A stretch of DNA of 64,000 bases. Origin: Cephaloticoccus primus (GTDB lineage: Bacteria > Verrucomicrobiota > Verrucomicrobiia > Opitutales > Opitutaceae). The DNA is taken from NCBI RefSeq assembly GCF_001580015.1, contig NZ_LSZQ01000052.1, positions 1 to 64,000 on the forward strand, read 5' to 3'. Below are positions 1 through 64,000 of the stretch, in pieces. Both the position numbers and the translations under genes were made by a program. Position 1 is the first letter of the stretch. Every line of letters starts with the position of its first letter. Under the pieces are notes generated by a model. It saw only the letters and a list, made by a program, of their open reading frames with translations. It did no database searches and was not told where the DNA came from.

Positions 1-402
1 CGAGGCGTATAAGTAAAGGGAGCAGGTTTCATAGAACACATATAAAACCAAAACACGCCACCATAACATCTACTAAAAATGCCTAACCCATTAACGCCAT
101 TGTATACCAAAACCTCCCCACCGCTTCACTACGAAGTCAGCAGACCATCTACATATATACAACTACTTATCACACATCAGCAATCCCTCGCCCAGCCGAC
201 ATACGCACAGACCACAGAAACACCGCCCCCCTTCCCACCTAAAACAAGCTCTGCTGCTGGATCGCGTCGCGCTTGGTGCCGTCGAGTGTGCTGAGTGCGT
301 AGCATCAGCAAAAGCACCCTCACTATATGTGTGCCGTAAAAGCAGGGCGGAACAACAGGCCTGCTGTCCGCCATCGTGGGCAGGACGCTTGCGTGCAGGT
401 TC
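1..402. other. Intergenic start of window, no gene seen
   Basis: No convincing gene or RNA is visible here. The first 230 bases are visibly AT-richer than the neighbouring genes and contain only short reading frames without a recognisable protein or ribosome binding site. gcvP ends at the right edge on the minus strand, so this is its downstream region, but I see no hairpin followed by a T-run that would be a clear terminator. Confidence 0.5.
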
Positions 403-3312
<2,910 letters not shown>

Positions 3313-3399
3313 GATGGGGCGCAGACGCTAGGGCGGCTCACAGCGCCTACAATTAAGAAGTTGTTTGGCCGCTGCCGCGCGCTCTTCTTCGGGAAACCC

Positions 3400-4086
3400 A
3401 TGCCACGCGCGGAAAAGCACTCGACAGCGAGCACCCCAAGAAAATCGGTCACCAGCGGCAAGCGGATGACCACGCAAGCGCGGGCCGACTACATCGACCG
3501 CCGCCTGGCCGAGCTCTACCCCGAGACACCCGTACCGCTCGACCACCGCGACGCGTACACGCTGCTGGTCGCCGTGCTGCTCTCCGCGCAGTGCACCGAC
3601 AAACGCGTGAACACCGTCACGCCGCAGCTCTGGGCACTCGCCGACAACCCCGCCGACATGGCACGCGTGCCCGTCGAGAAAATCCAGGCCGTCATCCGCC
3701 CCTGCGGGCTCTCCCCACAAAAGGCGCGCGCCATCTCCGGGCTCTCGCAGATCATCACCGAGAAACACGGCGGCGAAGTCCCGCGCAGTTTTGAGGAGCT
3801 GGAGGCGCTGCCCGGCGTCGGCCACAAGACCGCCTCGGTCGTCATGGCACAGGCCTTTGGCGTGCCCGCCTTTCCCGTCGATACGCACATCCACCGGCTC
3901 GCCCAGCGCTGGCGGCTGACGAGTGGCCGCAACGTCGTCCAGACCGAACGCGACCTTAAGAAACTCTTCCCGCGCGAGCATTGGAATGCGCTGCACCTGC
4001 GGATCATTTTTTACGGACGCGAGCACTGCACCGCACGCGGCTGCGACGGCCACCGCTGCGAAATCTGCACCACGCTGAATGGTTAA
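3400..4086 (+). CDS. nth: Endonuclease III (DNA glycosylase/AP lyase)
   Basis: Base-excision repair enzyme that removes oxidised pyrimidines and nicks at abasic sites. The helix-hairpin-helix LPGVGHKTA with the catalytic lysine and the following VDTHIHRLAQR with the catalytic aspartate are both intact. The C-terminal iron-sulphur loop is unusual: its four cysteines are spaced C-X4-C-X4-C-X2-C and the protein ends five residues later, whereas the family standard is C-X6-C-X2-C-X5-C. I chose the ATG at 3400 (228 aa); the ATG at 3466 is an equally possible start and would begin MTTQARADY. The frame is open further upstream to 3259, but that part overlaps gcvP and has no family similarity. Confidence 0.93.
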   Translation: MPRAEKHSTASTPRKSVTSGKRMTTQARADYIDRRLAELYPETPVPLDHRDAYTLLVAVLLSAQCTDKRVNTVTPQLWALADNPADMARVPVEKIQAVIRPCGLSPQKARAISGLSQIITEKHGGEVPRSFEELEALPGVGHKTASVVMAQAFGVPAFPVDTHIHRLAQRWRLTSGRNVVQTERDLKKLFPREHWNALHLRIIFYGREHCTARGCDGHRCEICTTLNG

Positions 4087-4127
4087 ACGCGCACGAACGC
4101 GTGACGCGGCGGGGCGGCCAATAGAAA

Positions 4128-4410
4128 CGCATTGCGACAGGAAGCGAGGCTCCCAGGGCGAATGAAGCGGGAACCCATTGGGGCGGATTTGGGTGGGTCG
4201 CTGGTTAGGCCACGTTCGGCATAGCGTTTACTCGTTAATCAAAAAATCGCCCAAACGGGTTAATCTCGCGCTTTTCAGCCCGACCTCTGGTCGGGCTTTT
4301 CTTACTGTGCGGTTTGTGTGTCGGGCGGGGAGCCCGACACACAAACCGCACAGTAAATGGGAGCAGGCACTGCCATAAGACCGGTCTGCGACCGCGCCCC
4401 ACGCGTAGTG
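4128..4410. repeat. Mosaic palindromic element, copy A
   Basis: Parts in order: half of the short GC hairpin (TTGCGACAGG, about 4132-4141); the core stretch at 4161-4200 beginning AATGAAGCGGGAACCCATTG; a perfect 53-bp hairpin at 4303-4355 with 24-bp arms and a 5-nt loop; a degenerate mini-hairpin near 4363-4377; and an inverted end box CGCCCCACGCGTAGTG at 4395-4410. The same parts recur near 22.8, 37.3/38.4, 40.3 and 50.1 kb. The outer ten bases of the 53-bp hairpin (TACTGTGCGG) are shared with the copy at 50146-50198 while its inner arm differs. Confidence 0.75.
4277..4300 (+). terminator. Rho-independent-type terminator hairpin
   Basis: Nine-bp stem AGCCCGACC / GGTCGGGCT with a 3-nt loop, followed by TTTTCTT. 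It could end transcription from nth, although it lies about 190 bp past the stop codon and inside the repeat region. Confidence 0.6.
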
Positions 4411-4523
4411 GCGGTCGAAACCCTGAATGGAAATTTGTGTGGATTTCCCCAACCAGCTGTGACAACAAGCGCGCCTCGTTTTTCTGCCGCCCGAGGTGGC
4501 GGGAGGGCGACTCTTCATTCGCC

Positions 4524-4597
4524 GGATGCTTAGCTCAGTTGGTTAGAGCACCTGCTTCACACGCAGGGGGTCACTGGTTCGAGTCCAGTAGCGTCCA
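4524..4597 (+). tRNA. tRNA-Val (anticodon CAC)
   Basis: A complete cloverleaf can be drawn. The acceptor stem GGATGCT pairs with AGCGTCC with one G-U, the D arm is TAGCTCAGTTGGTTAGAGC, the anticodon stem CCTGC/GCAGG encloses the loop TTCACAC, and the T arm is ACTGG-TTCGAGT-CCAGT. The anticodon CAC reads the valine codon GTG. The 3' CCA is not encoded. A mosaic repeat copy ends about 110 bp upstream and clpB starts about 230 bp downstream. Confidence 0.95.
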
Positions 4598-4828
4598 CGC
4601 GAATTGGCCGGGTGAAGGAGGGCGGGGATATTTGGCACCAGACGACACACGATGCCGCAAAGGGGCGCGCTCGGGCGAAGAAGTGCCCCATTGGCCCACA
4701 CTGTCTCAGCCCGGCGGAAACTCCTGTCGCAGCATTCGACTTTCGGCGCGCGCACACCGCGCCCCCTCACGCCCGAAAACGCCAAAGCATCGTCGCTGGC
4801 ACGGCGCATGCGAAGAAGCGTAGGCATC

Positions 4829-7522
4829 ATGGACTTTAATAAACTCACCCAGATGTCGCGCCAGGCGATCACCGAGTCGCAGTCACTCGCCCGCCGCCAC
4901 TCGCACAGCGAGGTCGATACCTGGCACCTGCTCGCCGCGCTCCTCGGCCAGGAGGGCGGCATCGTCCCGGGCCTGCTTGAGAAGCTCAACATCACCCCGA
5001 GCGCGCTCACGCTGGCGCTCAACCGCGAGCTCGACCGGCTGCCCAAAGTCAGCGGCAGCGTCGACACCAGCAAAGTCTACGTGACGCAGGCCGTTAACGA
5101 GACGCTCACCCGCGCCGAGGCCGAAGCCGCCGCACTCAAGGACGACTACATCTCCGTCGAGCACCTCTTCCTCGCGCTCCTCGAAGTCGGCAAACCCGAG
5201 CCGCTCAAAAAACTTTTCAAGAGCTTCTCGCTGGAGCGCGCTGCGGTCTTGCGCGTGCTGCGCGAGGTACGCGGCGCCCAGCGCGTCACCACCGATAACC
5301 CCGAGGCGACTTACCAATCGCTGGAGAAGTACGGCATCGACCTCGTAGACCAGGCACGCAAGGGCCGCATGGACCCCGTCATCGGTCGCGACGACGAGAT
5401 CCGCCGCACCATCCGCATCCTTTCGCGCAAGACCAAGAACAACCCCGTCCTCATCGGCGAGCCCGGTGTCGGTAAAACCGCTATCGCAGAGGGACTCGCC
5501 CAGCGAATCCTGCGCGGCGACGTCCCCGAGAGCCTCAAGGACAAAACCATCTTCGCGCTCGACATGGGCGCGCTCGTCGCCGGCGCCAAATACCGCGGCG
5601 AGTTTGAGGAGCGCCTCAAGGCCGTCCTCTCCGAGATCAAGCAGGCCGCCGGGCGCATCATCCTCTTCATCGACGAACTGCACACCATCGTCGGCGCCGG
5701 AAAAGCCGATGGGGCGATGGACGCCGGAAACCTCCTCAAGCCCATGCTCGCGCGCGGCGAGCTGCACTGCATCGGCGCGACCACGCTCGACGAATACCGC
5801 AAGCACATCGAAAAGGATGCCGCGCTGGAGCGCCGCTTCCAGCCCGTACTCGTAGAGCCGCCCACGCCCGAAGACGCGATCTCCATCCTGCGCGGCCTGC
5901 GCGAGCGCTTCGAGCTGCACCACGGCGTACGCATCAAGGACACCGCACTCGTCAGTGCCGTCCTCCTCTCGCACCGCTACATCGCCGACCGCTTCCTGCC
6001 GGACAAGGCCATCGACCTCGTCGATGAAGCCTGCGCCAGCGTCCGCATCGAGATGGACTCCATGCCGCAAGAGCTCGACGAGCTCAGCCGCAAAACCCTG
6101 CGCCTGCAAATCGAGGAAGCCGCCCTCTCCAAAGAGAAAGACGAGGCAAGCAAGCAACGGCTCGCCGCCCTGCGCAAAGAACTCGCCGAGACTCGCAGCA
6201 AAGCCGATGCGCTGCGGCTCCAGTGGGAGAAGGAAAAAGGCGCTGTCGAAAACACCCGCAAGCTGCGCGAGAAACTCGAAGCCGCCCGGCTCGAAATGGA
6301 AAAGGCCGAGCGCGCCTACGACCTCAACCGCGTGGCCGAGCTGCGCCACGGCACCATCCCCCAACTCGAAGCCGAGCTGAAGAAAACCGAGCAGCGCAGC
6401 GAAGCCCAGGAGGAGGCCGAGAGCCGCCGCAAAGGCGCCGCAAAGCACAAAGGCGGCGATACCAACGGCGACGGTAACGGCGGCGCGCATGCGTCAAAGG
6501 CGGGCGCGCTCTTCCGCGAAGAAGTCTCCGAAGAGGAAATCGCCGAAGTCGTCTCCAAGTGGAGCGGCGTACCCGTCACGCGGCTTGTCGAGGGCGAGCG
6601 GGAAAAACTCCTGCGCCTCGAAGGCGTGCTCCACGAGCGCGTCATCGGCCAGGATGAAGCCGTGAGCCTCGTCACCGAAGCGATCTTGCGCGCGCGCAGC
6701 GGCATCAAGGATCCGCGCCGCCCCGTCGGCTCCTTCCTCTTCCTCGGCCCCACCGGTGTGGGCAAAACCGAGCTCGCCAAAACCCTCGCGCAAACGCTCT
6801 TCGACAGCGAGGCGGCGATCGTGCGCATCGACATGTCCGAGTACATGGAGAAACACAGCGTCTCGCGCTTGATCGGGGCGCCGCCCGGATACGTAGGCTA
6901 CGACGAAGGCGGCCAACTCAGCGAAGCCGTGCGCCGCAAGCCCTACGCCGTCGTCCTCTTCGACGAAGTCGAAAAGGCGCACCCCGACGTGTTCAACATC
7001 CTGCTCCAGGTCCTCGACGACGGCCGGATCACCGACTCGCAGGGGCGCACCATCGACTTTAAAAACACGATCCTCATCATGACCTCCAACCTCGGGTCAC
7101 GCTTCCTGCTCGACGGAGTGAGCGACGGCGGAGCGATCCCCGAGTCCGTGCGCGAGAGCGTGATGAGCGAGCTGCGCAGCACCTTCCGCCCCGAGTTCCT
7201 CAACCGCATCGACGAGACGATCCTCTTCAAGCCTCTCAGCCTCGAAGAAATCACGCGCATCGTAGACCTGCTCCTCGCCGATCTCAACGCGCGGCTCGCC
7301 GAGCGCCGCGTCCGCGTCGAGCTCGATGCGCAAGCCCGCGAATGGGCGGGCGAAAAAGGCTACGACCCCGTCTTCGGCGCGCGCCCGCTGAAGCGCTTCC
7401 TCCAGCGGCAAATCGAAACGCGCCTCGCACGCGCCCTCATCGCAGGCGAAATCGCCGACGGCAGCACCGTGCACTTCAGTGTCGAAAACGACAGCCTCAC
7501 CATGCACCCGCAGCGCGAGTGA
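4829..7522 (+). CDS. clpB: ATP-dependent disaggregase ClpB
   Basis: Hsp100 chaperone that, with DnaK, pulls polypeptides out of aggregates. In 897 aa it has the N-terminal double Clp repeat ([18 protein letters not shown] onward), a first AAA+ module with Walker A GEPGVGKT at residues 210-217, a coiled-coil middle domain rich in Lys/Glu/Arg (about 410-560), and a second AAA+ module with Walker A GPTGVGKT at 640-647 followed by the D2-small domain. The long middle domain identifies ClpB rather than ClpA or ClpC. A Gly/Asp/Asn-rich low-complexity insert lies just before the second AAA+ module, near residue 545. I chose ATG 4829 because the family N-terminus begins there; the frame is open upstream to 4652 without similarity. 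Confidence 0.95.
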
Positions 7523-7715
7523 GCCGCGCCCCCCTGAGAGCCATCTAGAGAGCACACCAGAATATACACGCCAGCGACGTTGGTTTTGATGTGCACATTC
7601 GAAATTCACTACCAAGCCTATCTCCCTAAACGGTAGACTCGGTTCCACTTGAGTAGTACTCAATGACTCGATCTGCAAGAGGAGTTTCGAGTAAATATAT
7701 AATCTACGTCTACAA

Positions 7716-8285
7716 TCAGTCTCTCCTACTGGGTTGCCCTAATCGAAATATGTAGTCACCCATCTGCGTCTTCTCTGAGTTGATAAGGGACTTCACACAC
7801 TCTGCCTGAGCCCGCTTTACTCGTTCGACCTGAAGCGAAATTAACTTTCGGACATCCAGAAGCCGTGATCGGGTTAGCGTTGTATGGTTTGTATACACTT
7901 CGAAGCCATGCTCTCTTAATGAGAGCCCAACCTCACCAGGATGCAGCGTATACCTCTTACGGGTGAACTGCCCCACTCCGTAGTCCAGGTCGAAGTGAGC
8001 AACCATCTTATCCCGCATCATGATGAGGTCGTTATGAACTGATGCAAAAAACGCCGAATGAGAGGTGTCTTTAAAGATCCCAAAGTCGGCCGGAATTCGA
8101 CCAAGACCGGTGGCGGACATAAACGGTCGACAATAGCTAACAACCAAGCCCGCAACTGCCGACTGGTAAACATGGTCGCCAACCTTTAACTTCGCGCTGC
8201 GAATATGCTTTTCCATTGCCATAGCTTCGCGAAACGCCTGATCGGCCAGCGCAAGTCTAAATAAATGCTTTAAACGTTTTTTCAC
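7716..8285 (-). CDS. Small protein with HEPN-like R-X5-H motif, last gene of the defence-like cassette
   Basis: I do not recognise a named family with certainty. The 189-aa protein is mostly helical and contains HNDLIMMRDKMVAHFDLD, in which Arg91 and His97 form an R-X5-H motif. R-X4-6-H is the catalytic signature of HEPN ribonucleases, and this local pattern resembles the AbiU2-type HEPN group. It starts at GTG 8285, directly after the TAA of the gene upstream with no spacer, so it is almost surely co-translated with it. Base composition is AT-rich like the other three cassette genes and unlike clpB. Its role as an RNase effector is inference; a partner or inhibitor role is equally possible. 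Confidence 0.65.
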   Translation of the reverse strand: MKKRLKHLFRLALADQAFREAMAMEKHIRSAKLKVGDHVYQSAVAGLVVSYCRPFMSATGLGRIPADFGIFKDTSHSAFFASVHNDLIMMRDKMVAHFDLDYGVGQFTRKRYTLHPGEVGLSLREHGFEVYTNHTTLTRSRLLDVRKLISLQVERVKRAQAECVKSLINSEKTQMGDYIFRLGQPSRRD

Positions 8286-9218
8286 TTAAATCGCCAGCTT
8301 GGCAAAAGTCGGAAAATACCGTGAAAATGCTGCGTAATTCTCCAAGTCCGTGATCGATGCTACAGTATCTCCCGCAACAGAATAACCTAAGCATTTATGC
8401 AGTTGATGACCAACATTCTTCGAAGAAGGCAAACGACTAGCAAGTCGATTCCGCTCTTGGAGACTCAAGTCAGGAACATTGACTCGTGTAGGTATAGCAC
8501 TCCAACCCTCAGTAAAGAAGGGCCACCTTGAGAAAACCTGCTCAACCTTACTCCAATCAGCATCGGCGCATTTGAGCCCCGTAATTGTCAGCATTCGTCT
8601 GCCATCGCGATAAGATACCGAGCTGAGTAACCGAAAATCGTAGTCGGCCATCGGCGGAGGAGTTGTCGCTATCCGCAACATTTGCTGAAGAAGTAGCAAA
8701 TAACGGTTCTCATTTTCAAAATAGCTCTCAGCGTTTGCAGGGAGGATCTGCTCAAAATCTTTAAAAAATGATTCTTTAAATTCTTTTCTATCCGTGAACG
8801 AAGCGTTGAGTGTAATTCTTAGCACACTCCAATTTGCTGCCTTTTTTATCGCATTACTAAATACCTCAAAATTTCGCGGCTCACACCCCATGTAGTCTAG
8901 CCAGAAGACTAGTAGTGCTTCATCTTCGAGACTGTCGACGAATTCTTGGTCAGTAGCCTTTAGCAACTGAATCCCTCTACGAAAACGGTGATACCTTTGC
9001 CGCTTGACGACCTCTGACTTCTCCTCAATAGAAGTGAGTTTCATTTCAGGGAAGTAGTGATCAATAATCTTTAAATCTTCCAAAAAAGGCCCTCCAAACC
9101 CGACATACCCGTAGTCTTCGCTCGAGGCTCCAAGCGAAATTACGCGTTTAATAACTTCTACAAAAAGATAACGATCCACCGACTTATTCGAGCGGAGGTG
9201 ATAAGGAAGTGACTTCAT
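8286..9218 (-). CDS. Unrecognised protein with a Rossmann/methyltransferase-like N-terminus, cassette gene 3
   Basis: I do not recognise the family. The 310-aa protein has a glycine-rich turn YGYVGFGGPFLED at residues 36-48, followed some 18 residues later by an acidic strand end TSIEEKSE. That arrangement resembles motif I and the acidic residue of a SAM-binding Rossmann fold. The following ALLVFWLDYMG could be a later strand. No PD-(D/E)XK, HNH or PLD nuclease motif is evident. Its ATG overlaps the end of the ATPase gene by 4 bp (ATGA) and its stop abuts the next gene, so it is translationally coupled on both sides. It may be the specificity, sensor or effector part of the system; this is inference. 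Confidence 0.7.
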   Translation of the reverse strand: MKSLPYHLRSNKSVDRYLFVEVIKRVISLGASSEDYGYVGFGGPFLEDLKIIDHYFPEMKLTSIEEKSEVVKRQRYHRFRRGIQLLKATDQEFVDSLEDEALLVFWLDYMGCEPRNFEVFSNAIKKAANWSVLRITLNASFTDRKEFKESFFKDFEQILPANAESYFENENRYLLLLQQMLRIATTPPPMADYDFRLLSSVSYRDGRRMLTITGLKCADADWSKVEQVFSRWPFFTEGWSAIPTRVNVPDLSLQERNRLASRLPSSKNVGHQLHKCLGYSVAGDTVASITDLENYAAFSRYFPTFAKLAI

Positions 9219-10639
9219 CGACTCTTAGTCTCCTCTAAGATATTATTGAAACACTTTTCCCCCACTTCAGAGGGCCCATGATCATTCTTACCAAATAGAT
9301 AGTTGGAAACAGTGGCAATCTGATCGACCGGCTTGTAAAATGAAATTTGGCGCATCGAACAGTGATGCTTTTCTGGTGTCGGCAAATCTGGCTTCAGATA
9401 AGCCCCTCTAATAGCTCTTCGTAAAGAGCGGAATTCCTTCTTATTTTCTTTAGAATATGCCTTCAATTGAGAAAGCGAAAGTAGCGGAGCCTCTTTAATC
9501 TGCCGCCTTACTCCATTCGTATCTTTTTTCCAACTATTCGTGAAATTAGTAAACATCTTCATTGCTTCGATCATTTTATCGCGTATCTGGAGATATAGGC
9601 TAGACCCCATATCTAGGCCGCGTTTAGTCGTCACTGTCGGAAGCTTCCTTGAATCAGTGCTAACAAATTCGACAATGCCGGAAATCGCAATAAACTGAGG
9701 ATGATACCGAGGCACTCCTCCGACCCCCCAGCCAGTCTTCTCCGACTTGTCACAATATAGCACCACACGATCATTACAAACTATTGTCCAACCGGCATGA
9801 TCGGAGTCATACTTGGGATTCTCTATCGCATCACGTCCCTCATTTTCGTCGGGGATCGGCCGGGTAAACCCAACCGCCATAAAGATAGCTACTCCATCAT
9901 AGTCATCAATACTTAAAATATAAGGTCGAATCCCTTTTGTGGAGGCATCTTGTGCAAAGGCCAGTTTCACAGGATTGGGTTTAATCGAAACTTTATTAAT
10001 CGAAATATTAAACCCCTTTTCGATAATCGCTGAGTAATGTGTCTCTATCGCCTTAGAAAGGCTTGCTCTAAAAGAGTCTCCGCGCTTATAGAATTCCTCA
10101 GCAACTCCAGGCAACAATTTTCTAATAACAATCGTTGTTCCTTCTTCTTTTGACTCTAATTCACTAGGCTTCGTAGTTAACTGCCAATTATCCTCCTCCA
10201 TCAACCAAGCGTCGTCAATATCAACCCTATATGAATCCTCTCTGTTTCGTGTCTGAATCGAGCATTCGCGTCCCATCTTAAAAATAGCACGCTTCATTCC
10301 AATCCCATAGACTCCTACTGTAGCTAGCTCATCTGGAACGACGGCAGTTGGCCTCCCCATTCGGAAAGCATAATTTCGCTGGCTCCATGGGATCCCTCCA
10401 CAGTTATCACTGATTGAAAAATAGTCAGATTCAATAACAATCTGAGAATAGTAGTTTTGATAAGCCCCTTCTCCGCCTGTTCCAGCCAATTTATTACGCA
10501 AAATACCATCTATACAGTTGTCCAACAAATCGAGAATAGCATCTTCAAGAGAGATATCCCTTGTCAGCATTGAGACAAAAAACTCTTTAGTTGGGCTAGC
10601 ATTAATTTTACCGTATTCCCTGACTACTGAAGGATTCAT
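9215..10639 (-). CDS. GHKL (MORC/Hsp90-like) ATPase of a restriction-like cassette
   Basis: ATPase of the GHKL superfamily (gyrase B, Hsp90, MutL, MORC). All the hallmark motifs are in place: the N box EDAILDLLDN at residues 32-41, the G1 box SDNCGG at 77-82, the G2 box VGVYGIGMKRA at 108-118 and a later GTTIVI strand. The remaining 300 residues include TVTTKRGLD and a basic, Lys/Arg-rich helical region. GHKL ATPases of this kind are known beside DNA methyltransferases in restriction-modification-like operons and are related to eukaryotic MORC proteins. The gene starts 15 bp after the methyltransferase stop and overlaps the next gene by 4 bp. Its composition is AT-rich relative to the chromosome. 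Confidence 0.88.
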   Translation of the reverse strand: MNPSVVREYGKINASPTKEFFVSMLTRDISLEDAILDLLDNCIDGILRNKLAGTGGEGAYQNYYSQIVIESDYFSISDNCGGIPWSQRNYAFRMGRPTAVVPDELATVGVYGIGMKRAIFKMGRECSIQTRNREDSYRVDIDDAWLMEEDNWQLTTKPSELESKEEGTTIVIRKLLPGVAEEFYKRGDSFRASLSKAIETHYSAIIEKGFNISINKVSIKPNPVKLAFAQDASTKGIRPYILSIDDYDGVAIFMAVGFTRPIPDENEGRDAIENPKYDSDHAGWTIVCNDRVVLYCDKSEKTGWGVGGVPRYHPQFIAISGIVEFVSTDSRKLPTVTTKRGLDMGSSLYLQIRDKMIEAMKMFTNFTNSWKKDTNGVRRQIKEAPLLSLSQLKAYSKENKKEFRSLRRAIRGAYLKPDLPTPEKHHCSMRQISFYKPVDQIATVSNYLFGKNDHGPSEVGEKCFNNILEETKSR

Positions 10640-10654
10640 GATTTATTAAGGGGG

Positions 10655-11770
10655 CTATAGAAACTTCCGAACGGCAGTAAGTACTTTTTCTGCGAGCAAC
10701 GGGCTAACACTATTCCCAATGTGCCGTAATGAATGCCAAATCGTTGTATGAAGTAAAAACCAATCAGGAAAGCCTTGGAGACGTGCGGCTTCCCTCGGAG
10801 TAATTACGCGTGACTCCCAACTATGAATTGGGCGAATTGCTGTATAGGAGCCGTGTTCCGGTCCAGTTCCAGCCCGCAAGACTGGACAAAACGCTTCAGG
10901 GTCCAATCGCATTGCTCTTGAGATCGGGTCGATTTTCCCCGGTATGATCGATGCGAACCTCCTCCTCACACAGTTTCTATGTTTGGTGAACTGAAAACCC
11001 GACGTGAGCTGCCTATCTTTCAATAAATCTAACGCCACAGCATTACCAACCCCCGCCGGAACCCTTCCCTTTAACCGATCAGAGAAAGCTTTAGGTTGGT
11101 TGCTCCAGCAAACTCTACCCCAGTGGCCATCAGCACGCAACTCCGCCAATTCCGGAGAAGCAACCCCAAGAAGTGCATGTTTGACCCTTACTCGATCTGC
11201 AACCTTTCCTTTTTCCAACATTGCAAGAAAGTCTTTTTCGGAAACCTTATGCCTGAATCCGACAAATAAAACGCGTTTTCGCTCAGTCGGGGCTCCGTAG
11301 TCGGCGGCGTTCACTGTAATCGGGCGCATCACGTGATAAATTGGCTCAACGATTGCCAGGCTTTTTTGGACAATCGGCCGATTACTTTCTGCTAGGATAC
11401 CAGGGACGTTTTCCGCTACAAAAAAATCTGGACGAATATCCGCAATACTCCGGAAAAACTTCGGGAAAAGCTGATTTCTCGGATCGCCGAACTCACGCTT
11501 ACCGATATTGCTGAATCCCTGACAGGGAGGCCCTCCAATAATTCCCTCTACTGATTTCCGTCCTGCCGCCTCCAGTATCTGCGCCGGAGATAGAAATCCA
11601 ATATCTGCGCTGACCGATTTCGAATCAGGGAAGTTGGCATCATGAACTGCCAGTGCTTGGGGGTCTCGATCAAATCCCGCCACCACTCGAAAACCCGCAC
11701 GGTACGCGCCCAACGTGAGCCCGCCAGCGCCACAAAAGAGATCTAGCACAACGGGTTTTGAGGATTTCAT
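10655..11770 (-). CDS. DNA (cytosine-5)-methyltransferase
   Basis: C5-cytosine DNA methyltransferase. The canonical motif order is clear: motif I DLFCGAGGLTLG, motif IV GGPPCQGFS with the catalytic cysteine at residue 83, motif VI AENVPG, motif VIII GAPTERKRVLFVG, motif IX REAARLQGFP and motif X HIGNSVSP. The stretch between VIII and IX (about residues 200-310) is the target-recognition region, so the recognition site cannot be read from sequence. I chose ATG 11770 because it puts motif I eight residues from the N-terminus as in the family; an in-frame start at 11875 would add 35 unrelated residues. It is the first gene of the four-gene leftward cassette and presumably protects host DNA. Confidence 0.95.
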   Translation of the reverse strand: MKSSKPVVLDLFCGAGGLTLGAYRAGFRVVAGFDRDPQALAVHDANFPDSKSVSADIGFLSPAQILEAAGRKSVEGIIGGPPCQGFSNIGKREFGDPRNQLFPKFFRSIADIRPDFFVAENVPGILAESNRPIVQKSLAIVEPIYHVMRPITVNAADYGAPTERKRVLFVGFRHKVSEKDFLAMLEKGKVADRVRVKHALLGVASPELAELRADGHWGRVCWSNQPKAFSDRLKGRVPAGVGNAVALDLLKDRQLTSGFQFTKHRNCVRRRFASIIPGKIDPISRAMRLDPEAFCPVLRAGTGPEHGSYTAIRPIHSWESRVITPREAARLQGFPDWFLLHTTIWHSLRHIGNSVSPLLAEKVLTAVRKFL

Positions 11771-11878
11771 GTCTACGGGGTATTCTCGAATCGCGGAATT
11801 GGAGCCTAAGGAGCAGCCCTGTTCGGATTGCTCAATAGCGGGCAGTTTTCCAAGCACGAAAAGGAAGCATATCAATCG

Positions 11879-11913
11879 CTATGCAATGCCACGTTAAGTT
11901 TGGCACTGCATAG
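11879..11913. promoter_or_regulatory. Dyad upstream of the methyltransferase cassette
   Basis: Inverted repeat CTATGCAATGCCA / TGGCACTGCATAG with 12 of 13 pairs matching and a 9-bp spacer. It lies about 110 bp upstream of the methyltransferase start and about 80 bp downstream of the glycosyltransferase stop. There is no T-run on the minus strand, so an operator seems more likely than a terminator, but neither is proven. Confidence 0.4.
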
Positions 11914-11991
11914 GAGACATCCAAAGATGGACAGCAGTTCTGCAGCCACGCCCAACTCCGGTTCACCATGTGGCAGTTTAGGGCGAGAAGG

Positions 11992-13308
11992 TCAGCGCTG
12001 CGAGCTCTGGGTGAGGCAGGTGCGGATTGTTTCGGCCAGCGAGGCGGCGGCGCGGTTGATCTCGAAATTTTGTTCGTAGCACTCGCGCGCGGCGGAGCCC
12101 ATTTCCGCGCGAGCTGCGGGCGTGAGCGCGGCCCAGCGCGTCAGCAGTTCGTGTACGCCTGCCGCGGTATCGGGCGCGACGAGTCCGGCGTCTGCGGCGG
12201 CGATTTCGCGCCAGATGTTAACCTTGTCGCTGATCAAAACGGGGCGGCCACAGGCCATCGCTTCGGCCACCGCGATGCCGAAGTTTTCGTGATGGGAGGG
12301 CAGGATAAACGCTTCGCTGGCGAGCAGCGCACCCCACTTGAGGTCGTCTCCCAGCATCGGCAGCCACACGATGTCGGCGGAGCTCGCCGCGCGGGCAGCG
12401 GATTCGCCGTCGCGCAAATCGACTTGGGAAAGCCCGTGCGCCGCGGCCTGTTTTTGCAGCGCAGCCGGCAGGCGCGGGCTGCGTTCACAGGGGCCCGCAA
12501 TCACGAGGGCAGGCAGGGGTTCGCCGCCGCGCGTTTGGCGAAACTGCGCGAAGCCATCAATCAGCTCGTGCAGCCCTTTTTTGTGGTGGATCCGCCCCAG
12601 GAAGAGGATGAGGGAGCGCTCACGTAGCACGGGGAATTTCTCCCAAAATGCGCAGCGCAGCGCAGCATACTGCGCAGGCTCAACGGGTGGGCGGGCGGCA
12701 CCGTAAGCCACGACTCGCTCGTTAACCGCATAAGGGAAAAACGTCCGCCGCGCGCGCTGCCGCTCTTCCTCACAGGTAAAACACACCGCGCGCGCATCGC
12801 GCAGCACGCGCCCCTCGCGCCACCACCAGTAGAGCTGCTTCTTCAGGTGCTTGAGCGGGTAGCTGCGCGCGAACGTAGGATCGAGCATCCCATGCGGAAA
12901 AACAAAATACGGCGTGGCACTGCCGCGCAGGCTGGTGCGCACCGTGTGCCCCGCGTGCCACAGCCCTTGCACGATCACCGCATCGAAGCGGTCGCGCTCT
13001 GTGCGCAGCCAGCGCCCGAGCGTTTGCGCGCCTTCCCCACCCAAGGGGTGAAACACAAAACTCGCGCCCGCAGGCGGCGGGGTGTCCGGCGGATCGGCGG
13101 TCACCACTTCCACATGGTGCCCCAGCGCCCGCAGCGCAGCACTTGAGCGCAGCACCGACTCGGCGGGCCCGCCCGAAGCGCGCCGCAGCGTGTAGATCAC
13201 GCGCAAAATCCGCAGTGGCGGCTGCGACCTGCTCGCCGAGGAGGGTGCCCCCACGGCTTGTGTTTTGTCAGGTCGCGATTGCGTGGGTTCGGAGGCTGTG
13301 CTACTCAT
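11992..13308 (-). CDS. Glycosyltransferase, GT4 (GT-B) type
   Basis: Retaining GT-B glycosyltransferase of the GT4 family, probably acting in cell-surface polysaccharide or lipopolysaccharide synthesis. The 438-aa protein has an N-terminal acceptor domain starting at ILRVIYTLRRASGGPAESV, an interdomain strand LILFLGRIHHKKGLHEL at about residue 240, and the C-terminal donor-binding motif HENFGIAVAEAMACGRPVL with the E-X7-E arrangement. A Ser/Thr/Pro-rich stretch of about 30 residues precedes the first strand, so the true start may lie a little downstream of 13308. It is divergent from the Minf_1886 gene with only 12 bp between the start codons. The substrate cannot be told from sequence. Confidence 0.88.
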   Translation of the reverse strand: MSSTASEPTQSRPDKTQAVGAPSSASRSQPPLRILRVIYTLRRASGGPAESVLRSSAALRALGHHVEVVTADPPDTPPPAGASFVFHPLGGEGAQTLGRWLRTERDRFDAVIVQGLWHAGHTVRTSLRGSATPYFVFPHGMLDPTFARSYPLKHLKKQLYWWWREGRVLRDARAVCFTCEEERQRARRTFFPYAVNERVVAYGAARPPVEPAQYAALRCAFWEKFPVLRERSLILFLGRIHHKKGLHELIDGFAQFRQTRGGEPLPALVIAGPCERSPRLPAALQKQAAAHGLSQVDLRDGESAARAASSADIVWLPMLGDDLKWGALLASEAFILPSHHENFGIAVAEAMACGRPVLISDKVNIWREIAAADAGLVAPDTAAGVHELLTRWAALTPAARAEMGSAARECYEQNFEINRAAASLAETIRTCLTQSSQR

Positions 13309-13320
13309 GCGCCCAAGACT

Positions 13321-13860
13321 ATGTCACAACTGGATTTCCCGGAGATCATCGAGCTCATCTACAAAGAGGACACGCGCTATGCCAAGAAAGCTTACGACTT
13401 CGTCCGGCTCGGGCTGGACTACACGATCAAGGAGCGGCGCAAGCGCGACGCCAAGCGCACGGGTAAATCCACCCACGTGAGCGGCCCCGAGCTGCTCCAC
13501 GGCATGCGCGTCTACGCGCTCGATCAGTTTGGCCCGATGGCCAAGACCGTCCTCGGCGAGTGGGGTATCCACCGCTGCCGCGACTTTGGCGCGATCGTCT
13601 ACAACCTGATCGAGTACAACGTCTTCAGCAAAACCGCCGAGGACCGGCTCGAAGACTTCGAGGAGGTTTACGAATTCGACGAAGCCTTCACCACTCCCTT
13701 TCTGCCAAAGGCTGCAAGCGCCGGTCGTCCTGCAGATGCCACTGCAAACGGCAGCGACAAAAAGGCCGCTACCGAAGCTGAGGCGACCAAGGACAGCTCC
13801 ACTGCTCCCAAAGCCGCCGCCACCAAGCGCCCGCGCAAGCAAGCCGCGCCCAAGTCCTGA
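13321..13860 (+). CDS. Minf_1886 family protein of unknown function
   Basis: Small protein of the Minf_1886 family, a conserved group described from Verrucomicrobia and Planctomycetes without known function. The conserved core is the first 125 residues and includes RYAKKAYDFVRLGLDYT, THVSGPELLHGMRVYALDQFG and EWGIHRCRDFGAIVYNLIE. The last 50 residues are a low-complexity Ala/Lys/Thr/Pro tail ending in basic residues. The ATG at 13321 is used because the family core starts immediately after it; the frame extends upstream only into the divergent glycosyltransferase gene. It is a useful taxonomic marker for the PVC group. Confidence 0.88.
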   Translation: MSQLDFPEIIELIYKEDTRYAKKAYDFVRLGLDYTIKERRKRDAKRTGKSTHVSGPELLHGMRVYALDQFGPMAKTVLGEWGIHRCRDFGAIVYNLIEYNVFSKTAEDRLEDFEEVYEFDEAFTTPFLPKAASAGRPADATANGSDKKAATEAEATKDSSTAPKAAATKRPRKQAAPKS

Positions 13861-13955
13861 CCAGCACGCACCGCTTCGCACGCCCCCCCGCTCGCCTGTT
13901 CGCACTCAGGCTCTACGACACTCCCTCGCTCTCCCGCCCACCGCCTCTTCCCACC

Positions 13956-16607
13956 ATGCCCAAACCCATCGCGCGCACTCCCCGTCGCAGCAACTCAGCC
14001 GTCCACGCCTACCCCGACCTCAAACTCCTCGACCGCTTCGCCGACGAACAGGTCATCCGCCGCGTGCTCCCCAACGGGCTCACCCTCCTGATCAAGCCCG
14101 ACAGCCGCGCCCCCATCGCCTCCGTCCAGGTTTGGGTAAAAACCGGCTCCATCCACGAAAGCACCGACCTCGGCGCCGGGCTTTCCCACTACCTGGAGCA
14201 CATGCTCTTCAAAGGCACCCGCGCCCCACGCCCGCGCAGCGCCCGCCAGATCTCCGAGCAAGTGCAAACCCACGGCGGCACGATCAACGCCTACACCACC
14301 TTCGACCGCACCGTCTACTACATCGACCTGCCCGGCGAGCACGCCCCGCTCGCCCTCGACATCCTCAGCGGCATGGTGCTGCGCCCCAGCCTCGATAAGA
14401 CCGAAGCGGAAAAAGAGCGCGACGTCATCCTCCGCGAGATCGCGATGGGCGAAGACGATCCCGACCAGCGGCTTGCCCAAGCCCTCTTCTCGACCGCCTT
14501 TCGCCAGCACCCCTACGCGCACCCGATCATCGGCCACCGCGAGCTCTTCGCGGCAGTCACGCACGAGCGGCTGCTGCACTACTACCGCACGCGCTACGTG
14601 CCCGCCAACATGGTCGTGATCGTCGCGGGCGACGTCGTCCCCGGCGAAATCGAGTCACTCGTCGCGCAACACTTCGGCACCGCCGCGCCTCAGCCCCTCG
14701 CGCCCGTTTACGTGCCCGCCGAGCCGCCCCAGCTCGCCCCGCGCCATTGGGAAGAGTATGCCGACGTAGAGCTCACCCGTGCCGGCATCGCGTGGGCGAT
14801 CCCCGGCCTCGCCCACGCCGATACTCCCGCGCTCAACCTCCTGGCCCTGCTCCTCGGCGGCGGCGACAGCTCGATCCTCTGGCAATCCATCCGCGAAAAA
14901 AAAGGCCTCGTCCACTCTATCGACACCACGAGCTGGAACCCCGGCTCAAACGGCCTCTTCTACATCGCCTACACCTGCGACGCCGCCAAGCGCGAGCCTG
15001 CCATCGCTGCCATCCTCGCCGAGCTTGAGCGCGTAAAGCGCAAGCCCCCGAGCCCGGCCCAACTTCGCAAAGCCATCCGCCAGCTCGTCGTTGGCGAGAT
15101 CAATACCCGCAAGACAGTCAGCGGCCAGGCCTCACGCCTCGGCGCCGCCGAAGTCGTCGTCGGCGACCTCGCCTTTTCGCAAAGCTACTTCGCCCGCCTC
15201 GCCGCCCTGCGCCCCGCCGACATCCAGCAAGCCGCCGCGCGCTACCTCGTCGCGCAAAGCTCCAGCACCGTCTCGCTCAACCCCAAATCGGCGCGCGCGG
15301 ATGAAGCCTCCGCAGGCCTGGCCGCCGCCCCGAAGCGCGCCCAAAAAAGCCGCGCAAAATCCGCCGTGGCAAACGCCGCGCCCCAGCCCTTTCAATCGCT
15401 CACGCTGTCCAACGGCGCGCGCCTCCTCCTGCGCCCCGACCACTCGCTGCCCAACGTGCACCTGCGCCTCTGCGGTCTCGGCGGCGGCCTCTACGAACCC
15501 GCTGACCGGCGCGGCGCGACCAGCCTGCTCGCCACGCTCCTGACCAAGGACACACAGCGAAACACCGCCGCCCAGGTTGCCCAAAGAATAGAAGAAGTCG
15601 GCGGCAGCTTTTATCCGATGTCGGGTAACAACGCCTTCGGCCTCGCCCTCGAAGTCCTCCCCGGCGACCTGCCGCTCGCGCATCAACTCCTCGCCGATGC
15701 CATCCTGCGCCCGGCCTTCCTCCAAAGCACACTGAAGCAAGAGCGCGCCGCGCAAATCGCCGCCCTCCAGGACGACAACGACAACCCCGTCAGCTTCGGG
15801 CTGCGGCAGCTCCGGCGCCACTTCTTCGGCGCGCACCCACTCGCCATCGGCCCCAATGGCGAAGAGCACGCACTCGCGCGCATCACCACCCACGACCTGG
15901 CCGAGCTCCACGCACGGCTCACCTCCCCCGCAAACCTCGTCTTCGTCGCCACCGGCGACTTCGAGCCGCGCGCAATGGAAAAAGCCGCGCGCAAACTCCT
16001 TGGCCAAATCCCCGACGGCTCCACAGCCCCCGCCGCTCCGCCCTTCACCGGCCCGAGCAAAGCCGCCGCGTTTAAGGAAACCCAGCCCCAGGCCCAAGCC
16101 GTCGTCTTTGAGGCTTATCCGGCGCCCTCGATTCGCGAAGACGCCTTTTTTGTCAGCGAAGTGATGGACGAACTCTTTAGCGGCATGTCCTCGCGACTCT
16201 TTGAGCGCGTGCGCGAAAAACTCGCCCTCGCCTACTACGTGCGCTCCTCGCGCGTGATCGGGACCGACGCCAGCATGTTCTATTTTTACGCGGGCACCGA
16301 GCCCGGAAAGGAAGCTGCCGTGCTGCGCGAAATCCAAGCCGAGATCGCCCGCGTGGCCCGCGGAGCCGTCACCTCTGCCGAGCTCGCCCGCTGCAAAACC
16401 CGGCTCAAAGCCGGACACCGCATGGGCCTGCAAACCAACTCGCAGCGCGCCCTCCAGGCCGCCCTCAACACCCTCTACGACCGCCCCGCAGACGACACCG
16501 AAGACTACGCCCAGCGCATCGACTCCGTGACCCGCGCCGAGCTCAGCGCCTTCGCCAAGAAATACCTCCGCCCCACCCAACGCCTCCAACTCACCCTCAG
16601 CCCCTGA
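13956..16607 (+). CDS. M16 family zinc metalloprotease (insulinase-like, double domain)
   Basis: Peptidase of the M16 family with two tandem M16 halves in 883 aa. The first half carries the inverted zinc motif HYLEH at residues 78-82 and a downstream glutamate in DVILREIAM near residue 161, so it should be catalytic. The second half, from about residue 470 (QPFQSLTLSNGARLLL), lacks an HXXEH motif and is presumably the structural partner, as in other double-domain M16 enzymes. An Ala/Lys-rich linker joins the halves. No signal peptide is evident at ATG 13956, although such proteases are often envelope-associated. The 95-bp gap to the upstream gene is consistent with co-transcription. Confidence 0.92.
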   Translation: MPKPIARTPRRSNSAVHAYPDLKLLDRFADEQVIRRVLPNGLTLLIKPDSRAPIASVQVWVKTGSIHESTDLGAGLSHYLEHMLFKGTRAPRPRSARQISEQVQTHGGTINAYTTFDRTVYYIDLPGEHAPLALDILSGMVLRPSLDKTEAEKERDVILREIAMGEDDPDQRLAQALFSTAFRQHPYAHPIIGHRELFAAVTHERLLHYYRTRYVPANMVVIVAGDVVPGEIESLVAQHFGTAAPQPLAPVYVPAEPPQLAPRHWEEYADVELTRAGIAWAIPGLAHADTPALNLLALLLGGGDSSILWQSIREKKGLVHSIDTTSWNPGSNGLFYIAYTCDAAKREPAIAAILAELERVKRKPPSPAQLRKAIRQLVVGEINTRKTVSGQASRLGAAEVVVGDLAFSQSYFARLAALRPADIQQAAARYLVAQSSSTVSLNPKSARADEASAGLAAAPKRAQKSRAKSAVANAAPQPFQSLTLSNGARLLLRPDHSLPNVHLRLCGLGGGLYEPADRRGATSLLATLLTKDTQRNTAAQVAQRIEEVGGSFYPMSGNNAFGLALEVLPGDLPLAHQLLADAILRPAFLQSTLKQERAAQIAALQDDNDNPVSFGLRQLRRHFFGAHPLAIGPNGEEHALARITTHDLAELHARLTSPANLVFVATGDFEPRAMEKAARKLLGQIPDGSTAPAAPPFTGPSKAAAFKETQPQAQAVVFEAYPAPSIREDAFFVSEVMDELFSGMSSRLFERVREKLALAYYVRSSRVIGTDASMFYFYAGTEPGKEAAVLREIQAEIARVARGAVTSAELARCKTRLKAGHRMGLQTNSQRALQAALNTLYDRPADDTEDYAQRIDSVTRAELSAFAKKYLRPTQRLQLTLSP

Positions 16608-16845
16608 CTCGCAAGGAGGTCACGGCCGCCATTCACTTGGGAGCGCACGCCAGCGCACACTCTGCACGCGCCGAAAAACCAGCATGTATGCCGCGACGCG
16701 GGAGGAGGCTGCGGGCCCGCCAGTCTCATTTTTGTTTCGCTCAGTGCGGCGTGGATCGCAGGCGGTGGCCGCCCCCATCCCCGCCCACCCGACATGGGGG
16801 AATGCCAACGCCGCCTTCCCTCCCCTCCCGCACACTCTCTTCCCC

Positions 16846-17637
16846 TCAAGTATTTCCCTGGGCGAGGCCGCGGGTGCACTTGGCGGCGAATTCCCGCATG
16901 CGCTGGAACTCCGCGCTTTGCGCCAGCGGGTGGGCCGCAATCCGCTCCAGTGCCTGACTGCGGTTTAGCCCTTCGCGGAAGAGGATGCGGTAGAGCTGCT
17001 TCACGCGCTCCAGAGGCTCGCCCGCAAAGCCGCGCCGCTCCAGCCCGACTTTGTTAATCGCGCGGATGACGGCGGGCTGCCCGTCGGCGATGACAAAGGG
17101 CGCGATATCCTGGACGACTTTCGCGTAGGCGCTGACCATCGCGTAGGCACCGATGCGGCAAAACTGGTGCACGCCACAGACCGCACCGAGCACCGCGTAG
17201 TCTTCGACGACGACGTGTCCGGCGAGCCCCACGGAATTGCTCATGATGATGTGGTCGCCGAGCTGGCAATCGTGCGCCACGTGGCAATACGCGAGGATGT
17301 GGTTGTGCGAGCCGATCCGCGTGAGGTCGCCATCGGCAGTCGCCGCGTGCACGCTGACGTATTCGCGAAAGACATTGTGCGAGCCGATCCGCACGCCCGG
17401 CTGGCCGCCTTTGTACTTCAGGTCCTGCGTCTTCGCGCCGATTGAGCAAAAGGGAAAAACCTCGCAGTGCGGCCCGAGCTCCGTGTCGCCCTCCACGCTC
17501 GCATGATGGTGCAGCCGCGTGCCCGCACCGAGGCGGACGCCCGCCCCCACGTAGGCAAACGCACCGATCTCCACGCCCTCGCCAAGCTCGGCAGCGGGGG
17601 AGACGAGTGCAGTGGGGTGGATGCGCGTGGTGCTCAT
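16846..17637 (-). CDS. lpxA: UDP-N-acetylglucosamine acyltransferase LpxA
   Basis: First enzyme of lipid A synthesis; it transfers a 3-hydroxyacyl chain from ACP to UDP-GlcNAc. The 263-aa protein shows the left-handed beta-helix hexapeptide pattern throughout the first 185 residues (IHPTALVSP, IGAFAYVGAGV, IGSHNHILAYCHVAHDCQLG) and the catalytic histidine within HVAHDC. The helical C-terminal domain starts at about residue 195. It lies downstream of and parallel to lpxC-fabZ with a 215-bp gap, so the two probably form a lipid A operon. It shows that the organism makes lipopolysaccharide. Confidence 0.96.
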   Translation of the reverse strand: MSTTRIHPTALVSPAAELGEGVEIGAFAYVGAGVRLGAGTRLHHHASVEGDTELGPHCEVFPFCSIGAKTQDLKYKGGQPGVRIGSHNVFREYVSVHAATADGDLTRIGSHNHILAYCHVAHDCQLGDHIIMSNSVGLAGHVVVEDYAVLGAVCGVHQFCRIGAYAMVSAYAKVVQDIAPFVIADGQPAVIRAINKVGLERRGFAGEPLERVKQLYRILFREGLNRSQALERIAAHPLAQSAEFQRMREFAAKCTRGLAQGNT

Positions 17638-17852
17638 GTTTTTTTGGGAATTACGAAACGGGGAAACAAAGGCGGAAGAACGAGGAGTGGTTCGGGCAGT
17701 GCGAGCAGTCAGAGTGCTTCAGGGGAAACGGGTGCGTTGGGAAAAAGCTCGGCCAGGGGCGTGATTTTTTTCGAGCGGCAGCGCGGGTAAGCCCCTTTCC
17801 AATCTTCGCCGAGCTCAGCCACACGGCCCCGCCCAGTCACCACAGTGGCTTC

Positions 17853-19181
17853 CTATTCGTCGCCCTCCTCGACGACGCCAAACATGAGTTCAGCCGAGGA
17901 GACGACCTGGCCATCGACCGTGCAGTTGCACTCGGCGACGGCGAGTTTCGCCCCGCGCATTTTGGTGATCTTGGCGTTGATGATGACCTGGTCGCCGGGG
18001 CGCACGGGTTTGCGAAATTTCACCTTATCCGCGCTCATGAAAAAGGGCGTGCCGCCATTGGACTTGGTCATCTTGCGCAGGAGGATGATGCCTGCGGCCT
18101 GCGCCATCGCTTCGAGCTGGAGGACGCCGGGCATGACCGGATTTTCGGGAAAGTGGCCCGAGAAATACGGCTCGTTAATCGTCACGTTCTTGATCGCGAC
18201 GAGCTCGTCTTCGCCGATGAACTCGACCACGCGGTCGATCATCACGAAGGGATAGCGGTGCGGGATCGTATCGAGGATGCGGCGGATATCGAGCGAGGTC
18301 TCGGTCGGCAGCAGGGTGGCCGGGCGCGGCTTTTTCTTGCGCGGTTTTTTCGCTTCCTGGAGCCGCTCGAAAAGCGCCTTGGTGAGCTCGGCGTTGATGG
18401 CGTGGCCGGGGCGCATCGCGATGATGTGCGCCTTGAGCGGGAGGCCGAGCAGCACCACGTCGCCGATGATATCGAGGATCTTGTGGCGGACGAATTCGTC
18501 GGCGAAGCGCAGCGGCTCCTTCGAGATGATTTTATCGCCTTTGATCACCACCGCGCAGTCGAGCGAGCCGCCCTTGATTTTGCCGAGTTTGAGGAGCTCC
18601 TCTATGTCTTCGTAAATCGTAAATGTGCGCGCGGCGGCGACCTGCGTAATGTACGTGTCGGGATCGATCGAGAGCGAGAGGTGCTGCGTGTGGATGCCGC
18701 GATTGTCGGAGGAGGTGCAGGAGATTTTGAGCTCGTTGGCGGGCAGCGCGATGATCGAGGAGTCGCCGCGCGTGACCGAGACCGGCGCATCCAGCGTGAA
18801 GTACTCGCGCTCGGCGGCCTGCTCGACCGGCTCGCCCTGGAGGATCAGGTTGACGAAGGGCTTGGCCGAGCCGTCGAGGATCGGTGGCTCCGAGGCGTTC
18901 ATCTCGATCACCACATTATCCACGCCGCAGCCGTGCAGCGCGCTCAACACGTGCTCCACCGTGTGGATCTTCGCGTGGCCGCTCTGGATCGTGGTCGCGC
19001 GCACGAGGTCGCCCACCTGATCGATGCGCGGGCGCAGCTCGGGCGCGCCGCTCAGGTCGATACGCTTGAAAACGATCCCGTGATTGGCCGGAGCGGGCTT
19101 CAAAGTCAGGGTGACGGCCTCGCCCGTGTGCAGGGCATTACCTTGGATGGAGACCTCACGCGCGAGGGTGCGTTGTTTCAT
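17853..19181 (-). CDS. lpxC-fabZ: Bifunctional LpxC deacetylase / FabZ dehydratase fusion
   Basis: Natural fusion of the zinc deacetylase LpxC with the 3-hydroxyacyl-ACP dehydratase FabZ in 442 aa. The LpxC part (residues 1-280) has [20 protein letters not shown] and the zinc ligands in [10 protein letters not shown] basic linker PRKKKPRP leads to FabZ (about 295-442) with [22 protein letters not shown] and LQLEAMAQ, which hold the catalytic His and Glu. The fusion couples the committed step of lipid A synthesis to the enzyme that competes for hydroxyacyl-ACP. Similar fusions are known in Bacteroidetes and some PVC bacteria. The deacetylase and dehydratase sites both look intact. Confidence 0.96.
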
Positions 19182-19515
19182 AGAAAGAAAGGCGGCGAGG
19201 CTGCCAGCGCGGCGGGGCCTATGACAAGTACCGAGAGCGTGCCAAGCGCAGCCGCCGCGCCGCGAGCCCGCGGCTCTCAGTACCGAACGGGCACCCGACG
19301 AGCGCGCGAGTACCGATCAATTTGGCAGAAAACTCTGCAAGGCCGACTCAGCCACACGCCACACCGCCCCATATCGCGCCTATCGCTCCGGCCCCTGTGC
19401 GCAAGAACACCACTGACCTGCGAAAAAAACGGTACGGCGACTCCTTGACCTCGTGGAGCGGCTTCGCCTACTGGCTTGGCCTTTTTTCGCCAACCCAACT
19501 CGACACACGCACCAC
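19182..19515. promoter_or_regulatory. Divergent promoter region between lpxC-fabZ and efp
   Basis: No gene is supported in these 334 bases. The octamer AGTACCGA occurs three times on the plus strand, at 19227-19234, 19279-19286 and 19309-19316. A GC-rich inverted repeat GCCGCGAG/CCCGCGGC lies between the first two copies. The region must hold promoters for both directions, but I cannot place -35/-10 boxes with confidence. Confidence 0.4.
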
Positions 19516-20073
19516 ATGCCCGCAGCCAACGACATCCGCAAAGGCCAAGTCATCAAATTCCACGGCGAGCCCCACCTCGTCATGGAGACCCAGCACCGCA
19601 CGCCCGGGAACCTCCGCGCCTTTGTGCAGGTAAAGATGCGCAACTTGCGCTACGGCAAGGCACTCGACCAGCGCTTCACCTCCACCGAGCCCGTCGAAGT
19701 CCTCACCACCGACCGACGCACGCTGGAGTTTAGCTACGCGGATCGCGGCACCTACGCCTTCATGGATCCGGAGACCTATGACCAGATCGAGCTGAGCGAG
19801 CAAACCATCGGCGACCTCAAAAACTACCTCGCCCCCGGCGGGCGCGTCGACGTGCTCTTCGTCGACGGCGTCCCCCTCAACGTCGACCTCCCCTCCTCGG
19901 TTGAGCTGAAAGTCACCGAAAGCGCCGACGGCATCAAGGGCGACACCGCCAGCAACGTGCAAAAACCCGCCACGCTCGAAACCGGCCTCATCGTCCAGGT
20001 CCCCCTCTTCATCAAGGAAGGCGAGACCATCAAGGTCAGCACTATCGACGGCTCCTACATGGGCCGCGCCTAA
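19516..20073 (+). CDS. efp: Elongation factor P with Asn at the modification position
   Basis: EF-P rescues ribosomes stalled at proline stretches. The 185-aa protein has all three beta-barrel domains, with KGDTASNVQKPATLETGLIVQVP in domain III. In the domain I loop that reaches the peptidyl transferase centre, the usual PGK or PGR is replaced by PGNLRAF, so residue 32 is asparagine at the position that is beta-lysylated (EpmA), rhamnosylated (EarP) or otherwise modified in well-studied bacteria. No EF-P modification gene is seen nearby. The ATG at 19516 gives the family N-terminus. The next feature downstream is a strong terminator. Confidence 0.95.
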   Translation: MPAANDIRKGQVIKFHGEPHLVMETQHRTPGNLRAFVQVKMRNLRYGKALDQRFTSTEPVEVLTTDRRTLEFSYADRGTYAFMDPETYDQIELSEQTIGDLKNYLAPGGRVDVLFVDGVPLNVDLPSSVELKVTESADGIKGDTASNVQKPATLETGLIVQVPLFIKEGETIKVSTIDGSYMGRA

Positions 20074-20132
20074 GGGAGCGTGCACACGACCGGAGCGACT
20101 GCTTTTTTTCAGACCTCCCGTTTTTCACCCCA

Positions 20133-20164
20133 AAGCCGCAGCCACGATTGGCTGCGGCTTTTTT
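20133..20164 (+). terminator. Rho-independent terminator after efp
   Basis: Stem AAGCCGCAGCC / GGCTGCGGCTT with a short ACGATT loop, followed by TTTTT. It lies 60 bp past the efp stop codon. Confidence 0.88.
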
Positions 20165-20295
20165 GTCGGCCAGCGGGACCAACCAAGCAGCCGAATACGG
20201 CTTTGCATTGCAGTAAAAGAGCAGCACAATCCGGCACCAGAAAAAGCCCGCCCCCGCCGGAAGAAACGAGCACCGCCACCACCGCGACACCGCAA

Positions 20296-20784
20296 ATGAG
20301 CACCGCAACAACAGTTGAGGACGTCGTCCCTGAGCACGAAGTGCGCTCGCGGACCCGACAGCTCCACGCGGCAGCAGCCAGCGCGAGGAGCGCGGAAAAT
20401 AGCGGCAACAACGCGCTATCGCTAACCTCTCTGGCAATCGCGCTGGCAGCACTTGCAATCGCCGCGTTTGCCTACCTGAACAGCAGAATTGATAACCTGG
20501 ACAGGAAGATCGATGGCGTCGCAGCAGACCTGCGAGCTGAAATCAGAACTCTATCCGAACGAAATGATGCCAAGTTTGAAAGAGTAGATACAAAGATAGA
20601 AAGGCTGGATGCCAAAATCGAAAAACTCGGCGAGCAGATGGATACAAAGATCGCGAAACTGGATACCAAAATAAACAAACTCAGTGAACAGATGGATGCC
20701 AAAATCGATAAATTAGACGCGAAAATCGATAAACTCAGTGAACAGATGACCCAGTTGATCATTAATCAGCAAAGGGCGAACTAG
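20296..20784 (+). CDS. Membrane-anchored coiled-coil protein with 18-residue repeats
   Basis: Not recognised as a named family. From ATG 20296 the 162-aa protein has a polar N-terminus, one membrane helix at about residues 47-67 (LSLTSLAIALAALAIAAFAY), and a long C-terminal coiled coil. The coil contains three tandem 18-residue repeats of the type DTKIxKLDxKIxKLSEQM, preceded by a related unit DAKFERVDTKIERL. The regular Ile/Leu spacing fits an oligomeric bundle outside or inside the membrane. The frame is open upstream to 20080, but that would start before the efp terminator hairpin, so the 20296 start is preferred. A terminator follows about 90 bp downstream, making this a single-gene unit. 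Confidence 0.7.
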   Translation: MSTATTVEDVVPEHEVRSRTRQLHAAAASARSAENSGNNALSLTSLAIALAALAIAAFAYLNSRIDNLDRKIDGVAADLRAEIRTLSERNDAKFERVDTKIERLDAKIEKLGEQMDTKIAKLDTKINKLSEQMDAKIDKLDAKIDKLSEQMTQLIINQQRAN

Positions 20785-20876
20785 TATCACCTATCCCCTG
20801 AAGACTGCTCATCCGGATTATGGCTAATAGCCCATAAACGTCTAAATCTCACCGATTCCCAGTTTTCAGATCCTCT

Positions 20877-20909
20877 AAAAAACGCAGCCAGTCTGGGCTG
20901 CGTTTTTTT
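20877..20909 (+). terminator. Rho-independent terminator after the coiled-coil gene
   Basis: Stem ACGCAGCC / GGCTGCGT flanked by an A-run on the left and a run of seven T on the right. The symmetric A and T runs mean it could also act on transcripts from recN, which converges from the other side. Confidence 0.85.
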
Positions 20910-21016
20910 GTGCGCCGTATTATCCCCGCCCCGTTATATGCGCCCAAACTCCCGAACGTGAGCGCCCCCTCTTCGATTCGGAGCAGGGCAGAGCGCGGCA
21001 ACACGCGTACGATGCG

Positions 21017-22684
21017 CTACAGCGCCTCGCCCAATAGTTCTTCGGCGTGGGCCAGGGCGCTGGCGGCGTTGCGGTCACCGAGCATGCGGGCGAGCTCGCC
21101 GAGGCGGGCGCTGCGCTCGGCCTCGATTGGCCGGATGGTGACCACCGCGCGCGACTGCGACTGGTCTTTCTCGACCAGCAAATGACAACGGGCCTGCGCC
21201 GCGACCTGGGGAAAATGGGTCAGGCACAGCACCTGGTGGCTCCGCGCGATCTGCGCCATTTTCTGGCCCACGATGCTGCCGATCTCGCCGCCCACGTTGG
21301 CGTCGATCTCGTCGAAAACGAGCAGCGGCACGCGGTCGAGATCGGCCAGCAGCGTTTTGAGCGCGAGCATCACCCGCGCCAGTTCGCCGCTCGATGCGAT
21401 CCGGTTGAGCGGCAACGCGTCTTCGCCAACATTGGGCGAAAACAAAAACTCGACCGCACAATCGCCCTGCGGCCCGAGCCGCTCTTGCGGGACGAGCCGG
21501 ATTTGAAACTCCGATTTGGCGAAGCCGAGCTGCGCGATGGCTTGCCCTGCCACGCTCGCCAGCGCAGTCGCCGCTTTTTCGCGCTGGGCGCGCAGCGCGG
21601 CGGCGGCGGCCTGCGCCTCGCGCAGGGCAGCCGCACTCGCCTTTTCCGCGCGCAGCAGGGCGCCCTCAATATCGCCCTGCTCGTCGAGCTGGCGCCGCAT
21701 CTCCTCGCGCGCGGCGAGCACCGCGGCCAGGTCACCACCATGCCGCCGCTTGAGCTCCATCCAGGCGCTCATGTTTTCCTCCAAAGTCGCGACTTCCTGC
21801 GGATCGATCTGCAAGGTCTCCAATAGCGCGCGCGCTTCGCTCGCCACATCGGCCAGCTCCAGCCCGGCACTACTCACCCGCTCGGCAAGCGGCGCGCTCG
21901 CCGGATCGAGCTCGCCCAAGCGCCGCGCATCGCCCTGCACCTGCGCCAACCGCGACTCGATGCCCTCCTCCCCCGCCAGCCCCTCAACCAAGCGCGCCGC
22001 GAGCTCGGTCAGTGCCTGCACTTGGCTCATCCGCGTGAAATCGCGCTCGAGTGCGGCAAGTGCGTCCTCGCTCAAGTCCAGCGCCTCCATTCGCGCGAGC
22101 TGGGCTTGCAGGTACTCAAGCTGCGCGGGCGCGAGCCGCGTCTCGTTTTGCAGCCGCGCAACCGCCGCCTCCGCGGCGAGCCACTCGCGGTACCGAGCTT
22201 GGTAACTTTCCAGCGCGGGTGCACAGCGGCCGTAGAGGTCGAGCAGCTCCAGTTGGCACCCAGGCTTGAGCAGGCGGCGCGGCTCGCTCGGTCCGTGAAA
22301 ATCGACCCACAGCTCGCCGAGCTGGGCCAGCGCGGCGAGTGTCGCAAGGCTGCCGTTCACGCTGATCTTCGGGGCTTTTTCGCGAGGCAGGCTGCGGCGC
22401 AAAATCAGGACGCCCTCCTCGCAGCGCGGCAGCGCGAGCTCGTCGAGCAGCGCATCGACCCGCGCCGAATCCGCAAAGTACAAACTCGCCTCGACCTCCA
22501 GCGCATCCGCGCCCTGCCGGATCATCGTCTTATCCGCGCGCTGCCCCGCCAGCAGGCTGAGTGCGCCTAGCAGGATGCTCTTGCCCGCACCAGTCTCGCC
22601 AGTGACTGCCGTAAAGCCCGCCTCAAATTCGAGCTCCACTTCTTCGAGCAAAGCCAAGTTTCGGACGCGCAGCGATTGGAGCAT
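21017..22684 (-). CDS. recN: DNA repair protein RecN
   Basis: SMC-like ATPase of double-strand break repair. The 555-aa protein has an N-terminal ABC half with Walker A GETGAGKS, a long central coiled coil (about residues 150-370) rich in Ala/Leu/Glu, and a C-terminal half with SSGELARVMLALK (signature) and LLVFDEIDANVGGEIG (Walker B). I start it at ATG 22684 because MLQSLRVRNLALLEEVEL matches the usual RecN N-terminus; in-frame ATGs at 22696 and 22723 are less likely. It converges with the coiled-coil gene and shares the hairpin between them. No neighbouring gene suggests an operon. Confidence 0.95.
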   Translation of the reverse strand: MLQSLRVRNLALLEEVELEFEAGFTAVTGETGAGKSILLGALSLLAGQRADKTMIRQGADALEVEASLYFADSARVDALLDELALPRCEEGVLILRRSLPREKAPKISVNGSLATLAALAQLGELWVDFHGPSEPRRLLKPGCQLELLDLYGRCAPALESYQARYREWLAAEAAVARLQNETRLAPAQLEYLQAQLARMEALDLSEDALAALERDFTRMSQVQALTELAARLVEGLAGEEGIESRLAQVQGDARRLGELDPASAPLAERVSSAGLELADVASEARALLETLQIDPQEVATLEENMSAWMELKRRHGGDLAAVLAAREEMRRQLDEQGDIEGALLRAEKASAAALREAQAAAAALRAQREKAATALASVAGQAIAQLGFAKSEFQIRLVPQERLGPQGDCAVEFLFSPNVGEDALPLNRIASSGELARVMLALKTLLADLDRVPLLVFDEIDANVGGEIGSIVGQKMAQIARSHQVLCLTHFPQVAAQARCHLLVEKDQSQSRAVVTIRPIEAERSARLGELARMLGDRNAASALAHAEELLGEAL

Positions 22685-23092
22685 GATGCGCGTCATAGCG
22701 CAGGAAAAGCGGCGTACTTTCAAGCGCCGTGCCGCTGGCCACAGCGGAAAACGTTTTTAGGCACACAACGCGCGCTCACTTAAAAGAACACTACCACTAC
22801 GCGTGAGGCGGTGGTCAGTGACCACTTCCATTTAATTTGGGAATCGGCCCCGCCGCTTCGCGCCGAAGCCGATTCCCAAATTAAGCTCCCCCTGTCGCGT
22901 TGCGACACAGTATTCGACCGTTCTATTTGGCGCGCCGCTCGCCCTCCCGCCTGGCGGCTCGTCAGTACCCAGCTCAAGCACGAATGGAGCGGAAAAACTG
23001 CTCGGCCGAAACTTCGGTTCACCGCCAAACGATCCCCCAAATATTTCTTGCGCAGCCGCGTACAGCTCCTCCTTACTCTGCGGCTCGTTTTT
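22685..23092. other. Intergenic region between recN and tRNA-Val holding mosaic element copy B
   Basis: No coding gene is supported. The left 110 bases are the recN upstream region and should contain its promoter. From 22795 the stretch is occupied by copy B of the mosaic palindromic element. A GC-rich imperfect dyad (GCAGCCGCG ... TGCGGCTCG followed by TTTTT) lies at about 23051-23092, immediately before the tRNA. Confidence 0.55.
22795..22965 (+). repeat. Mosaic palindromic element, copy B (left half)
   Basis: Parts in order: end box CACTACGCGTGAGGCGG at 22795-22811; mini-hairpin GTGGT-CAGTG-ACCAC at 22811-22825; spacer TTCCATTT; a 49-bp hairpin at 22834-22882 starting AATTTGGGAATCGG with a 5-nt CTTCG loop; the short GC hairpin region CCCTGTCGCGTTGCGACA at about 22888-22905; and the GCCGCTCG ... 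CGGCTCGTC module at about 22935-22964. The inverted right half seen in the 40.3-kb copy is missing. Confidence 0.75.
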
Positions 23093-23169
23093 GGACCCTT
23101 AGCTCAGTTGGTTAGAGCGTCTCCTTGACATGGAAAAGGTCACTGGTTCGAGTCCAGTAGGGTCCACCA
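23093..23169 (+). tRNA. tRNA-Val (anticodon GAC)
   Basis: The acceptor stem GGACCCT/AGGGTCC is perfect, the D arm is identical to that of the tRNA-Val at 4524, and the T arm ACTGG-TTCGAGT-CCAGT is also identical. The anticodon loop is TTGACAT, giving anticodon GAC for the valine codons GTC and GTT. The anticodon stem TCTCC/GGAAA contains one C-A mismatch. The 3' CCA is encoded at 23167-23169. A terminator follows within 25 bp. Confidence 0.92.
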
Positions 23170-23190
23170 CGACTACATTGTAACCCACTT

Positions 23191-23218
23191 ATCCGCCGCT
23201 ACTTCGGCGGATTTTTTA
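23191..23218 (+). terminator. Rho-independent terminator after tRNA-Val
   Basis: Eight-bp stem ATCCGCCG / CGGCGGAT with a 6-nt loop, followed by TTTTTATT. It closes the tRNA transcript and reaches the 3' end of ribF, which converges from the right. Confidence 0.85.
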
Positions 23219-23220
23219 TT

Positions 23221-24258
23221 TCATGGTCGCGGATTTGCGGTGAGCCATTCGCGCGCTTGGGCGGTGTCGGCAGCGATCTGGGCCTTGAGCGCGTCGAGGC
23301 CGGAAAACTTCTGCTCCGGGCGGATGAAGTGGCGCAGCTCGACGACCAGATCGTCTCCCCGATCCCAAGGACAATCGCCCAAGACAAAGGCCTCCAGCAG
23401 CGGAATCGCCTGCGTGCCGACTGTGGGGCGAAGCCCGTAGTTGGCGATGCCCGGGCGCGTGCTGCGGCGGCCAGGCTCGCGCACGCTCGCCAGCGGCTCG
23501 GTGCCGCACGCCTCCGAAATCTCCACCGCGTAGACGCCGTAGCGCGGCTGAAGCTCGGGCACCCACTCTATGTTCAGCGTGGGAAAACCAATCGTGCGGC
23601 CCAGCTCGCGGCCTGCCTGCACATGACCTTGCGCGAAATACGGGTAGCCCAGCATCGCGTTGGCCTGCTCGATCTGGCCGGAAGAAATCGCCGCGCGAAT
23701 CCGCGTGCTGCTGATCGCATCGCCCTCGAAATTCACGCGCGGCAGCCCGACTACCTGCACGCCCAGCTCGGCGGCCTGCGATTGCAACAACGCCACGTCT
23801 CCTCGGCGACCGCGCCCGAAGCGCCAGTTTTCGCCCACATAAACTCCGGCGAGCGCGGGCAGCGCCTGCTTGAAATACGCAAGCACCGCCTCGGCCTCCA
23901 GCGCGGCAAACTCCGGCGTAAAGGGCTGCGTGATGAGCGCCTCCACACCGAGCTGTGCGAGCACGCGCGCCTTCTCGCCCGGCAGCATGAGCATCTGTGT
24001 CGCGGCCTCAGGCCGAAATAAATGGCTGGGGTGCGGCCAAAAGGTCAGCACAGCCGCCAGCCCGCCGCTCGCGCGCGCCGCCTCCACCGCGCGCGCCACC
24101 ACCGCCTGATGTCCGCGGTGCAACCCGTCGAACATCCCCACCGCCAAATGCAGCGGCCCGCCTGCTCCTCCTGCCCCGCCCTGCGCTTCCGCCAAATCAA
24201 CCGCCTGCAAACTGGAAAACTGCCGCAGTGTTGAAGTGCTTGGGCTGCTGCTGCTCAT
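23221..24258 (-). CDS. ribF: Bifunctional riboflavin kinase / FAD synthetase
   Basis: Makes FMN and FAD from riboflavin. The N-terminal adenylyltransferase domain has GMFDGLHRGHQ (residues about 41-51, a variant of the usual G-FDG-H-GH), GENWRFGRGRRGD and the ISSTRIR motif. The C-terminal riboflavin kinase domain has RELGRTIGFPTLN and NYGLRPTVG. The 345-aa length is a little above average because of a Ser/Gly/Ala-rich N-terminus and an insert in the kinase domain. It is the last gene of the leftward nusA-infB-rbfA-DHH-truB-ribF series, 48 bp after truB. Confidence 0.95.
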   Translation of the reverse strand: MSSSSPSTSTLRQFSSLQAVDLAEAQGGAGGAGGPLHLAVGMFDGLHRGHQAVVARAVEAARASGGLAAVLTFWPHPSHLFRPEAATQMLMLPGEKARVLAQLGVEALITQPFTPEFAALEAEAVLAYFKQALPALAGVYVGENWRFGRGRRGDVALLQSQAAELGVQVVGLPRVNFEGDAISSTRIRAAISSGQIEQANAMLGYPYFAQGHVQAGRELGRTIGFPTLNIEWVPELQPRYGVYAVEISEACGTEPLASVREPGRRSTRPGIANYGLRPTVGTQAIPLLEAFVLGDCPWDRGDDLVVELRHFIRPEQKFSGLDALKAQIAADTAQAREWLTANPRP

Positions 24259-24306
24259 GGTGAGGGGCCTCTCGCTCGCGCGTGCCTGGCTAAAGCTCGG
24301 CTTTAA

Positions 24307-25032
24307 CTAAAGGGCGACGCTCGGCGCCGCCTCGTGAATCGGGATCAGCCGCGCTTTGATCTCCGCACGCGGCAGCTCGAGAATCGCCTCAAGCGGCAAC
24401 GCTTGCGCGAGGCCAAACTGGCCGCTACCCGTGCGGCGCAGCGCGGCGAGGTGTGCGCCGCAGCCCAGTTTTTCGCCAAGGTCGTTGGCGATTGTGCGCA
24501 CGTAGGTGCCCTTGCTGCACGCCAGCCGAAAGTCGAACTGGGGCAGCCCGAAGCGCGTCAGCTCAAAGGCACTCACGCGGATGAAGCGCGGCTCGCGCAC
24601 GACCTCCGCGCCTGCGCGCGCTTTTTTGTAGAGCGGCACGCCGTCGATCTTGATCGCCGAGTACATGGGCGGGGTCTGGTACTGGTCGCCCAGGAAACCG
24701 CCCATCGCCTTGCGCAGCTCGGCCTCGCTGAGTGCAGGCACGGGTCGCGTCTCCATGACGCGCCCTTCGGCGTCCTGCGTGTCGGTGATTTTGCCCAGCT
24801 CGATTGTGCCGGTGTATTCCTTGTCGAGGCTGATCAAGTACTGTGAAATCCGCGTGGCCTTACCCACGAGCATGACGAGCAGCCCCGTGGCCATCGGGTC
24901 GAGCGTGCCCGCGTGGCCGATCTTGCGCGTGTGCAGCTTACCGCGCAGCCGCGCCACCACATCGTGCGACGTGTGATCCGCGGGCTTATCCACGAGCAGT
25001 ACGCCGTGCAGTTCCTCCAGTTGTCCGATCAT
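24307..25032 (-). CDS. truB: tRNA pseudouridine(55) synthase TruB
   Basis: Makes the universal pseudouridine 55 in the T loop of tRNAs. The catalytic motif GHAGTLDPMATGLL is intact with Asp45, and KPADHTSHDVV near the N-terminus and KGTYVRTIANDLG further on are typical. The ATG at 25032 overlaps the stop of the upstream DHH gene by 4 bp (ATGA), which argues against longer in-frame starts. The 241-aa length lacks the larger C-terminal PUA region of the E. coli protein. It belongs to the infB-rbfA-truB translation cluster found in many bacteria. Confidence 0.95.
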   Translation of the reverse strand: MIGQLEELHGVLLVDKPADHTSHDVVARLRGKLHTRKIGHAGTLDPMATGLLVMLVGKATRISQYLISLDKEYTGTIELGKITDTQDAEGRVMETRPVPALSEAELRKAMGGFLGDQYQTPPMYSAIKIDGVPLYKKARAGAEVVREPRFIRVSAFELTRFGLPQFDFRLACSKGTYVRTIANDLGEKLGCGAHLAALRRTGSGQFGLAQALPLEAILELPRAEIKARLIPIHEAAPSVAL

Positions 25033-26147
25033 AAAGAAATCTCCTTTGGCGCTGCGGCCGTGACCGCACCTGGCGCCGATGCACGCGCAGCACTTGTAGC
25101 TGCGGCGGCCGTGCCCGCCTGCACCGCGTCGATCTGCGCGCCGACCGCCGCGACCAAAGCACGGCAAAACGCCTCGCTCTCCATCTCCACGCTGAGTCCT
25201 GCCGCGCAAGCGTGGCCGCCGCCGCCGAACTGACCGGCGACGCGGTCAACCCGATAGGCCGGATCTTTCGCGCGCAGGCTCGCCTTCATTTTCAGGCCGC
25301 CGCCGCGCTGCGCCGACTCCACGCGCTCCTCAATCAGCGCGGCGATTTCCACGCCCTCGATACAGCGCGCGTAATCGACGAGCCCCTCCGTGTCTTCGAC
25401 CGAAGAGCCCGTCGCCTCAAAAATCCCCTTGGGCAAAAATCCGTAACAGAAGCGCCCGCCGCACTCCATCTTCAGCGTGCGCAGAAATGCCTCCAGCAGC
25501 CGCAGTTTCCCGAGCGACTCGCGCTCGTAGAGCTCGTAGCCGATCTCGGCTGGCCGCGCCCCACGTGCGATCAACTCTCCCGCGAGTGCGAAGCAGCGCG
25601 GCGTCGTCGAGGGAAAGCGAAACTGCCCCGTATCGGTTACGATTCCGGTGTAGAGTGCGCGGGCAGCGTGAGCATCAATCGGCAACCCGAGATCGACGAA
25701 GACTCCGGCCAGGATTTCCGAAGTCGCCGCCGAGCTCGGATCTAAAAAATCATTCTCGGCAAAACCCGGGTTCGACAGGTGGTGGTCGAACATCGCCAGC
25801 GGACGCGGAAAGGCAGCCTGAAGCTCGGGCCCGCAGCGCGCGCCATCGGCGCAGTCGACGAAAACAGCCGCATACTCGCCCGCGTTAAGACTCGGCAGCG
25901 CATCGGATGCATAGAGGACGGGCGTTTGCTGCGTGAGAAACGAGAGGCGGCGCGGCACGCGGTCAGCATTGAGGCAAACGACCTCGGGCACGCCTGCCGC
26001 CGAGAGGACGCGCGCCAGCCCGACTTGGGCGCCGATGCAATCGCCATCGGGCCGCATGTGCCCGACGACTGCGACTCGCCCGCGCGCGCGCAGCTCGGGC
26101 AGGAGCGCAGCAAACTTTTTGGAAAACTCGGGATAAAAATCGGCCAT
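25029..26147 (-). CDS. nrnA: DHH family phosphoesterase, NrnA-like
   Basis: Probable manganese-dependent nanoRNase/pAp phosphatase that finishes degradation of very short RNAs. The DHH domain shows HMRPDGDCIGAQVGL near residue 30, VDCADG and the signature FDHHLSNPGF. The DHHA1 domain carries the substrate motif GGGGHACAAG near residue 320. The last 30 residues are an Ala/Ser-rich tail. An ATG at 26147 overlaps the rbfA stop codon by one base; a GTG codon just before it is an alternative. The position between rbfA and truB matches the common gene order. The NrnA assignment is from family resemblance and context. Confidence 0.88.
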   Translation of the reverse strand: MADFYPEFSKKFAALLPELRARGRVAVVGHMRPDGDCIGAQVGLARVLSAAGVPEVVCLNADRVPRRLSFLTQQTPVLYASDALPSLNAGEYAAVFVDCADGARCGPELQAAFPRPLAMFDHHLSNPGFAENDFLDPSSAATSEILAGVFVDLGLPIDAHAARALYTGIVTDTGQFRFPSTTPRCFALAGELIARGARPAEIGYELYERESLGKLRLLEAFLRTLKMECGGRFCYGFLPKGIFEATGSSVEDTEGLVDYARCIEGVEIAALIEERVESAQRGGGLKMKASLRAKDPAYRVDRVAGQFGGGGHACAAGLSVEMESEAFCRALVAAVGAQIDAVQAGTAAAATSAARASAPGAVTAAAPKEISL

Positions 26148-26641
26148 CACCCGGCGCCCCTTTCTTCGTTGTCGGCGGCGGACGCCCCTTCAGGCGCGGC
26201 CTCATCTTCGGCCCCGGCTTCGTCTTCAGCCTCATCGAAACCCTCCCCAGCATCCTCCGATCCGGTGAAGTGATCCGCCCCTCCATTCGCGCTGGCACCG
26301 CCCGCGCCCGCTTCCAGTTCTTCGAGAAGCTGGACGATCCGCGTGCCCCGCTCGGCCGACGCGTCGAGCACGTAGTCGAGCCGTGGCAGGTATTTCAAAA
26401 CGACCCGCCGCGAGAGCGCGTGCCGGATTTCGCCGGCCTGCCGCGCGAGCCAGCGCATCCGCCCTTGGGCATGCTCCTCGCTGCCGACGATCGAGACGTA
26501 CACGCGCGCCGTGCGCAGGTCGGGCGAGACGCGCACTTCGGTGATCGTGAGCGTCACCGTCTCGGCCTGATAGCGGCGGTGGAGGATCCCGCTCAGCTCC
26601 CGTTGCAGCAGCGCGTTTACTCGCAGAAGACGGTTAGGCAT
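26147..26641 (-). CDS. rbfA: Ribosome-binding factor A
   Basis: Small KH-fold factor for late 30S maturation. The first 115 residues match the family, beginning MPNRLLRVNALLQRELSGIL and including TEVRVSPDLRTARVYVSI and LKYLPRLDYVLDASAERG. The C-terminal 50 residues are an acidic Ala/Glu/Gly-rich tail not needed for the fold. It lies 80 bp downstream of infB and its stop overlaps the DHH gene, so the genes are co-transcribed. Confidence 0.94.
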   Translation of the reverse strand: MPNRLLRVNALLQRELSGILHRRYQAETVTLTITEVRVSPDLRTARVYVSIVGSEEHAQGRMRWLARQAGEIRHALSRRVVLKYLPRLDYVLDASAERGTRIVQLLEELEAGAGGASANGGADHFTGSEDAGEGFDEAEDEAGAEDEAAPEGASAADNEERGAG

Positions 26642-26721
26642 GGGACTGGGCGGCAGGTCGTGAAGAGGGAAGAAGACTCAGCGGGCGGAAAGACGCAGTG
26701 GCAGTGCGGTGGCTCAGCCTA

Positions 26722-29334
26722 TCAGAGCGTAGCGCGGACTTTCTGCACCTCGTAGCATTCGATGATGTCACCCACTTCGTAGCCGTTAAACTCGTCGAGC
26801 TTGATACCGCACTCCAGCCCCGCGCGGACTTCGTTGGCGTCGTCCTTGTAGCGTTTGAGCGTGCTGACGCGGCCCTCGTGGATGATCGATTTTTTGCGGC
26901 GCAAGCGCGCGAGCACATTGCGCGTGACCTTGCCATCGGTGACGAGGCAGCCCGCGACCGCGCCTTTGCCCAGATCGAAGACCTGGCGCACCTCGGCCCC
27001 GCCGAGCTTGATTTCCTTGAGGTCGGGGTCGAGCAAGTCGGCCATCATCTCGCGCACCTTGTCGCCGAGCTCGTAGATCAGCTCGAAGGTTTCGATGCGC
27101 ACGCCGTGGTGCTTGGCCATCGAGGTGACGCCGTTTTCCAGCTTGGTGTGAAAGCCGATCACGACGGCCTTGGCCGCGCTCGCCATGAGCACATCGTTCT
27201 TCGTCACGAGGCCGACCTCGTTGGCGATGATGTCCACCGAAACCTTGTCGCTCTTGATGCCCTCGAGGACGTTGCGCACGGCCTCGGTCGAGCCGAAGAC
27301 ATCGGTCTTGAGGATGACCTTGAGCGTGCGCGCCTGCGTGGCCGCGATGTTGGCGAAGAGCTGATCGACGGAGACCTCCTTTGGCGCGGCGGCGGCTCTC
27401 GTGGCGACCTGGCGCAGGCGGAGCTGCTCTTCCTCGGCCAGATTCTCGGCCTCGCGGGCGTTTTTCACCGCGCGAAAAGTCGCCCCGCTGTCGGGCGTGC
27501 CCGACCAGCCGATCACGCGGACGGGGGTCGAGGGCGGCGCCTCCTTGATGTTGCGCCCCTGATCGTCAAACATGGCGCGCACGCGCGCAAAGTGCGTCCC
27601 GCAAACGAGCGCATCACCGACCTTGAGCGTGCCGCGCTGCACGATGACGGTCGCCATCGGGCCGCGGCCAAAATCGATTTCACTCTCGACGATGAGGCCG
27701 CTGGCCTCGGCCTTCGGGTTGGCCTGGAGCTCCAGCATATCGGCCTGGAGCAGGATCATCTCCAGCAGCGTATCGACGCCCTCCCCTTTCAGCGCGGAAA
27801 CGGGGACGGTGATCGTCTCGCCGCCCCAGTCTTCAGCCGCGATGTTGCGCTGCTGCATCTGGGTTTTGACCTGGTCGATATTGGCGCCCTTTACGTCGAT
27901 TTTGTTAATCGCGACGATAAGGGCGACGCCCGCCTCCTGCGCGTGCTTGAGCGCCTCGTCGGTCTGCGGCATGAAGCCGTCATCCGCGGCGACGACGAGC
28001 ACGGCCACATCGGTGACGTGGGCACCGCGCGCGCGCATCTTGGTAAAGGCGGCGTGGCCCGGCGTATCGAGAAAGGTGATTTTGCGGCCCGACCGCTCGA
28101 CCTGGTACGCGCCGATGTGCTGGGTGATGCCGCCCGCCTCGCCCGAGACGACGTTGGCCGAGCGGATGCGGTCGAGCAGCGAGGTCTTCCCGTGGTCGAC
28201 GTGACCGAGGATGCAGACCACCGGCGGGCGCGGCTGGAGGTTGCGCTTCTCCTCTTCCTCGGGATCCACCTCTTCCTGCGCGGCGGCCTTCTTTTCGGCA
28301 GGCTCGCCGCGGTGCTTGATCTCTAAAATGAAGTTGTGCTTCTCGGCGACGGCGACGGCGACGGCCTCCTCAATCGTCGAGTTCATCGAGGCAAAACCGC
28401 CCTGCTGGTTGAGCTCCGAGATGAGCTTGAAGGGTTTCAGCCCCAGTGCCGCAGCGAAGTCGCGCACGATGATCGGCGGCTTGAGCTGGATGTGCTTGAT
28501 CTCGTCGTCTTCGGCAGCGAGCGCGGAGGCGGGGACGGGCGAGATCGGCGGGGGCTTGGGCGCCACTGCGCCGAGAACAGGCGGAGCGACGGGCGGCGGG
28601 GCCGAGACCGGAGGCGGCGCAGGCGCGGGCAAGACCGGAGGCGCCGACAAGGGCGTCGGTCGGGCGGGCGCAGCGGCGGTGGGCGCAGGAGAAACGGCGG
28701 CAGCCGGACGCTTCACCACTGGCGGAATCGGCAGCGCAGGAGCCGGAGGCGGTGACGAAATCACCGCCGCAGCGGGCGGCGCCGCTCGCACAGCGGGCTT
28801 GGGGATCGGCGGCACCGGCGGCGGCGCCGATACGGCGGGCTTGGGCGCCACCGGTGCGGGAGCGGGAGCCACTGGTGCAGGTGGTGGCGGGGGGGCAGAG
28901 GCGCGCGCACGAGCGGCAGCTTTCTCAGCCTTTTCCGCGGCTTCGGCAGCGGCAGCGGCCGCCGCCTTTTCCGCTTTTTCGCGCGCGATATCCTCAGGCG
29001 TTTTAACGAACACGCCAGAGGGCAGATTGACGGTCGGAGTCGCTTCGGGCTTGGCCGCCTCGGGGGTAGGTGCTGCCGCAGGCGCAGATGCCTTCCTGGG
29101 CTTCGCCTTGGTCGGCTCGGCTTCCTCGCTGGCAGCGGCGGCGGCCTCGGCCTCAGAAGCTGGCGCGCTGCTGTCCTCCGGCTTTTTAAATTCCTCTACG
29201 AGAGCATCGGCGGAGATGTTATCGATCGAGCTAGAGACGCTTTTGACGTCGAAGTTTCGCCCTTGGAGCAGCTTCAGCAGCTGCTTGTTATCCATGCCGA
29301 TCTTCTTGGCCAGTTCGTGAATGCGGATGCTCAT
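26722..29334 (-). CDS. infB: Translation initiation factor IF-2
   Basis: GTPase that places initiator tRNA on the 30S subunit. The 870-aa protein begins with the IF2-N fold (MSIRIHELAKKIGMDNKQLLKLLQ), followed by about 200 residues of Ala/Pro/Glu/Lys low-complexity sequence, including long Pro-Ala runs at roughly residues 145-270. A second IF2-N-like part then leads to the G domain with GHVDHGKTSLLD, DTPGHAAF and NKID motifs, and domains II-IV follow. It lies in the usual place downstream of nusA, separated by 186 bp in which no ylxR-like gene is present. Confidence 0.97.
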   Translation of the reverse strand: MSIRIHELAKKIGMDNKQLLKLLQGRNFDVKSVSSSIDNISADALVEEFKKPEDSSAPASEAEAAAAASEEAEPTKAKPRKASAPAAAPTPEAAKPEATPTVNLPSGVFVKTPEDIAREKAEKAAAAAAAEAAEKAEKAAARARASAPPPPPAPVAPAPAPVAPKPAVSAPPPVPPIPKPAVRAAPPAAAVISSPPPAPALPIPPVVKRPAAAVSPAPTAAAPARPTPLSAPPVLPAPAPPPVSAPPPVAPPVLGAVAPKPPPISPVPASALAAEDDEIKHIQLKPPIIVRDFAAALGLKPFKLISELNQQGGFASMNSTIEEAVAVAVAEKHNFILEIKHRGEPAEKKAAAQEEVDPEEEEKRNLQPRPPVVCILGHVDHGKTSLLDRIRSANVVSGEAGGITQHIGAYQVERSGRKITFLDTPGHAAFTKMRARGAHVTDVAVLVVAADDGFMPQTDEALKHAQEAGVALIVAINKIDVKGANIDQVKTQMQQRNIAAEDWGGETITVPVSALKGEGVDTLLEMILLQADMLELQANPKAEASGLIVESEIDFGRGPMATVIVQRGTLKVGDALVCGTHFARVRAMFDDQGRNIKEAPPSTPVRVIGWSGTPDSGATFRAVKNAREAENLAEEEQLRLRQVATRAAAAPKEVSVDQLFANIAATQARTLKVILKTDVFGSTEAVRNVLEGIKSDKVSVDIIANEVGLVTKNDVLMASAAKAVVIGFHTKLENGVTSMAKHHGVRIETFELIYELGDKVREMMADLLDPDLKEIKLGGAEVRQVFDLGKGAVAGCLVTDGKVTRNVLARLRRKKSIIHEGRVSTLKRYKDDANEVRAGLECGIKLDEFNGYEVGDIIECYEVQKVRATL

Positions 29335-29520
29335 CTAAAAGTGCGTGTGGTCTGCGGAGTGCGGGGCGGGCTTTTGGCTTTTTCTAAAAAACAGTCAAAT
29401 GGGAGGCGCAAGCGAGGCGGCGGTGGGTGTTGAGCAGCGGGCGAGCGGTTGGCGAATCGTGTAACAGCGGGCGGGTTGGGCGGCGGGACTCGATAGGCGG
29501 TCAGGGATGGCGTGCGTGCG

Positions 29521-30762
29521 TTAAGCCTGTTGCGGCGCGGCGGCGGAGACGCGGGAGATGATGCCCTGCGCCTCTTCGGCACTGAAGCCCGCGTCGATGA
29601 GGTCTCCCGCTTCGACGCCCTCGAAGGCACTGGGCGAGTTGATGCCCATCTCTACGAGCTTCGCGGCGATCACAGCGTCCAGCCCGAAGGTCGAGACCAG
29701 CAGGTCGATCGCGTTTTGCACGGGGTCGTCGCCCTGAGCCTTGAACTCTTCGATATCGATCCGCCAGCCGATCAGGCGCGAGGTCAGCCGCGCGTTTTGG
29801 CCCTTGCGGCCAATCGCCACCGCGAGGTCTTCGGTCGCCACTTTGAGCAGGATGCGGTGGCTGGCCTCGTCGATTATGATGTCGCGCGGTACGGCAGGCT
29901 TGAGCGCTTCGAGCACCATCTCGCGCGGGTCGGCGTAGTACTTGATGATGTCGACCTTCTCGCCGCCGAGCTCGCGGACGATGGTTTTTACGCGGGCTCC
30001 GCGCGCACCGACACAGGCACCCACAGGATCGACCTTGGGGTCGGTGCTGGTGACGGCGATCTTGGTGCGGTAGCCGGGCTCGCGGGCGAAGGACTCGATC
30101 TTCACCGTGCCATCGGCGATCTCGGTGACTTCGAGCTCGAAGAGCCGGCGCACGAACTTCGGGCTGGCGCGGCTGAGGATGATCTCGGGCCCGCGCGGCG
30201 TGGAGTCGATAGCGAGCAGCAGGCAGCGGATCCGCTCGTCGGGCTGGTACTCCTCCCCCGGGACTTGCTCGCGGGAGCGCAGGACGGCCTCCGCCTTGCC
30301 CAGGTCGATGTAGAGGTCGCCCCGCTCGCGGCGGCGCACCGTGCCCGTGATGATGTTGCCCACCTGGTCCTTAAAGTCGTCGTAGATGCGCTCCTTCTCG
30401 AACTGGCGCAGCCGCTGCATCACCGCCTGGCGGGCCGTCTGCGCGGCGATCCGCCCCAGCGTGGAGGGGTCGATCTCCTGCTCCACGATGTCGCCGAGCT
30501 GGGCGCCGGGCTGGAGCGCCTGGGCGCGCTCGATGTGGATCTCCGTCTTGGGGTCGCTCACCGAGTCAACGACCTTGAGCAAGGCCCAGGCATGCATCTG
30601 CCCATTGCGCTCGTTGATTTCGATCTTGAGCTCCTGGCCAGAGTTGACGCCCTTCTGGGCCGCCGTCTTCACCGCGTTCGCGATCGTGCTGATCATGTCT
30701 GCACGACCGATGCCCTTCTCCTTCTCCATGTATTCGAGGACAAATAGTATTTCGCGGCTCAT
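29521..30762 (-). CDS. nusA: Transcription termination/antitermination factor NusA
   Basis: RNA polymerase-binding factor that modulates pausing, termination and antitermination. In 413 aa it has the N-terminal polymerase-binding domain (residues 1-125), an S1 domain around [24 protein letters not shown]1 with [22 protein letters not shown]2 with [19 protein letters not shown], and a short helical tail. The acidic repeats of the E. coli protein are absent, as in many bacteria. rimP, often directly upstream, is not here; a terminator-like hairpin stands in the leader instead. Confidence 0.96.
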
Positions 30763-30781
30763 ATGCTTAATTTAAAAAGGG

Positions 30782-30808
30782 AAAAAAAAAGCGGGCCAAA
30801 GGGCCCAC
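30782..30808 (-). terminator. Terminator-like hairpin in the nusA leader
   Basis: Read on the minus strand, GTGGGCC and GGCCCGC form a 7-bp stem with a 4-nt loop, followed by nine T. It lies 20 bp upstream of the nusA start codon. No minus-strand gene lies immediately upstream, so it may be an attenuator that controls nusA or the end of an unseen leader RNA. Confidence 0.6.
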
Positions 30809-30983
30809 TTCTCAAGACTGTTTCGGGAAAGTGAGTGTGTAAAAGAGCGGCGAGGGTATTTTGCGCTTTCCGACCTGTCAAGGAGGCAAGCGCCCCGCCG
30901 GCCCAGAGGGCCTAGCGAGACCCGGGGCGCGGGCCACGGCTCGGCGTTTGACCTGCTGGCGCACGGTGCGTATCCCCCACCCC

Positions 30984-31196
30984 ATGCTCAACGCTCAAAT
31001 CGCCCACACCGCCTTGAGTCTCCCCGAAGAAGACCGCCGCGAACTCGCGCAGCAGCTCATCGAGAGCTTGGGTGACGACTTCGGCATGCTTTCCGATGAG
31101 GAAATCGTAGAAGAAGCCGCACGTCGCTACGAAGAACTCCGCAGCGGAGCAGTCCAAGGGCTGACTCTAGAGGAACACGCGTTCGCAACACGATGA
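30984..31196 (+). CDS. Antitoxin of a RelE/ParE-type toxin-antitoxin pair
   Basis: Small acidic protein of 70 aa resembling the addiction-module antitoxins that pair with RelE/ParE toxins. It has the helical pattern ALSLPEEDRRELAQQLIESL followed by LSDEEIVEEAARRYEELRSG, the toxin-binding stretch in that family. The ATG at 30984 gives the family N-terminus; the frame is open upstream without similarity. Its last codons overlap the toxin gene by 4 bp (ATGA), the usual coupling for such pairs. Confidence 0.82.
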   Translation: MLNAQIAHTALSLPEEDRRELAQQLIESLGDDFGMLSDEEIVEEAARRYEELRSGAVQGLTLEEHAFATR

Positions 31197-31516
31197 AAGT
31201 CATCGTTCATAGACGGTTCACCAGCGAGCAACAACGGGTACAACATGACTACGCGTTGACCGCTTCCAAAGAGGTGTGCCTCCGATTTCGCGAAGAAATC
31301 TACGAGGCAATGAGATCAATTAACCTCGCTCCCAGCGCCGCCGGACACCCGTTGCCTTACCCCAAAAATCCCAAAGTGGCTTACCGCCGCAGGAACCTGA
31401 AACGATTCCCTTTTTTCATCATTTACGCCTACGAACCTGGGCAGCTCGCATTCCTGTGGCTGCTCCCCACCCGCTCTAATCCTGAAAATTGGTTCAAAGA
31501 CCCTCCGTTGCTGTAG
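31193..31516 (+). CDS. RelE/ParE superfamily toxin
   Basis: The 107-aa basic protein has the RelE/ParE fold pattern: an N-terminal strand VIVHRRF, a helical hairpin (residues 12-45), the strand KVAYRRRNLKRFPFFIIYAYEPG, and a final strand with LLPTRSNPENW, where Arg and the terminal Trp region match the family. Members are either ribosome-dependent mRNA nucleases or gyrase poisons; sequence alone does not decide. It follows its antitoxin with a 4-bp overlap and its 3' end overlaps the convergent DUF2851 gene by 23 bp. Confidence 0.85.
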   Translation: MKVIVHRRFTSEQQRVQHDYALTASKEVCLRFREEIYEAMRSINLAPSAAGHPLPYPKNPKVAYRRRNLKRFPFFIIYAYEPGQLAFLWLLPTRSNPENWFKDPPLL

Positions 31517-32741
31517 GCCGCTGTGTGGCGGGTCTGGCCTCCAGCTCGAGGGCCCAGCCGATGAGGCCTTGAATGGCGCCTTGGCAGCCCGGCTTCAAAA
31601 CATGGCTCAGGTCGCGCCGGGCGTTTTGCAGAAAACCGGGCAAATCCCCCGGCCACCAGTGCCACCAGGTCCCGCAAAGCTCGCGGCCCGTACGCAGCGC
31701 CGCGAGCGGCAGGAGTCCGTCGCAAATCAGCGTGTCCAGACGCATGCCGCCAATCGCTCCCGCGCAGATCTGCCCAGCCGCTTGCTCGCGCAACGCGGCG
31801 AGGCCGAGCGCACGGCGTGCCGCTCGCGTATCCCTGCTCATCACCGCTTCGGGCCACTGCTGCGCAAACACGGCGAGGCGCTCGGGCCAATCGGGCGCGG
31901 CAGTGGCCCAACGCGCGTACTGGCCGAGCCGCTGGCGCGGGTGATTTGCAGGCCGCACAGCCCCGCGCGCCCAAGCCGCCTCCTCCTCAGCCAGGCGAGC
32001 CTCGACTCCTGCCGCCTCTAACCCCGCCCAGGTTTTTAGCGGATAGCGCTGGGCGAGGTTGAGCATGGGCACGCGGTTGAAGCGGAAGCCCAGAATTTCG
32101 AGCGCGGTTTGATGACAGGCTTCCGCAAAGCCGAGGCGGCGCACGCGCTGGCCCGCGTAGTGGAGCTTTCGCTGCCAACGCTGCGCGGCATGTGCCTCAA
32201 GCCGCGCGCGCAACTCCTCTGGTGAGAGTCCCCGAAGCGCCTCGGCCAGCGGATCGTGCCTACGCCCCGCGAGCGACTCCACCGCTTCGTCCGCCGCGTA
32301 CTGCTCAAGGTCGTGGTACAGCAGCGGCAGCAGGCAAGCGGTCGCGATCTCGCCCCTCCCACCACTCCCGCCGCGCCTCAGCGTGCGATAGCCCGCAGGC
32401 GGTGGGAAAAGGACGACATGCAGCCCTACGCGATCGTAAGCCGGATCGCGCGCGTGCCCGTGTGCCTCCCAATCGCTCCCGTAGAGGTGCAGCTCGACAT
32501 CGCAATCGAGCGGCGGCGCGCCTTCGCCAATTCGCAAACGCGCGTGCTTGAAATCGGGCCCCGCGAGGTGATTCCACTTCCCGCGCCGCTCAAGCCGCAC
32601 CGGCTTCCCGTCGAGCGTCTGAAGCTGCCGCTGGTCGAAGGCCCCTTGATCCCAGATTTTTTGGAAAAGCCGCTCCGAAAAAATGAAGGGCCCGTAGAGC
32701 CCCTGAGCTTCGGCGACATGGGCTTCGGGGCGCGGCTCCAT
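31494..32741 (-). CDS. DUF2851 family protein
   Basis: Conserved protein of unknown function of the DUF2851 family, found in Bacteroidetes and Verrucomicrobia. Family landmarks are the N-terminal FSERLFQKIWDQG, then LDGKPVRLERRGKWNHLAGPDFKHARL, DVELHLYGSDWEAHGH and LHVVLF. The order PDF, then ELH, in alternating strands resembles the active-site layout of restriction-endonuclease-like folds, but that is only a resemblance and no activity is known to me. The 415-aa length is normal. It is the first gene of a minus-strand unit; its 3' end overlaps the RelE-type toxin gene. Confidence 0.82.
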   Translation of the reverse strand: MEPRPEAHVAEAQGLYGPFIFSERLFQKIWDQGAFDQRQLQTLDGKPVRLERRGKWNHLAGPDFKHARLRIGEGAPPLDCDVELHLYGSDWEAHGHARDPAYDRVGLHVVLFPPPAGYRTLRRGGSGGRGEIATACLLPLLYHDLEQYAADEAVESLAGRRHDPLAEALRGLSPEELRARLEAHAAQRWQRKLHYAGQRVRRLGFAEACHQTALEILGFRFNRVPMLNLAQRYPLKTWAGLEAAGVEARLAEEEAAWARGAVRPANHPRQRLGQYARWATAAPDWPERLAVFAQQWPEAVMSRDTRAARRALGLAALREQAAGQICAGAIGGMRLDTLICDGLLPLAALRTGRELCGTWWHWWPGDLPGFLQNARRDLSHVLKPGCQGAIQGLIGWALELEARPATQRPTATEGL

Positions 32742-32785
32742 GAAGGGGAGAAATGCCGCTCAAAACACGCCGCGCCAAGCCCGCC

Positions 32786-33352
32786 CTACCAAGGCTTAAC
32801 TTCTGGCGGGCTATCCTGCGAGGGCTGCGGCGGCAGCGGCGCGTTTGGCGAGCCGGGCTCAATCGCGCGCTCGCCAAAGCGGTTGGCCCCCGGAGTGCTC
32901 GGGATGAAGCCCACGATGATAAAAATAGCCACCATAGCGGCCACGCCGAAGAACGGAATAAAGCCCGCACAAAACAGGCCGAGGAACAACCAGCCCGACA
33001 GATTGCAGTCATGAAACCGCCGCACGGACAAAGCCATATGGGGAACGAATGTCGCCAAGCTCCATAGATTCGCCAAAGCAAAGAACGTAAGAAACGGCAC
33101 TGTGGGAGTAGCCTCTATGATTCTGTAGAGCATCTCGAGGGGGCCTATGAAAATGCCCTCCTCCATCATCTCGGCTATCTCAGGAGAGAAGAGCACTTTT
33201 GGCGCGGCTTTGTTGAACATCCAAAAGACTGGAAAGAACAGCCCCGCGCCGATGGTGAACGTGAACAAAAACCACCACCAGAACTCCTTGCGGCGGGAGC
33301 GACCGGAAAACCCGGCATAGTTTTTCAACGGGAGAAACATCCATTTAAACAT
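32786..33352 (-). CDS. DUF805 family membrane protein
   Basis: Integral membrane protein of the DUF805 family, function unknown. From ATG 33352 the 188-aa protein shows the family start MFKWMFLPLKNYAGFSGRSR, then KEFWWWFLFTF opening the first membrane helix, LPHMALSVRRFHDCNLSGW-type signature (here FVPHMALSVRRFHD) and two more hydrophobic helices near residues 60-80 and 125-155. The C-terminal 30 residues are Pro-rich and polar. An in-frame start at 33424 would add 24 residues without family similarity. It lies 44 bp upstream of the DUF2851 gene on the same strand. Confidence 0.86.
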   Translation of the reverse strand: MFKWMFLPLKNYAGFSGRSRRKEFWWWFLFTFTIGAGLFFPVFWMFNKAAPKVLFSPEIAEMMEEGIFIGPLEMLYRIIEATPTVPFLTFFALANLWSLATFVPHMALSVRRFHDCNLSGWLFLGLFCAGFIPFFGVAAMVAIFIIVGFIPSTPGANRFGERAIEPGSPNAPLPPQPSQDSPPEVKPW

Positions 33353-33492
33353 GGCGAGCAGGGGACAGAGGCTGGGGGGGAATCCGCCGAACGCATTACT
33401 CCCCCCATGCAAGCCAAAACACAAGCCCTAAGCAAAATCCGCCCCCGAACAGCTCGAGGGCTCGCGTCAAGCCAACAGCAAGGCAACTAAAG

Positions 33493-33529
33493 CACTGCGC
33501 GTGGGCGGGGTCGCCCCACGCGTAGTGCC
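33493..33529. repeat. Minimal mosaic element: two end boxes head to head
   Basis: Imperfect palindrome of GCACTGCGCGTGGGCG and CGCCCCACGCGTAGTGC with a very short loop. Each arm is the end box CACTRCGCGTGGGGCG found at the outer ends of the longer mosaic elements at 4.4, 22.8, 40.3 and 50.1/50.4 kb. It looks like an element that has lost everything between its ends, or the seed form of the family. Confidence 0.7.
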
Positions 33530-33609
33530 CTTTGTTGCCTCCGCGCACAGGCATCCGCCATACGGATGATCTCGCCATCGACCGCGCGGGATCGGAGGCT
33601 GCGCCTCTT

Positions 33610-35217
33610 GTGAAAACAGGCTCTGCTTTTTCCCTCACCAAACTGGTTTTCCTCCCCCTCTTGCTGCTACTCGGGAGCGCTGCGCACCTGGTCGCAGCCG
33701 GAGCCGAGTCGGCGGCGGCTGCCGAGTTTCCGCGCGATCTGGCGAGCTACTCAGTCGCTTCGACTGCACCGGCGGCCGAGATGTGCTCGACGGGCGGCAT
33801 CGGCAGCGTGTGGGAGGTGCTCGCGGCGCGCGCGGCCGAAGAGCCCTTTAACCTCGTGGCGAGTGCGATTTTTTTTCTGGCCGTCGTGCATACGTTTTTC
33901 ACGGCGCGGTTTCGCCGCTGGGCACATGTGGTGGAGGCGCGCCACGCCGCGCGTCAGCGCGAGCGCCCGCGAGTCACCGACAACGATGGCGACGGGCAGC
34001 CCGACGAGGTGAGCTTTGGCGGGCAGGTGCTGCACTACCTTGGCGAGGTGGAGGCCGTCTTCGGGACCTGGGCGCTGGTGCTCTTTGGCGCGGTCGTTTG
34101 GTGCAAGGGGCTCGGGGCGGCGATTCACTATTTCGCGCAGCGGGTGGATTTCACCGAGCCGATGTTTGTGGTGATCATCATGGCGCTGGCTTCGACGCGG
34201 CCCGTGTTGCGCCTCGCCGAGCAGTGCCTGCGCGTGTTTGCGCGACTGGGCGGGGAGACGCCGCTCGCGTGGTGGCTGAGCCTGCTCACGCTGGCGCCGC
34301 TGCTCGGCTCGTTCATCACCGAGCCCGCTGCGATGACGATCGCCGCGCTGCTGCTCGCCAAGCAGTTCTACGCGCTGCGCCCGAGCACGGCGCTCAAGTA
34401 CGCGACGCTGGGCCTGCTCTTCGTCAACGTGTCGGTCGGCGGCACGCTGACGCACTTTGCCGCGCCGCCCGTCCTGATGGTCGCCAGCAAGTGGGGCTGG
34501 GGCATGTCGTACATGTTGGCCCACTTCGGTTGGCATGCAGCGCTCGGGATCGTGGGCTCAAACCTCGTGTACTTTCTGATCTTCCGCCGCGAACTTTCGG
34601 CTCTCGGCACAGCGGTACAGAGCCACGCGCCCACCGTGCGCGAAAACGGGGGCGCACGCGCGGAGTCTGCCGATAGCGAGGAGGTGGCGATTCCTGCATG
34701 GGTCACGCTGGTGCACCTGCTCTTCCTGAGCTTCACGGTGTGGATGGCGCACTATCCGGCGCTCTTTGTCGGCGGCTTTTTATTCTTCCTCGCCTTCGCC
34801 AAAGCGACTGCGCACCACCAGTCGCGCATCGTGCTGCGCGAGCCGATGCTGGTCGGTTTTTTTCTCGCGGGGCTCGTCATCCACGGCGGCCTGCAAGCGT
34901 GGTGGATCCAGCCCGTGCTGGGCTCGATGGGCGAGCTGCCACTGTTTGCGAGTGCGACCGTCCTGACTGCGTTTAACGACAATGCGCTGATCACTTATCT
35001 GGCGACGCTCGTGCCCGACTTTAGCGAACCGCTGCGCTACATGGTGGTCGCGGGCGCGGTGACCGGCGGCGGGCTGACCGTGATCGCCAACGCGCCAAAC
35101 CCTGCCGGCCAGTCGATCCTGCAACGCTACTTCGAAGACGGCATCTCCCCGCTGGGCCTACTCGCCGCCGCCCTGCTTCCCACGCTCATCGTCGCCGGCG
35201 CATTTTTGCTCCTGTAG
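33610..35217 (+). CDS. Putative sodium/proton antiporter (PF07399-type membrane protein)
   Basis: Polytopic membrane protein resembling the putative Na+/H+ antiporter family. The conserved segment LGSFITEPAAMTIAALLLAKQFYALRP and LLFVNVSVGGTLTHFAAPPVLMVA and a later ASATVLTAFNDNALITYLATL show the helix-breaking polar residues expected in the transport core. At least ten hydrophobic helices are visible. I prefer the GTG at 33610, preceded by GGAGG and giving a signal-like N-terminus (KTGSAFSLTKLVFLPLLLLL); an ATG at 33532 is possible but would start next to the palindrome at 33493-33529. Transported ions are inferred only from family naming. Confidence 0.82.
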   Translation: MKTGSAFSLTKLVFLPLLLLLGSAAHLVAAGAESAAAAEFPRDLASYSVASTAPAAEMCSTGGIGSVWEVLAARAAEEPFNLVASAIFFLAVVHTFFTARFRRWAHVVEARHAARQRERPRVTDNDGDGQPDEVSFGGQVLHYLGEVEAVFGTWALVLFGAVVWCKGLGAAIHYFAQRVDFTEPMFVVIIMALASTRPVLRLAEQCLRVFARLGGETPLAWWLSLLTLAPLLGSFITEPAAMTIAALLLAKQFYALRPSTALKYATLGLLFVNVSVGGTLTHFAAPPVLMVASKWGWGMSYMLAHFGWHAALGIVGSNLVYFLIFRRELSALGTAVQSHAPTVRENGGARAESADSEEVAIPAWVTLVHLLFLSFTVWMAHYPALFVGGFLFFLAFAKATAHHQSRIVLREPMLVGFFLAGLVIHGGLQAWWIQPVLGSMGELPLFASATVLTAFNDNALITYLATLVPDFSEPLRYMVVAGAVTGGGLTVIANAPNPAGQSILQRYFEDGISPLGLLAAALLPTLIVAGAFLLL

Positions 35218-35259
35218 GGGAGGGGTGGCCCTGCGCGGGCGGCGGTGGCAGGGTCGTTT

Positions 35260-35649
35260 TCAGGCGGACAGCGCAGCGGCCCATTCGGGCTCCTTGAAGC
35301 CGATGAGGCGGACTGGGCGAGCGGGCCCGCCGCTCGGCCCGCTCTGCTCGCCAATCAGGAAAGGGCGGCGGACGAGATTCCCGTTTTGCGTAAGCAGTGC
35401 GAGCGCATCGGCCTCACTCATCGCGGGAAGCTTTTGCGCCAAGCCCTGGGCGCGGTAGTCCATGCCCGAAGTATTAAAAATCCGGCGCAGCTCCCCGCCG
35501 TAAGCGGCCAGCATTTGCCGCAGCTCTGCGACACTCGGCGGCGTTTCGCGAATCGGATATTCGGCAAAATCAATCCCGCGCGCCCGCAGCCACTTGGCCG
35601 CATTCCGGCACGTGCTGCACTTCGCATAGGTGTAAAGTTTCAGGGACAT
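35260..35649 (-). CDS. ArsC/Spx-family thioredoxin-fold protein
   Basis: Protein of the ArsC-like thioredoxin fold (arsenate reductase/Spx/YffB group), 129 aa. It starts SLKLYTYAKCSTCRN with a Cys11-X2-Cys14 pair, followed by KWLRARGIDFAEYPIRETPPS and a late RRPFLIGEQ strand. The CX2C motif fits Spx- and YffB-like members; true ArsC arsenate reductases of this fold usually keep a single catalytic cysteine and conserved arginines. No ars genes or RNA polymerase context nearby decide the role. It converges with the antiporter gene. Confidence 0.85.
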   Translation of the reverse strand: MSLKLYTYAKCSTCRNAAKWLRARGIDFAEYPIRETPPSVAELRQMLAAYGGELRRIFNTSGMDYRAQGLAQKLPAMSEADALALLTQNGNLVRRPFLIGEQSGPSGGPARPVRLIGFKEPEWAAALSA

Positions 35650-35927
35650 AGGCCCGTCTGGCTAAGCTCCCGCCCCCCAACCGCAAGCCCCGACACTCCC
35701 TTAAAATACCCACTCCCGCCTCCTCAAACCCAACGCACCACACCGCAGAAATCGGGCCCAAAACGCTCGCTCACCCGCAGCGGCTGGCCTGCACGAAAAA
35801 AGGCCGAGGGCGGCGCGGGGTGCGAAAAACTTTGCCACCCGAGAGGCGGAGCGGTGTCCTCTCCCGCTCGTTTTCTCTCAAACTCCACGGTCAAGTTAAT
35901 CCCGCGATTTTTCCCACAATCCAAGTC
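35650..35927. other. Promoter region of glyA and the ArsC-like gene
   Basis: Divergent intergenic region of 278 bases. I see no small gene, riboswitch or repeat element in it. It should contain promoters for both genes but no clear boxes stand out. Confidence 0.4.
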
Positions 35928-37202
35928 ATGCTAAACGCCTCCTCGCTTAAAACTCTCGACCCACAGGTCTACGCCGCCATCGCCGACGAGCTCGCCCGCC
36001 AGCAAAGCCACATCGAGCTGATCGCCTCCGAAAACTTCACCTATCCGGCGGTCATGGAGGCGCAGGGCAGCGCGCTCACCAACAAGTACGCGGAGGGCTA
36101 CCCGGGGAAGCGTTGGTACGGCGGCTGCGAGCACGTCGACCGCATCGAGCAGCTCGCGATTGACCGCGCCAAGGAGCTCTTCGGCGCCGAGTACGCCAAC
36201 GTGCAGCCGCACTCCGGCTCGCAGGCCAACTTCGCGGTCTACACCGCCGTCCTCCAGCCGGGCGACAAGATCCTGGGCATGAACTTGAGCCACGGCGGCC
36301 ACCTCACACACGGCAACCCCGCCAACTTTTCAGGCAAGCTCTACCAGTTCACCCAGTACGGCGTGAGCGAGGCCGACGGGCTGATCAACTACGACGAGCT
36401 CGCCGCACTCGCCCGCAGCGAGCAGCCCAAGATGATCACTGTCGGCGCCAGCGCATACTCGCGGATCATCGACTTTGAAAAGATGGGGCAGATCGCGCGC
36501 TCGGTCGGCGCCTATCTCTTTGCCGATATCGCGCACATCGCCGGCCTCGTCGCCTCGGGCCACCACCCTTCGCCCGTGCCGCACGCGGACTTCGTGACGA
36601 CTACCACGCACAAGACGCTGCGCGGCCCGCGCGGCGGCCTGATCCTCGCCCAGGCCAAGTACGCCAAGGCGATTGACTCCGCCGTATTCCCCGGCGGCCA
36701 GGGCGGCCCGCTGGAGCACGTCATCGCCGCCAAGGCCGTGTGCTTCGGCGAGTGCCTCAAGCCCGAGTTCAAAGCCTACGGCGCACAGATCATCGCCAAC
36801 GCGCGCGCGCTGGCCGCAGCACTCGTCGAGCGCGGCTACAACATCATCTCTGGCGGCACGGACAACCACCTCATGCTGGTCGATCTGCGCGCCAAGTTCC
36901 CCGAGCTCACCGGCAAGGCCGCGCAAGCCGCACTCGATACGGCCAACATCACTTGCAACAAAAACACGGTGCCCTTTGAGACGCGCTCGCCGTTCCAGGC
37001 CTCGGGCATCCGGCTGGGCACGCCAGCAGTGACGACACGCGGCATGGTCGAGGCCGACATGAGCACAATCGCCAGCGCAATCGACCGCGTGCTCGCCGCA
37101 GCCGCCAGCACCGACGCCGCCGCGCTCCCGCAAGTCGCCGCCGAAGTGAAAACCGAAGTCCTCGCACTCACCAGCCGCCACCCGCTCCCCTACTCCCTCT
37201 AA
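35928..37202 (+). CDS. glyA: Serine hydroxymethyltransferase
   Basis: PLP enzyme that interconverts serine and glycine with tetrahydrofolate, the main source of one-carbon units. In 424 aa it shows [44 protein letters not shown] and [13 protein letters not shown] with the PLP lysine at residue 229, the same number as in E. coli. The start at ATG 35928 matches the family; the frame is open upstream to 35820 without similarity. Together with the GcvP gene earlier in the window it implies active glycine/C1 metabolism. Confidence 0.97.
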
Positions 37203-37255
37203 AGGGAGGGGAAACGCGAGCCACCACCAGGCGGCTCGCATCGCAGAACCCTCCC

Positions 37256-37344
37256 CCTGCGCGGGGAGCGGGGGACGGTGTCCCCTGCCGTTCAATTTGC
37301 GATTTTGGGCGTGCGCTGCGCGCCCGCCCAAAATCGCAAATTTA
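37256..37344 (+). repeat. Mosaic palindromic element, copy C, left part (cut by IS630)
   Basis: Parts in order: a divergent end box CTGCGCGGGGAGCGG (37258-37272); mini-hairpin GGGGA-CGGTG-TCCCC at 37271-37285; spacer TGCCGTTC; a 49-bp hairpin at 37294-37342 with 22-bp arms (one mismatch) starting AATTTGCGATTTTGGGCG and a 5-nt loop; then the TA where the insertion sequence enters. The rest of the element continues at 38439. Confidence 0.75.
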
Positions 37345-38438
37345 CTCATAAGTCAGAAATATATGAGACATTTGGGTGGTTGAAGAATGATCTGACGAGG
37401 TTGGGGTTGGCTTTGATTTGGGTCAGTTGTGTATGGACGCGCTCGGCCAGTTTTTGTCCGGTGCGCAATGGGCTGCGAGCCAAGCCAGTACGTTTGGCAT
37501 AGCTCCAGACCAGCTCATCGGGGCCCAGGTCGGGCGCGTAGCCTGGCAGAAAATGCAGGGTCAGTTTGCCCTGGAGTTCATCGACATAGCTGCGGGCGGC
37601 GGCGGTCTTGTGCGCGGGCAGGTTATCGAGCACCAGGTGCACGGGGCGCTTTGCGCCTTCCATCATCTTGCGCAGCAGTTGGACAAAACGCTCCGCGTTC
37701 AAACTGCCCTGATAGGTGCTGAACCAAAACCCGCCTTTGCTGTTAACTGCCGAGGCCGCACTGACGGTCTGGCGCTGTCCGGGAACCCGCACTACCGGGG
37801 TTTTCCCCTTGGCCGCCCAGGTCTTGCCATGAACCGAATCGGCCCGAAATCCCGATTCATCCCAGAAGTAAATATCGGCCTTTTGCTGCCTAGCTCCGCG
37901 GGCAATCGCAGGGTAGATCTGTTGCTGCCAGCGAGCCACGGCGACCTGATCGCGTTGATAGGCTCGCTGTAGGGGCTTTTGAGCGCTCAACCCAAGTCGG
38001 GCCAACAGCGTCCCGATACTGGCCAGACTCAAGCGCACTTTGAATTCTCGCTCAACCAGTGCCTGCACCACCGCGCGTGTCCACAAGGCAAAATCAAACT
38101 CATACTGCCGGGGATTGTGACCATTGAGCCAAGTGAACACCTGGCGCTCCTGCCTCGCTGTCAGCTTGCGGGGCCGCCCCGTCCCCTTGCTCGAACGCAA
38201 AGCCCGAACCCCTCGGCCACGCCCTCGGGCCTTCGCTAAAACCCGGTACGCCCAACTGCGGTGAAAACCAAACGAGGCGGCAACAGCACTCGCGGACTCC
38301 CCCTCACGCATCCGCGACAAGCCAACCAACCGCATCTCCTCCAACGCTGAGTGTGAAACACTCCGTCCATCTCTTTTCATAATCACCACCATATAGCACA
38401 TAACTCAAAACACGTCTCCCATATTCCTGACTTCTGTG
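37345..38438 (-). mobile_element. IS630-family insertion sequence
   Basis: The element is about 1.1 kb, contains one transposase gene and is flanked by TA at 37343-37344 and 38439-38440, the target duplication typical of IS630. The inverted ends match over about 25 bp: the left end begins CTCATAAGTCAGAAATATAT and the right end, read inward, begins CACAGAAGTCAGGAATATGG. Removing the element and one TA restores a continuous mosaic repeat, AAATTTAAGG..., matching the uninterrupted copy at 40413-40421. The IS is therefore younger than that repeat. Confidence 0.9.
37346..38380 (-). CDS. IS630-family transposase
   Basis: DDE transposase of the IS630/Tc1-mariner group. The N-terminal 130 residues hold two helix-turn-helix parts (AVAASFGFHRSWAYRVL and the RPRKLTARQERQVFTWL linker region), typical for end binding. 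The catalytic residues are seen in IYFWDESGF, LVLDNLPAHK and DLGPDELVW. The reading frame is complete, with no frameshift or stop, so it may be active. I start it at ATG 38380 (MKRDGRS); in-frame starts at 38392 and 38401 are possible. The stop codon lies inside the left inverted repeat. Confidence 0.93.
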   Translation of the reverse strand: MKRDGRSVSHSALEEMRLVGLSRMREGESASAVAASFGFHRSWAYRVLAKARGRGRGVRALRSSKGTGRPRKLTARQERQVFTWLNGHNPRQYEFDFALWTRAVVQALVEREFKVRLSLASIGTLLARLGLSAQKPLQRAYQRDQVAVARWQQQIYPAIARGARQQKADIYFWDESGFRADSVHGKTWAAKGKTPVVRVPGQRQTVSAASAVNSKGGFWFSTYQGSLNAERFVQLLRKMMEGAKRPVHLVLDNLPAHKTAAARSYVDELQGKLTLHFLPGYAPDLGPDELVWSYAKRTGLARSPLRTGQKLAERVHTQLTQIKANPNLVRSFFNHPNVSYISDL

Positions 38439-38818
38439 TAAAGGTATCCCTCCTGTCGCGTTGCGAGGGGCGTAGCCCCGTTCTATTTTGCGAGCCGCTC
38501 GTTGGCGGCTCGTCAGGCATCTAGCTCAGGCCCGGATGAAAGCGAAAACCCGTTGGGGCGGATTTTTGGGTTCACGAGTTGATCTTCTACCCGAGCTTAG
38601 ATCAGTCAGCACCTTACCCGTGAATTGCTTCACCTCGGCCCAATGGGTTTCTGGCTTCATTCGCCGTCTTGGCCCCTCCTGTCGCGACGCGACAGGGTGC
38701 GAAATTTGGGAATCGTGCTTCGTCGCGTAGCGACGGGGCCGATTCCCAAATTCAATGGATGTGGCGACCCGCCACCGCTGCCCGCGCAGGGCCGCCTCCT
38801 CGCCCCTCAGGCGCTTGC
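38402..38818. other. Intergenic region between IS630 and the MFS gene
   Basis: No gene is supported. The first 37 bases are the right end of the IS; almost all the rest belongs to mosaic element copy C. Confidence 0.6.
38439..38812 (+). repeat. Mosaic palindromic element, copy C, right part
   Basis: Parts in order: CCTGTCGCGTTGCGAGGGGC with an added GGGGC/GCCCC hairpin (38453-38479); the GAGCCG/CGGCTC module (38492-38511); the core from about 38540 to 38660 beginning CGTTGGGGCGGATTTTTGGG; the short hairpin CCTGTCGCGACGCGACAGG (38675-38693); a 50-bp hairpin at 38703-38752 starting AATTTGGGAATCG; spacer CAATGGAT; mini-hairpin GTGGC-GACCC-GCCAC at 38761-38775; and the closing block CCACCGCTGCCCGCGCAGGG. 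The core is about 85-90 percent identical to that of copy E at 40485-40595. Confidence 0.8.
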
Positions 38819-40249
38819 TCAGGCGTTTTTGATCGGACGTGGCAGCGCGATTGCCATCAGCCACGGGGCGAGCGTTACGAGCGCGACGAGCAGGTAGGTC
38901 GCCGTCGCGCCCTGCCACCAGTAGCAGAAGCATGCGACCAGCGGCCCGAGAGCGCGCGCCAGCGAGCCGAGCGAGCGGTAAACGCCGAGCACGAGCCCTT
39001 GCTTCTCGGCAGGGCTGTAGAGCGAGACGAGTGCAGAGACCGTGGGGTTGATGAAGCCCGAGCCCATGCCCGCCAGTGCGAGCCCGAGGTAGAGCGCGGG
39101 CACTGTCGTCACCGTCCCCATCAACGTGATCCCCGCACACACGGCGAGCAGCCCGCAGATCAGTACGGCCTTTTCGCCAAACTTGGGCACCGCCCGCCGG
39201 ACGATCAGCCCTTGGGTGAAGATCAAGACAAGCCCGAGGAAGACGAAGATCTTGAACATATCGGTCGGCGCGTAGCCGAACCGCTCGGTCGCCAAAAACG
39301 GCAGCGAAAACTCCATCCCGCTAAACGCCAGGCTGAAGACGAAGTGCAGCCAGTTCGTCCGCCGTGCGGGCCCGCGCTCCAGCTCCATGAGGGCGCCGAT
39401 GGGGGAGCGCACGCGCGCGGGTACTTCGCCGCGCTTGGCGGGGTTGAGCGTTTCGCGAAACTTGAGCGCGATCCACACGAGGTTGATGAGGCTGAAGCCG
39501 AGCGCGAGCAGCGCGGGTAGCGAAAACGGATTTACGGCAAAGTGCAGCAGGCCGGCCCCCACCGTTGCGGTGCCTTCGGCGGCGCCGCTCACGATTCCGG
39601 CAGCATCTGCCGCGCTCGCCAGGTTGGCCGCCGCCCCCGCGCTCAAATCGTAAAATGCCGCGATGCTGCCGACCGCCGGCCCGAACAAAAAGCCGAGTCC
39701 GAAGGCCACGCCCACGATGCCCATGCCCTTGGCGCGGTTTTCGCGCGTCGTCACGTCGGCGACCGCAGCCGTCGCCACCGAGAGGTTTCCCGCAAAGCCG
39801 CCGCCCAGCAACCGGGCAAAAATGAAGAGCAGGAAGCTCCCGCTAAAAAACCACAACAGGTAGCTCAGCGCCGTCCCCGAGACGGTGATCAGCAGCACGC
39901 GCCGCCGCCCGATCCGGTCGGAGAGGCTGCCCCAAACCGGCGAGAAAACGAACTGCAACAGCGCGTAGAGCGAGCCCAGCACTCCGCCGAAAAGCACGGC
40001 GCGATAGTTGCCCGCCGATCCCGCGAAGGCAGCGAAGCGGTCAATCGCCCCGAGCAGCGCGCCGAGCACTCCGTGGTTTCCCTCCAGCGCGAAGTAGTGA
40101 TCGAGGATCGCCGGAAACAACGGGAAGATGATCGTGAAGCCCAGCAGATCGATGAAGATCGTTAAAAAAATAACCCCCAGCGAGAGTGGGGGTGTGAGCT
40201 GAGGAGCGGGGGGGCTGGAGTCTGATTGAGCGGAGGAAGGCGCGAGCAC
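38819..40249 (-). CDS. MFS transporter, TetA/TCR-like exporter
   Basis: Major facilitator with about 12 membrane helices in 476 aa. It has the first helix motif IFLTIFIDLLGFTIIFPLFP seen in TCR/TetA-like proteins, motif A GSLSDRIGRRRVLL after helix 2, and an ARLLGGGFAGNLSVATAAVADVT helix. An Ala/Gly-rich insert of about 50 residues lies between helices 6 and 7. Substrate cannot be told; proteins of this type export drugs or sugars. Mosaic repeats occupy both intergenic sides, so the gene stands alone. Confidence 0.88.
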   Translation of the reverse strand: MLAPSSAQSDSSPPAPQLTPPLSLGVIFLTIFIDLLGFTIIFPLFPAILDHYFALEGNHGVLGALLGAIDRFAAFAGSAGNYRAVLFGGVLGSLYALLQFVFSPVWGSLSDRIGRRRVLLITVSGTALSYLLWFFSGSFLLFIFARLLGGGFAGNLSVATAAVADVTTRENRAKGMGIVGVAFGLGFLFGPAVGSIAAFYDLSAGAAANLASAADAAGIVSGAAEGTATVGAGLLHFAVNPFSLPALLALGFSLINLVWIALKFRETLNPAKRGEVPARVRSPIGALMELERGPARRTNWLHFVFSLAFSGMEFSLPFLATERFGYAPTDMFKIFVFLGLVLIFTQGLIVRRAVPKFGEKAVLICGLLAVCAGITLMGTVTTVPALYLGLALAGMGSGFINPTVSALVSLYSPAEKQGLVLGVYRSLGSLARALGPLVACFCYWWQGATATYLLVALVTLAPWLMAIALPRPIKNA

Positions 40250-40772
40250 GGCAGCCGTGAGCGAAGGCGATCAACCGACGCGCTTCCAGCGTTTTTTGGA
40301 ATGCGCTGTGGAGCACAGCGACGGCAGTCCACTGCGCGTGGGGCGGTGGCGGGTCGCCACTTCCATTCAATTTGCGATTTTGCGCGTGCGCTGCGCGCCC
40401 GAACAAAATCGCAAATTTAAGGAGCCTCCCCCTGTCGCGTTGCGACAGGAAGTGGGGCATCAAATGCGAATGGAGCGTGAACCCATTGGGGTGGATTTTT
40501 GGGTTCACGAGTTGATCTTCTACCCGAGCTTAGATCGGGCAGCACCTTACCCATGAATTGTTTCACCTCGGCCAAATGGGTTTCCGCTCCATCCGCGATT
40601 CAGGCTCCTTCCCAGTCGCAACGCGACTGGGGGATAGTCCGTTAAATTTGCGATTTTGGGCGGGCGCGCAGCGCACGCGCAAAATCGCAAATTAAATGGC
40701 AGTGAGCACTGCCCACCGCCGCCCGCGTAGGGCAGTCTCAGACCGCTTCATTATGCGCGCGGCCTACAGCGC
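40250..40772. other. Intergenic region between MFS and rsmB genes holding mosaic element copy E
   Basis: No gene is supported in these 523 bases. 40250-40329 is the MFS upstream region with a small CGCTGT/ACAGCG hairpin at about 40306-40322. The rest is copy E of the mosaic element. About 35 bases before the rsmB stop hold nothing recognised. Confidence 0.6.
40330..40736. repeat. Mosaic palindromic element, copy E (most complete)
   Basis: A nearly symmetrical element of about 400 bp. Left half: end box CACTGCGCGTGGGGCGG (40330-40346), mini-hairpin GTGGC-GGGTC-GCCAC (40346-40360), spacer TTCCATTC, 49-bp hairpin (40369-40417), short hairpin CCTGTCGCGTTGCGACAGG (40433-40451). Core: 40470-40600, whose two ends are also inverted relative to each other (GAACCCATTGGGGTGGA versus CCAAATGGGTTTC). 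Right half, inverted: short hairpin CCAGTCGCAACGCGACTGG (40614-40632), 49-bp hairpin (40645-40693), mini-hairpin GGCAGT/ACTGCC (40698-40713) and a closing CCACCGCCGCCCGCGTAGGG. Confidence 0.82.
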
Positions 40773-42182
40773 TTACGGCTCGCGTTTTTTCCTCAAGCGA
40801 AACACGCCCGCGCCATCGTGGCCGCTCTCCCAAGGGTAGCTCATCGCGCTGTGCTCCAGTGCAAAAGCGCTGCCTCCGGCGCGGCTCTGCATAAACGCGC
40901 GGACGACCGCCTCGTTTTCATCCGCATCGATGCTGCACGTGGAGTACACGAGCCGCCCGCCCGGGGCGACGAAGCGGGCCGCCGCGTGCAGGAGCGAGAG
41001 CTGCTGCTGGGCGTGCTTGCGAAAGTCGCGCTCTTGCAGTCGCCACCTGGCATCGATCCGGCGGCGCATGACGCCTGTATTGCTGCATGGCGCATCGAGC
41101 AGCACCGCATCGTAAGCGAGCGGCAGCCCGTGCTCGCGCAGCGCGGCTCGCGCATCGGTGAGCAAGTCGGCCTGCACAAGCGCAACCTGGCTGGCACCCT
41201 TGATCGTGGAGAGATTTTCCTTGAGCCGATCAATCCGCGCACCGGGCAAGTCGAGCGCGACGAGTTGAGCAAGGCCGGGGGCAGCCGTCGTATCTGCCGC
41301 GAAGAGAGCCTTGCCACCGGGTGCCGCGCAGAGGTCGAGGAGTGACTCGCCCGCCCGAAGCTCAAGCGCTTCGACGGCCAGCCGCGTACTCGGATCCTGC
41401 ACGTAGGCCGCGCCCGACTTGAGCAAGGGCTCAAGCTCCGCCCAGTGTCCCGAGTCAGCCTCGTAAAAGCCCGCCCACCCGCTCGGGCGCAAAAACTCCG
41501 GTGGCGGGGCAGCGCTATCCGCAGAGCCCGCAGGAGTGCGGCCCGCCGCATCGTTCGCAGCAAAGTTTTGCCGCCAGCGCACAAACACTCGCGCGGACTC
41601 CTGGTTCCACTCCAGCAAGCGGCGCGTGGGCTCCGCGCCAAACTGCAAGAGCCAGCGGCGCACCAACCACTCGGGGTGCGAGAAATAGGTCGCGAGCAGC
41701 TCCGGCCCGGCCAGGCGCGGCGGCGCAGGACGCGCCATCAGCGGCGCCAGCTTGCGCACCACGGCGTTTACCAGCCGCGCCTCGGCAGGGCTCGCGAGCC
41801 GCTTGGCCTGCTCGACCGCGTGGTGCACGATCTTGGCTGTCTGGCCGGTAAATGCGGCCTCGGCTGCGGCCGTGTCATCCGCACCCGCAGCACTCGCTGT
41901 GGCAGCGGCTTCGATCAACTCGTAGCCCGCCAGAAGCAGGACGGCGCGCGTCGAAAATCGCGGCGAGTGCGCGATCAATTGATCCAGCGCGGCCTGTATA
42001 CGCCCGAAGTGGCGCACCACGCCGTACACCCAATATTGGCAGCGCGAACGCTCGATGGGAGACAGCCCGGCGGGCACTGCGGCGAGCAGCGAATCGACCC
42101 GCTCGCGCTGCTCCAGCCACCGCGTAATTAAACGCATGGCACTCGCCCAAGCTCCTTTTTCCAAGCGATTTACGTTACTCAT
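40773..42182 (-). CDS. rsmB: RsmB-like 16S rRNA (cytosine-5) methyltransferase
   Basis: RNA m5C methyltransferase of the RsmB/NOP family. The first 150 residues form the NusB-like domain typical of RsmB (WVYGVVRHFGRIQAALDQLI), and the C-terminal half is the SAM-dependent domain with DLCAAPGGKALFAA (motif I), LLDAPCSNTGVMRRR (motif IV, release cysteine) and YSTCSIDADENEAVV (motif VI, catalytic cysteine). An Ala/Gly/Pro-rich insert lies near residue 220. The 469-aa length is slightly longer than E. coli RsmB. fmt and def, frequent neighbours, are not here. It is divergent from the long greA gene with 79 bp between them. Confidence 0.9.
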   Translation of the reverse strand: MSNVNRLEKGAWASAMRLITRWLEQRERVDSLLAAVPAGLSPIERSRCQYWVYGVVRHFGRIQAALDQLIAHSPRFSTRAVLLLAGYELIEAAATASAAGADDTAAAEAAFTGQTAKIVHHAVEQAKRLASPAEARLVNAVVRKLAPLMARPAPPRLAGPELLATYFSHPEWLVRRWLLQFGAEPTRRLLEWNQESARVFVRWRQNFAANDAAGRTPAGSADSAAPPPEFLRPSGWAGFYEADSGHWAELEPLLKSGAAYVQDPSTRLAVEALELRAGESLLDLCAAPGGKALFAADTTAAPGLAQLVALDLPGARIDRLKENLSTIKGASQVALVQADLLTDARAALREHGLPLAYDAVLLDAPCSNTGVMRRRIDARWRLQERDFRKHAQQQLSLLHAAARFVAPGGRLVYSTCSIDADENEAVVRAFMQSRAGGSAFALEHSAMSYPWESGHDGAGVFRLRKKREP

Positions 42183-42261
42183 GGGTTATTTGATACACTA
42201 TTTGACAAGCGCGACCATTCTAAGCTGAACTAAATCCTCTTTGTCTCCCTGACACGCAATC

Positions 42262-44109
42262 ATGAATCCCGAAGCCGTCTCCGCGCTAATAGCCAAGAAC
42301 CCGACCCTTAAGGCCGCGAAAGCCAAACTGGAGGCCATGACGCCCGGTGCCTACTGCGTCCACCGCAGTTGGGGCTTCGGTCAAATCAAGAGCTACGACG
42401 AGGCTGCGCAGCGCCTCGTGATCGACTTTAAGGACAAGCCCGGGCACCTCATGGATCCGGCTTTTTGCGTGACCACGATGGAGGTGCTGCCCAGCAACCA
42501 CCTGCTCGTTCGCAAGGAAACTGACGGTGCAAAAATCGCCGAGCTCATCGCTGAAAACCCCGCGCAACTGCTCGTCGAAGCGCTCGAGTCCTACCCCAAC
42601 CACGCGGCCACCGCGATCGAGATCGAGATCGTGCTAACCCAGGTCGTCGGCCCCGAGAAATTCAAAAAATGGTGGTCAGCCGCCAAGAAGCTGATCGCCA
42701 AAGACCCGCGCATCACGATCCCCGAAAAGAAGACCGAGTGTTACATCCTGCGCGAGAAACCGATCTCCGCCGAAGACGAGATTCTGGAGCAATTTAAGGC
42801 CACGCGCAGCGCGCGCCGCCGCATCGCGCTCGCCGTCGAGCTGCTCGACACCGCCAACAAAAAAGAGCTGAAAGCCGAGCTCGGCGAGATCCTCCAAGGC
42901 GTGACCGAGGCCGTGCGCGACAGTAACCAGCTCAGCAAAGCCGAGCGGCTCCACGGCGCCGCCGTGCGCGACGACCTCGCCAAACTCCTCGGCCACTCCG
43001 GCGAGCTGGAGCCCACCCAGGCCGCACTGATCGCCGATGCGCGTGACCTGCCCTCCATCGCCGAGACGATCCCCGTCCAGTTTCAGCGCCGCTTCCTCAA
43101 CCTCGTCCAGGAAACGCACCCGATCGAGGCGCGCGACATCCTCTTCAACCTGCTCAAAGTCTCCCAGGGCAAGTTCACCACCGAGTGCATCAACTTCCTC
43201 GTCGAGCACGACCACGGCGCCGAGCTCGCCGCCGCACTCCAACGCTGGCAAACCGAGCAAAACCTCCGCGCCCCCGTCCTGCTCTGGATCGTCAAAAACC
43301 GCCACTCCAAGAAGTTTGCCAAGCTCCTCAACGACCTGATCACCCCGCGGTTGCTCAGCGCGATCTTCTTCGCGATCGACTACGAGGCGCTCCAGTCCTC
43401 GACCGTCCGCCGCATCCCGCTCGCCGATATTTTGAGCGACGACAGCGAGCTCATCGCCGACCTGCTCTCGACCGCCGACCCCGAGACCGCGCGCGACCTC
43501 GCCAACACCCTGCTGCTCAACCAGGGCTTTGAGGAGCTCACGAAAAAATCGCTGCTCGCGCGCTTCATCAAGATCTTCCCCAACATCCAGTCCATCGTCG
43601 CCACCGAGTCCGAGGGCAGGGACGAGCAGCTACTCGTCTCGCGTGCCAGCCACGACCGCAAACGCGAGGAATACGAGACCATCATTTCCAAAAAAATCCC
43701 CGAGAACTCCAAGGCCATCGCCGCCGCCCGCGAGCACGGCGACCTGAAGGAGAACTCCGAGTACAAGATGGCCAAGCAAGACCAGTCCGTGCTCATGGCG
43801 CAAAAGGCCCTGCTTGAGCGCGAACTCGCGCGCGCCCAGATCACCGACTTCAGCGAAGCCTCCACCACCCAGGTCAGCGTGGGCTCAGTCGTCGAAGTCA
43901 AAAGCGCCAGCACCGGCCAAAGTACCCGCTACACGCTCCTCGGTGCCTGGGACGGCGAGCCGGAGAAAAACATCATCTCCTACAAAACCGCCCTCGGTGC
44001 CGCCCTGATCGGCAAAAAGCCCGGCGACTCCGTCACCATCAAGATCGGCAATAACGAGGAGACCTACACCATCGGGAACATCCTGCGCTACGCCGATACG
44101 GCCGCCTAA
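42262..44109 (+). CDS. greA: Long GreA-type transcription elongation factor with large N-terminal extension
   Basis: The last 160 residues are GreA: the coiled coil with IPENSKAIAAAREHGDLKENSEYKMAKQDQ, holding the acidic tip residues that enter the polymerase secondary channel, then the FKBP-like domain with GSVVEVKS and ISYKTALGAALIGKKPGD. Ahead of it are about 450 residues not found in standard 158-aa GreA, beginning with a small beta domain GAYCVHRSWGFGQIKSYDE that recalls CarD/Tudor-like folds, followed by a long helical repeat region. Chlamydial GreA is likewise a 700-residue protein, so this is probably a PVC-group form. What the extension does is unknown to me. A terminator follows the gene. 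Confidence 0.9.
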   Translation: MNPEAVSALIAKNPTLKAAKAKLEAMTPGAYCVHRSWGFGQIKSYDEAAQRLVIDFKDKPGHLMDPAFCVTTMEVLPSNHLLVRKETDGAKIAELIAENPAQLLVEALESYPNHAATAIEIEIVLTQVVGPEKFKKWWSAAKKLIAKDPRITIPEKKTECYILREKPISAEDEILEQFKATRSARRRIALAVELLDTANKKELKAELGEILQGVTEAVRDSNQLSKAERLHGAAVRDDLAKLLGHSGELEPTQAALIADARDLPSIAETIPVQFQRRFLNLVQETHPIEARDILFNLLKVSQGKFTTECINFLVEHDHGAELAAALQRWQTEQNLRAPVLLWIVKNRHSKKFAKLLNDLITPRLLSAIFFAIDYEALQSSTVRRIPLADILSDDSELIADLLSTADPETARDLANTLLLNQGFEELTKKSLLARFIKIFPNIQSIVATESEGRDEQLLVSRASHDRKREEYETIISKKIPENSKAIAAAREHGDLKENSEYKMAKQDQSVLMAQKALLERELARAQITDFSEASTTQVSVGSVVEVKSASTGQSTRYTLLGAWDGEPEKNIISYKTALGAALIGKKPGDSVTIKIGNNEETYTIGNILRYADTAA

Positions 44110-44127
44110 ATCCACGCTTGCGTAAAC

Positions 44128-44157
44128 GAAGCCCTCTTCACCGAGGGCTTCTTGCTT
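44128..44157 (+). terminator. Terminator hairpin after greA
   Basis: Nine-bp stem GAAGCCCTC / GAGGGCTTC with a 6-nt loop, followed by TTGCTTT. The T tract is weak, but the position 18 bp after the stop codon supports it. Confidence 0.7.
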
Positions 44158-44339
44158 TGCCCCCTCCGGCAGCGAGTGCACACATTCGCCGAAGCGGCAG
44201 CAACCGCGCAAACCACACGGCGGCAACTGCGCGCGGCCTTCGCTTTAATGAGCCACCCGCGCCGCTCACAAGAGATCGCCAGCAGTGGCAAGAACGGCGT
44301 GGGCTTCTGCGTCCGCCCAGTTTTTAAAAGGCCCAGCCC

Positions 44340-45290
44340 ATGCTCAAACTCATCTCCGACCCCACCCGCCTGCGCCTCCTCGCCCTCCTCCTGCGCGAAG
44401 AACTCTCCGTCGCCGAGCTCCAGGACGTGCTCGACATGGGCCAGTCGCGCATCTCCTCGCAACTCGCACTCCTGCGCCAGGCGGGCATCGTCCACGACCG
44501 CCGCGAAGGGAAAAAAGCATTCTACTCGCTGCGCCCCAGCCTCAAGAAAGTTCAGCTCGACCTCCTCCATGCCGCCCTTGCGGCAGTCGAAGGCAACATG
44601 CCCGAGCTGGAGCGCGACACCGGCAGCCTTGAACGCATCCTCCAAAAACGCCGCCACAGCCAGGAGCAGTATTTTAACCGGGTCGCGGGCCGCTTCGACA
44701 AAAACTACGCGCCCGGCCGCTCCTGGAAAGCGATTGGCCAACTCGCACTGCGGCTCACCCCGAAAATCACCATCGCCGACCTCGGCGCAGGCGAAGGGTT
44801 GATCTCCCAGCTCCTCGCCCGCCGGGCCAGTCAGGTCTGGTGCATCGACAACTCACCCCGCATGGTCGAAGCGGGCACCGAGCTCGCGCAGAAAAACGGG
44901 CTCGATAACCTCAGCTACAAACTCGGCGACATAGAAGACATCCCCCTGCCCGACTGCTGCGTGGATCTCGCCATCCTCTCGCAAGCGCTTCACCACGCCT
45001 CGCACCCGCAGACCGCCCTTGCCGAAGCTCACCGCATCCTCAAACCCGGCGGCCAGCTCCTCATCCTCGACCTCAAAGAACACCACTTTGAAAAAGCGCG
45101 CGAACTCTACGCCGACCTCTGGCTCGGATTTAGCGAAAACACCCTGCACAGCTTTTTGAAGCAAGCGGGCTTCACCCGGGTCGAAGTCTCCACCGTCGAC
45201 ACCGAGCCCCACGAACCCCACTTCACTACCCTGCTCGCCAGCGCCCACCGCCCCAGCTCTCACGAGAATGCCAGTTCCCGCACCGAGTGA
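44340..45290 (+). CDS. ArsR-type regulator fused to a SAM-dependent methyltransferase
   Basis: Two-domain protein of 316 aa. Residues 1-75 are a winged helix of the ArsR type (SDPTRLRLLALLLREELSVAELQDVLDMGQSRISSQLALLRQAG). Residues 105-300 are a class I methyltransferase with motif I IADLGAGEGLISQLLA, the acidic CIDNSPRMVEAG and LSQALHHASHP and ILKPGGQLLILDL. Such fusions are known in several phyla and are often near methionine-cycle genes, but no such gene is adjacent here. DNA binding combined with SAM binding suggests a regulator that senses SAM or a methyl acceptor; that is inference. The metal-binding cysteines of classical ArsR are absent. Confidence 0.85.
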   Translation: MLKLISDPTRLRLLALLLREELSVAELQDVLDMGQSRISSQLALLRQAGIVHDRREGKKAFYSLRPSLKKVQLDLLHAALAAVEGNMPELERDTGSLERILQKRRHSQEQYFNRVAGRFDKNYAPGRSWKAIGQLALRLTPKITIADLGAGEGLISQLLARRASQVWCIDNSPRMVEAGTELAQKNGLDNLSYKLGDIEDIPLPDCCVDLAILSQALHHASHPQTALAEAHRILKPGGQLLILDLKEHHFEKARELYADLWLGFSENTLHSFLKQAGFTRVEVSTVDTEPHEPHFTTLLASAHRPSSHENASSRTE

Positions 45291-45315
45291 AAGCAATTGG
45301 AGTGCCCCAGCAGTA

Positions 45316-45341
45316 ACAAGCAGAGCCGAGGCCCTGCTTGT
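45316..45341. terminator. Possible bidirectional hairpin between convergent genes
   Basis: Eight-bp inverted repeat ACAAGCAG / CTGCTTGT with a 10-nt loop between the two convergent gene ends. There is no T-run on either side, so it is a weak candidate. Confidence 0.35.
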
Positions 45342-45362
45342 CCGGCCAAGACAGACTTCCGA

Positions 45363-48335
45363 TCAGAAGGTATAGGTCGTTGTAAGTCGTATATTACGTC
45401 CGGGATACGGGGTCACATCATTACGACCAGTTGAGGACCAAAGCGTCTTCTTGTTAGTGAGGTTATCCACATTGAGCTGAAACCTCAGCGAACCGTAGTC
45501 ATAGCTCGCCCCAGCACTATAGATCGTCCGTTCGGGTACGTAGAAACTGATCTGTGCTAGCACTCCAAGGGGGGTATACTGAATGGCTGGAGTTTCTCCC
45601 GCAGACTTGCTCACGTGGTTAAAGCCAGCAAATACACTCATCCCTTTCGCAAAGCCTCGGGAAAAATCGTATTTAAGCAGCCCGTTTAGCAAAGTATCAG
45701 GTGTCCCTATTCGAGGGTGCCCGGTAGGCTCCCGCAGCTTCATATCTGTATAGCTAGCTATCACAGTAAGATTGGGAGTAATTCCGCCTACTATATCTAG
45801 CTCAAATCCCTTATTGGTAACATCCAAAAGAAAATATTCAGTCAAAGTGTCATCGAAAAAGTAGAGTGGGTTCTGCGTGATAACTCGATCTTGCTTAAGG
45901 TCAAAATATGCCCCCGTGATTGAAAGTCGCCCCGCGAAGAACTCTAGTTTCATGCCAACCTCGTCCTGCTCGCCCTTTTGCCAAAACACCTCGTTATTAG
46001 CCACTCCAGCATCGGCGTTTTCAGAGTGACTAAAATATACCGCAACCTGAGGAAGTACTTTTACCAAAGCTGCATAGAAGGGCGTATTATGTGAAGCCCT
46101 CAACTTGCTGCCCGTGCTTCCCGTCAACATATCGATCCAATCAGGACGATTGACCCAAATGCGCGAAACTCCACCATTTAACAATACGCGCTTTTGGAAG
46201 AGACCCAGTTGACTCGTTCCATAAACTTGAGTCTTTGTCGTGCGCGGCCCCACCCAGTGCCTCCATAAACTATCGATTTTCTCAGGTCGCCCCGGCTGGT
46301 CGGTGGGATAAGGTCCAGTATTGTAATCAAAATCCAGAAGTGCACCCGGCTCGCTCTCCCAGTTATATAACTTATCATAAGCACGGCCACGCACACCACC
46401 AACCACCACTTGCAGTGTAGCGACTGCATCGCGACCCGTACCTCCAAATTCAAAATTACCTGCCAAGTCTGCCTGATAATGCATTTCGTTAGCATAATGA
46501 TGCTGGAGCTGGGCAGTCCGCGGTGCCACATGGGGCGGATACTCAAGAACGGGAGTAGAAACGTACGGATTGGTTACTTCATCATAAGGCATCGCACTAT
46601 CCTGTAAACCCCAGAGCTGCTCCGGAGTGAAAACACCCGTCATCGGATTATAACGCTCACTATTTGGAAATCCGTTGGGATGAGTCTTCCATCGTGACGG
46701 TAGTTCACGCCAATCGACACCGCCATTCTCCGAATGCAGGTATTGACGTAGTGCCGCAAGGCGCATACTCAGACGGTCGCTTAACGCAGTCGTAAACTCC
46801 AGCGTACCGCGACGTATATGAACATCGCGCAAGTCATTATCATATCCTCCATTGGCCCCATCGTAAACAAAACCAGGCATGATTGAATCGACCGTAGCCG
46901 TCTGCCCATTCACCACATCGGACCGCAAACGCAACCGAGATGGATACGCGGATGGCCCTTCATTTTTCCAGTTAATAAAAAAACCTTTAAGCTTGAGCTG
47001 AGCCTTTGGAGAAATCGCCCAAGTGAGCTGAGGGTTCAGGCTCTTGCTCAAAATCTTCCCTGGTATGAAAGAATGCGCATCTTGGTAGCCCGCGATCAGC
47101 CTATAGGAAAAGCGCTTCGTACCCGGCAGAGGGCCAGTAGCATCGTAACTTATGCGATTGCCAAAATACTCATCCACCAACTCTAGCCGTACCGTCTGTG
47201 AACGCTCAAATGACGGCGATTTAGTAAGCGCGTTGGCGAAGCCACCGGGAGCCCCATTTGGAGCAAGCACAGCATTAGGTCCCTTGGTAATTTCTACACG
47301 ATCCAGGAGCAACGGATCCAAGGTCGCCTGGAACGAGTTCATCGTCACAAAGTTATCAATCGCCGTCCCCCAAATACCGAATCCGCGGATCGTATGAGCA
47401 TCCGAGCGGCCACCCGCACCTGAGAGATGACTGTTCCCCACCCCTGAGACGTACTGAGTGGCATCAATCACGGAGGCAGCACCTATATCTTTTATAAAGT
47501 CGCTGGTGACGACGTTGATCGTCGCCGGGGTATCAATGAGTGCCTGGCGAATCCGGGCGCCCGACATTGAGTCGGTGGCCCGGTAGGTATTGGCCCGCTC
47601 GGAAGAAACGTCGAAGATGGGGAGCCGCACGAGCTCTTCGTCCTCGTCCACTGTGGAGCTCGGAGCGAAGGGCTGGGCGAGAATGAGCGGAGCCGCCATC
47701 AGGAAACCAAGCAGCCCCAGCAGGGGGTGGCGGGTTTGGCTAAGGGAGGAGCGTTTCATTGGGGTCGGGGGTTGGGGGTTATGGCTGGTGATGATGACTA
47801 CCCCTGAGTCCTCGCTCGCTGTGGCGTGCAGGCCCGTGCCTTCCAGCATTTGCCCGAGCGCCAGCAGAGGGGGGAAACTCCCATACACGGCTCGGGTTTT
47901 GATGCGGGCGGCGATCCGCGAGGGGAAGACGAGCTCCAGGCCCGACTGCTCCGAAAATCGCGCCAGGGCACGCTCGGCTCGCTGCGCGGGAATGGCGAAA
48001 CGCTGCCGCAGCAGTCGCTCCGGTTCGCCGCGCGAGTGAACGGGCAAGCCCACCATCAACACCACACCCAAGTACAGTTTCAGGATTTCGCGCAGCCCGA
48101 AACGCCAGCGAAACGTGGCGCAACGCGCAGCCGTGCGAAATCTGGAGACAGTGCCCGGGGTCAAAGCGCATGGGGGATCAGGGGTACAAGTACCGGCGCG
48201 GCGAAGTCGCCTGCCGGTACTCACCATTGCTGACGCGGTGCTGCGCCAAATCCCTGCAAAGCATTTTCCCCAAAGCCTCATCCGCTCACATTTCGCCCCC
48301 GTGGCCCGAAGCACGCATCCGGTACATCCGCGCAC
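45363..48335 (-). CDS. TonB-dependent outer-membrane receptor with STN signalling domain
   Basis: FecA-like receptor that imports a ligand across the outer membrane and signals to an anti-sigma factor. The frame has a signal-like helix (residues 86-100), an STN domain at about 112-187 (FAIPAQRAERALARFSEQSG), then a second signal-like stretch starting MKRSSLSQ at residue 193 (47759), the plug domain (TPATINVVTSDFIKDIG, VEITKGPNAVL) and a beta-barrel ending in TTYTF. It lies 1 bp after the anti-sigma gene, with the sigma factor gene ahead. The true start is unclear: GTG 48335, ATG 48281, ATG 48227 or a later codon. The barrel region is visibly AT-richer than the STN region, which suggests a chimera. 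The ligand is unknown; iron chelates or glycans are both possible. Confidence 0.85.
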   Translation of the reverse strand: MRGCTGCVLRATGAKCERMRLWGKCFAGIWRSTASAMVSTGRRLRRAGTCTPDPPCALTPGTVSRFRTAARCATFRWRFGLREILKLYLGVVLMVGLPVHSRGEPERLLRQRFAIPAQRAERALARFSEQSGLELVFPSRIAARIKTRAVYGSFPPLLALGQMLEGTGLHATASEDSGVVIITSHNPQPPTPMKRSSLSQTRHPLLGLLGFLMAAPLILAQPFAPSSTVDEDEELVRLPIFDVSSERANTYRATDSMSGARIRQALIDTPATINVVTSDFIKDIGAASVIDATQYVSGVGNSHLSGAGGRSDAHTIRGFGIWGTAIDNFVTMNSFQATLDPLLLDRVEITKGPNAVLAPNGAPGGFANALTKSPSFERSQTVRLELVDEYFGNRISYDATGPLPGTKRFSYRLIAGYQDAHSFIPGKILSKSLNPQLTWAISPKAQLKLKGFFINWKNEGPSAYPSRLRLRSDVVNGQTATVDSIMPGFVYDGANGGYDNDLRDVHIRRGTLEFTTALSDRLSMRLAALRQYLHSENGGVDWRELPSRWKTHPNGFPNSERYNPMTGVFTPEQLWGLQDSAMPYDEVTNPYVSTPVLEYPPHVAPRTAQLQHHYANEMHYQADLAGNFEFGGTGRDAVATLQVVVGGVRGRAYDKLYNWESEPGALLDFDYNTGPYPTDQPGRPEKIDSLWRHWVGPRTTKTQVYGTSQLGLFQKRVLLNGGVSRIWVNRPDWIDMLTGSTGSKLRASHNTPFYAALVKVLPQVAVYFSHSENADAGVANNEVFWQKGEQDEVGMKLEFFAGRLSITGAYFDLKQDRVITQNPLYFFDDTLTEYFLLDVTNKGFELDIVGGITPNLTVIASYTDMKLREPTGHPRIGTPDTLLNGLLKYDFSRGFAKGMSVFAGFNHVSKSAGETPAIQYTPLGVLAQISFYVPERTIYSAGASYDYGSLRFQLNVDNLTNKKTLWSSTGRNDVTPYPGRNIRLTTTYTF
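48189..48221. promoter_or_regulatory. Hairpin at the 5' end of the receptor gene
   Basis: Inverted repeat AGTACCGGC / GCCGGTACT with an inner GGCG/CGCC pair. It lies between the anti-sigma stop and the receptor signal-like helix, in a stretch that may be untranslated leader rather than protein. It could be a regulatory or mRNA-processing hairpin. Confidence 0.4.
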
Positions 48336-48336
48336 G

Positions 48337-49455
48337 TCAGCGGCGACTGACCACGACCTCGGAGTCCCCGCGCTCTTCTATCCGCAGGTCAAAATTACGG
48401 CGCAGCATTTCGAGCAGGGCGGCGCTGCGATCCGCCCGCAGAGTCCCGCTGATGCGCAGCTCGGCGAGCTCGGGATCCGCCAGCACGATACGGCGCGCGG
48501 CATAACGGTTAAACTCGGGCAGGAGCTCACCCAGCCGAGCGCGCGAAAACTCCAGTCGCGGCACGCGCCAGCCCAACTTGGCCTCCCACTCGGCGGGGGC
48601 GATGGGCTGCACCTCGAGCTGCGGTGCACCGGTAGCGATTTGCACCCGCACCCGCTCCCCTGCGGCCAGCATCACATGGCGAGTGGGCGCGACAAACGCC
48701 CCAGCAGCGCGCGAGGAATCGGGAGTCGGCGCAGCGGTGCCGTGCTCCCCACTACCAGGCTCCGAATCCGGCGCAGAACGCGCAGGCCCACTGAGCAAGG
48801 CTTCCCTATCCTCACTCACCGAGACGCGCCCCTCGGTCACGAGCACCTCGACCGACTCTTGCGAGAGATCGACGCAGAAGGCCGTGCCCACCGCGCGAAT
48901 CGACAGCCCTTGAGCGACGACCTCAAAAGGGCGGCCCGCATCGGGCACCACTGCAAAGTGCGCCGTGCCACTCCGGAGCAGCACACGCCTCACCGAATCG
49001 GTAAACTCGGGCACGAGCTCGGCCCCTTCGCGCAACTCCACAAGCGAACCGTCGGGCAAGTGCTGCCGCTCGTTTGAGCTCACAATCGCCACACGGCCCG
49101 CAGGCTCAGCCTCTTCGCCCGATAAATCCGCCGCACGCGCATCCGCGGCGCGGGGCACTCCTTGCTCAGCGGTAGCCGCCGCGAGAGCAGGCGGCGCAGT
49201 GGCCAAGGCGTCGCGCCGCAGAGCGAGTGCGTCCGACACGCGCACCGCCACGAGCGCGATGGCAAAGGCCGCTGCCAGCGTGCAGGCGGCGCCGATCAGC
49301 CGGCGCTTCCGGCGCCGCCGTGCGAGCGAAAGCGTGCGCAAGGCATCGAGCACCTCATCTGCCGCGCCCTCGCGCTGCGCCCAATCAAGCGCGCTGTGTG
49401 GACGACGGGGCGGCACGCCCAGCGGCGCCGGTGTCGAGGAGTCGGAGTCATTCAT
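48337..49455 (-). CDS. FecR-type anti-sigma factor
   Basis: Membrane anti-sigma factor that links the TonB receptor to the ECF sigma factor. From ATG 49455 the 372-aa protein has a short cytoplasmic part, one membrane helix at about residues 53-72 (LIGAACTLAAAFAIALVAVRV), a FecR domain with HLPDGSLVELREGAEL and IRAVGTAFCVDL, an Asp/Ser/Pro linker, and a C-terminal STN-like domain (VPRLEFSRARLGELLPEF) that should contact the receptor. It overlaps the sigma factor gene by 8 bp and ends 1 bp before the receptor frame. Confidence 0.9.
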   Translation of the reverse strand: MNDSDSSTPAPLGVPPRRPHSALDWAQREGAADEVLDALRTLSLARRRRKRRLIGAACTLAAAFAIALVAVRVSDALALRRDALATAPPALAAATAEQGVPRAADARAADLSGEEAEPAGRVAIVSSNERQHLPDGSLVELREGAELVPEFTDSVRRVLLRSGTAHFAVVPDAGRPFEVVAQGLSIRAVGTAFCVDLSQESVEVLVTEGRVSVSEDREALLSGPARSAPDSEPGSGEHGTAAPTPDSSRAAGAFVAPTRHVMLAAGERVRVQIATGAPQLEVQPIAPAEWEAKLGWRVPRLEFSRARLGELLPEFNRYAARRIVLADPELAELRISGTLRADRSAALLEMLRRNFDLRIEERGDSEVVVSRR

Positions 49456-50035
49456 GGCCGTCGTAGTAGTGGTGAATGCCAAGGCCGCGCAGTCGCGCCT
49501 CAATCCGTTTGATCCCGCGAGCAAGCTGCGACTCGACAGTTTTCTCGGAAAGCCCGAGCCGCTGGGCCACTTCGCGTTGGGGGATGAGGCGGAGCTTGCG
49601 CAGGACAACGACCTCGCGACAGCGGGCAGGCAACGCGTCAATCGCCTCCGCGAGAAGTCGCGCCTTTTCCTCCCGACTGACAGTCGCAGCCGCGGCTTCC
49701 TGCGCCACCGAGATCGCAGAACTCAGCACTGCATCGCAGTCCTCTACGGCCTCGGCGGGCGAGGCCTTGCTGCGGCGCAGCACATCAATTGCCCGATTTC
49801 GCGCGACCTGAAACAGGAAGCCCCGGGCCGAGCGGATCGGCCGCTTCGCCCACGCCAGCCAGACGCGCAACAGCGAATCCTGTACCACGTCGTCCACCTC
49901 GCCACGCACCGAGGGAAAGGCATTACTCAAGTAACCGCGCAGGGCCGCCGCATGGGGCTGGACTTCATCGTTAAACCAGTGGGTCTGATCGGAAGGGGGC
50001 TCAGTTTGAGGCGGCGGGGTAGAGTTCGGGGGCAT
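49448..50035 (-). CDS. ECF RNA polymerase sigma factor, FecI-like
   Basis: Extracytoplasmic-function sigma factor of 195 aa. Region 2 is seen in EVDDVVQDSLLRVWLAW and region 4 in LPARCREVVVLRKLRLIPQREVAQRLGLSEKTVESQLARG, a helix-turn-helix for the -35 element. From ATG 50035 the protein has about 25 extra Pro/Thr/Gln-rich residues before region 2; the frame is open further upstream into the repeat region without similarity. It is the first gene of the sigma/anti-sigma/TonB receptor operon and probably activates that operon on ligand binding. Mosaic element copy F lies directly upstream. Confidence 0.92.
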   Translation of the reverse strand: MPPNSTPPPQTEPPSDQTHWFNDEVQPHAAALRGYLSNAFPSVRGEVDDVVQDSLLRVWLAWAKRPIRSARGFLFQVARNRAIDVLRRSKASPAEAVEDCDAVLSSAISVAQEAAAATVSREEKARLLAEAIDALPARCREVVVLRKLRLIPQREVAQRLGLSEKTVESQLARGIKRIEARLRGLGIHHYYDGHE

Positions 50036-50107
50036 GGGGAGTTGGGGCCCCGCGAAGCTAATACAGTGCCCTTCTAAATCAAGGCGCAGTGTGCCGGACT
50101 CATTCGC

Positions 50108-50432
50108 CACTACGCGTGGGGCGGCAGGCGGTGCCTGCACCCATTTACTGTGCGGCTTGCGGGTTGTGCGTTCCGCACAACCCGCAAGCGGCACAGTAGA
50201 AAGGGCCCGTCCATTAATCGGTGATTCACCGGCAAATCGCTTCATCTCGCCCAAATGGGTATACGCTTCATTCGCGTTCTGGGCTCCTCTCCCTGTCGCA
50301 ACGCGACAGGGGGGAGCGAAATTTGCGATTTTGTTCGGGCGCGCAGCGCACGCGCAAAATCGCAAATTCAATGGGAGTGGCGACACGCCACCGCCGCCCG
50401 CGCAGGGCCGCCTTCCCGCCCCACGCGCAGTG
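50108..50432. repeat. Mosaic palindromic element, copy F, with inverted end boxes
   Basis: The element is bounded by CACTACGCGTGGGGCGG (50108-50124) and the inverted CCGCCCCACGCGCAGTG (50416-50432). Inside, in order: mini-hairpin GCAGG-CGGTG-CCTGC (50124-50138); spacer ACCCATT; 53-bp hairpin (50146-50198, 24 of 25 arm pairs); a shortened core (50210-50275); short hairpin CCTGTCGCAACGCGACAGG (50292-50310); 49-bp hairpin (50320-50368); spacer CAATGGGA; mini-hairpin GTGGC-GACAC-GCCAC (50377-50391); and the block CCACCGCCGCCCGCGCAGGG. I see no clear target-site duplication. Confidence 0.82.
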
Positions 50433-50502
50433 CGGTCGTTGACCGTTTTATGGGCCGCAGCGTCGTTGCCGCTGCGCGCAAGGGCTTCGACTCTTTCTCT
50501 TT

Positions 50503-50536
50503 GCGAGCCGCTCGCCCTCCCGCCTGGCGGCTCGTC
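50503..50536. repeat. GAGCCG/CGGCTC hairpin module outside element F
   Basis: GCGAGCCGCTCG and CGGCTCGTC form a 6-bp hairpin around CCCTCCCGCCTGG. The same module occurs at about 22935-22964 with nearly the same loop and at 38490-38514 with a short loop, so it travels with the mosaic elements. Confidence 0.65.
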
Positions 50537-50592
50537 GGGTCAAGACAGGTGCCACAAGGTGCGGCAATAAGAAGGAGCTGTGCCCTTTTTTC

Positions 50593-51885
50593 CTACTGTG
50601 TGGTGAGGCCCGGGTAATCGAGTGTCGCGAAGTGGTCGGCGTACGTCTCGGCGCGGCGGATGAGCCGCCAGCGCGGCGCGCCCTGCGCGTCGGTGCCTTG
50701 CCAGAGCAGCTCAGCGCTGCGGAGTTTCCCGTTGTAGTTAAAGCCCATCGAGTGGCCGTGTGCGCCGGTGTCGTGGATCACGAGCAGGTCGCCGACTTCG
50801 GGCTCAGGAATCTCGCGGTCGATAGCGAACTTGTCGTTGTTTTCGCAGAGCGAGCCGGTGACGTCGCAGCACAGGGTTGCCCCCCCGCCCTCGCTCCCCG
50901 CCCGCCCCGGGACGCTGATGTGGTGGTAGGCGCCGTACATGCCCGGGCGCATGAGATTGGCCATGCACGCGTCGAGGCCGACGTAGTTTTTGTAGGTCTT
51001 CTTTTTGTGAATGACCCGCGAGACGAGGTAGCCGTAGGGGCCGGTGACCATGCGCCCGCACTCCATCGCGAGGCGGATCGGCGCGAGCCCGGCGGCGACG
51101 ATCGTGGCGTCGTAAGCCGCCTTGATCTGCACGCCGAGCGCGGCGAGATCGACGCGGGGCTGCTCGGGCCGATAGGGGATGCCGATGCCGCCGCCGAGGT
51201 TGATAAACTCCAGCCGCAGGCCGAGCTCGCGATGCAGCTCGACTGCCAGGTCGAACAGCATCTGCGCGGTCTCCACGAAGTAGGCCGGGTTAAGCTCGTT
51301 GGAGGCGACCATCGTGTGCAGACCGAAGCGGCGGACGCCCTTTTGCTGGAGCAGCCGGTAGCCCTCGATGAGCTGCTCGCGGGTGAAGCCGTACTTTGCT
51401 TCCTCGGGTTTGCCGATGATTGCGTTGCCCGCCTTCAGCGGCCCGGGGTTGTAGCGGCAGCAGAGAAACTCGGGCAGCCGCCCGCCGAGCGCCGTTTCCA
51501 AAAAGCCGATGTGGCTGAGGTCGTCGAGGTTGATGATCGCGCCGAGCTCGGCGGCCGCGCGATACTCGTGCGCGGGCGTATCGTTGGAGGTAAAGATGAT
51601 CGACTCGCCGCTGAGCCCGGCCGCCGCGCAGAGCTTGAGCTCTGCCAGCGAAGAACAGTCGCCGCCCATGCCCTCGGCCTTGAGCACGTCGAGGATGTGA
51701 GGGTTGGGCAGGGCCTTTACCGCGTAGTAGTTTTTAAACCCGCCAGGCACCCAGTCGAAGGCTGCGTAAAAGGCGCGGGCGTTGGCGCGAATCGCCGCTT
51801 CGTCGTAGATGTGAAACGGCGTGGGGACGGCAGCGGCGATCGCTTCGAGCTGCGCGCGCGTAAAGGGCAGTGACTTGGAGCTCAT
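50593..51885 (-). CDS. lysA: Diaminopimelate decarboxylase-like PLP enzyme
   Basis: Fold-type III PLP decarboxylase, most probably the last step of lysine synthesis. Motifs in its 430 aa are TPFHIYDEAAI, the PLP-lysine stretch NYYAVKALPNP, NLGGGIGIPY, MECGRMVTGPYG (for the usual EPGR) and LCENNDKFAIDREIP for the substrate-cysteine region. The conserved His stretch that usually reads H-x-G-S is H-T-M-V here (FGLHTMVASNELN), so this is a variant subgroup. Some members of the fold act on carboxynorspermidine or other amino acids, so substrate is not certain. The gene stands alone behind a mosaic repeat. Confidence 0.82.
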   Translation of the reverse strand: MSSKSLPFTRAQLEAIAAAVPTPFHIYDEAAIRANARAFYAAFDWVPGGFKNYYAVKALPNPHILDVLKAEGMGGDCSSLAELKLCAAAGLSGESIIFTSNDTPAHEYRAAAELGAIINLDDLSHIGFLETALGGRLPEFLCCRYNPGPLKAGNAIIGKPEEAKYGFTREQLIEGYRLLQQKGVRRFGLHTMVASNELNPAYFVETAQMLFDLAVELHRELGLRLEFINLGGGIGIPYRPEQPRVDLAALGVQIKAAYDATIVAAGLAPIRLAMECGRMVTGPYGYLVSRVIHKKKTYKNYVGLDACMANLMRPGMYGAYHHISVPGRAGSEGGGATLCCDVTGSLCENNDKFAIDREIPEPEVGDLLVIHDTGAHGHSMGFNYNGKLRSAELLWQGTDAQGAPRWRLIRRAETYADHFATLDYPGLTTQ

Positions 51886-51937
51886 GTAGAAAAAGAGCCG
51901 ACAAGCACAGCGCGCGACCGCCCGCCGTCAAGGAGCA

Positions 51938-52156
51938 CTAAAACCGCAGCCGCGAGTTTTCGTGTCCGCAGTGCGGGCACTTCGCCAGCGACGCATCCGC
52001 GGGGGCTTGGTAAAGGTGATTGCAGCGGATGCAGTGGAAGGTGCAGCGGCGGCGTTTGCGCTCGAAGCGCTTATGGTCGCGGCGGTCGTAATAAAGCCAC
52101 AGCCCCAGAAAAAAGAGGCCGATCACAATGCAGTAGAGGACGGCGGAAAAGGTCAC
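51938..52156 (-). CDS. Small membrane-anchored zinc-ribbon protein
   Basis: Not a named family to me. The 72-aa protein has one N-terminal membrane helix (residues 4-23, AVLYCIVIGLFFLGLWLYY), a highly basic stretch RRDHKRFERKRRR, and a zinc ribbon with two CX2C knuckles (CIRC and CPHC) separated by about 15 residues. It would sit in the inner membrane with the ribbon in the cytoplasm. It lies downstream of the ribosomal operon terminator on the same strand and just upstream of the lysA-like gene. Confidence 0.7.
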   Translation of the reverse strand: MTFSAVLYCIVIGLFFLGLWLYYDRRDHKRFERKRRRCTFHCIRCNHLYQAPADASLAKCPHCGHENSRLRF

Positions 52157-52245
52157 GGAGCACGTAGAACAGTCGCGGTTTATCCGCCCCGCTTATTGAT
52201 GGCGAGCGCAAGCAGCGAGCAGTGCGGGGGCCCAAACAAGCGGGC

Positions 52246-52284
52246 GAAAAAAAACGCGGCATGCCCGGGGGCAGTGCCGCGTTT
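52246..52284 (-). terminator. Rho-independent terminator of the spc-alpha ribosomal operon
   Basis: On the minus strand AAACGCGGCA and TGCCGCGTTT form a 10-bp stem around CTGCCCCCGGGCA, itself partly paired, followed by a T-rich run. It lies 16 bp after the rplQ stop codon and closes the long leftward ribosomal operon. Confidence 0.9.
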
Positions 52285-52299
52285 AATAAATGGAGGCAC

Positions 52300-52896
52300 T
52301 TACTTTGCCTCGGCTTCCGATGCCGCCTCGGGCGCGGCAGCGGCGGGCTCGACCGCCGGAGCGTCGGCAGGCTGCTCCACGGGTGCCGCTTCGGCGGTGC
52401 TTGCGGTCTCGTCATTCGCGGGGGCGACAGCGGATGCGGCCGCGGCCTTTGCGCTCTTCTTGGTCTTCGCGCCAGCGGCGGCCTTGCGCGACTTGGGCTT
52501 TTTGTAGCCGGGGTCGTCGGCCTTCACGAGCTCGATCAGCGCCATCTCGGCGGCGTCGCCGAGCCGGGGCCCGAGCTTGTAGATGCGGGTGTAACCGCCG
52601 TTGCGGTCTTTGAACTCCTTCACCTTCTCGTTGAAGAGAAGCGTCAGCGCGTTCTCGTCGCGCAGGTCGGCGTGCGCGAGGCGGCGCAGGTGCAGCGCGT
52701 CCTTCGGGTCGGTCTTGGCAGCGGCACGCTTGGCTTTGGTGATGATCTTCTCGGCAAAGGGGCGCAGGGCCTTGGCCTTCGTCAGAGTCGTTTTGATGCG
52801 GTCGTGAGTGATGAGCGAGGCGGTCAGGTTGGACAGCATCGCCTCGCGATGTTCACGAGTGACCCCGAGGGTCGCGCGGTGTTTTTTGTGACGCAT
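52300..52896 (-). CDS. rplQ: 50S ribosomal protein L17
   Basis: Large-subunit protein near the exit tunnel. The first 120 residues match the family (MRHKKHRATLGVTREHREAM, NLTASLITHDRIKTTLTKAK, FAEKIITKAKRA). The last 65-70 residues are an Ala/Glu/Pro/Lys low-complexity tail that ordinary L17 lacks. It is the last gene of the operon, 204 bp after rpoA. Confidence 0.96.
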   Translation of the reverse strand: MRHKKHRATLGVTREHREAMLSNLTASLITHDRIKTTLTKAKALRPFAEKIITKAKRAAAKTDPKDALHLRRLAHADLRDENALTLLFNEKVKEFKDRNGGYTRIYKLGPRLGDAAEMALIELVKADDPGYKKPKSRKAAAGAKTKKSAKAAAASAVAPANDETASTAEAAPVEQPADAPAVEPAAAAPEAASEAEAK

Positions 52897-53023
52897 TGGG
52901 CAGTGTGGATTTCAGGTTTGGTTAAAACTCCCGTTCGGCAATCCGGTCGCAGCGTTGGGCGGCGCGGACGGCGCGAGAGTTTGAGAGGCTTGAGCCAGGC
53001 TTGGGCTTCCCACTTCCCGGAGG

Positions 53024-53069
53024 CACGCCCGCTAAGGGCTGTACCAGGGAAAATCAGGAAGCGGGCGTG
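53024..53069. promoter_or_regulatory. Inverted repeat between rpoA and rplQ
   Basis: Perfect 10-bp arms CACGCCCGCT / AGCGGGCGTG with a 26-nt loop in the 204-bp gap between rpoA and rplQ. It is not followed by a T-run. It might be an mRNA structure that sets rplQ expression apart from rpoA. Confidence 0.35.
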
Positions 53070-53100
53070 GAGATTTCGCGAAGCGCGAACGGCACGGCAA

Positions 53101-54102
53101 CTAGATGTCGCGGCGGCTATCGAGCAGGCGCTCGTCGAACTTCATGCCGAGCGAGAGACCGAGGGCTTCGAGCTTGTCCTTGATTTCGTTGAGCGACTTT
53201 TTGCCAAAGTTGCGGTACTTGAGCATCTCTTGCTCGGACTTCATCGCGAGCTCGCCGACGGTCGTGATGTTGGCGTTGTTCAGGCAGTTCGCGGCGCGCA
53301 CGGAGAGCTCGATTTCGTTGACCGACATGTTGAGCAGCTTGTGAAGCTTGTTTTGCTCTTCACTGATCTCGGACTGCTGGCTCTCGAATTCGTAGGTCTC
53401 GTCGGACACGCGGTCGAAGACATCGAGGTGCCGCTTGAGGATCGAGGCCGCTTGCTTGAGCGCATCGTCGGGCGTGATCCGGCCGTCTGTAGTGACTTCG
53501 AGGATGAGCTTGTCGTAGTCCGTGATCTGGCCGACGCGGGTGTTCTCGACGCTGTATTTGACGAGCGTCACGGGCGAGAAGAGCGAGTCGATCGGGATGA
53601 CGCCGATGGCTTGCTCTTCCTTTTTATTCTGCTCGCCCGGGTAGTAGCCGCGGCCGGTCTTGATCTCCACCTCGGCCTCGAAGGCGCGCTTGCTGTCGAG
53701 GGTGCAGATCACCTGGTCGGGGTTGATGATCGTGATGTTGGCATCGGCCTGGATGTCGGCGGCGGTGACGGGGCCCGCCTTGCTGACGCTGATGCGCAGG
53801 TTGATGGGCTCACGCTTGTGCGATACGAGGAGCACCTTTTTGAGGTTGAGGACGATGTCGGTGACATCCTCCACCACCCCCTCGATGCTCTGGAACTCGT
53901 GGTTCACGCCTTCGATTTTAATCGAAGAAATCGCCGCGCCCTCAATCGAGCTGAGCAGGACGCGGCGCAGGGAGTTTCCGATCGTGTGGCCGTAGCCCGC
54001 TTCGAAGGGCTCGGCGATGAACTTGGCGTAGGTCTCTGTAGAGCCTTCTTCGACCTTGGTGAGTTTGTTCGGCAGTTCGAACTTTCCGAGACGTTTGGGC
54101 AT
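53101..54102 (-). CDS. rpoA: RNA polymerase alpha subunit
   Basis: Scaffold subunit of RNA polymerase, 333 aa. The N-terminal assembly domain has FIAEPFEAGYGHTIGNSLRRVLL and GRGYYPGEQN; the C-terminal domain has LELSVRAANCLNNANI-type sequence (here ELSVRAANCLNNANITTVGEL) and KSLNEIKDKLEALGLSLGM, which bind UP elements and activators. Position between rpsD and rplQ is the standard alpha-operon order. Confidence 0.98.
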   Translation of the reverse strand: MPKRLGKFELPNKLTKVEEGSTETYAKFIAEPFEAGYGHTIGNSLRRVLLSSIEGAAISSIKIEGVNHEFQSIEGVVEDVTDIVLNLKKVLLVSHKREPINLRISVSKAGPVTAADIQADANITIINPDQVICTLDSKRAFEAEVEIKTGRGYYPGEQNKKEEQAIGVIPIDSLFSPVTLVKYSVENTRVGQITDYDKLILEVTTDGRITPDDALKQAASILKRHLDVFDRVSDETYEFESQQSEISEEQNKLHKLLNMSVNEIELSVRAANCLNNANITTVGELAMKSEQEMLKYRNFGKKSLNEIKDKLEALGLSLGMKFDERLLDSRRDI

Positions 54103-54197
54103 AGCGATAAACTCTGAGTTGAGCGGTTTTTAAGTGTGGGAGGCGGCGGTCAATGCAGGCCCGGCGGCAACAGCTGCAAGGGCGCGTTTCGGGCGCA

Positions 54198-54812
54198 TTA
54201 GAAGCGCGAGTAGAACTCGACGATGATCTGCTCGTTGACGCCGGGCTCCATTTCGTCGCGATTGGGGAGGCGGTTGACCTTGGCCTTGAGCGTCTCGCTG
54301 TCCATCGAAAGCCAGCCCGGGACGTTGCGGATGCGGTTTTCCTCAAGGTTGCGGGTCGCCAACTGGCGCGAGGCCGGAGCGTTTTTGACCTCGATCTCGT
54401 CGCCCGCCTGCACGCTGTAGCTGGCGATATCGACCTTGTGGCCGTTTACGCGGATGTGCCCGTGGTTGACGAATTGGCGGGCCGCGGCGCGGCTCTTGGC
54501 GATGCCGAGCAGGTACACGACGCTGTCGAGGCGCGTTTCGAGCAGTTGCAGGAAGCGCTCACCGGTGATGCCGCGCTCGTTCTTCGCCTTCTCGAAGAGA
54601 CGGCGGAACTGCCGCTCCAGAAGACCGTAGATGTAGCGTAGCTTCTGCTTTTCGTTGAGACCGATGGCGTATTCGGACTGCTTGCTGCGGCGCAGGCGCG
54701 GGCCGTGCTGGCCGGGCGGGTAGGAGCGGCGCTCAAGGGCCTTGCCGGAACCGAGGATGTGTTGGTTGAAGCGGCGGCTAAGACGAGTGGTTGGGCCTGT
54801 GTAACGAGCCAT
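54198..54812 (-). CDS. rpsD: 30S ribosomal protein S4
   Basis: Small-subunit assembly protein, 204 aa, normal length. It has the N-terminal helical part with YPPGQHGPRLRRSKQSEYAIGL and the S4 RNA-binding fold RLDSVVYLLGIAKSRAAARQFVNHGHIRVNG. It lacks the zinc cysteines near the N-terminus (C-minus type). In many bacteria S4 represses this operon by binding its mRNA; no such structure could be picked out here. Confidence 0.97.
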   Translation of the reverse strand: MARYTGPTTRLSRRFNQHILGSGKALERRSYPPGQHGPRLRRSKQSEYAIGLNEKQKLRYIYGLLERQFRRLFEKAKNERGITGERFLQLLETRLDSVVYLLGIAKSRAAARQFVNHGHIRVNGHKVDIASYSVQAGDEIEVKNAPASRQLATRNLEENRIRNVPGWLSMDSETLKAKVNRLPNRDEMEPGVNEQIIVEFYSRF

Positions 54813-54868
54813 GAGTGGTGTGTTTTAAATGTTAAATGAAACTACGGCGTGGCGGCAGCGGGCACTGT

Positions 54869-55393
54869 TTAAGCGCGGCGGCGTTTGCGCGGGCGGCAGC
54901 CGTTGTGCGGCACGGGGGTTACGTCGATGATCGAGGTGATTTCCAGGCCGATGGCCTGGAGTCCGCGGACGGCGCTGTCGCGGCCCATGCCGGGCCCCGA
55001 GAGGCGGATGACGATTTCCTTGAGCCCGTGCGACATGGCGGTGCGCGCCGCGTCCTGCGCGACGACCTGCGCGGCGTAGGCCGTGGACTTGCGCGAGCCG
55101 CGGAAGTTGCACTTGCCCGCGCTGGACCAGGAGATGACCTGCCCCTTGGGGTCGGTGATCGAGACAATCGTGTTGTTAAAAGAGGCAAGCACGTTGGCGA
55201 TGCCGGAAGAAACGTTCTTCGAGCCCTTGGCCTTGCGGATCTTGATGGTGCCAAGCTCTTCCTTGAGCAGATCGGCTGCGGTGGGTTGCTTGGCAACACC
55301 GCCGACAGTTTCGACGACGGGGGCCTCTTTCTCGGGCGCAGCAACAGCGGCGGCAGCCTGCTCGGTCTTGGGATCGGACTTTTCTTCAGCCAT
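54869..55393 (-). CDS. rpsK: 30S ribosomal protein S11 with N-terminal extension
   Basis: Platform protein of the 30S subunit. The conserved core starts near residue 55 ([26 protein letters not shown]) and ends with [16 protein letters not shown]. About 50 residues of Glu/Ala/Pro/Val-rich sequence precede it, which standard S11 does not have. The ATG at 55393 is the only good start upstream of the core. It sits between rpsM and rpsD as usual. Confidence 0.96.
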
Positions 55394-55430
55394 GATGGGA
55401 AATGCGGTAGCGGTTTAAAAAGGGAGTCGG

Positions 55431-55805
55431 TTACTTGGACGACTTGGCGCCGATCGTTTTGCGCGCGCCTTTGCGGGTGCGGGCGTTGGTGCTGGTGCGC
55501 TGGCCGCGCACGGGCAGCCCGCGGCGGTGGCGGATGCCACGGTAGCAGTTGATCGCCTGGAGGCGCTTGAGGTTGGAGGCGATCTCGCGACGCAGGTCAC
55601 CCTCGATGAGCCACTTGTGCTCGGTGATGACGTGCAGCACCTTGTTGAGCTGCTCTTCGTCGAGATCGTTGGCGCGCATGTCGGGGTCGAGCCCCGCCTC
55701 AGCGACAATGATGTCGGCGCGGGTGGGGCCGATGCCGTTGATGTAACGCAGGGAATAGGCGACTTTCCTGTTTCCAGGAATTTCTACACCGAGAAGACGT
55801 GGCAT
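55431..55805 (-). CDS. rpsM: 30S ribosomal protein S13
   Basis: Head protein of the 30S subunit, 124 aa, complete. It starts [20 protein letters not shown] and ends with the basic tail [18 protein letters not shown]. In many bacteria infA and rpmJ lie between map and rpsM; neither is found in the 105-bp gap here. Confidence 0.97.
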
Positions 55806-55910
55806 GTGAACTTAGTGGTTTAGGTTGAGAAGGTTGGTTTTGGGAAAGGGAAGGAACGGTCGCAGGAGTGACCGGTTGGCTTTTTTGGGCGGGCCAGTGT
55901 GAGCGGAGGG

Positions 55911-56684
55911 CTAGGAAACCGCAGGCGGTACGGTGAGGATTTCGGCGCCCTTATCCGTCACGAGGATGGTGTGCTCGAAGTGGGCCGAGGGAGAGCCGTC
56001 TGCGGTGACGACTGTCCAACCGTCTGAGAGCACTTTGGTGCGGTAGTGGCCGAGGTTGACCATCGGCTCGATCGCCAGCGTCATCCCGGGCTTGATCACC
56101 AGCCCGCGGCCGGGCTTGCCGAAGTTGGGGATCTCGGGCGGCTCGTGCATCTGCTCCCCCACCCCGTGGCCGACGTAGTCGCGGACGACGCCGAAGCCGT
56201 GCGACTCGACGTAGGTCTGCACTGCGTGGGAGATGTCGCCGATCCGGTTTCCCGGGCGGGCTTGCGCGATGCCCAGCACGAGCGAGTGCTCCGTCACGCT
56301 GATCAGCTTTTGCAGTTCGGGCCGGATTTCGCCGACGGGGATCGTGACCGCGTTATCGCCGACGTAGCCCTCGTAGCGGACCGTGACGTCGATGGAGACG
56401 ATGTCGCCGTCCTGAATCACGCGGCGCAAGGAAGGCACGCCGTGGACGACCTCCTCGTTAACCGAAATGCAAGTGTGAGCGGGGTAACGGCGATTACCGA
56501 TCTGGTAGCCGTAGTCGGCGCTGCGCGCGCCATTGGCGGCGATCAAGTCGCGGCCCGCTTCGTCCAAGTCTTGGGTAGTCACCCCGGGGCGCACGAGCTG
56601 CTTGAGCTCATACAGCACCTTGGCGGCGACAGCACAGGCAGCACGCATGCGTGCGACTTGCTCCTTTGTTCGTGGGAAACTCAT
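55911..56684 (-). CDS. map: Type I methionine aminopeptidase
   Basis: Removes the initiator methionine from nascent proteins. The 257-aa enzyme has the metal ligands in SIDVTVRYEGYVGDNA, YVGHGVGEQMHEPPEIP, the downstream LAIEPMVN and AHFEHTILVTD. It overlaps the degenerate adenylate kinase-like gene upstream by 4 bp (ATGA), so translation of the two is coupled. The order secY-adk slot-map is the standard spc-operon end. Confidence 0.97.
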   Translation of the reverse strand: MSFPRTKEQVARMRAACAVAAKVLYELKQLVRPGVTTQDLDEAGRDLIAANGARSADYGYQIGNRRYPAHTCISVNEEVVHGVPSLRRVIQDGDIVSIDVTVRYEGYVGDNAVTIPVGEIRPELQKLISVTEHSLVLGIAQARPGNRIGDISHAVQTYVESHGFGVVRDYVGHGVGEQMHEPPEIPNFGKPGRGLVIKPGMTLAIEPMVNLGHYRTKVLSDGWTVVTADGSPSAHFEHTILVTDKGAEILTVPPAVS

Positions 56685-57169
56685 GCGGCAAGGGCCGCTT
56701 CGGTCGCGGCAGTACTCGGGTTGCAGTCATGGGTTTCGCAAAGAAGCCCCTGTGTGGAAAAGTGTTTGAGAAGCTCGGGCGAGGCCGCCGTCGCGCCGCT
56801 CGTTTTTTCAACGAGGACGGCGTCGAGTGACTCGCCGCGGGCATCCAACCATTCATCAAACACGATTGCTTGGAGCAGCGTAGCCGGGAAGCCCGTGAGG
56901 ACAAAACCCGCATCAGGTTTGCGCGCGAAAAACCAGCGCCGCATGCTAGCCAGCGCGAGTTCCTCCCCCGCAGCCGCTCGATCCGAGCGGCAGTCGGGGC
57001 GGCGCGAAATCTCCGGCCGCAGTTGTCCGGCCAAAGAGACGTGCTCTAAGATGTTCTTCAAAGAACTTGCTCCGGAGAGCAGGAGCTTACCTGCGCTGCC
57101 GAGGCAGACTAGCTTGGTCCTGGCGACGTTGCCCCCAAGAAAAAGGGGGCGGAAGCTGAGCGTCATCAT
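56681..57169 (-). CDS. Degenerate adenylate kinase-like protein in the adk slot
   Basis: A 162-aa protein where adk normally lies, between secY and map. The stretch DAGFVLTGFPATLLQAIVFDEWL aligns with the adenylate kinase GFLLDGFPRTxxQAxxLD motif, and the flanking spacing and C-terminal helix are also reminiscent. However, the P-loop G-x-P-G-x-G-K-G-T is not there (KLVCLGSAGKLLLSG instead), Arg in DGFPRT is Ala, Asp is Thr, and the LID domain is missing. Phosphotransfer therefore seems unlikely. The frame is intact, 15 bp from secY and overlapping map by 4 bp, which argues for a maintained, perhaps regulatory or structural, function. A real adk is presumably elsewhere. Confidence 0.7.
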   Translation of the reverse strand: MMTLSFRPLFLGGNVARTKLVCLGSAGKLLLSGASSLKNILEHVSLAGQLRPEISRRPDCRSDRAAAGEELALASMRRWFFARKPDAGFVLTGFPATLLQAIVFDEWLDARGESLDAVLVEKTSGATAASPELLKHFSTQGLLCETHDCNPSTAATEAALAA

Positions 57170-57184
57170 GACCCGTGTAAAGCC

Positions 57185-58687
57185 CTAAAGTGCGAAGGCT
57201 TGAATTGCCCAGGCAATGATGCCGATTGCGAAAATGATCACGGTCGGGATCACGAGTTTCATGACTGCCTCGCTGCTCAGCGCGTCGCCAGTCATGCCCT
57301 GGCGGGCACCGGCGGCGCGGGCGCGCACACGCCCTTTTTTGAGGAAGCCATCGTAGTGGCGCTGCAAGAGGAAGGTCTCCATCTGGCGCATCGTGTCGAG
57401 GATGACGCCAACGGTGATCAGCATCCCGGTGCCGCCAAAGAAGATCGCGATACGCTGCGGCACATTGAGCTCGAACAGCAGGAAGTCGGGCATGACGGCG
57501 ATCACGGTCAGGAAAATCGCTCCGGCAAGCGTCAGCCGCGTCATGATGAAGTCGAGGAACTGCGCCGTGGGCCCGCCCGGGCGCACACCCGGGATGTAGC
57601 CGCCGTACTTCTTCAAGTCATCGGCGATCTGGATCGGCTTGAACATGATCGAGACCCAGAAGTAGCTGAAGAACAGGATCAGGCAGGTGTAGATCGCGTA
57701 GTAGCTCCAGTGGCCGCGCAGCAGCTGCTGCGAAAACTCGGTCAGGAACTTGATGTTGAAGGCCGCGCCGATCTGCGAAAAAATCTGCTGCGGGAAGAGG
57801 ATGATCGCGCTGGCGAAGATCACCGGCATGACGCCCGAGTAGTTCACCTTGAGCGGGAGGAAGGAGCTCTGCCCGCCCATCACCTTGTTCCCCACGACGC
57901 GCTTGGCGTACTGCACGGGGATTTTTCGCTGGCCCTGGACGACCATGATGATGCCCATCGTCACCGCGAGGAAGAGCAGGATCATGACAATCGCCTGCGG
58001 GAGCCCGAGCCGCGCCACGCCGATGGGCGCAAAGAAAAGCTGGTAGGTCGCCGTCGCCGCAGCCGGGATATCGGCCAGGATACCGACCGTGATGAGCAGC
58101 GAGACGCCGTTGCCGATGCCGCGCTGGGTGATCTGCTCGCCGAGCCACATCAGCAGCATCGTGCCCGCCGTCATGTAAATCACCGAAGTGAGCAGGAAGC
58201 CCATCTTCCCCACCATCACAATGGGCCCGTAGATCGTAATGTCGTAGCCGGGGAAAAGCCGCCCGGGATTCTCAAGCGCGAGGATCAGTAGCGTCCCCTG
58301 CACCAGACATATCAGTACCGTCGCATAGCGCGTGTACTGCGTGAGCTTCTGGCGGCCGACATCGCCCTCCTGCTGGAGGCGGCTCAACGCGGGCACGAGC
58401 GCCGTCATGAGCTGAAACACAATCGAGGCGCTGATGTAGGGCATGATGCCCAACGCGGCAATGGCGCCCTTCACGAGGGCGCCGCCGGTGAACATGTTGT
58501 AGAGGCTGACGAGCGCCCCGCCGCCGCCCGCCGTCTGGTCGGCGAAAAAGGCCTGGAGCGGGTGCGGATCAATCCCGGGCAACGGGATGTGCGCCGCCAC
58601 GCGGGCTACGAAGAGCAGCGCGAGCGTGTAAAAAATGCGCGAGCGTAACTCCGGGATTTTTAGAGAATTGGTAAACGCGGAGAACAT
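57185..58687 (-). CDS. secY: Preprotein translocase subunit SecY
   Basis: Channel of the Sec translocon in the inner membrane, 500 aa with ten membrane helices. It begins MFSAFTNSLKIPELRSRIFY and shows HIPLPGID after helix 1, GIMPYISASIVFQLM and the conserved cytoplasmic RYAKRVVG-type loop (QYAKRVVGNKVMGGQSSFLPLKVNYSGVMPVIFA). About 60 residues more than E. coli SecY come mainly from inserts and loops. It follows rplO in the usual order. Confidence 0.98.
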   Translation of the reverse strand: MFSAFTNSLKIPELRSRIFYTLALLFVARVAAHIPLPGIDPHPLQAFFADQTAGGGGALVSLYNMFTGGALVKGAIAALGIMPYISASIVFQLMTALVPALSRLQQEGDVGRQKLTQYTRYATVLICLVQGTLLILALENPGRLFPGYDITIYGPIVMVGKMGFLLTSVIYMTAGTMLLMWLGEQITQRGIGNGVSLLITVGILADIPAAATATYQLFFAPIGVARLGLPQAIVMILLFLAVTMGIIMVVQGQRKIPVQYAKRVVGNKVMGGQSSFLPLKVNYSGVMPVIFASAIILFPQQIFSQIGAAFNIKFLTEFSQQLLRGHWSYYAIYTCLILFFSYFWVSIMFKPIQIADDLKKYGGYIPGVRPGGPTAQFLDFIMTRLTLAGAIFLTVIAVMPDFLLFELNVPQRIAIFFGGTGMLITVGVILDTMRQMETFLLQRHYDGFLKKGRVRARAAGARQGMTGDALSSEAVMKLVIPTVIIFAIGIIAWAIQAFAL

Positions 58688-58805
58688 TAAGCGTAGGGGG
58701 CGGGCAAATTAACCAAGAGAGAGTCGGTGCGATGAGAGAAGAGCGGCGCGAGTGTGGCGAGAGAGGCTGCGGCCCATGACAAAAGCCGTAGCCTCCGCAT
58801 TTGCA

Positions 58806-59255
58806 TCAGGCCGCGACGATGGCCTGGCCGCCCGCCTTTTCGAGCTTGGCCTTGGCGGACTCCGAAAACTTCGCCGCAGTGATTTTCAGTGCGCGGGAGA
58901 TTTCGCCGTTGCCCAGGACTTTGAACTTCGTGTCGCCCTTGCGCAGGAAACCGTTGGCGGCGAGGACGCCGGCATCGACTTCGCTGATCGCGGCGTCGAG
59001 CGTTTCGAGGTCGCCCAGATTCACGATCGGCAGCTCGGTGCGGAAGTTCGCGTTGTTAAAGCCGCGATGCGGGAGCCTGCGGTAAAGCGGCATCTGCCCA
59101 CCTTCAAACCCGGGGCGGATGCTGCCGCCGGAGCGGGCCGTCTGGCCCTTGCCGCCGCGGCCGCTGGTCTTGCCGTGGCCGCCGCCTTCGCCGCAGCCGA
59201 CACGCTTCTTGCGGTGCACGGCACCGGTAACGTTCTTAAGTTCGTGGAGTTTCAT
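58806..59255 (-). CDS. rplO: 50S ribosomal protein L15
   Basis: Late-assembly protein of the large subunit, 149 aa. It begins MKLHELKNVTGAVHRKKRVG and has the Gly-rich GEGGGHGKTSGRGGKGQ and GFEGGQMPLYRRLPHRGF. The ATG at 59255 is the family start; an upstream start at 59279 would add eight unrelated residues. rpmD (L30), usually between rpsE and rplO, is not in the 125-bp gap. Confidence 0.97.
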   Translation of the reverse strand: MKLHELKNVTGAVHRKKRVGCGEGGGHGKTSGRGGKGQTARSGGSIRPGFEGGQMPLYRRLPHRGFNNANFRTELPIVNLGDLETLDAAISEVDAGVLAANGFLRKGDTKFKVLGNGEISRALKITAAKFSESAKAKLEKAGGQAIVAA

Positions 59256-59380
59256 AGTGTTCCTGTAAGGGGCGCCCACCCACGAAAACGCAGCACATGT
59301 AAGTGTGCGCCTCCCCGGGCGGACTCGGATAAGTTTGATTCTTCTTCGGGCAACGCGGAGCGGAAGAGAGGGCGGGGAGC

Positions 59381-60034
59381 TCAGCCCTCGCTCTTCAGCG
59401 CGTTCCTGTAAGCCTCGGCCACGCGCAGTTTGCGCAGCCCTTCAAACGTCGCGTTCACGACGGCGATGTGGTTTTTCGAGCCGAGCGACTTGGTCAGCAC
59501 GTTTTTGACACCCGCGGCCTCAAGAACGGCGCGGACACCGCCACCTGCGATGAGGCCGGTACCGGTCGTCGCGGGGCGCAGCAGCACGCAGCCGCCATCG
59601 TACTCGCCCAAGACCTCGTGCGGGATCGTGTCGCCCTTGATCTGCACGGTGACCATGTGCTTGTTGGCGTGCGCGGTGCTCTTGCGAATCGCTTCGGGCA
59701 CTTCGTTCGCCTTGCCGTAGCCGATGCCGATCTTGCCCTTGCCGTCGCCGACGACGGAGAGGGCCGAGAAGCTGAAGCGGCGACCGCCTTTGACGACCTT
59801 GGCGCAGCGGTTGATGAAGACGACTTTCTCGATCAGGCCGGAGTCGTCTTCCTTGGCCGAGTTATCGCGGCGGGAGTCGCGGCGCGGGCCACGCCCGCCA
59901 CCACCGCCTTCGCGACGGCCGGGGCGGGAAGGACGCTCGGGACTCGGAGCAGCAGCAGCGGGTGCGGCAGCCGCTTCGGGGCTGGCAGCGGAGGTGGGCT
60001 CGGGGGCGATAGGAGTTTCAGTTTCGGTGCTCAT
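59381..60034 (-). CDS. rpsE: 30S ribosomal protein S5 with N-terminal extension
   Basis: Small-subunit protein that guards decoding accuracy. The core starts at about residue 66 ([23 protein letters not shown]) and has [21 protein letters not shown] and [22 protein letters not shown]. It is preceded by about 65 residues of Ala/Pro/Glu then Gly/Arg-rich sequence that normal S5 lacks. Confidence 0.97.
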
Positions 60035-60045
60035 GAGCGAGGCGC

Positions 60046-60408
60046 TTAGAATTGGAGTCCGCCTTCACGAGCGGCTTCGGCGAATTGTTTTACTTTACCG
60101 TGGTAGCGGGCGCCGTTGCGGTCGAAGACCACGGAGCCGATTCCGGCTTCCTTGGCCTTGACGGCAAAGGCCGTACCCAGCTCCTTGGCTCCGGCCACAT
60201 TGGCCGCGACTTTCTTTTGGCGAAAATCGGGGGCCAGCGAGGAGAGGAACGCGAGGGTCACACCGCGGTCGTCGTCCACGGCCTGCGCGTAAATGTGCTT
60301 GCCGGTAAACTTGACGGTGAGGCGCGGCCGCTCGGCGGTACCATTGATCTTCTTGCGGATGCGCCAGCGGCGCTTCTGCAGGAGTTTGCTTTTTAGAATA
60401 GTGTTCAT
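60046..60408 (-). CDS. rplR: 50S ribosomal protein L18
   Basis: 5S rRNA-binding protein, 120 aa. It has [30 protein letters not shown] and the C-terminal [28 protein letters not shown]. Length and order are standard. Confidence 0.97.
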
Positions 60409-60443
60409 GGGTGGTGCTCCCTTGAGAGAAGTTGCGACTAGGG

Positions 60444-60980
60444 TTAAGCGACGGTCTTGCCTTCCTTGCGGCGGACGCGCTGGCCGACGATCCGGACACC
60501 TTTGCCCTTGTAAGGCTCGGGCGGGTAGTAGCTGCGGATCTCGGCGGTGACGGCACCGACCAGTTGCTTGTCCGCGCCCTCGACCTTGACCTTCGTCTGG
60601 TCGGTGACCGTGACGGTGATCCCCTCGGGTATGTCCATCACGATGGGGTGCGAGTAGCCGAGCGCGAGGTCGAGCTGCTTGCCCTTGAGCGTGGCGCGAA
60701 AACCGACGCCCTGGATTTCGAGATCTTTGACAAAGCCCTCGCTGACGCCCTTCACCATACCGGCGATGATCGAGCGGGCCGTACCGTACATCGAGCGCGC
60801 GAAGCGGCTCTCATCGACAGGCTGGACCGCGATCTGGCCTTCGGCATTGGTGATGCTTACGACGGGCGCGAATGTTTTGGAAATTTTCCCCTTCGGGCCA
60901 TCGACGCTGACCGTGGTGCCATCAATGGCGACCTTTACGTTGGCGGGGACCGGGACGGGTTGTTTACCGATGCGACTCAT
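60444..60980 (-). CDS. rplF: 50S ribosomal protein L6
   Basis: Large-subunit protein near the GTPase centre, 178 aa, with the two repeated alpha-beta domains. It begins MSRIGKQPVPVPANVKVAI and ends near IRSYYPPEPYKGKGVRIVGQ, the family signature. Nothing unusual. Confidence 0.98.
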   Translation of the reverse strand: MSRIGKQPVPVPANVKVAIDGTTVSVDGPKGKISKTFAPVVSITNAEGQIAVQPVDESRFARSMYGTARSIIAGMVKGVSEGFVKDLEIQGVGFRATLKGKQLDLALGYSHPIVMDIPEGITVTVTDQTKVKVEGADKQLVGAVTAEIRSYYPPEPYKGKGVRIVGQRVRRKEGKTVA

Positions 60981-61000
60981 GGTGCTTGTGGTTCTCCGTG

Positions 61001-61393
61001 TTACCAGATTTTGCAGATGAGCTCGCCCCCCGCCTTTCTGCGGCGGCAGTCCTGGTCCTTCAGCAGGCCTTGCGAGGTGGAGAGGATCGAGATGCCGAGG
61101 CCGTTGAGCACGCGGGGAATCTCGGTGTAGCGGTAGTAGAGGCGACGCCCCGGCTTGGAGACGCGCTGCAAGTCCGTGAGTACGGGCTGGCCGTCCACGT
61201 ACTTCATTTTAACGACGAGGGTTTTGTGGCCGCGCGCGTCGGTGCCGAGCGTGTAGTCGGAGATGTAGCCGTCGCCTTTGAGAATGGCGGCGATGCTCTC
61301 TTTAAGTTTGGAGTGCGGCGCGGAGCACTCGTCGAGCCGGGCCCGCGAGGCATTGCGCAAGCGGGTCAGGAAATCACTGATTGGGTCGTGCAT
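61001..61393 (-). CDS. rpsH: 30S ribosomal protein S8
   Basis: 16S rRNA-binding assembly protein, 130 aa. It begins MHDPISDFLTRLRNASRA and has KPGRRLYYRYTEIPRVLNGLGISILSTSQGLL in the C-terminal half. In enterobacteria it represses the spc operon through an rplE-leader site; a corresponding site was not identified. Confidence 0.98.
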   Translation of the reverse strand: MHDPISDFLTRLRNASRARLDECSAPHSKLKESIAAILKGDGYISDYTLGTDARGHKTLVVKMKYVDGQPVLTDLQRVSKPGRRLYYRYTEIPRVLNGLGISILSTSQGLLKDQDCRRRKAGGELICKIW

Positions 61394-61472
61394 GAGTTGG
61401 ATGTTTTCTTGTCGCGCCCGGGCGGGTCATATCCGACTCCCGCTCAGGCCAAAAATCTGGGTTTTCCCCCGT

Positions 61473-61778
61473 TTACCAGGAAGACTTGGTGACGCCGGGA
61501 ATCTTACCCGCGAGGGCGAGCTCACGGAACTGGATGCGCGATACGCCGAACTTTCGGATGTAGGCGCGCGGGCGGCCACTGAGCTTGCAGCGGTTGTTGA
61601 CGCGCACGGGCGAGGAATTGCGGGGAAGCTTGGCGAGCTTCTTCTGCGCCGCGAAGAAGTCTTCGTCGCTGGTCTCGGGATTTGCGAGGGCCGCTTTCAG
61701 CTCGGCGCGCTTGGCCTTGTATTTTTCGACAAGACGCTCGCGCTTCTTGTTGCGTTCGATGGCGGATGTTTTCGGCAT
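61473..61778 (-). CDS. rpsN: 30S ribosomal protein S14, long zinc-free type
   Basis: The 101-aa form without the four zinc cysteines. It begins [20 protein letters not shown] and has [26 protein letters not shown] near the C-terminus. It lies between rplE and rpsH as usual. Confidence 0.97.
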
Positions 61779-61793
61779 GGGTGGTCGAGAGTG

Positions 61794-62375
61794 TTAGGCG
61801 GCGGCTTTTTGCTCGGTGGACGCGGTCGCGGCAGTGCGGCGGAAGGGCATGCCGAGCAGGCGGAGCAGCTCGCGGCCTTCTTCATCGTCCCTGGAGGTGG
61901 TCACGATGGTGATGTCCAGGCCCATCGTCTTCTTCACGTTTTCCACCGTGATTTCGGGGAAGATGGTGAAGTCGGTGATGCCGAGGTTGTAGTTCCCGTT
62001 GCCGTCGAGTTTTGGGGAGATGCCGCGGAAGTCGCGAATGGTCGGCAGTGCGACGGCGATCAAGCGGTAGAGGAAGTCCCACATGTTGGCGCCGCGCAGC
62101 GTCACACAGCAGCCGACGACCTGGCCCTGGCGGAGCTTGAAGTTGGAGATCGCCTTCTTGGCCTTGGTGAGCACCGGGCGTTGACCGGCGATGAGGCCGA
62201 GGTCGCGCTGGATGTCGGCGATCTGCGTCTTGTCCGCGTCGGCATCGATACCGGTGTTGAGGACGATCTTCTCGACCGTCGGCACTTGATGCTTGTTGGT
62301 GTAGCCGCGCGCCTTGGTCAGCGCGGGGACGACCTGCTCGGCGTAGAGGGTTTTAAGTGTCGGTGTGTGGCTCAT
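61794..62375 (-). CDS. rplE: 50S ribosomal protein L5
   Basis: 5S rRNA-binding protein at the central protuberance. It has TVEKIVLNTGIDADA, LRQGQVVGCCVTLRG and the region GNYNLGITDFTIFPEI. I chose ATG 62375 (193 aa), preceded by GGTGGA at good spacing; an in-frame GTG at 62387 is possible. A short Ala/Thr-rich tail follows the core. Confidence 0.96.
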   Translation of the reverse strand: MSHTPTLKTLYAEQVVPALTKARGYTNKHQVPTVEKIVLNTGIDADADKTQIADIQRDLGLIAGQRPVLTKAKKAISNFKLRQGQVVGCCVTLRGANMWDFLYRLIAVALPTIRDFRGISPKLDGNGNYNLGITDFTIFPEITVENVKKTMGLDITIVTTSRDDEEGRELLRLLGMPFRRTAATASTEQKAAA

Positions 62376-62513
62376 TGCTGGATCCACCGGATTTCCGACC
62401 CGGCGGCATAGGGAGTGAAAAAAAGGGGGCGAGTAGCGTGTGTCTCAGGTGCGCTTGGCAAGTGCGAAGATTGAGCGCGCCTGCGATTGGGCTTCGGTTC
62501 GCACAGGTAAGGC

Positions 62514-62792
62514 TCAGGCGGCGGCCGCAGCGGCGGACTTGCCGCGCTTGCTCGCATCGTAAGTCGCCTTGAGCATGAGGTTGGAGATGTGGATCGAGCC
62601 CTCGCGCTCGGCAATCGTGCCATTGGGGTGATCCTGCGACTTCTTGAGGTGGCGCTTGATCATCGCCACGCCTTCGACCCGCGCACGGGACTTGGCGGCG
62701 AGGATTTCCAGCACCTTGCCTTCTTTACCTTTATGCGAACCGGCGATGACGGTGACCTGGTCGCCGCGTTTGATGTGAAATTTAGCAGCCAT
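62514..62792 (-). CDS. rplX: 50S ribosomal protein L24
   Basis: Assembly-initiating protein with a KOW motif: GDQVTVIAGSHKGKEGKVLEI. In 92 aa it also has the VEGVAMIKRHLKKSQ stretch and an Ala-rich end. It starts 2 bp after the rplN stop. The gap of 138 bp to rplE is longer than most in this operon and holds nothing recognised. Confidence 0.97.
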   Translation of the reverse strand: MAAKFHIKRGDQVTVIAGSHKGKEGKVLEILAAKSRARVEGVAMIKRHLKKSQDHPNGTIAEREGSIHISNLMLKATYDASKRGKSAAAAAA

Positions 62793-62794
62793 TG

Positions 62795-63160
62795 TTAGAG
62801 TACCTCCGGGGCCAACGAGATGATCTTCATAAAATTCTTCGCGCGCAGCTCGCGGGCGACCGGGCCAAAGATACGGGTGCCCTTGGGGTTGTTGTTGGCG
62901 TCGATGATGACGACCGCGTTGCTGTCAAAGCGCAGGTAGCTGCCATCCGCGCGGCGGACCGGAGCCTTGGTGCGGACGACGACCGCCTTGACGACCTCGC
63001 CCTTCTTGACCGAGGCATCAGTCGAGCTTTCGCGGATGTGGATGGTGACGATGTCGCCAATGCCCGCGGTGTCGGTGTTTTGCCCCGCCTTGCGGATCAT
63101 GGCGGCCTTTCGCGCGCCCGTGTTGTCGGCGATGGTGAGTCTGGAACGAAGTTGGATCAT
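62795..63160 (-). CDS. rplN: 50S ribosomal protein L14
   Basis: Bridge protein of the 50S subunit, 121 aa, very conserved: [32 protein letters not shown] and [23 protein letters not shown]. Nothing unusual. Confidence 0.98.
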
Positions 63161-63258
63161 GACGTGAGTCCGTGTGTGGGATTTAAATAGTCAGTGCAGA
63201 CGCGAAGTGCGGCGCGCGGCGGTGGAGGGAAAATCGCAGTGCAAGCGGAGGCGCGTGC

Positions 63259-63582
63259 TCAGGCCTTGGCCTCTGCGCCCGCAGCAGCGGCAGTCTCGGC
63301 AGCGACGTCCTCAATGCTCGCGGCGCGCTCCAGGATCGAGACGATGCGCCAGCGCTTCAGGCGGCTCAGGGGGCGCGTCTCCATGATCTCCACCTTGTCC
63401 CCCGGGTGCGTCTCGTTTTTCTCATCATGCGCGTGCACGACGGTCTGGCGGTTGACGACCTTGTGGTAAAGCGGGTGCGGCGTCTTGTAGGGGATCGTCA
63501 CCTTGATGGACTTGTCGCCGGAGCGGCTGGTGACGAAGCCGATGAGTGTCTTGCGGCTGTTATGGCGAATGTGCTGGGACAT
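63259..63582 (-). CDS. rpsQ: 30S ribosomal protein S17
   Basis: 16S rRNA-binding protein with the OB fold. The core has LIGFVTSRSGDKSIKVTIPY and VHAHDEKNETHPGDKVEIMETRPLSRLKRWRIV. At 107 aa it is longer than the usual 80-90 because of an Ala/Glu-rich C-terminal tail. Confidence 0.97.
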   Translation of the reverse strand: MSQHIRHNSRKTLIGFVTSRSGDKSIKVTIPYKTPHPLYHKVVNRQTVVHAHDEKNETHPGDKVEIMETRPLSRLKRWRIVSILERAASIEDVAAETAAAAGAEAKA

Positions 63583-63631
63583 GGGCGGCAGTATGTGTGG
63601 CGAGCGTATGAGGCAGTGACCAGAGCGCGCG

Positions 63632-63829
63632 TCAGGCGGCTTGGCGGCCCTTCTCGTTCAAGATGGTTTCCAGGCGGGCGATTGTCTTGCGAAGCGCGCG
63701 CAGTTCGTGGGTTTTCTCCAGCTGGCCGGTCTGCTTGCGCAGGCGCATCTGGAGGAGCTGGTCGCGGGACTCGCGGAGCTTGGCAGTGATCTCGACCGGT
63801 GAGAGTTCGCGGATTTCTTTAGAAGTCAT
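63632..63829 (-). CDS. rpmC: 50S ribosomal protein L29
   Basis: Small helical protein at the tunnel exit, 65 aa. It begins [20 protein letters not shown] and has [28 protein letters not shown]. Standard position between rplP and rpsQ. Confidence 0.96.
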
Positions 63830-63880
63830 GAGTGCAGTGTGCGCGTGGGCAGGAGTGATCGGCGGGCGGGCGCGCTCAGG

Positions 63881-64000
63881 TTAGCGGGTGATGAAACGGC
63901 AATGGAAAGGCAGCTTCGCATCCGCCAGGCGGAAGGCTTCCTTGGCGATCGTGGCAGGCACGCCGGAAAGCTCGAAAAGCATGGTGCCCGGCTTGATGAC
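63881..64000 (-). CDS. rplP: 50S ribosomal protein L16, C-terminal part (cut by window edge)
   Basis: Only the last 39 codons are in the window. The translated end reads [20 protein letters not shown] and finishes [11 protein letters not shown], matching the L16 C-terminus. The stop is TAA at 63881-63883. The gene continues beyond the right edge toward rpsC in the normal S10-operon order. Confidence 0.93.

Follow-up and report, generated by a model that had tools for sequence, protein, structure and literature searches.

MITEs, ERIC, BOX and the neisserial mosaic elements are repeats of non-autonomous size with inverted ends, assembled as modular mosaics in which nested copies occur. Covariation between paired bases serves as the standard proof that an RNA structure is functional. 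Template switching has been described to produce arm homogenisation and spacer inversion (PMC8604942; PMC8794818), and loop inversion combined with compensatory change has been proposed as the strongest support for that process (PMC8794818). The repeat reported here is a non-autonomous, intergenic, REP/MITE-like composite whose hairpin arms mostly pair while their sequences turn over. It was found in the window, the whole 64,000-nucleotide stretch analysed, of a Cephaloticoccus (Opitutaceae) genome of 2.36 Mb (98.8% complete, 72 contigs). Species of this genus live as symbionts in the gut of Cephalotes turtle ants (PMC5840417). The best match of the IleS protein encoded in the window is from Cephaloticoccus capnophilus CV41 (81%), followed by other Opitutaceae; the window genome therefore probably belongs to a Cephaloticoccus different from CV41. 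Stretches totalling 1.22 Mb of the window genome, about half of it, were sampled, together with smaller amounts of C. capnophilus CV41 DNA.

A preliminary description had singled out six 15-nt mini hairpins, all of which lie in the window where it placed them; the distance of about 8 nt that it gave from mini hairpin to adjoining long hairpin is 8–9 nt in the window copies. Its reading of a 5-bp stem with a 5-nt loop needs revision: the next base pair forms in all six, and the structure is really a 6-bp stem with a 3-nt loop. Each of the six occupies the subterminal hairpin position at one end of a composite element, and the mini hairpin is one of several hairpins within such an end; the long hairpins adjoining the window copies have 23–27 bp. 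Two ends had been overlooked, a seventh copy on the minus strand at 40702–40716 (GTGGGC-AGT-GCTCAC, with one G-U pair) and an end at 4302–4411 whose mini hairpin is broken up by another module.

The composite element consists of two inverted halves with the same order of modules and spans approximately 290–400 bp, with inverted end pairs taken as its bounds. From the outside in, a half-element contains the hairpin hp0, GGCGG, the mini hairpin, a 2–3 nt spacer, CCATT and the long hairpin. Hp0 is CCACTRCGCGTGG, or GCCCTRCGCGGGC with paired changes. In the typical composite, one half carries a C-type long hairpin (ACTGTGCGG...), and the other an A- or B-type long hairpin (AATTTGCGATTTT... or AATTTGGGAATCG...) adjoined by hp3 (CTGTCGC-GTT-GCGACAG). 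The inverted hp0-GGCGG ends form terminal inverted repeats: the 1.22 Mb of the window genome contains 171 half-elements, with 58 inverted pairs representing complete elements. Ends that are solitary, nested or doubled are frequently seen. The forward and reverse pattern matches (171/170) are probably inflated by the palindrome and were not used as a copy number. The features of the window are as follows.

4302..4411, minus strand: C-type half-element, with the mini-hairpin arm on the hp0 side split by a second hairpin module (CGGTCGCAGACCG)
22794..22910, plus strand: solitary half-element with hp0 CCACTACGCGTGA, mini hairpin, CCATT spacer, B-type long hairpin (22832–22884) and degenerate hp3 (TGTCGCGTTGCGACA)
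22811..22825, plus strand: mini hairpin GTGGTC-AGT-GACCAC of this solitary B-type half-element
33492..33528, no strand assigned: minimal derivative, a pair of inverted hp0 ends in near-direct contact
37254..37343, plus strand: A-type half-element with mini hairpin 37271–37285 (GGGGAC-GGT-GTCCCC), directly followed by an IS630-like insertion
38452..38792, minus strand: distal part (right end) of the 37254–38792 composite, with hp3 remnant, double-hairpin module, hp3 (38679–38695), B-type long hairpin, mini hairpin (38761–38775) and hp0
40328..40733, no strand assigned: complete A+A composite element of two inverted A halves
plus-strand A half of 40328..40733: mini hairpin 40346–40360, hp3 40432–40448
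minus-strand, inverted A half of 40328..40733: hp3 40613–40629, long hairpin 40639–40699, the mini hairpin with one G-U pair given above, hp0 CCCTACGCGGG
50107..50433, no strand assigned: complete C+A composite element, a C half and an inverted A half
plus-strand C half of 50107..50433: mini hairpin 50124–50138 (GCAGGC-GGT-GCCTGC), long hairpin 50144–50200
minus-strand, inverted A half of 50107..50433: hp3 50293–50309, long hairpin 50320–50368, mini hairpin 50377–50391, doubled hp0

The minimal derivative at 33492–33528 may have arisen from the element by internal deletion. An IS630-family transposase gene (37346–38401, minus strand) lies within 37343–38451, directly after the A-type half-element, and the insertion probably split one composite into 37254–37343 and 38452–38792. 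The solitary half-element at 22794–22910 is located between recN and a tRNA gene; the corresponding C. capnophilus gap is shorter and lacks the element, the two gaps being too diverged to define an empty site to the base.

Two smaller units accompany the ends. A double-hairpin module, seen at 38473–38515, 50500–50536, 22935–22964 and many further loci, comprises a stem of mostly 8 bp with the loop CAACGA (as read on one strand), the linker AATAAA and a hairpin of 5 bp with a 3-nt loop; it is able to interrupt a mini hairpin or to flank hp0. The 11-mer GCCCTCCCGCC is present at 22941–22951, at 50514–50524 and in long hairpins of two other stretches (L015 and L091). Several different hairpins have it in the loop or the right arm, and it is also seen between hp0 ends that are doubled. 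It appears to have been inserted like a tiny module of its own.

The preliminary description had stated that the mini-hairpin arms always pair, and that copies with usually mismatched arms throughout the genome would speak against its reading. With the mini hairpin taken at a fixed offset from hp0 and pairing not demanded, 266 of the 284 half-elements of the two species pair at 6/6 positions, nine at 5/6 and nine at 3/6 or fewer; the refuting case is thus not seen. Ten fully paired stems occur (GTGGCG, GCAGGC, GCAGCG, GCGGTC, GGGGAC, GTGGTC, GCGGGC, GTGGCA, GGGGCG and GTGGGC). The 17 distinct stems form 95 of their 102 pairs, whereas re-dealing the 3' arms gives 62 ± 4.8 (0/10000). In the 35 distinct rows, 98.3% of cells are paired, compared to 74.2 ± 1.6% in shuffled controls and 31–54% on sliding by 1–3 columns, and the covariation score is 0.609 against a control of 0.170; none of the slid versions comes near. 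The mini allele and the type of the long hairpin are strongly linked (p ~1e-20), and copies of the same subfamily are therefore not independent compensatory events.

The way in which the arms change was analysed by counting positions altered identically in both arms. For the 13 outermost base pairs of the long hairpin, 40 double-arm and 16 single-arm changed positions were found in the window genome (0.01 doubles expected), and 43 and 10 in C. capnophilus (0.007 expected). The mini hairpins show five double-arm and eight single-arm changes in the window genome (0.005 expected), and none and one in C. capnophilus. In three of the four data sets the double-arm changes thus exceed by ~1000–6000-fold the prediction for independent mutation, which uses the one-arm rate and assumes that this rate is uniform and that changes have no shared ancestry. 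In the adjacent end segment of 38–39 nt, double-changed copies differ from others by a mean of 0.9, compared to 0.8 for unchanged copies, in the window genome, and by 0.36 compared to 0.14 in C. capnophilus. Since the double-changed copies are about as close to the others as the unchanged ones, the double changes are mostly recent. Some of these private alleles may survive from older subfamilies, or may have sister copies in the other half of the genome. Loops carry a corresponding signal: among the A/B-type hairpins of the window genome, inverted loops are more common in perfect than in imperfect hairpins (Fisher p = 0.002), and the C-type hairpins lean in the same direction (p = 0.11), the loop classes having been set after inspection of the data in both cases. 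Homogenisation of the arms in one event is what we infer here, from frequencies rather than from timed events.

The consensus elements of the two species align from end to end, with hp0, GGCGG, CCATT, hp3, the central CTCGCCCAAA-GGGTT block and the outer linkers kept, and many positions of the long and mini stems differing on both sides. At least 145 exact half-sites were found in C. capnophilus, with different stems and the same hp0, linkers and hp3. The double-hairpin module occurs with about nine fully paired stem sequences, and its pairing is kept between copies and between species. Varying stems beside a constant CAACGA loop, AATAAA and linkers argue for retention of the loops, the linkers and the folded state, the constancy of CAACGA and AATAAA being built in to the extent that the module search was anchored on them. 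All mini-stem alleles found three or more times are fully paired, and imperfect mini stems never exceed two copies. The long hairpins are more tolerant: a recurrent imperfect A-type founder (L035 and similar copies) has three shared mismatches, the arms of a recurrent imperfect C-type founder (L087 and similar copies) differ in length by one base, and because both were amplified, perfect long stems are not required for spread.

The covariation had been attributed either to selection on structure or to a replacement in which the two arms are rewritten together. The data back both, each at a different stage: rewriting by private two-arm changes that are at least about as numerous as one-arm changes and beyond independent mutation, together with homogenised arms and inverted loops, and constraint by the full pairing of the amplified mini stems and by loops and linkers common to both species despite turned-over stems. 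As judged from the sequences, it is fairly probable that arm-to-arm template switching yields the coupled changes, and that structural constraint acts as copies spread. A single hairpin would first mutate in one arm, and template switching during replication (quasipalindrome correction) would then re-copy one arm onto the other, so that both arms are altered in one event and the loop is sometimes inverted. Copies with intact folded ends (hp0, loops, linkers and a paired stem of any sequence) would be copied onward by a putative mobilising activity; stems would thus drift freely, with loops and linkers retained.

Strong covariation would also be seen if the element were transcribed and acted as a structured RNA (3' UTR, terminator or sRNA-like), its stems kept by stepwise compensatory selection. 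Placement agrees with such a role, as the half-elements of the window genome lie mostly in tandem (82) and convergent (63) gaps and rarely in divergent ones (5), with 21 unplaced, according to a crude gene caller that assigned 73% of the DNA as coding; few elements in divergent gaps are in any case expected, because any insertion harmful at promoters would avoid them. The RNA fold of the element is far more stable than shuffled sequences (z = −12.7), but high stability is expected of any palindrome set. The pattern of changes argues against RNA-level selection. Rare one-arm changes are without G-U bias on either strand, with four GT and four AC in the mini hairpins and 11 GT, 21 AC and 28 others in the long hairpins. 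Transversions make up 23 of 39 rare double-arm changes, compared to 22 of 54 single-arm changes; many double changes therefore arose without a G-U intermediate, and double changes are too frequent for independent hits among such similar copies. The orientation from C to A/B is balanced relative to tandem genes (31 half-elements the same, 38 opposite), and an Rfam search of the window returned two tRNAs and no other match. A structured RNA is consequently an unlikely explanation. An early excess of C-A mismatches in the A/B type proved to represent founder positions common to many copies; the rare changes show no clear bias.

Both arms would also arrive together if whole hairpin cassettes were exchanged between copies by recombination or gene conversion. 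Free assortment of hp0 and mini alleles (p = 0.54), the occurrence of a few unusual pairings between mini stem and type of long hairpin, and the many mosaic ends that contain nested or doubled modules are consistent with some exchange, but the tight linkage between mini alleles and long type is not. Moreover, the two-arm change AGTTTGCGATTTT (AGTTTGCG) is present in both arms of just one hairpin throughout the window genome, and in a single arm of three others; no sister copy in this assembly was therefore the source of its double-arm state. In C. capnophilus, the two-arm change AATTTGGGGATTG is carried by two hairpins, and no hairpin has it in one arm only. Cassette exchange as the source of the coupled changes is thus distinctly unlikely.

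Within the genomes searched, the repeat is restricted to the two turtle-ant Cephaloticoccus species. Element DNA matched both and none of the other seven genomes of the genus searched, and the half-site pattern was absent from five other Opitutaceae-related genomes. The exact long-hairpin pattern matched only the window genome among 200 genomes of the family, but is the wrong probe for distribution because the stems turn over, and an hp0 pattern with a gap of 17–22 missed C. capnophilus (gap 16), and so carries no evidence on absence elsewhere. No match to the element pattern was found in the viral contigs searched.

Species-specific palindromes in tandem and convergent intergenic gaps, with subfamilies that carry alternative complementary stem bases, would suit a REP/BIME element that is spread by a RAYT (Y1 HUH transposase), and GTAG REPs have been described as plentiful in Opitutus terrae, which is also one of the Opitutaceae (PMC3733652). 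Against this reading, no Y1 transposase (PF01797) is found in the window genome, and the sole Y1 protein of C. capnophilus is an IS605-type tnpA beside tnpB, with no element ends in the surrounding 7 kb; this pair is single (stretch L279, 1798–3609). A multi-hairpin composite of ~300 bp that ends in the hp0 hairpin also departs from a REP unit of 20–40 bp, and no terminal GTAG or CGTC tag was recognised on the element. RAYT mobilisation is accordingly very improbable. Chance, low complexity or an assembly artefact has nothing more than the high G+C content in its favor and is a negligible explanation, as shuffled and slid controls fail to reproduce the pairing and the architecture is common to two separate genome assemblies.

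As to the activity that would copy elements onward under template switching and constraint, almost no duplications of 2–9 bp were seen at the tested boundary offsets (a raw count, without a shuffled baseline), and no autonomous parent transposon was recognised between inward-facing ends up to 6 kb apart in about half of the window genome. The transposase found between element ends in the window belongs to the IS630-like insertion. Reverse transcriptases were not found in either genome, and tyrosine recombinases gave three matches in the window genome and two in C. capnophilus, which is no surplus. We offer as a doubtful suggestion that the mobiliser may recognise the folded shape and loop and linker sequence alone, leaving the stems free to turn over almost completely between sister species, and that it may be a non-Y1 (non-RAYT) activity, either a new hairpin-reading recombinase or polymerase-driven copying.

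The element therefore represents a new lineage-restricted REP/MITE-like family that is neither a REP (no RAYT and no tag) nor a classical MITE (no target-site duplication seen). Like REP/BIME sequences (PMC3733652; REPINs, PMC3116915), it consists of intergenic palindromes that reach high copy numbers in particular species, sit in tandem and convergent gaps, form inverted dimers and fall into subfamilies that differ by complementary exchanges of stem bases; REP sequences also have a precedent in the Opitutaceae (O. terrae). It differs in being a composite of ~300 bp with at least six hairpins, in its conserved loops, linkers and terminal hp0 in place of a tetranucleotide tag, and in lacking a RAYT. 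Non-autonomous size, inverted ends, modular mosaicism and nested copies are shared with MITEs, ERIC, BOX and the neisserial mosaics; in contrast to these, no target-site duplication was found, no parent transposase was recognised, and each of its modules forms a hairpin of its own, the stems of which have turned over. The repetitive hairpin-forming and double-hairpin elements of mitochondria (PMC2800124) are likewise intergenic, sometimes doubled, multiplied within one genome and confined to related taxa, but in those of sponges the stems are conserved and the loops vary (PMC2800124), the reverse of the Cephaloticoccus element, which adds a case of unusually fast stem turnover with conserved loops.

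In many young copies both arms change jointly without a sign of RNA-level selection, for which template switching is the simplest reading; this calls for caution in RNA discovery based on covariation. Through this repeat, a debated mutation mechanism becomes measurable in nature. Quasipalindrome template-switch mutation (PMC8794818; PMC8604942; PMC7202029) shares with the element arm homogenisation, spacer inversion and multi-base compensatory change per event. It has been described as a mutation process, whereas here many copies of one repeat show it side by side in one genome.
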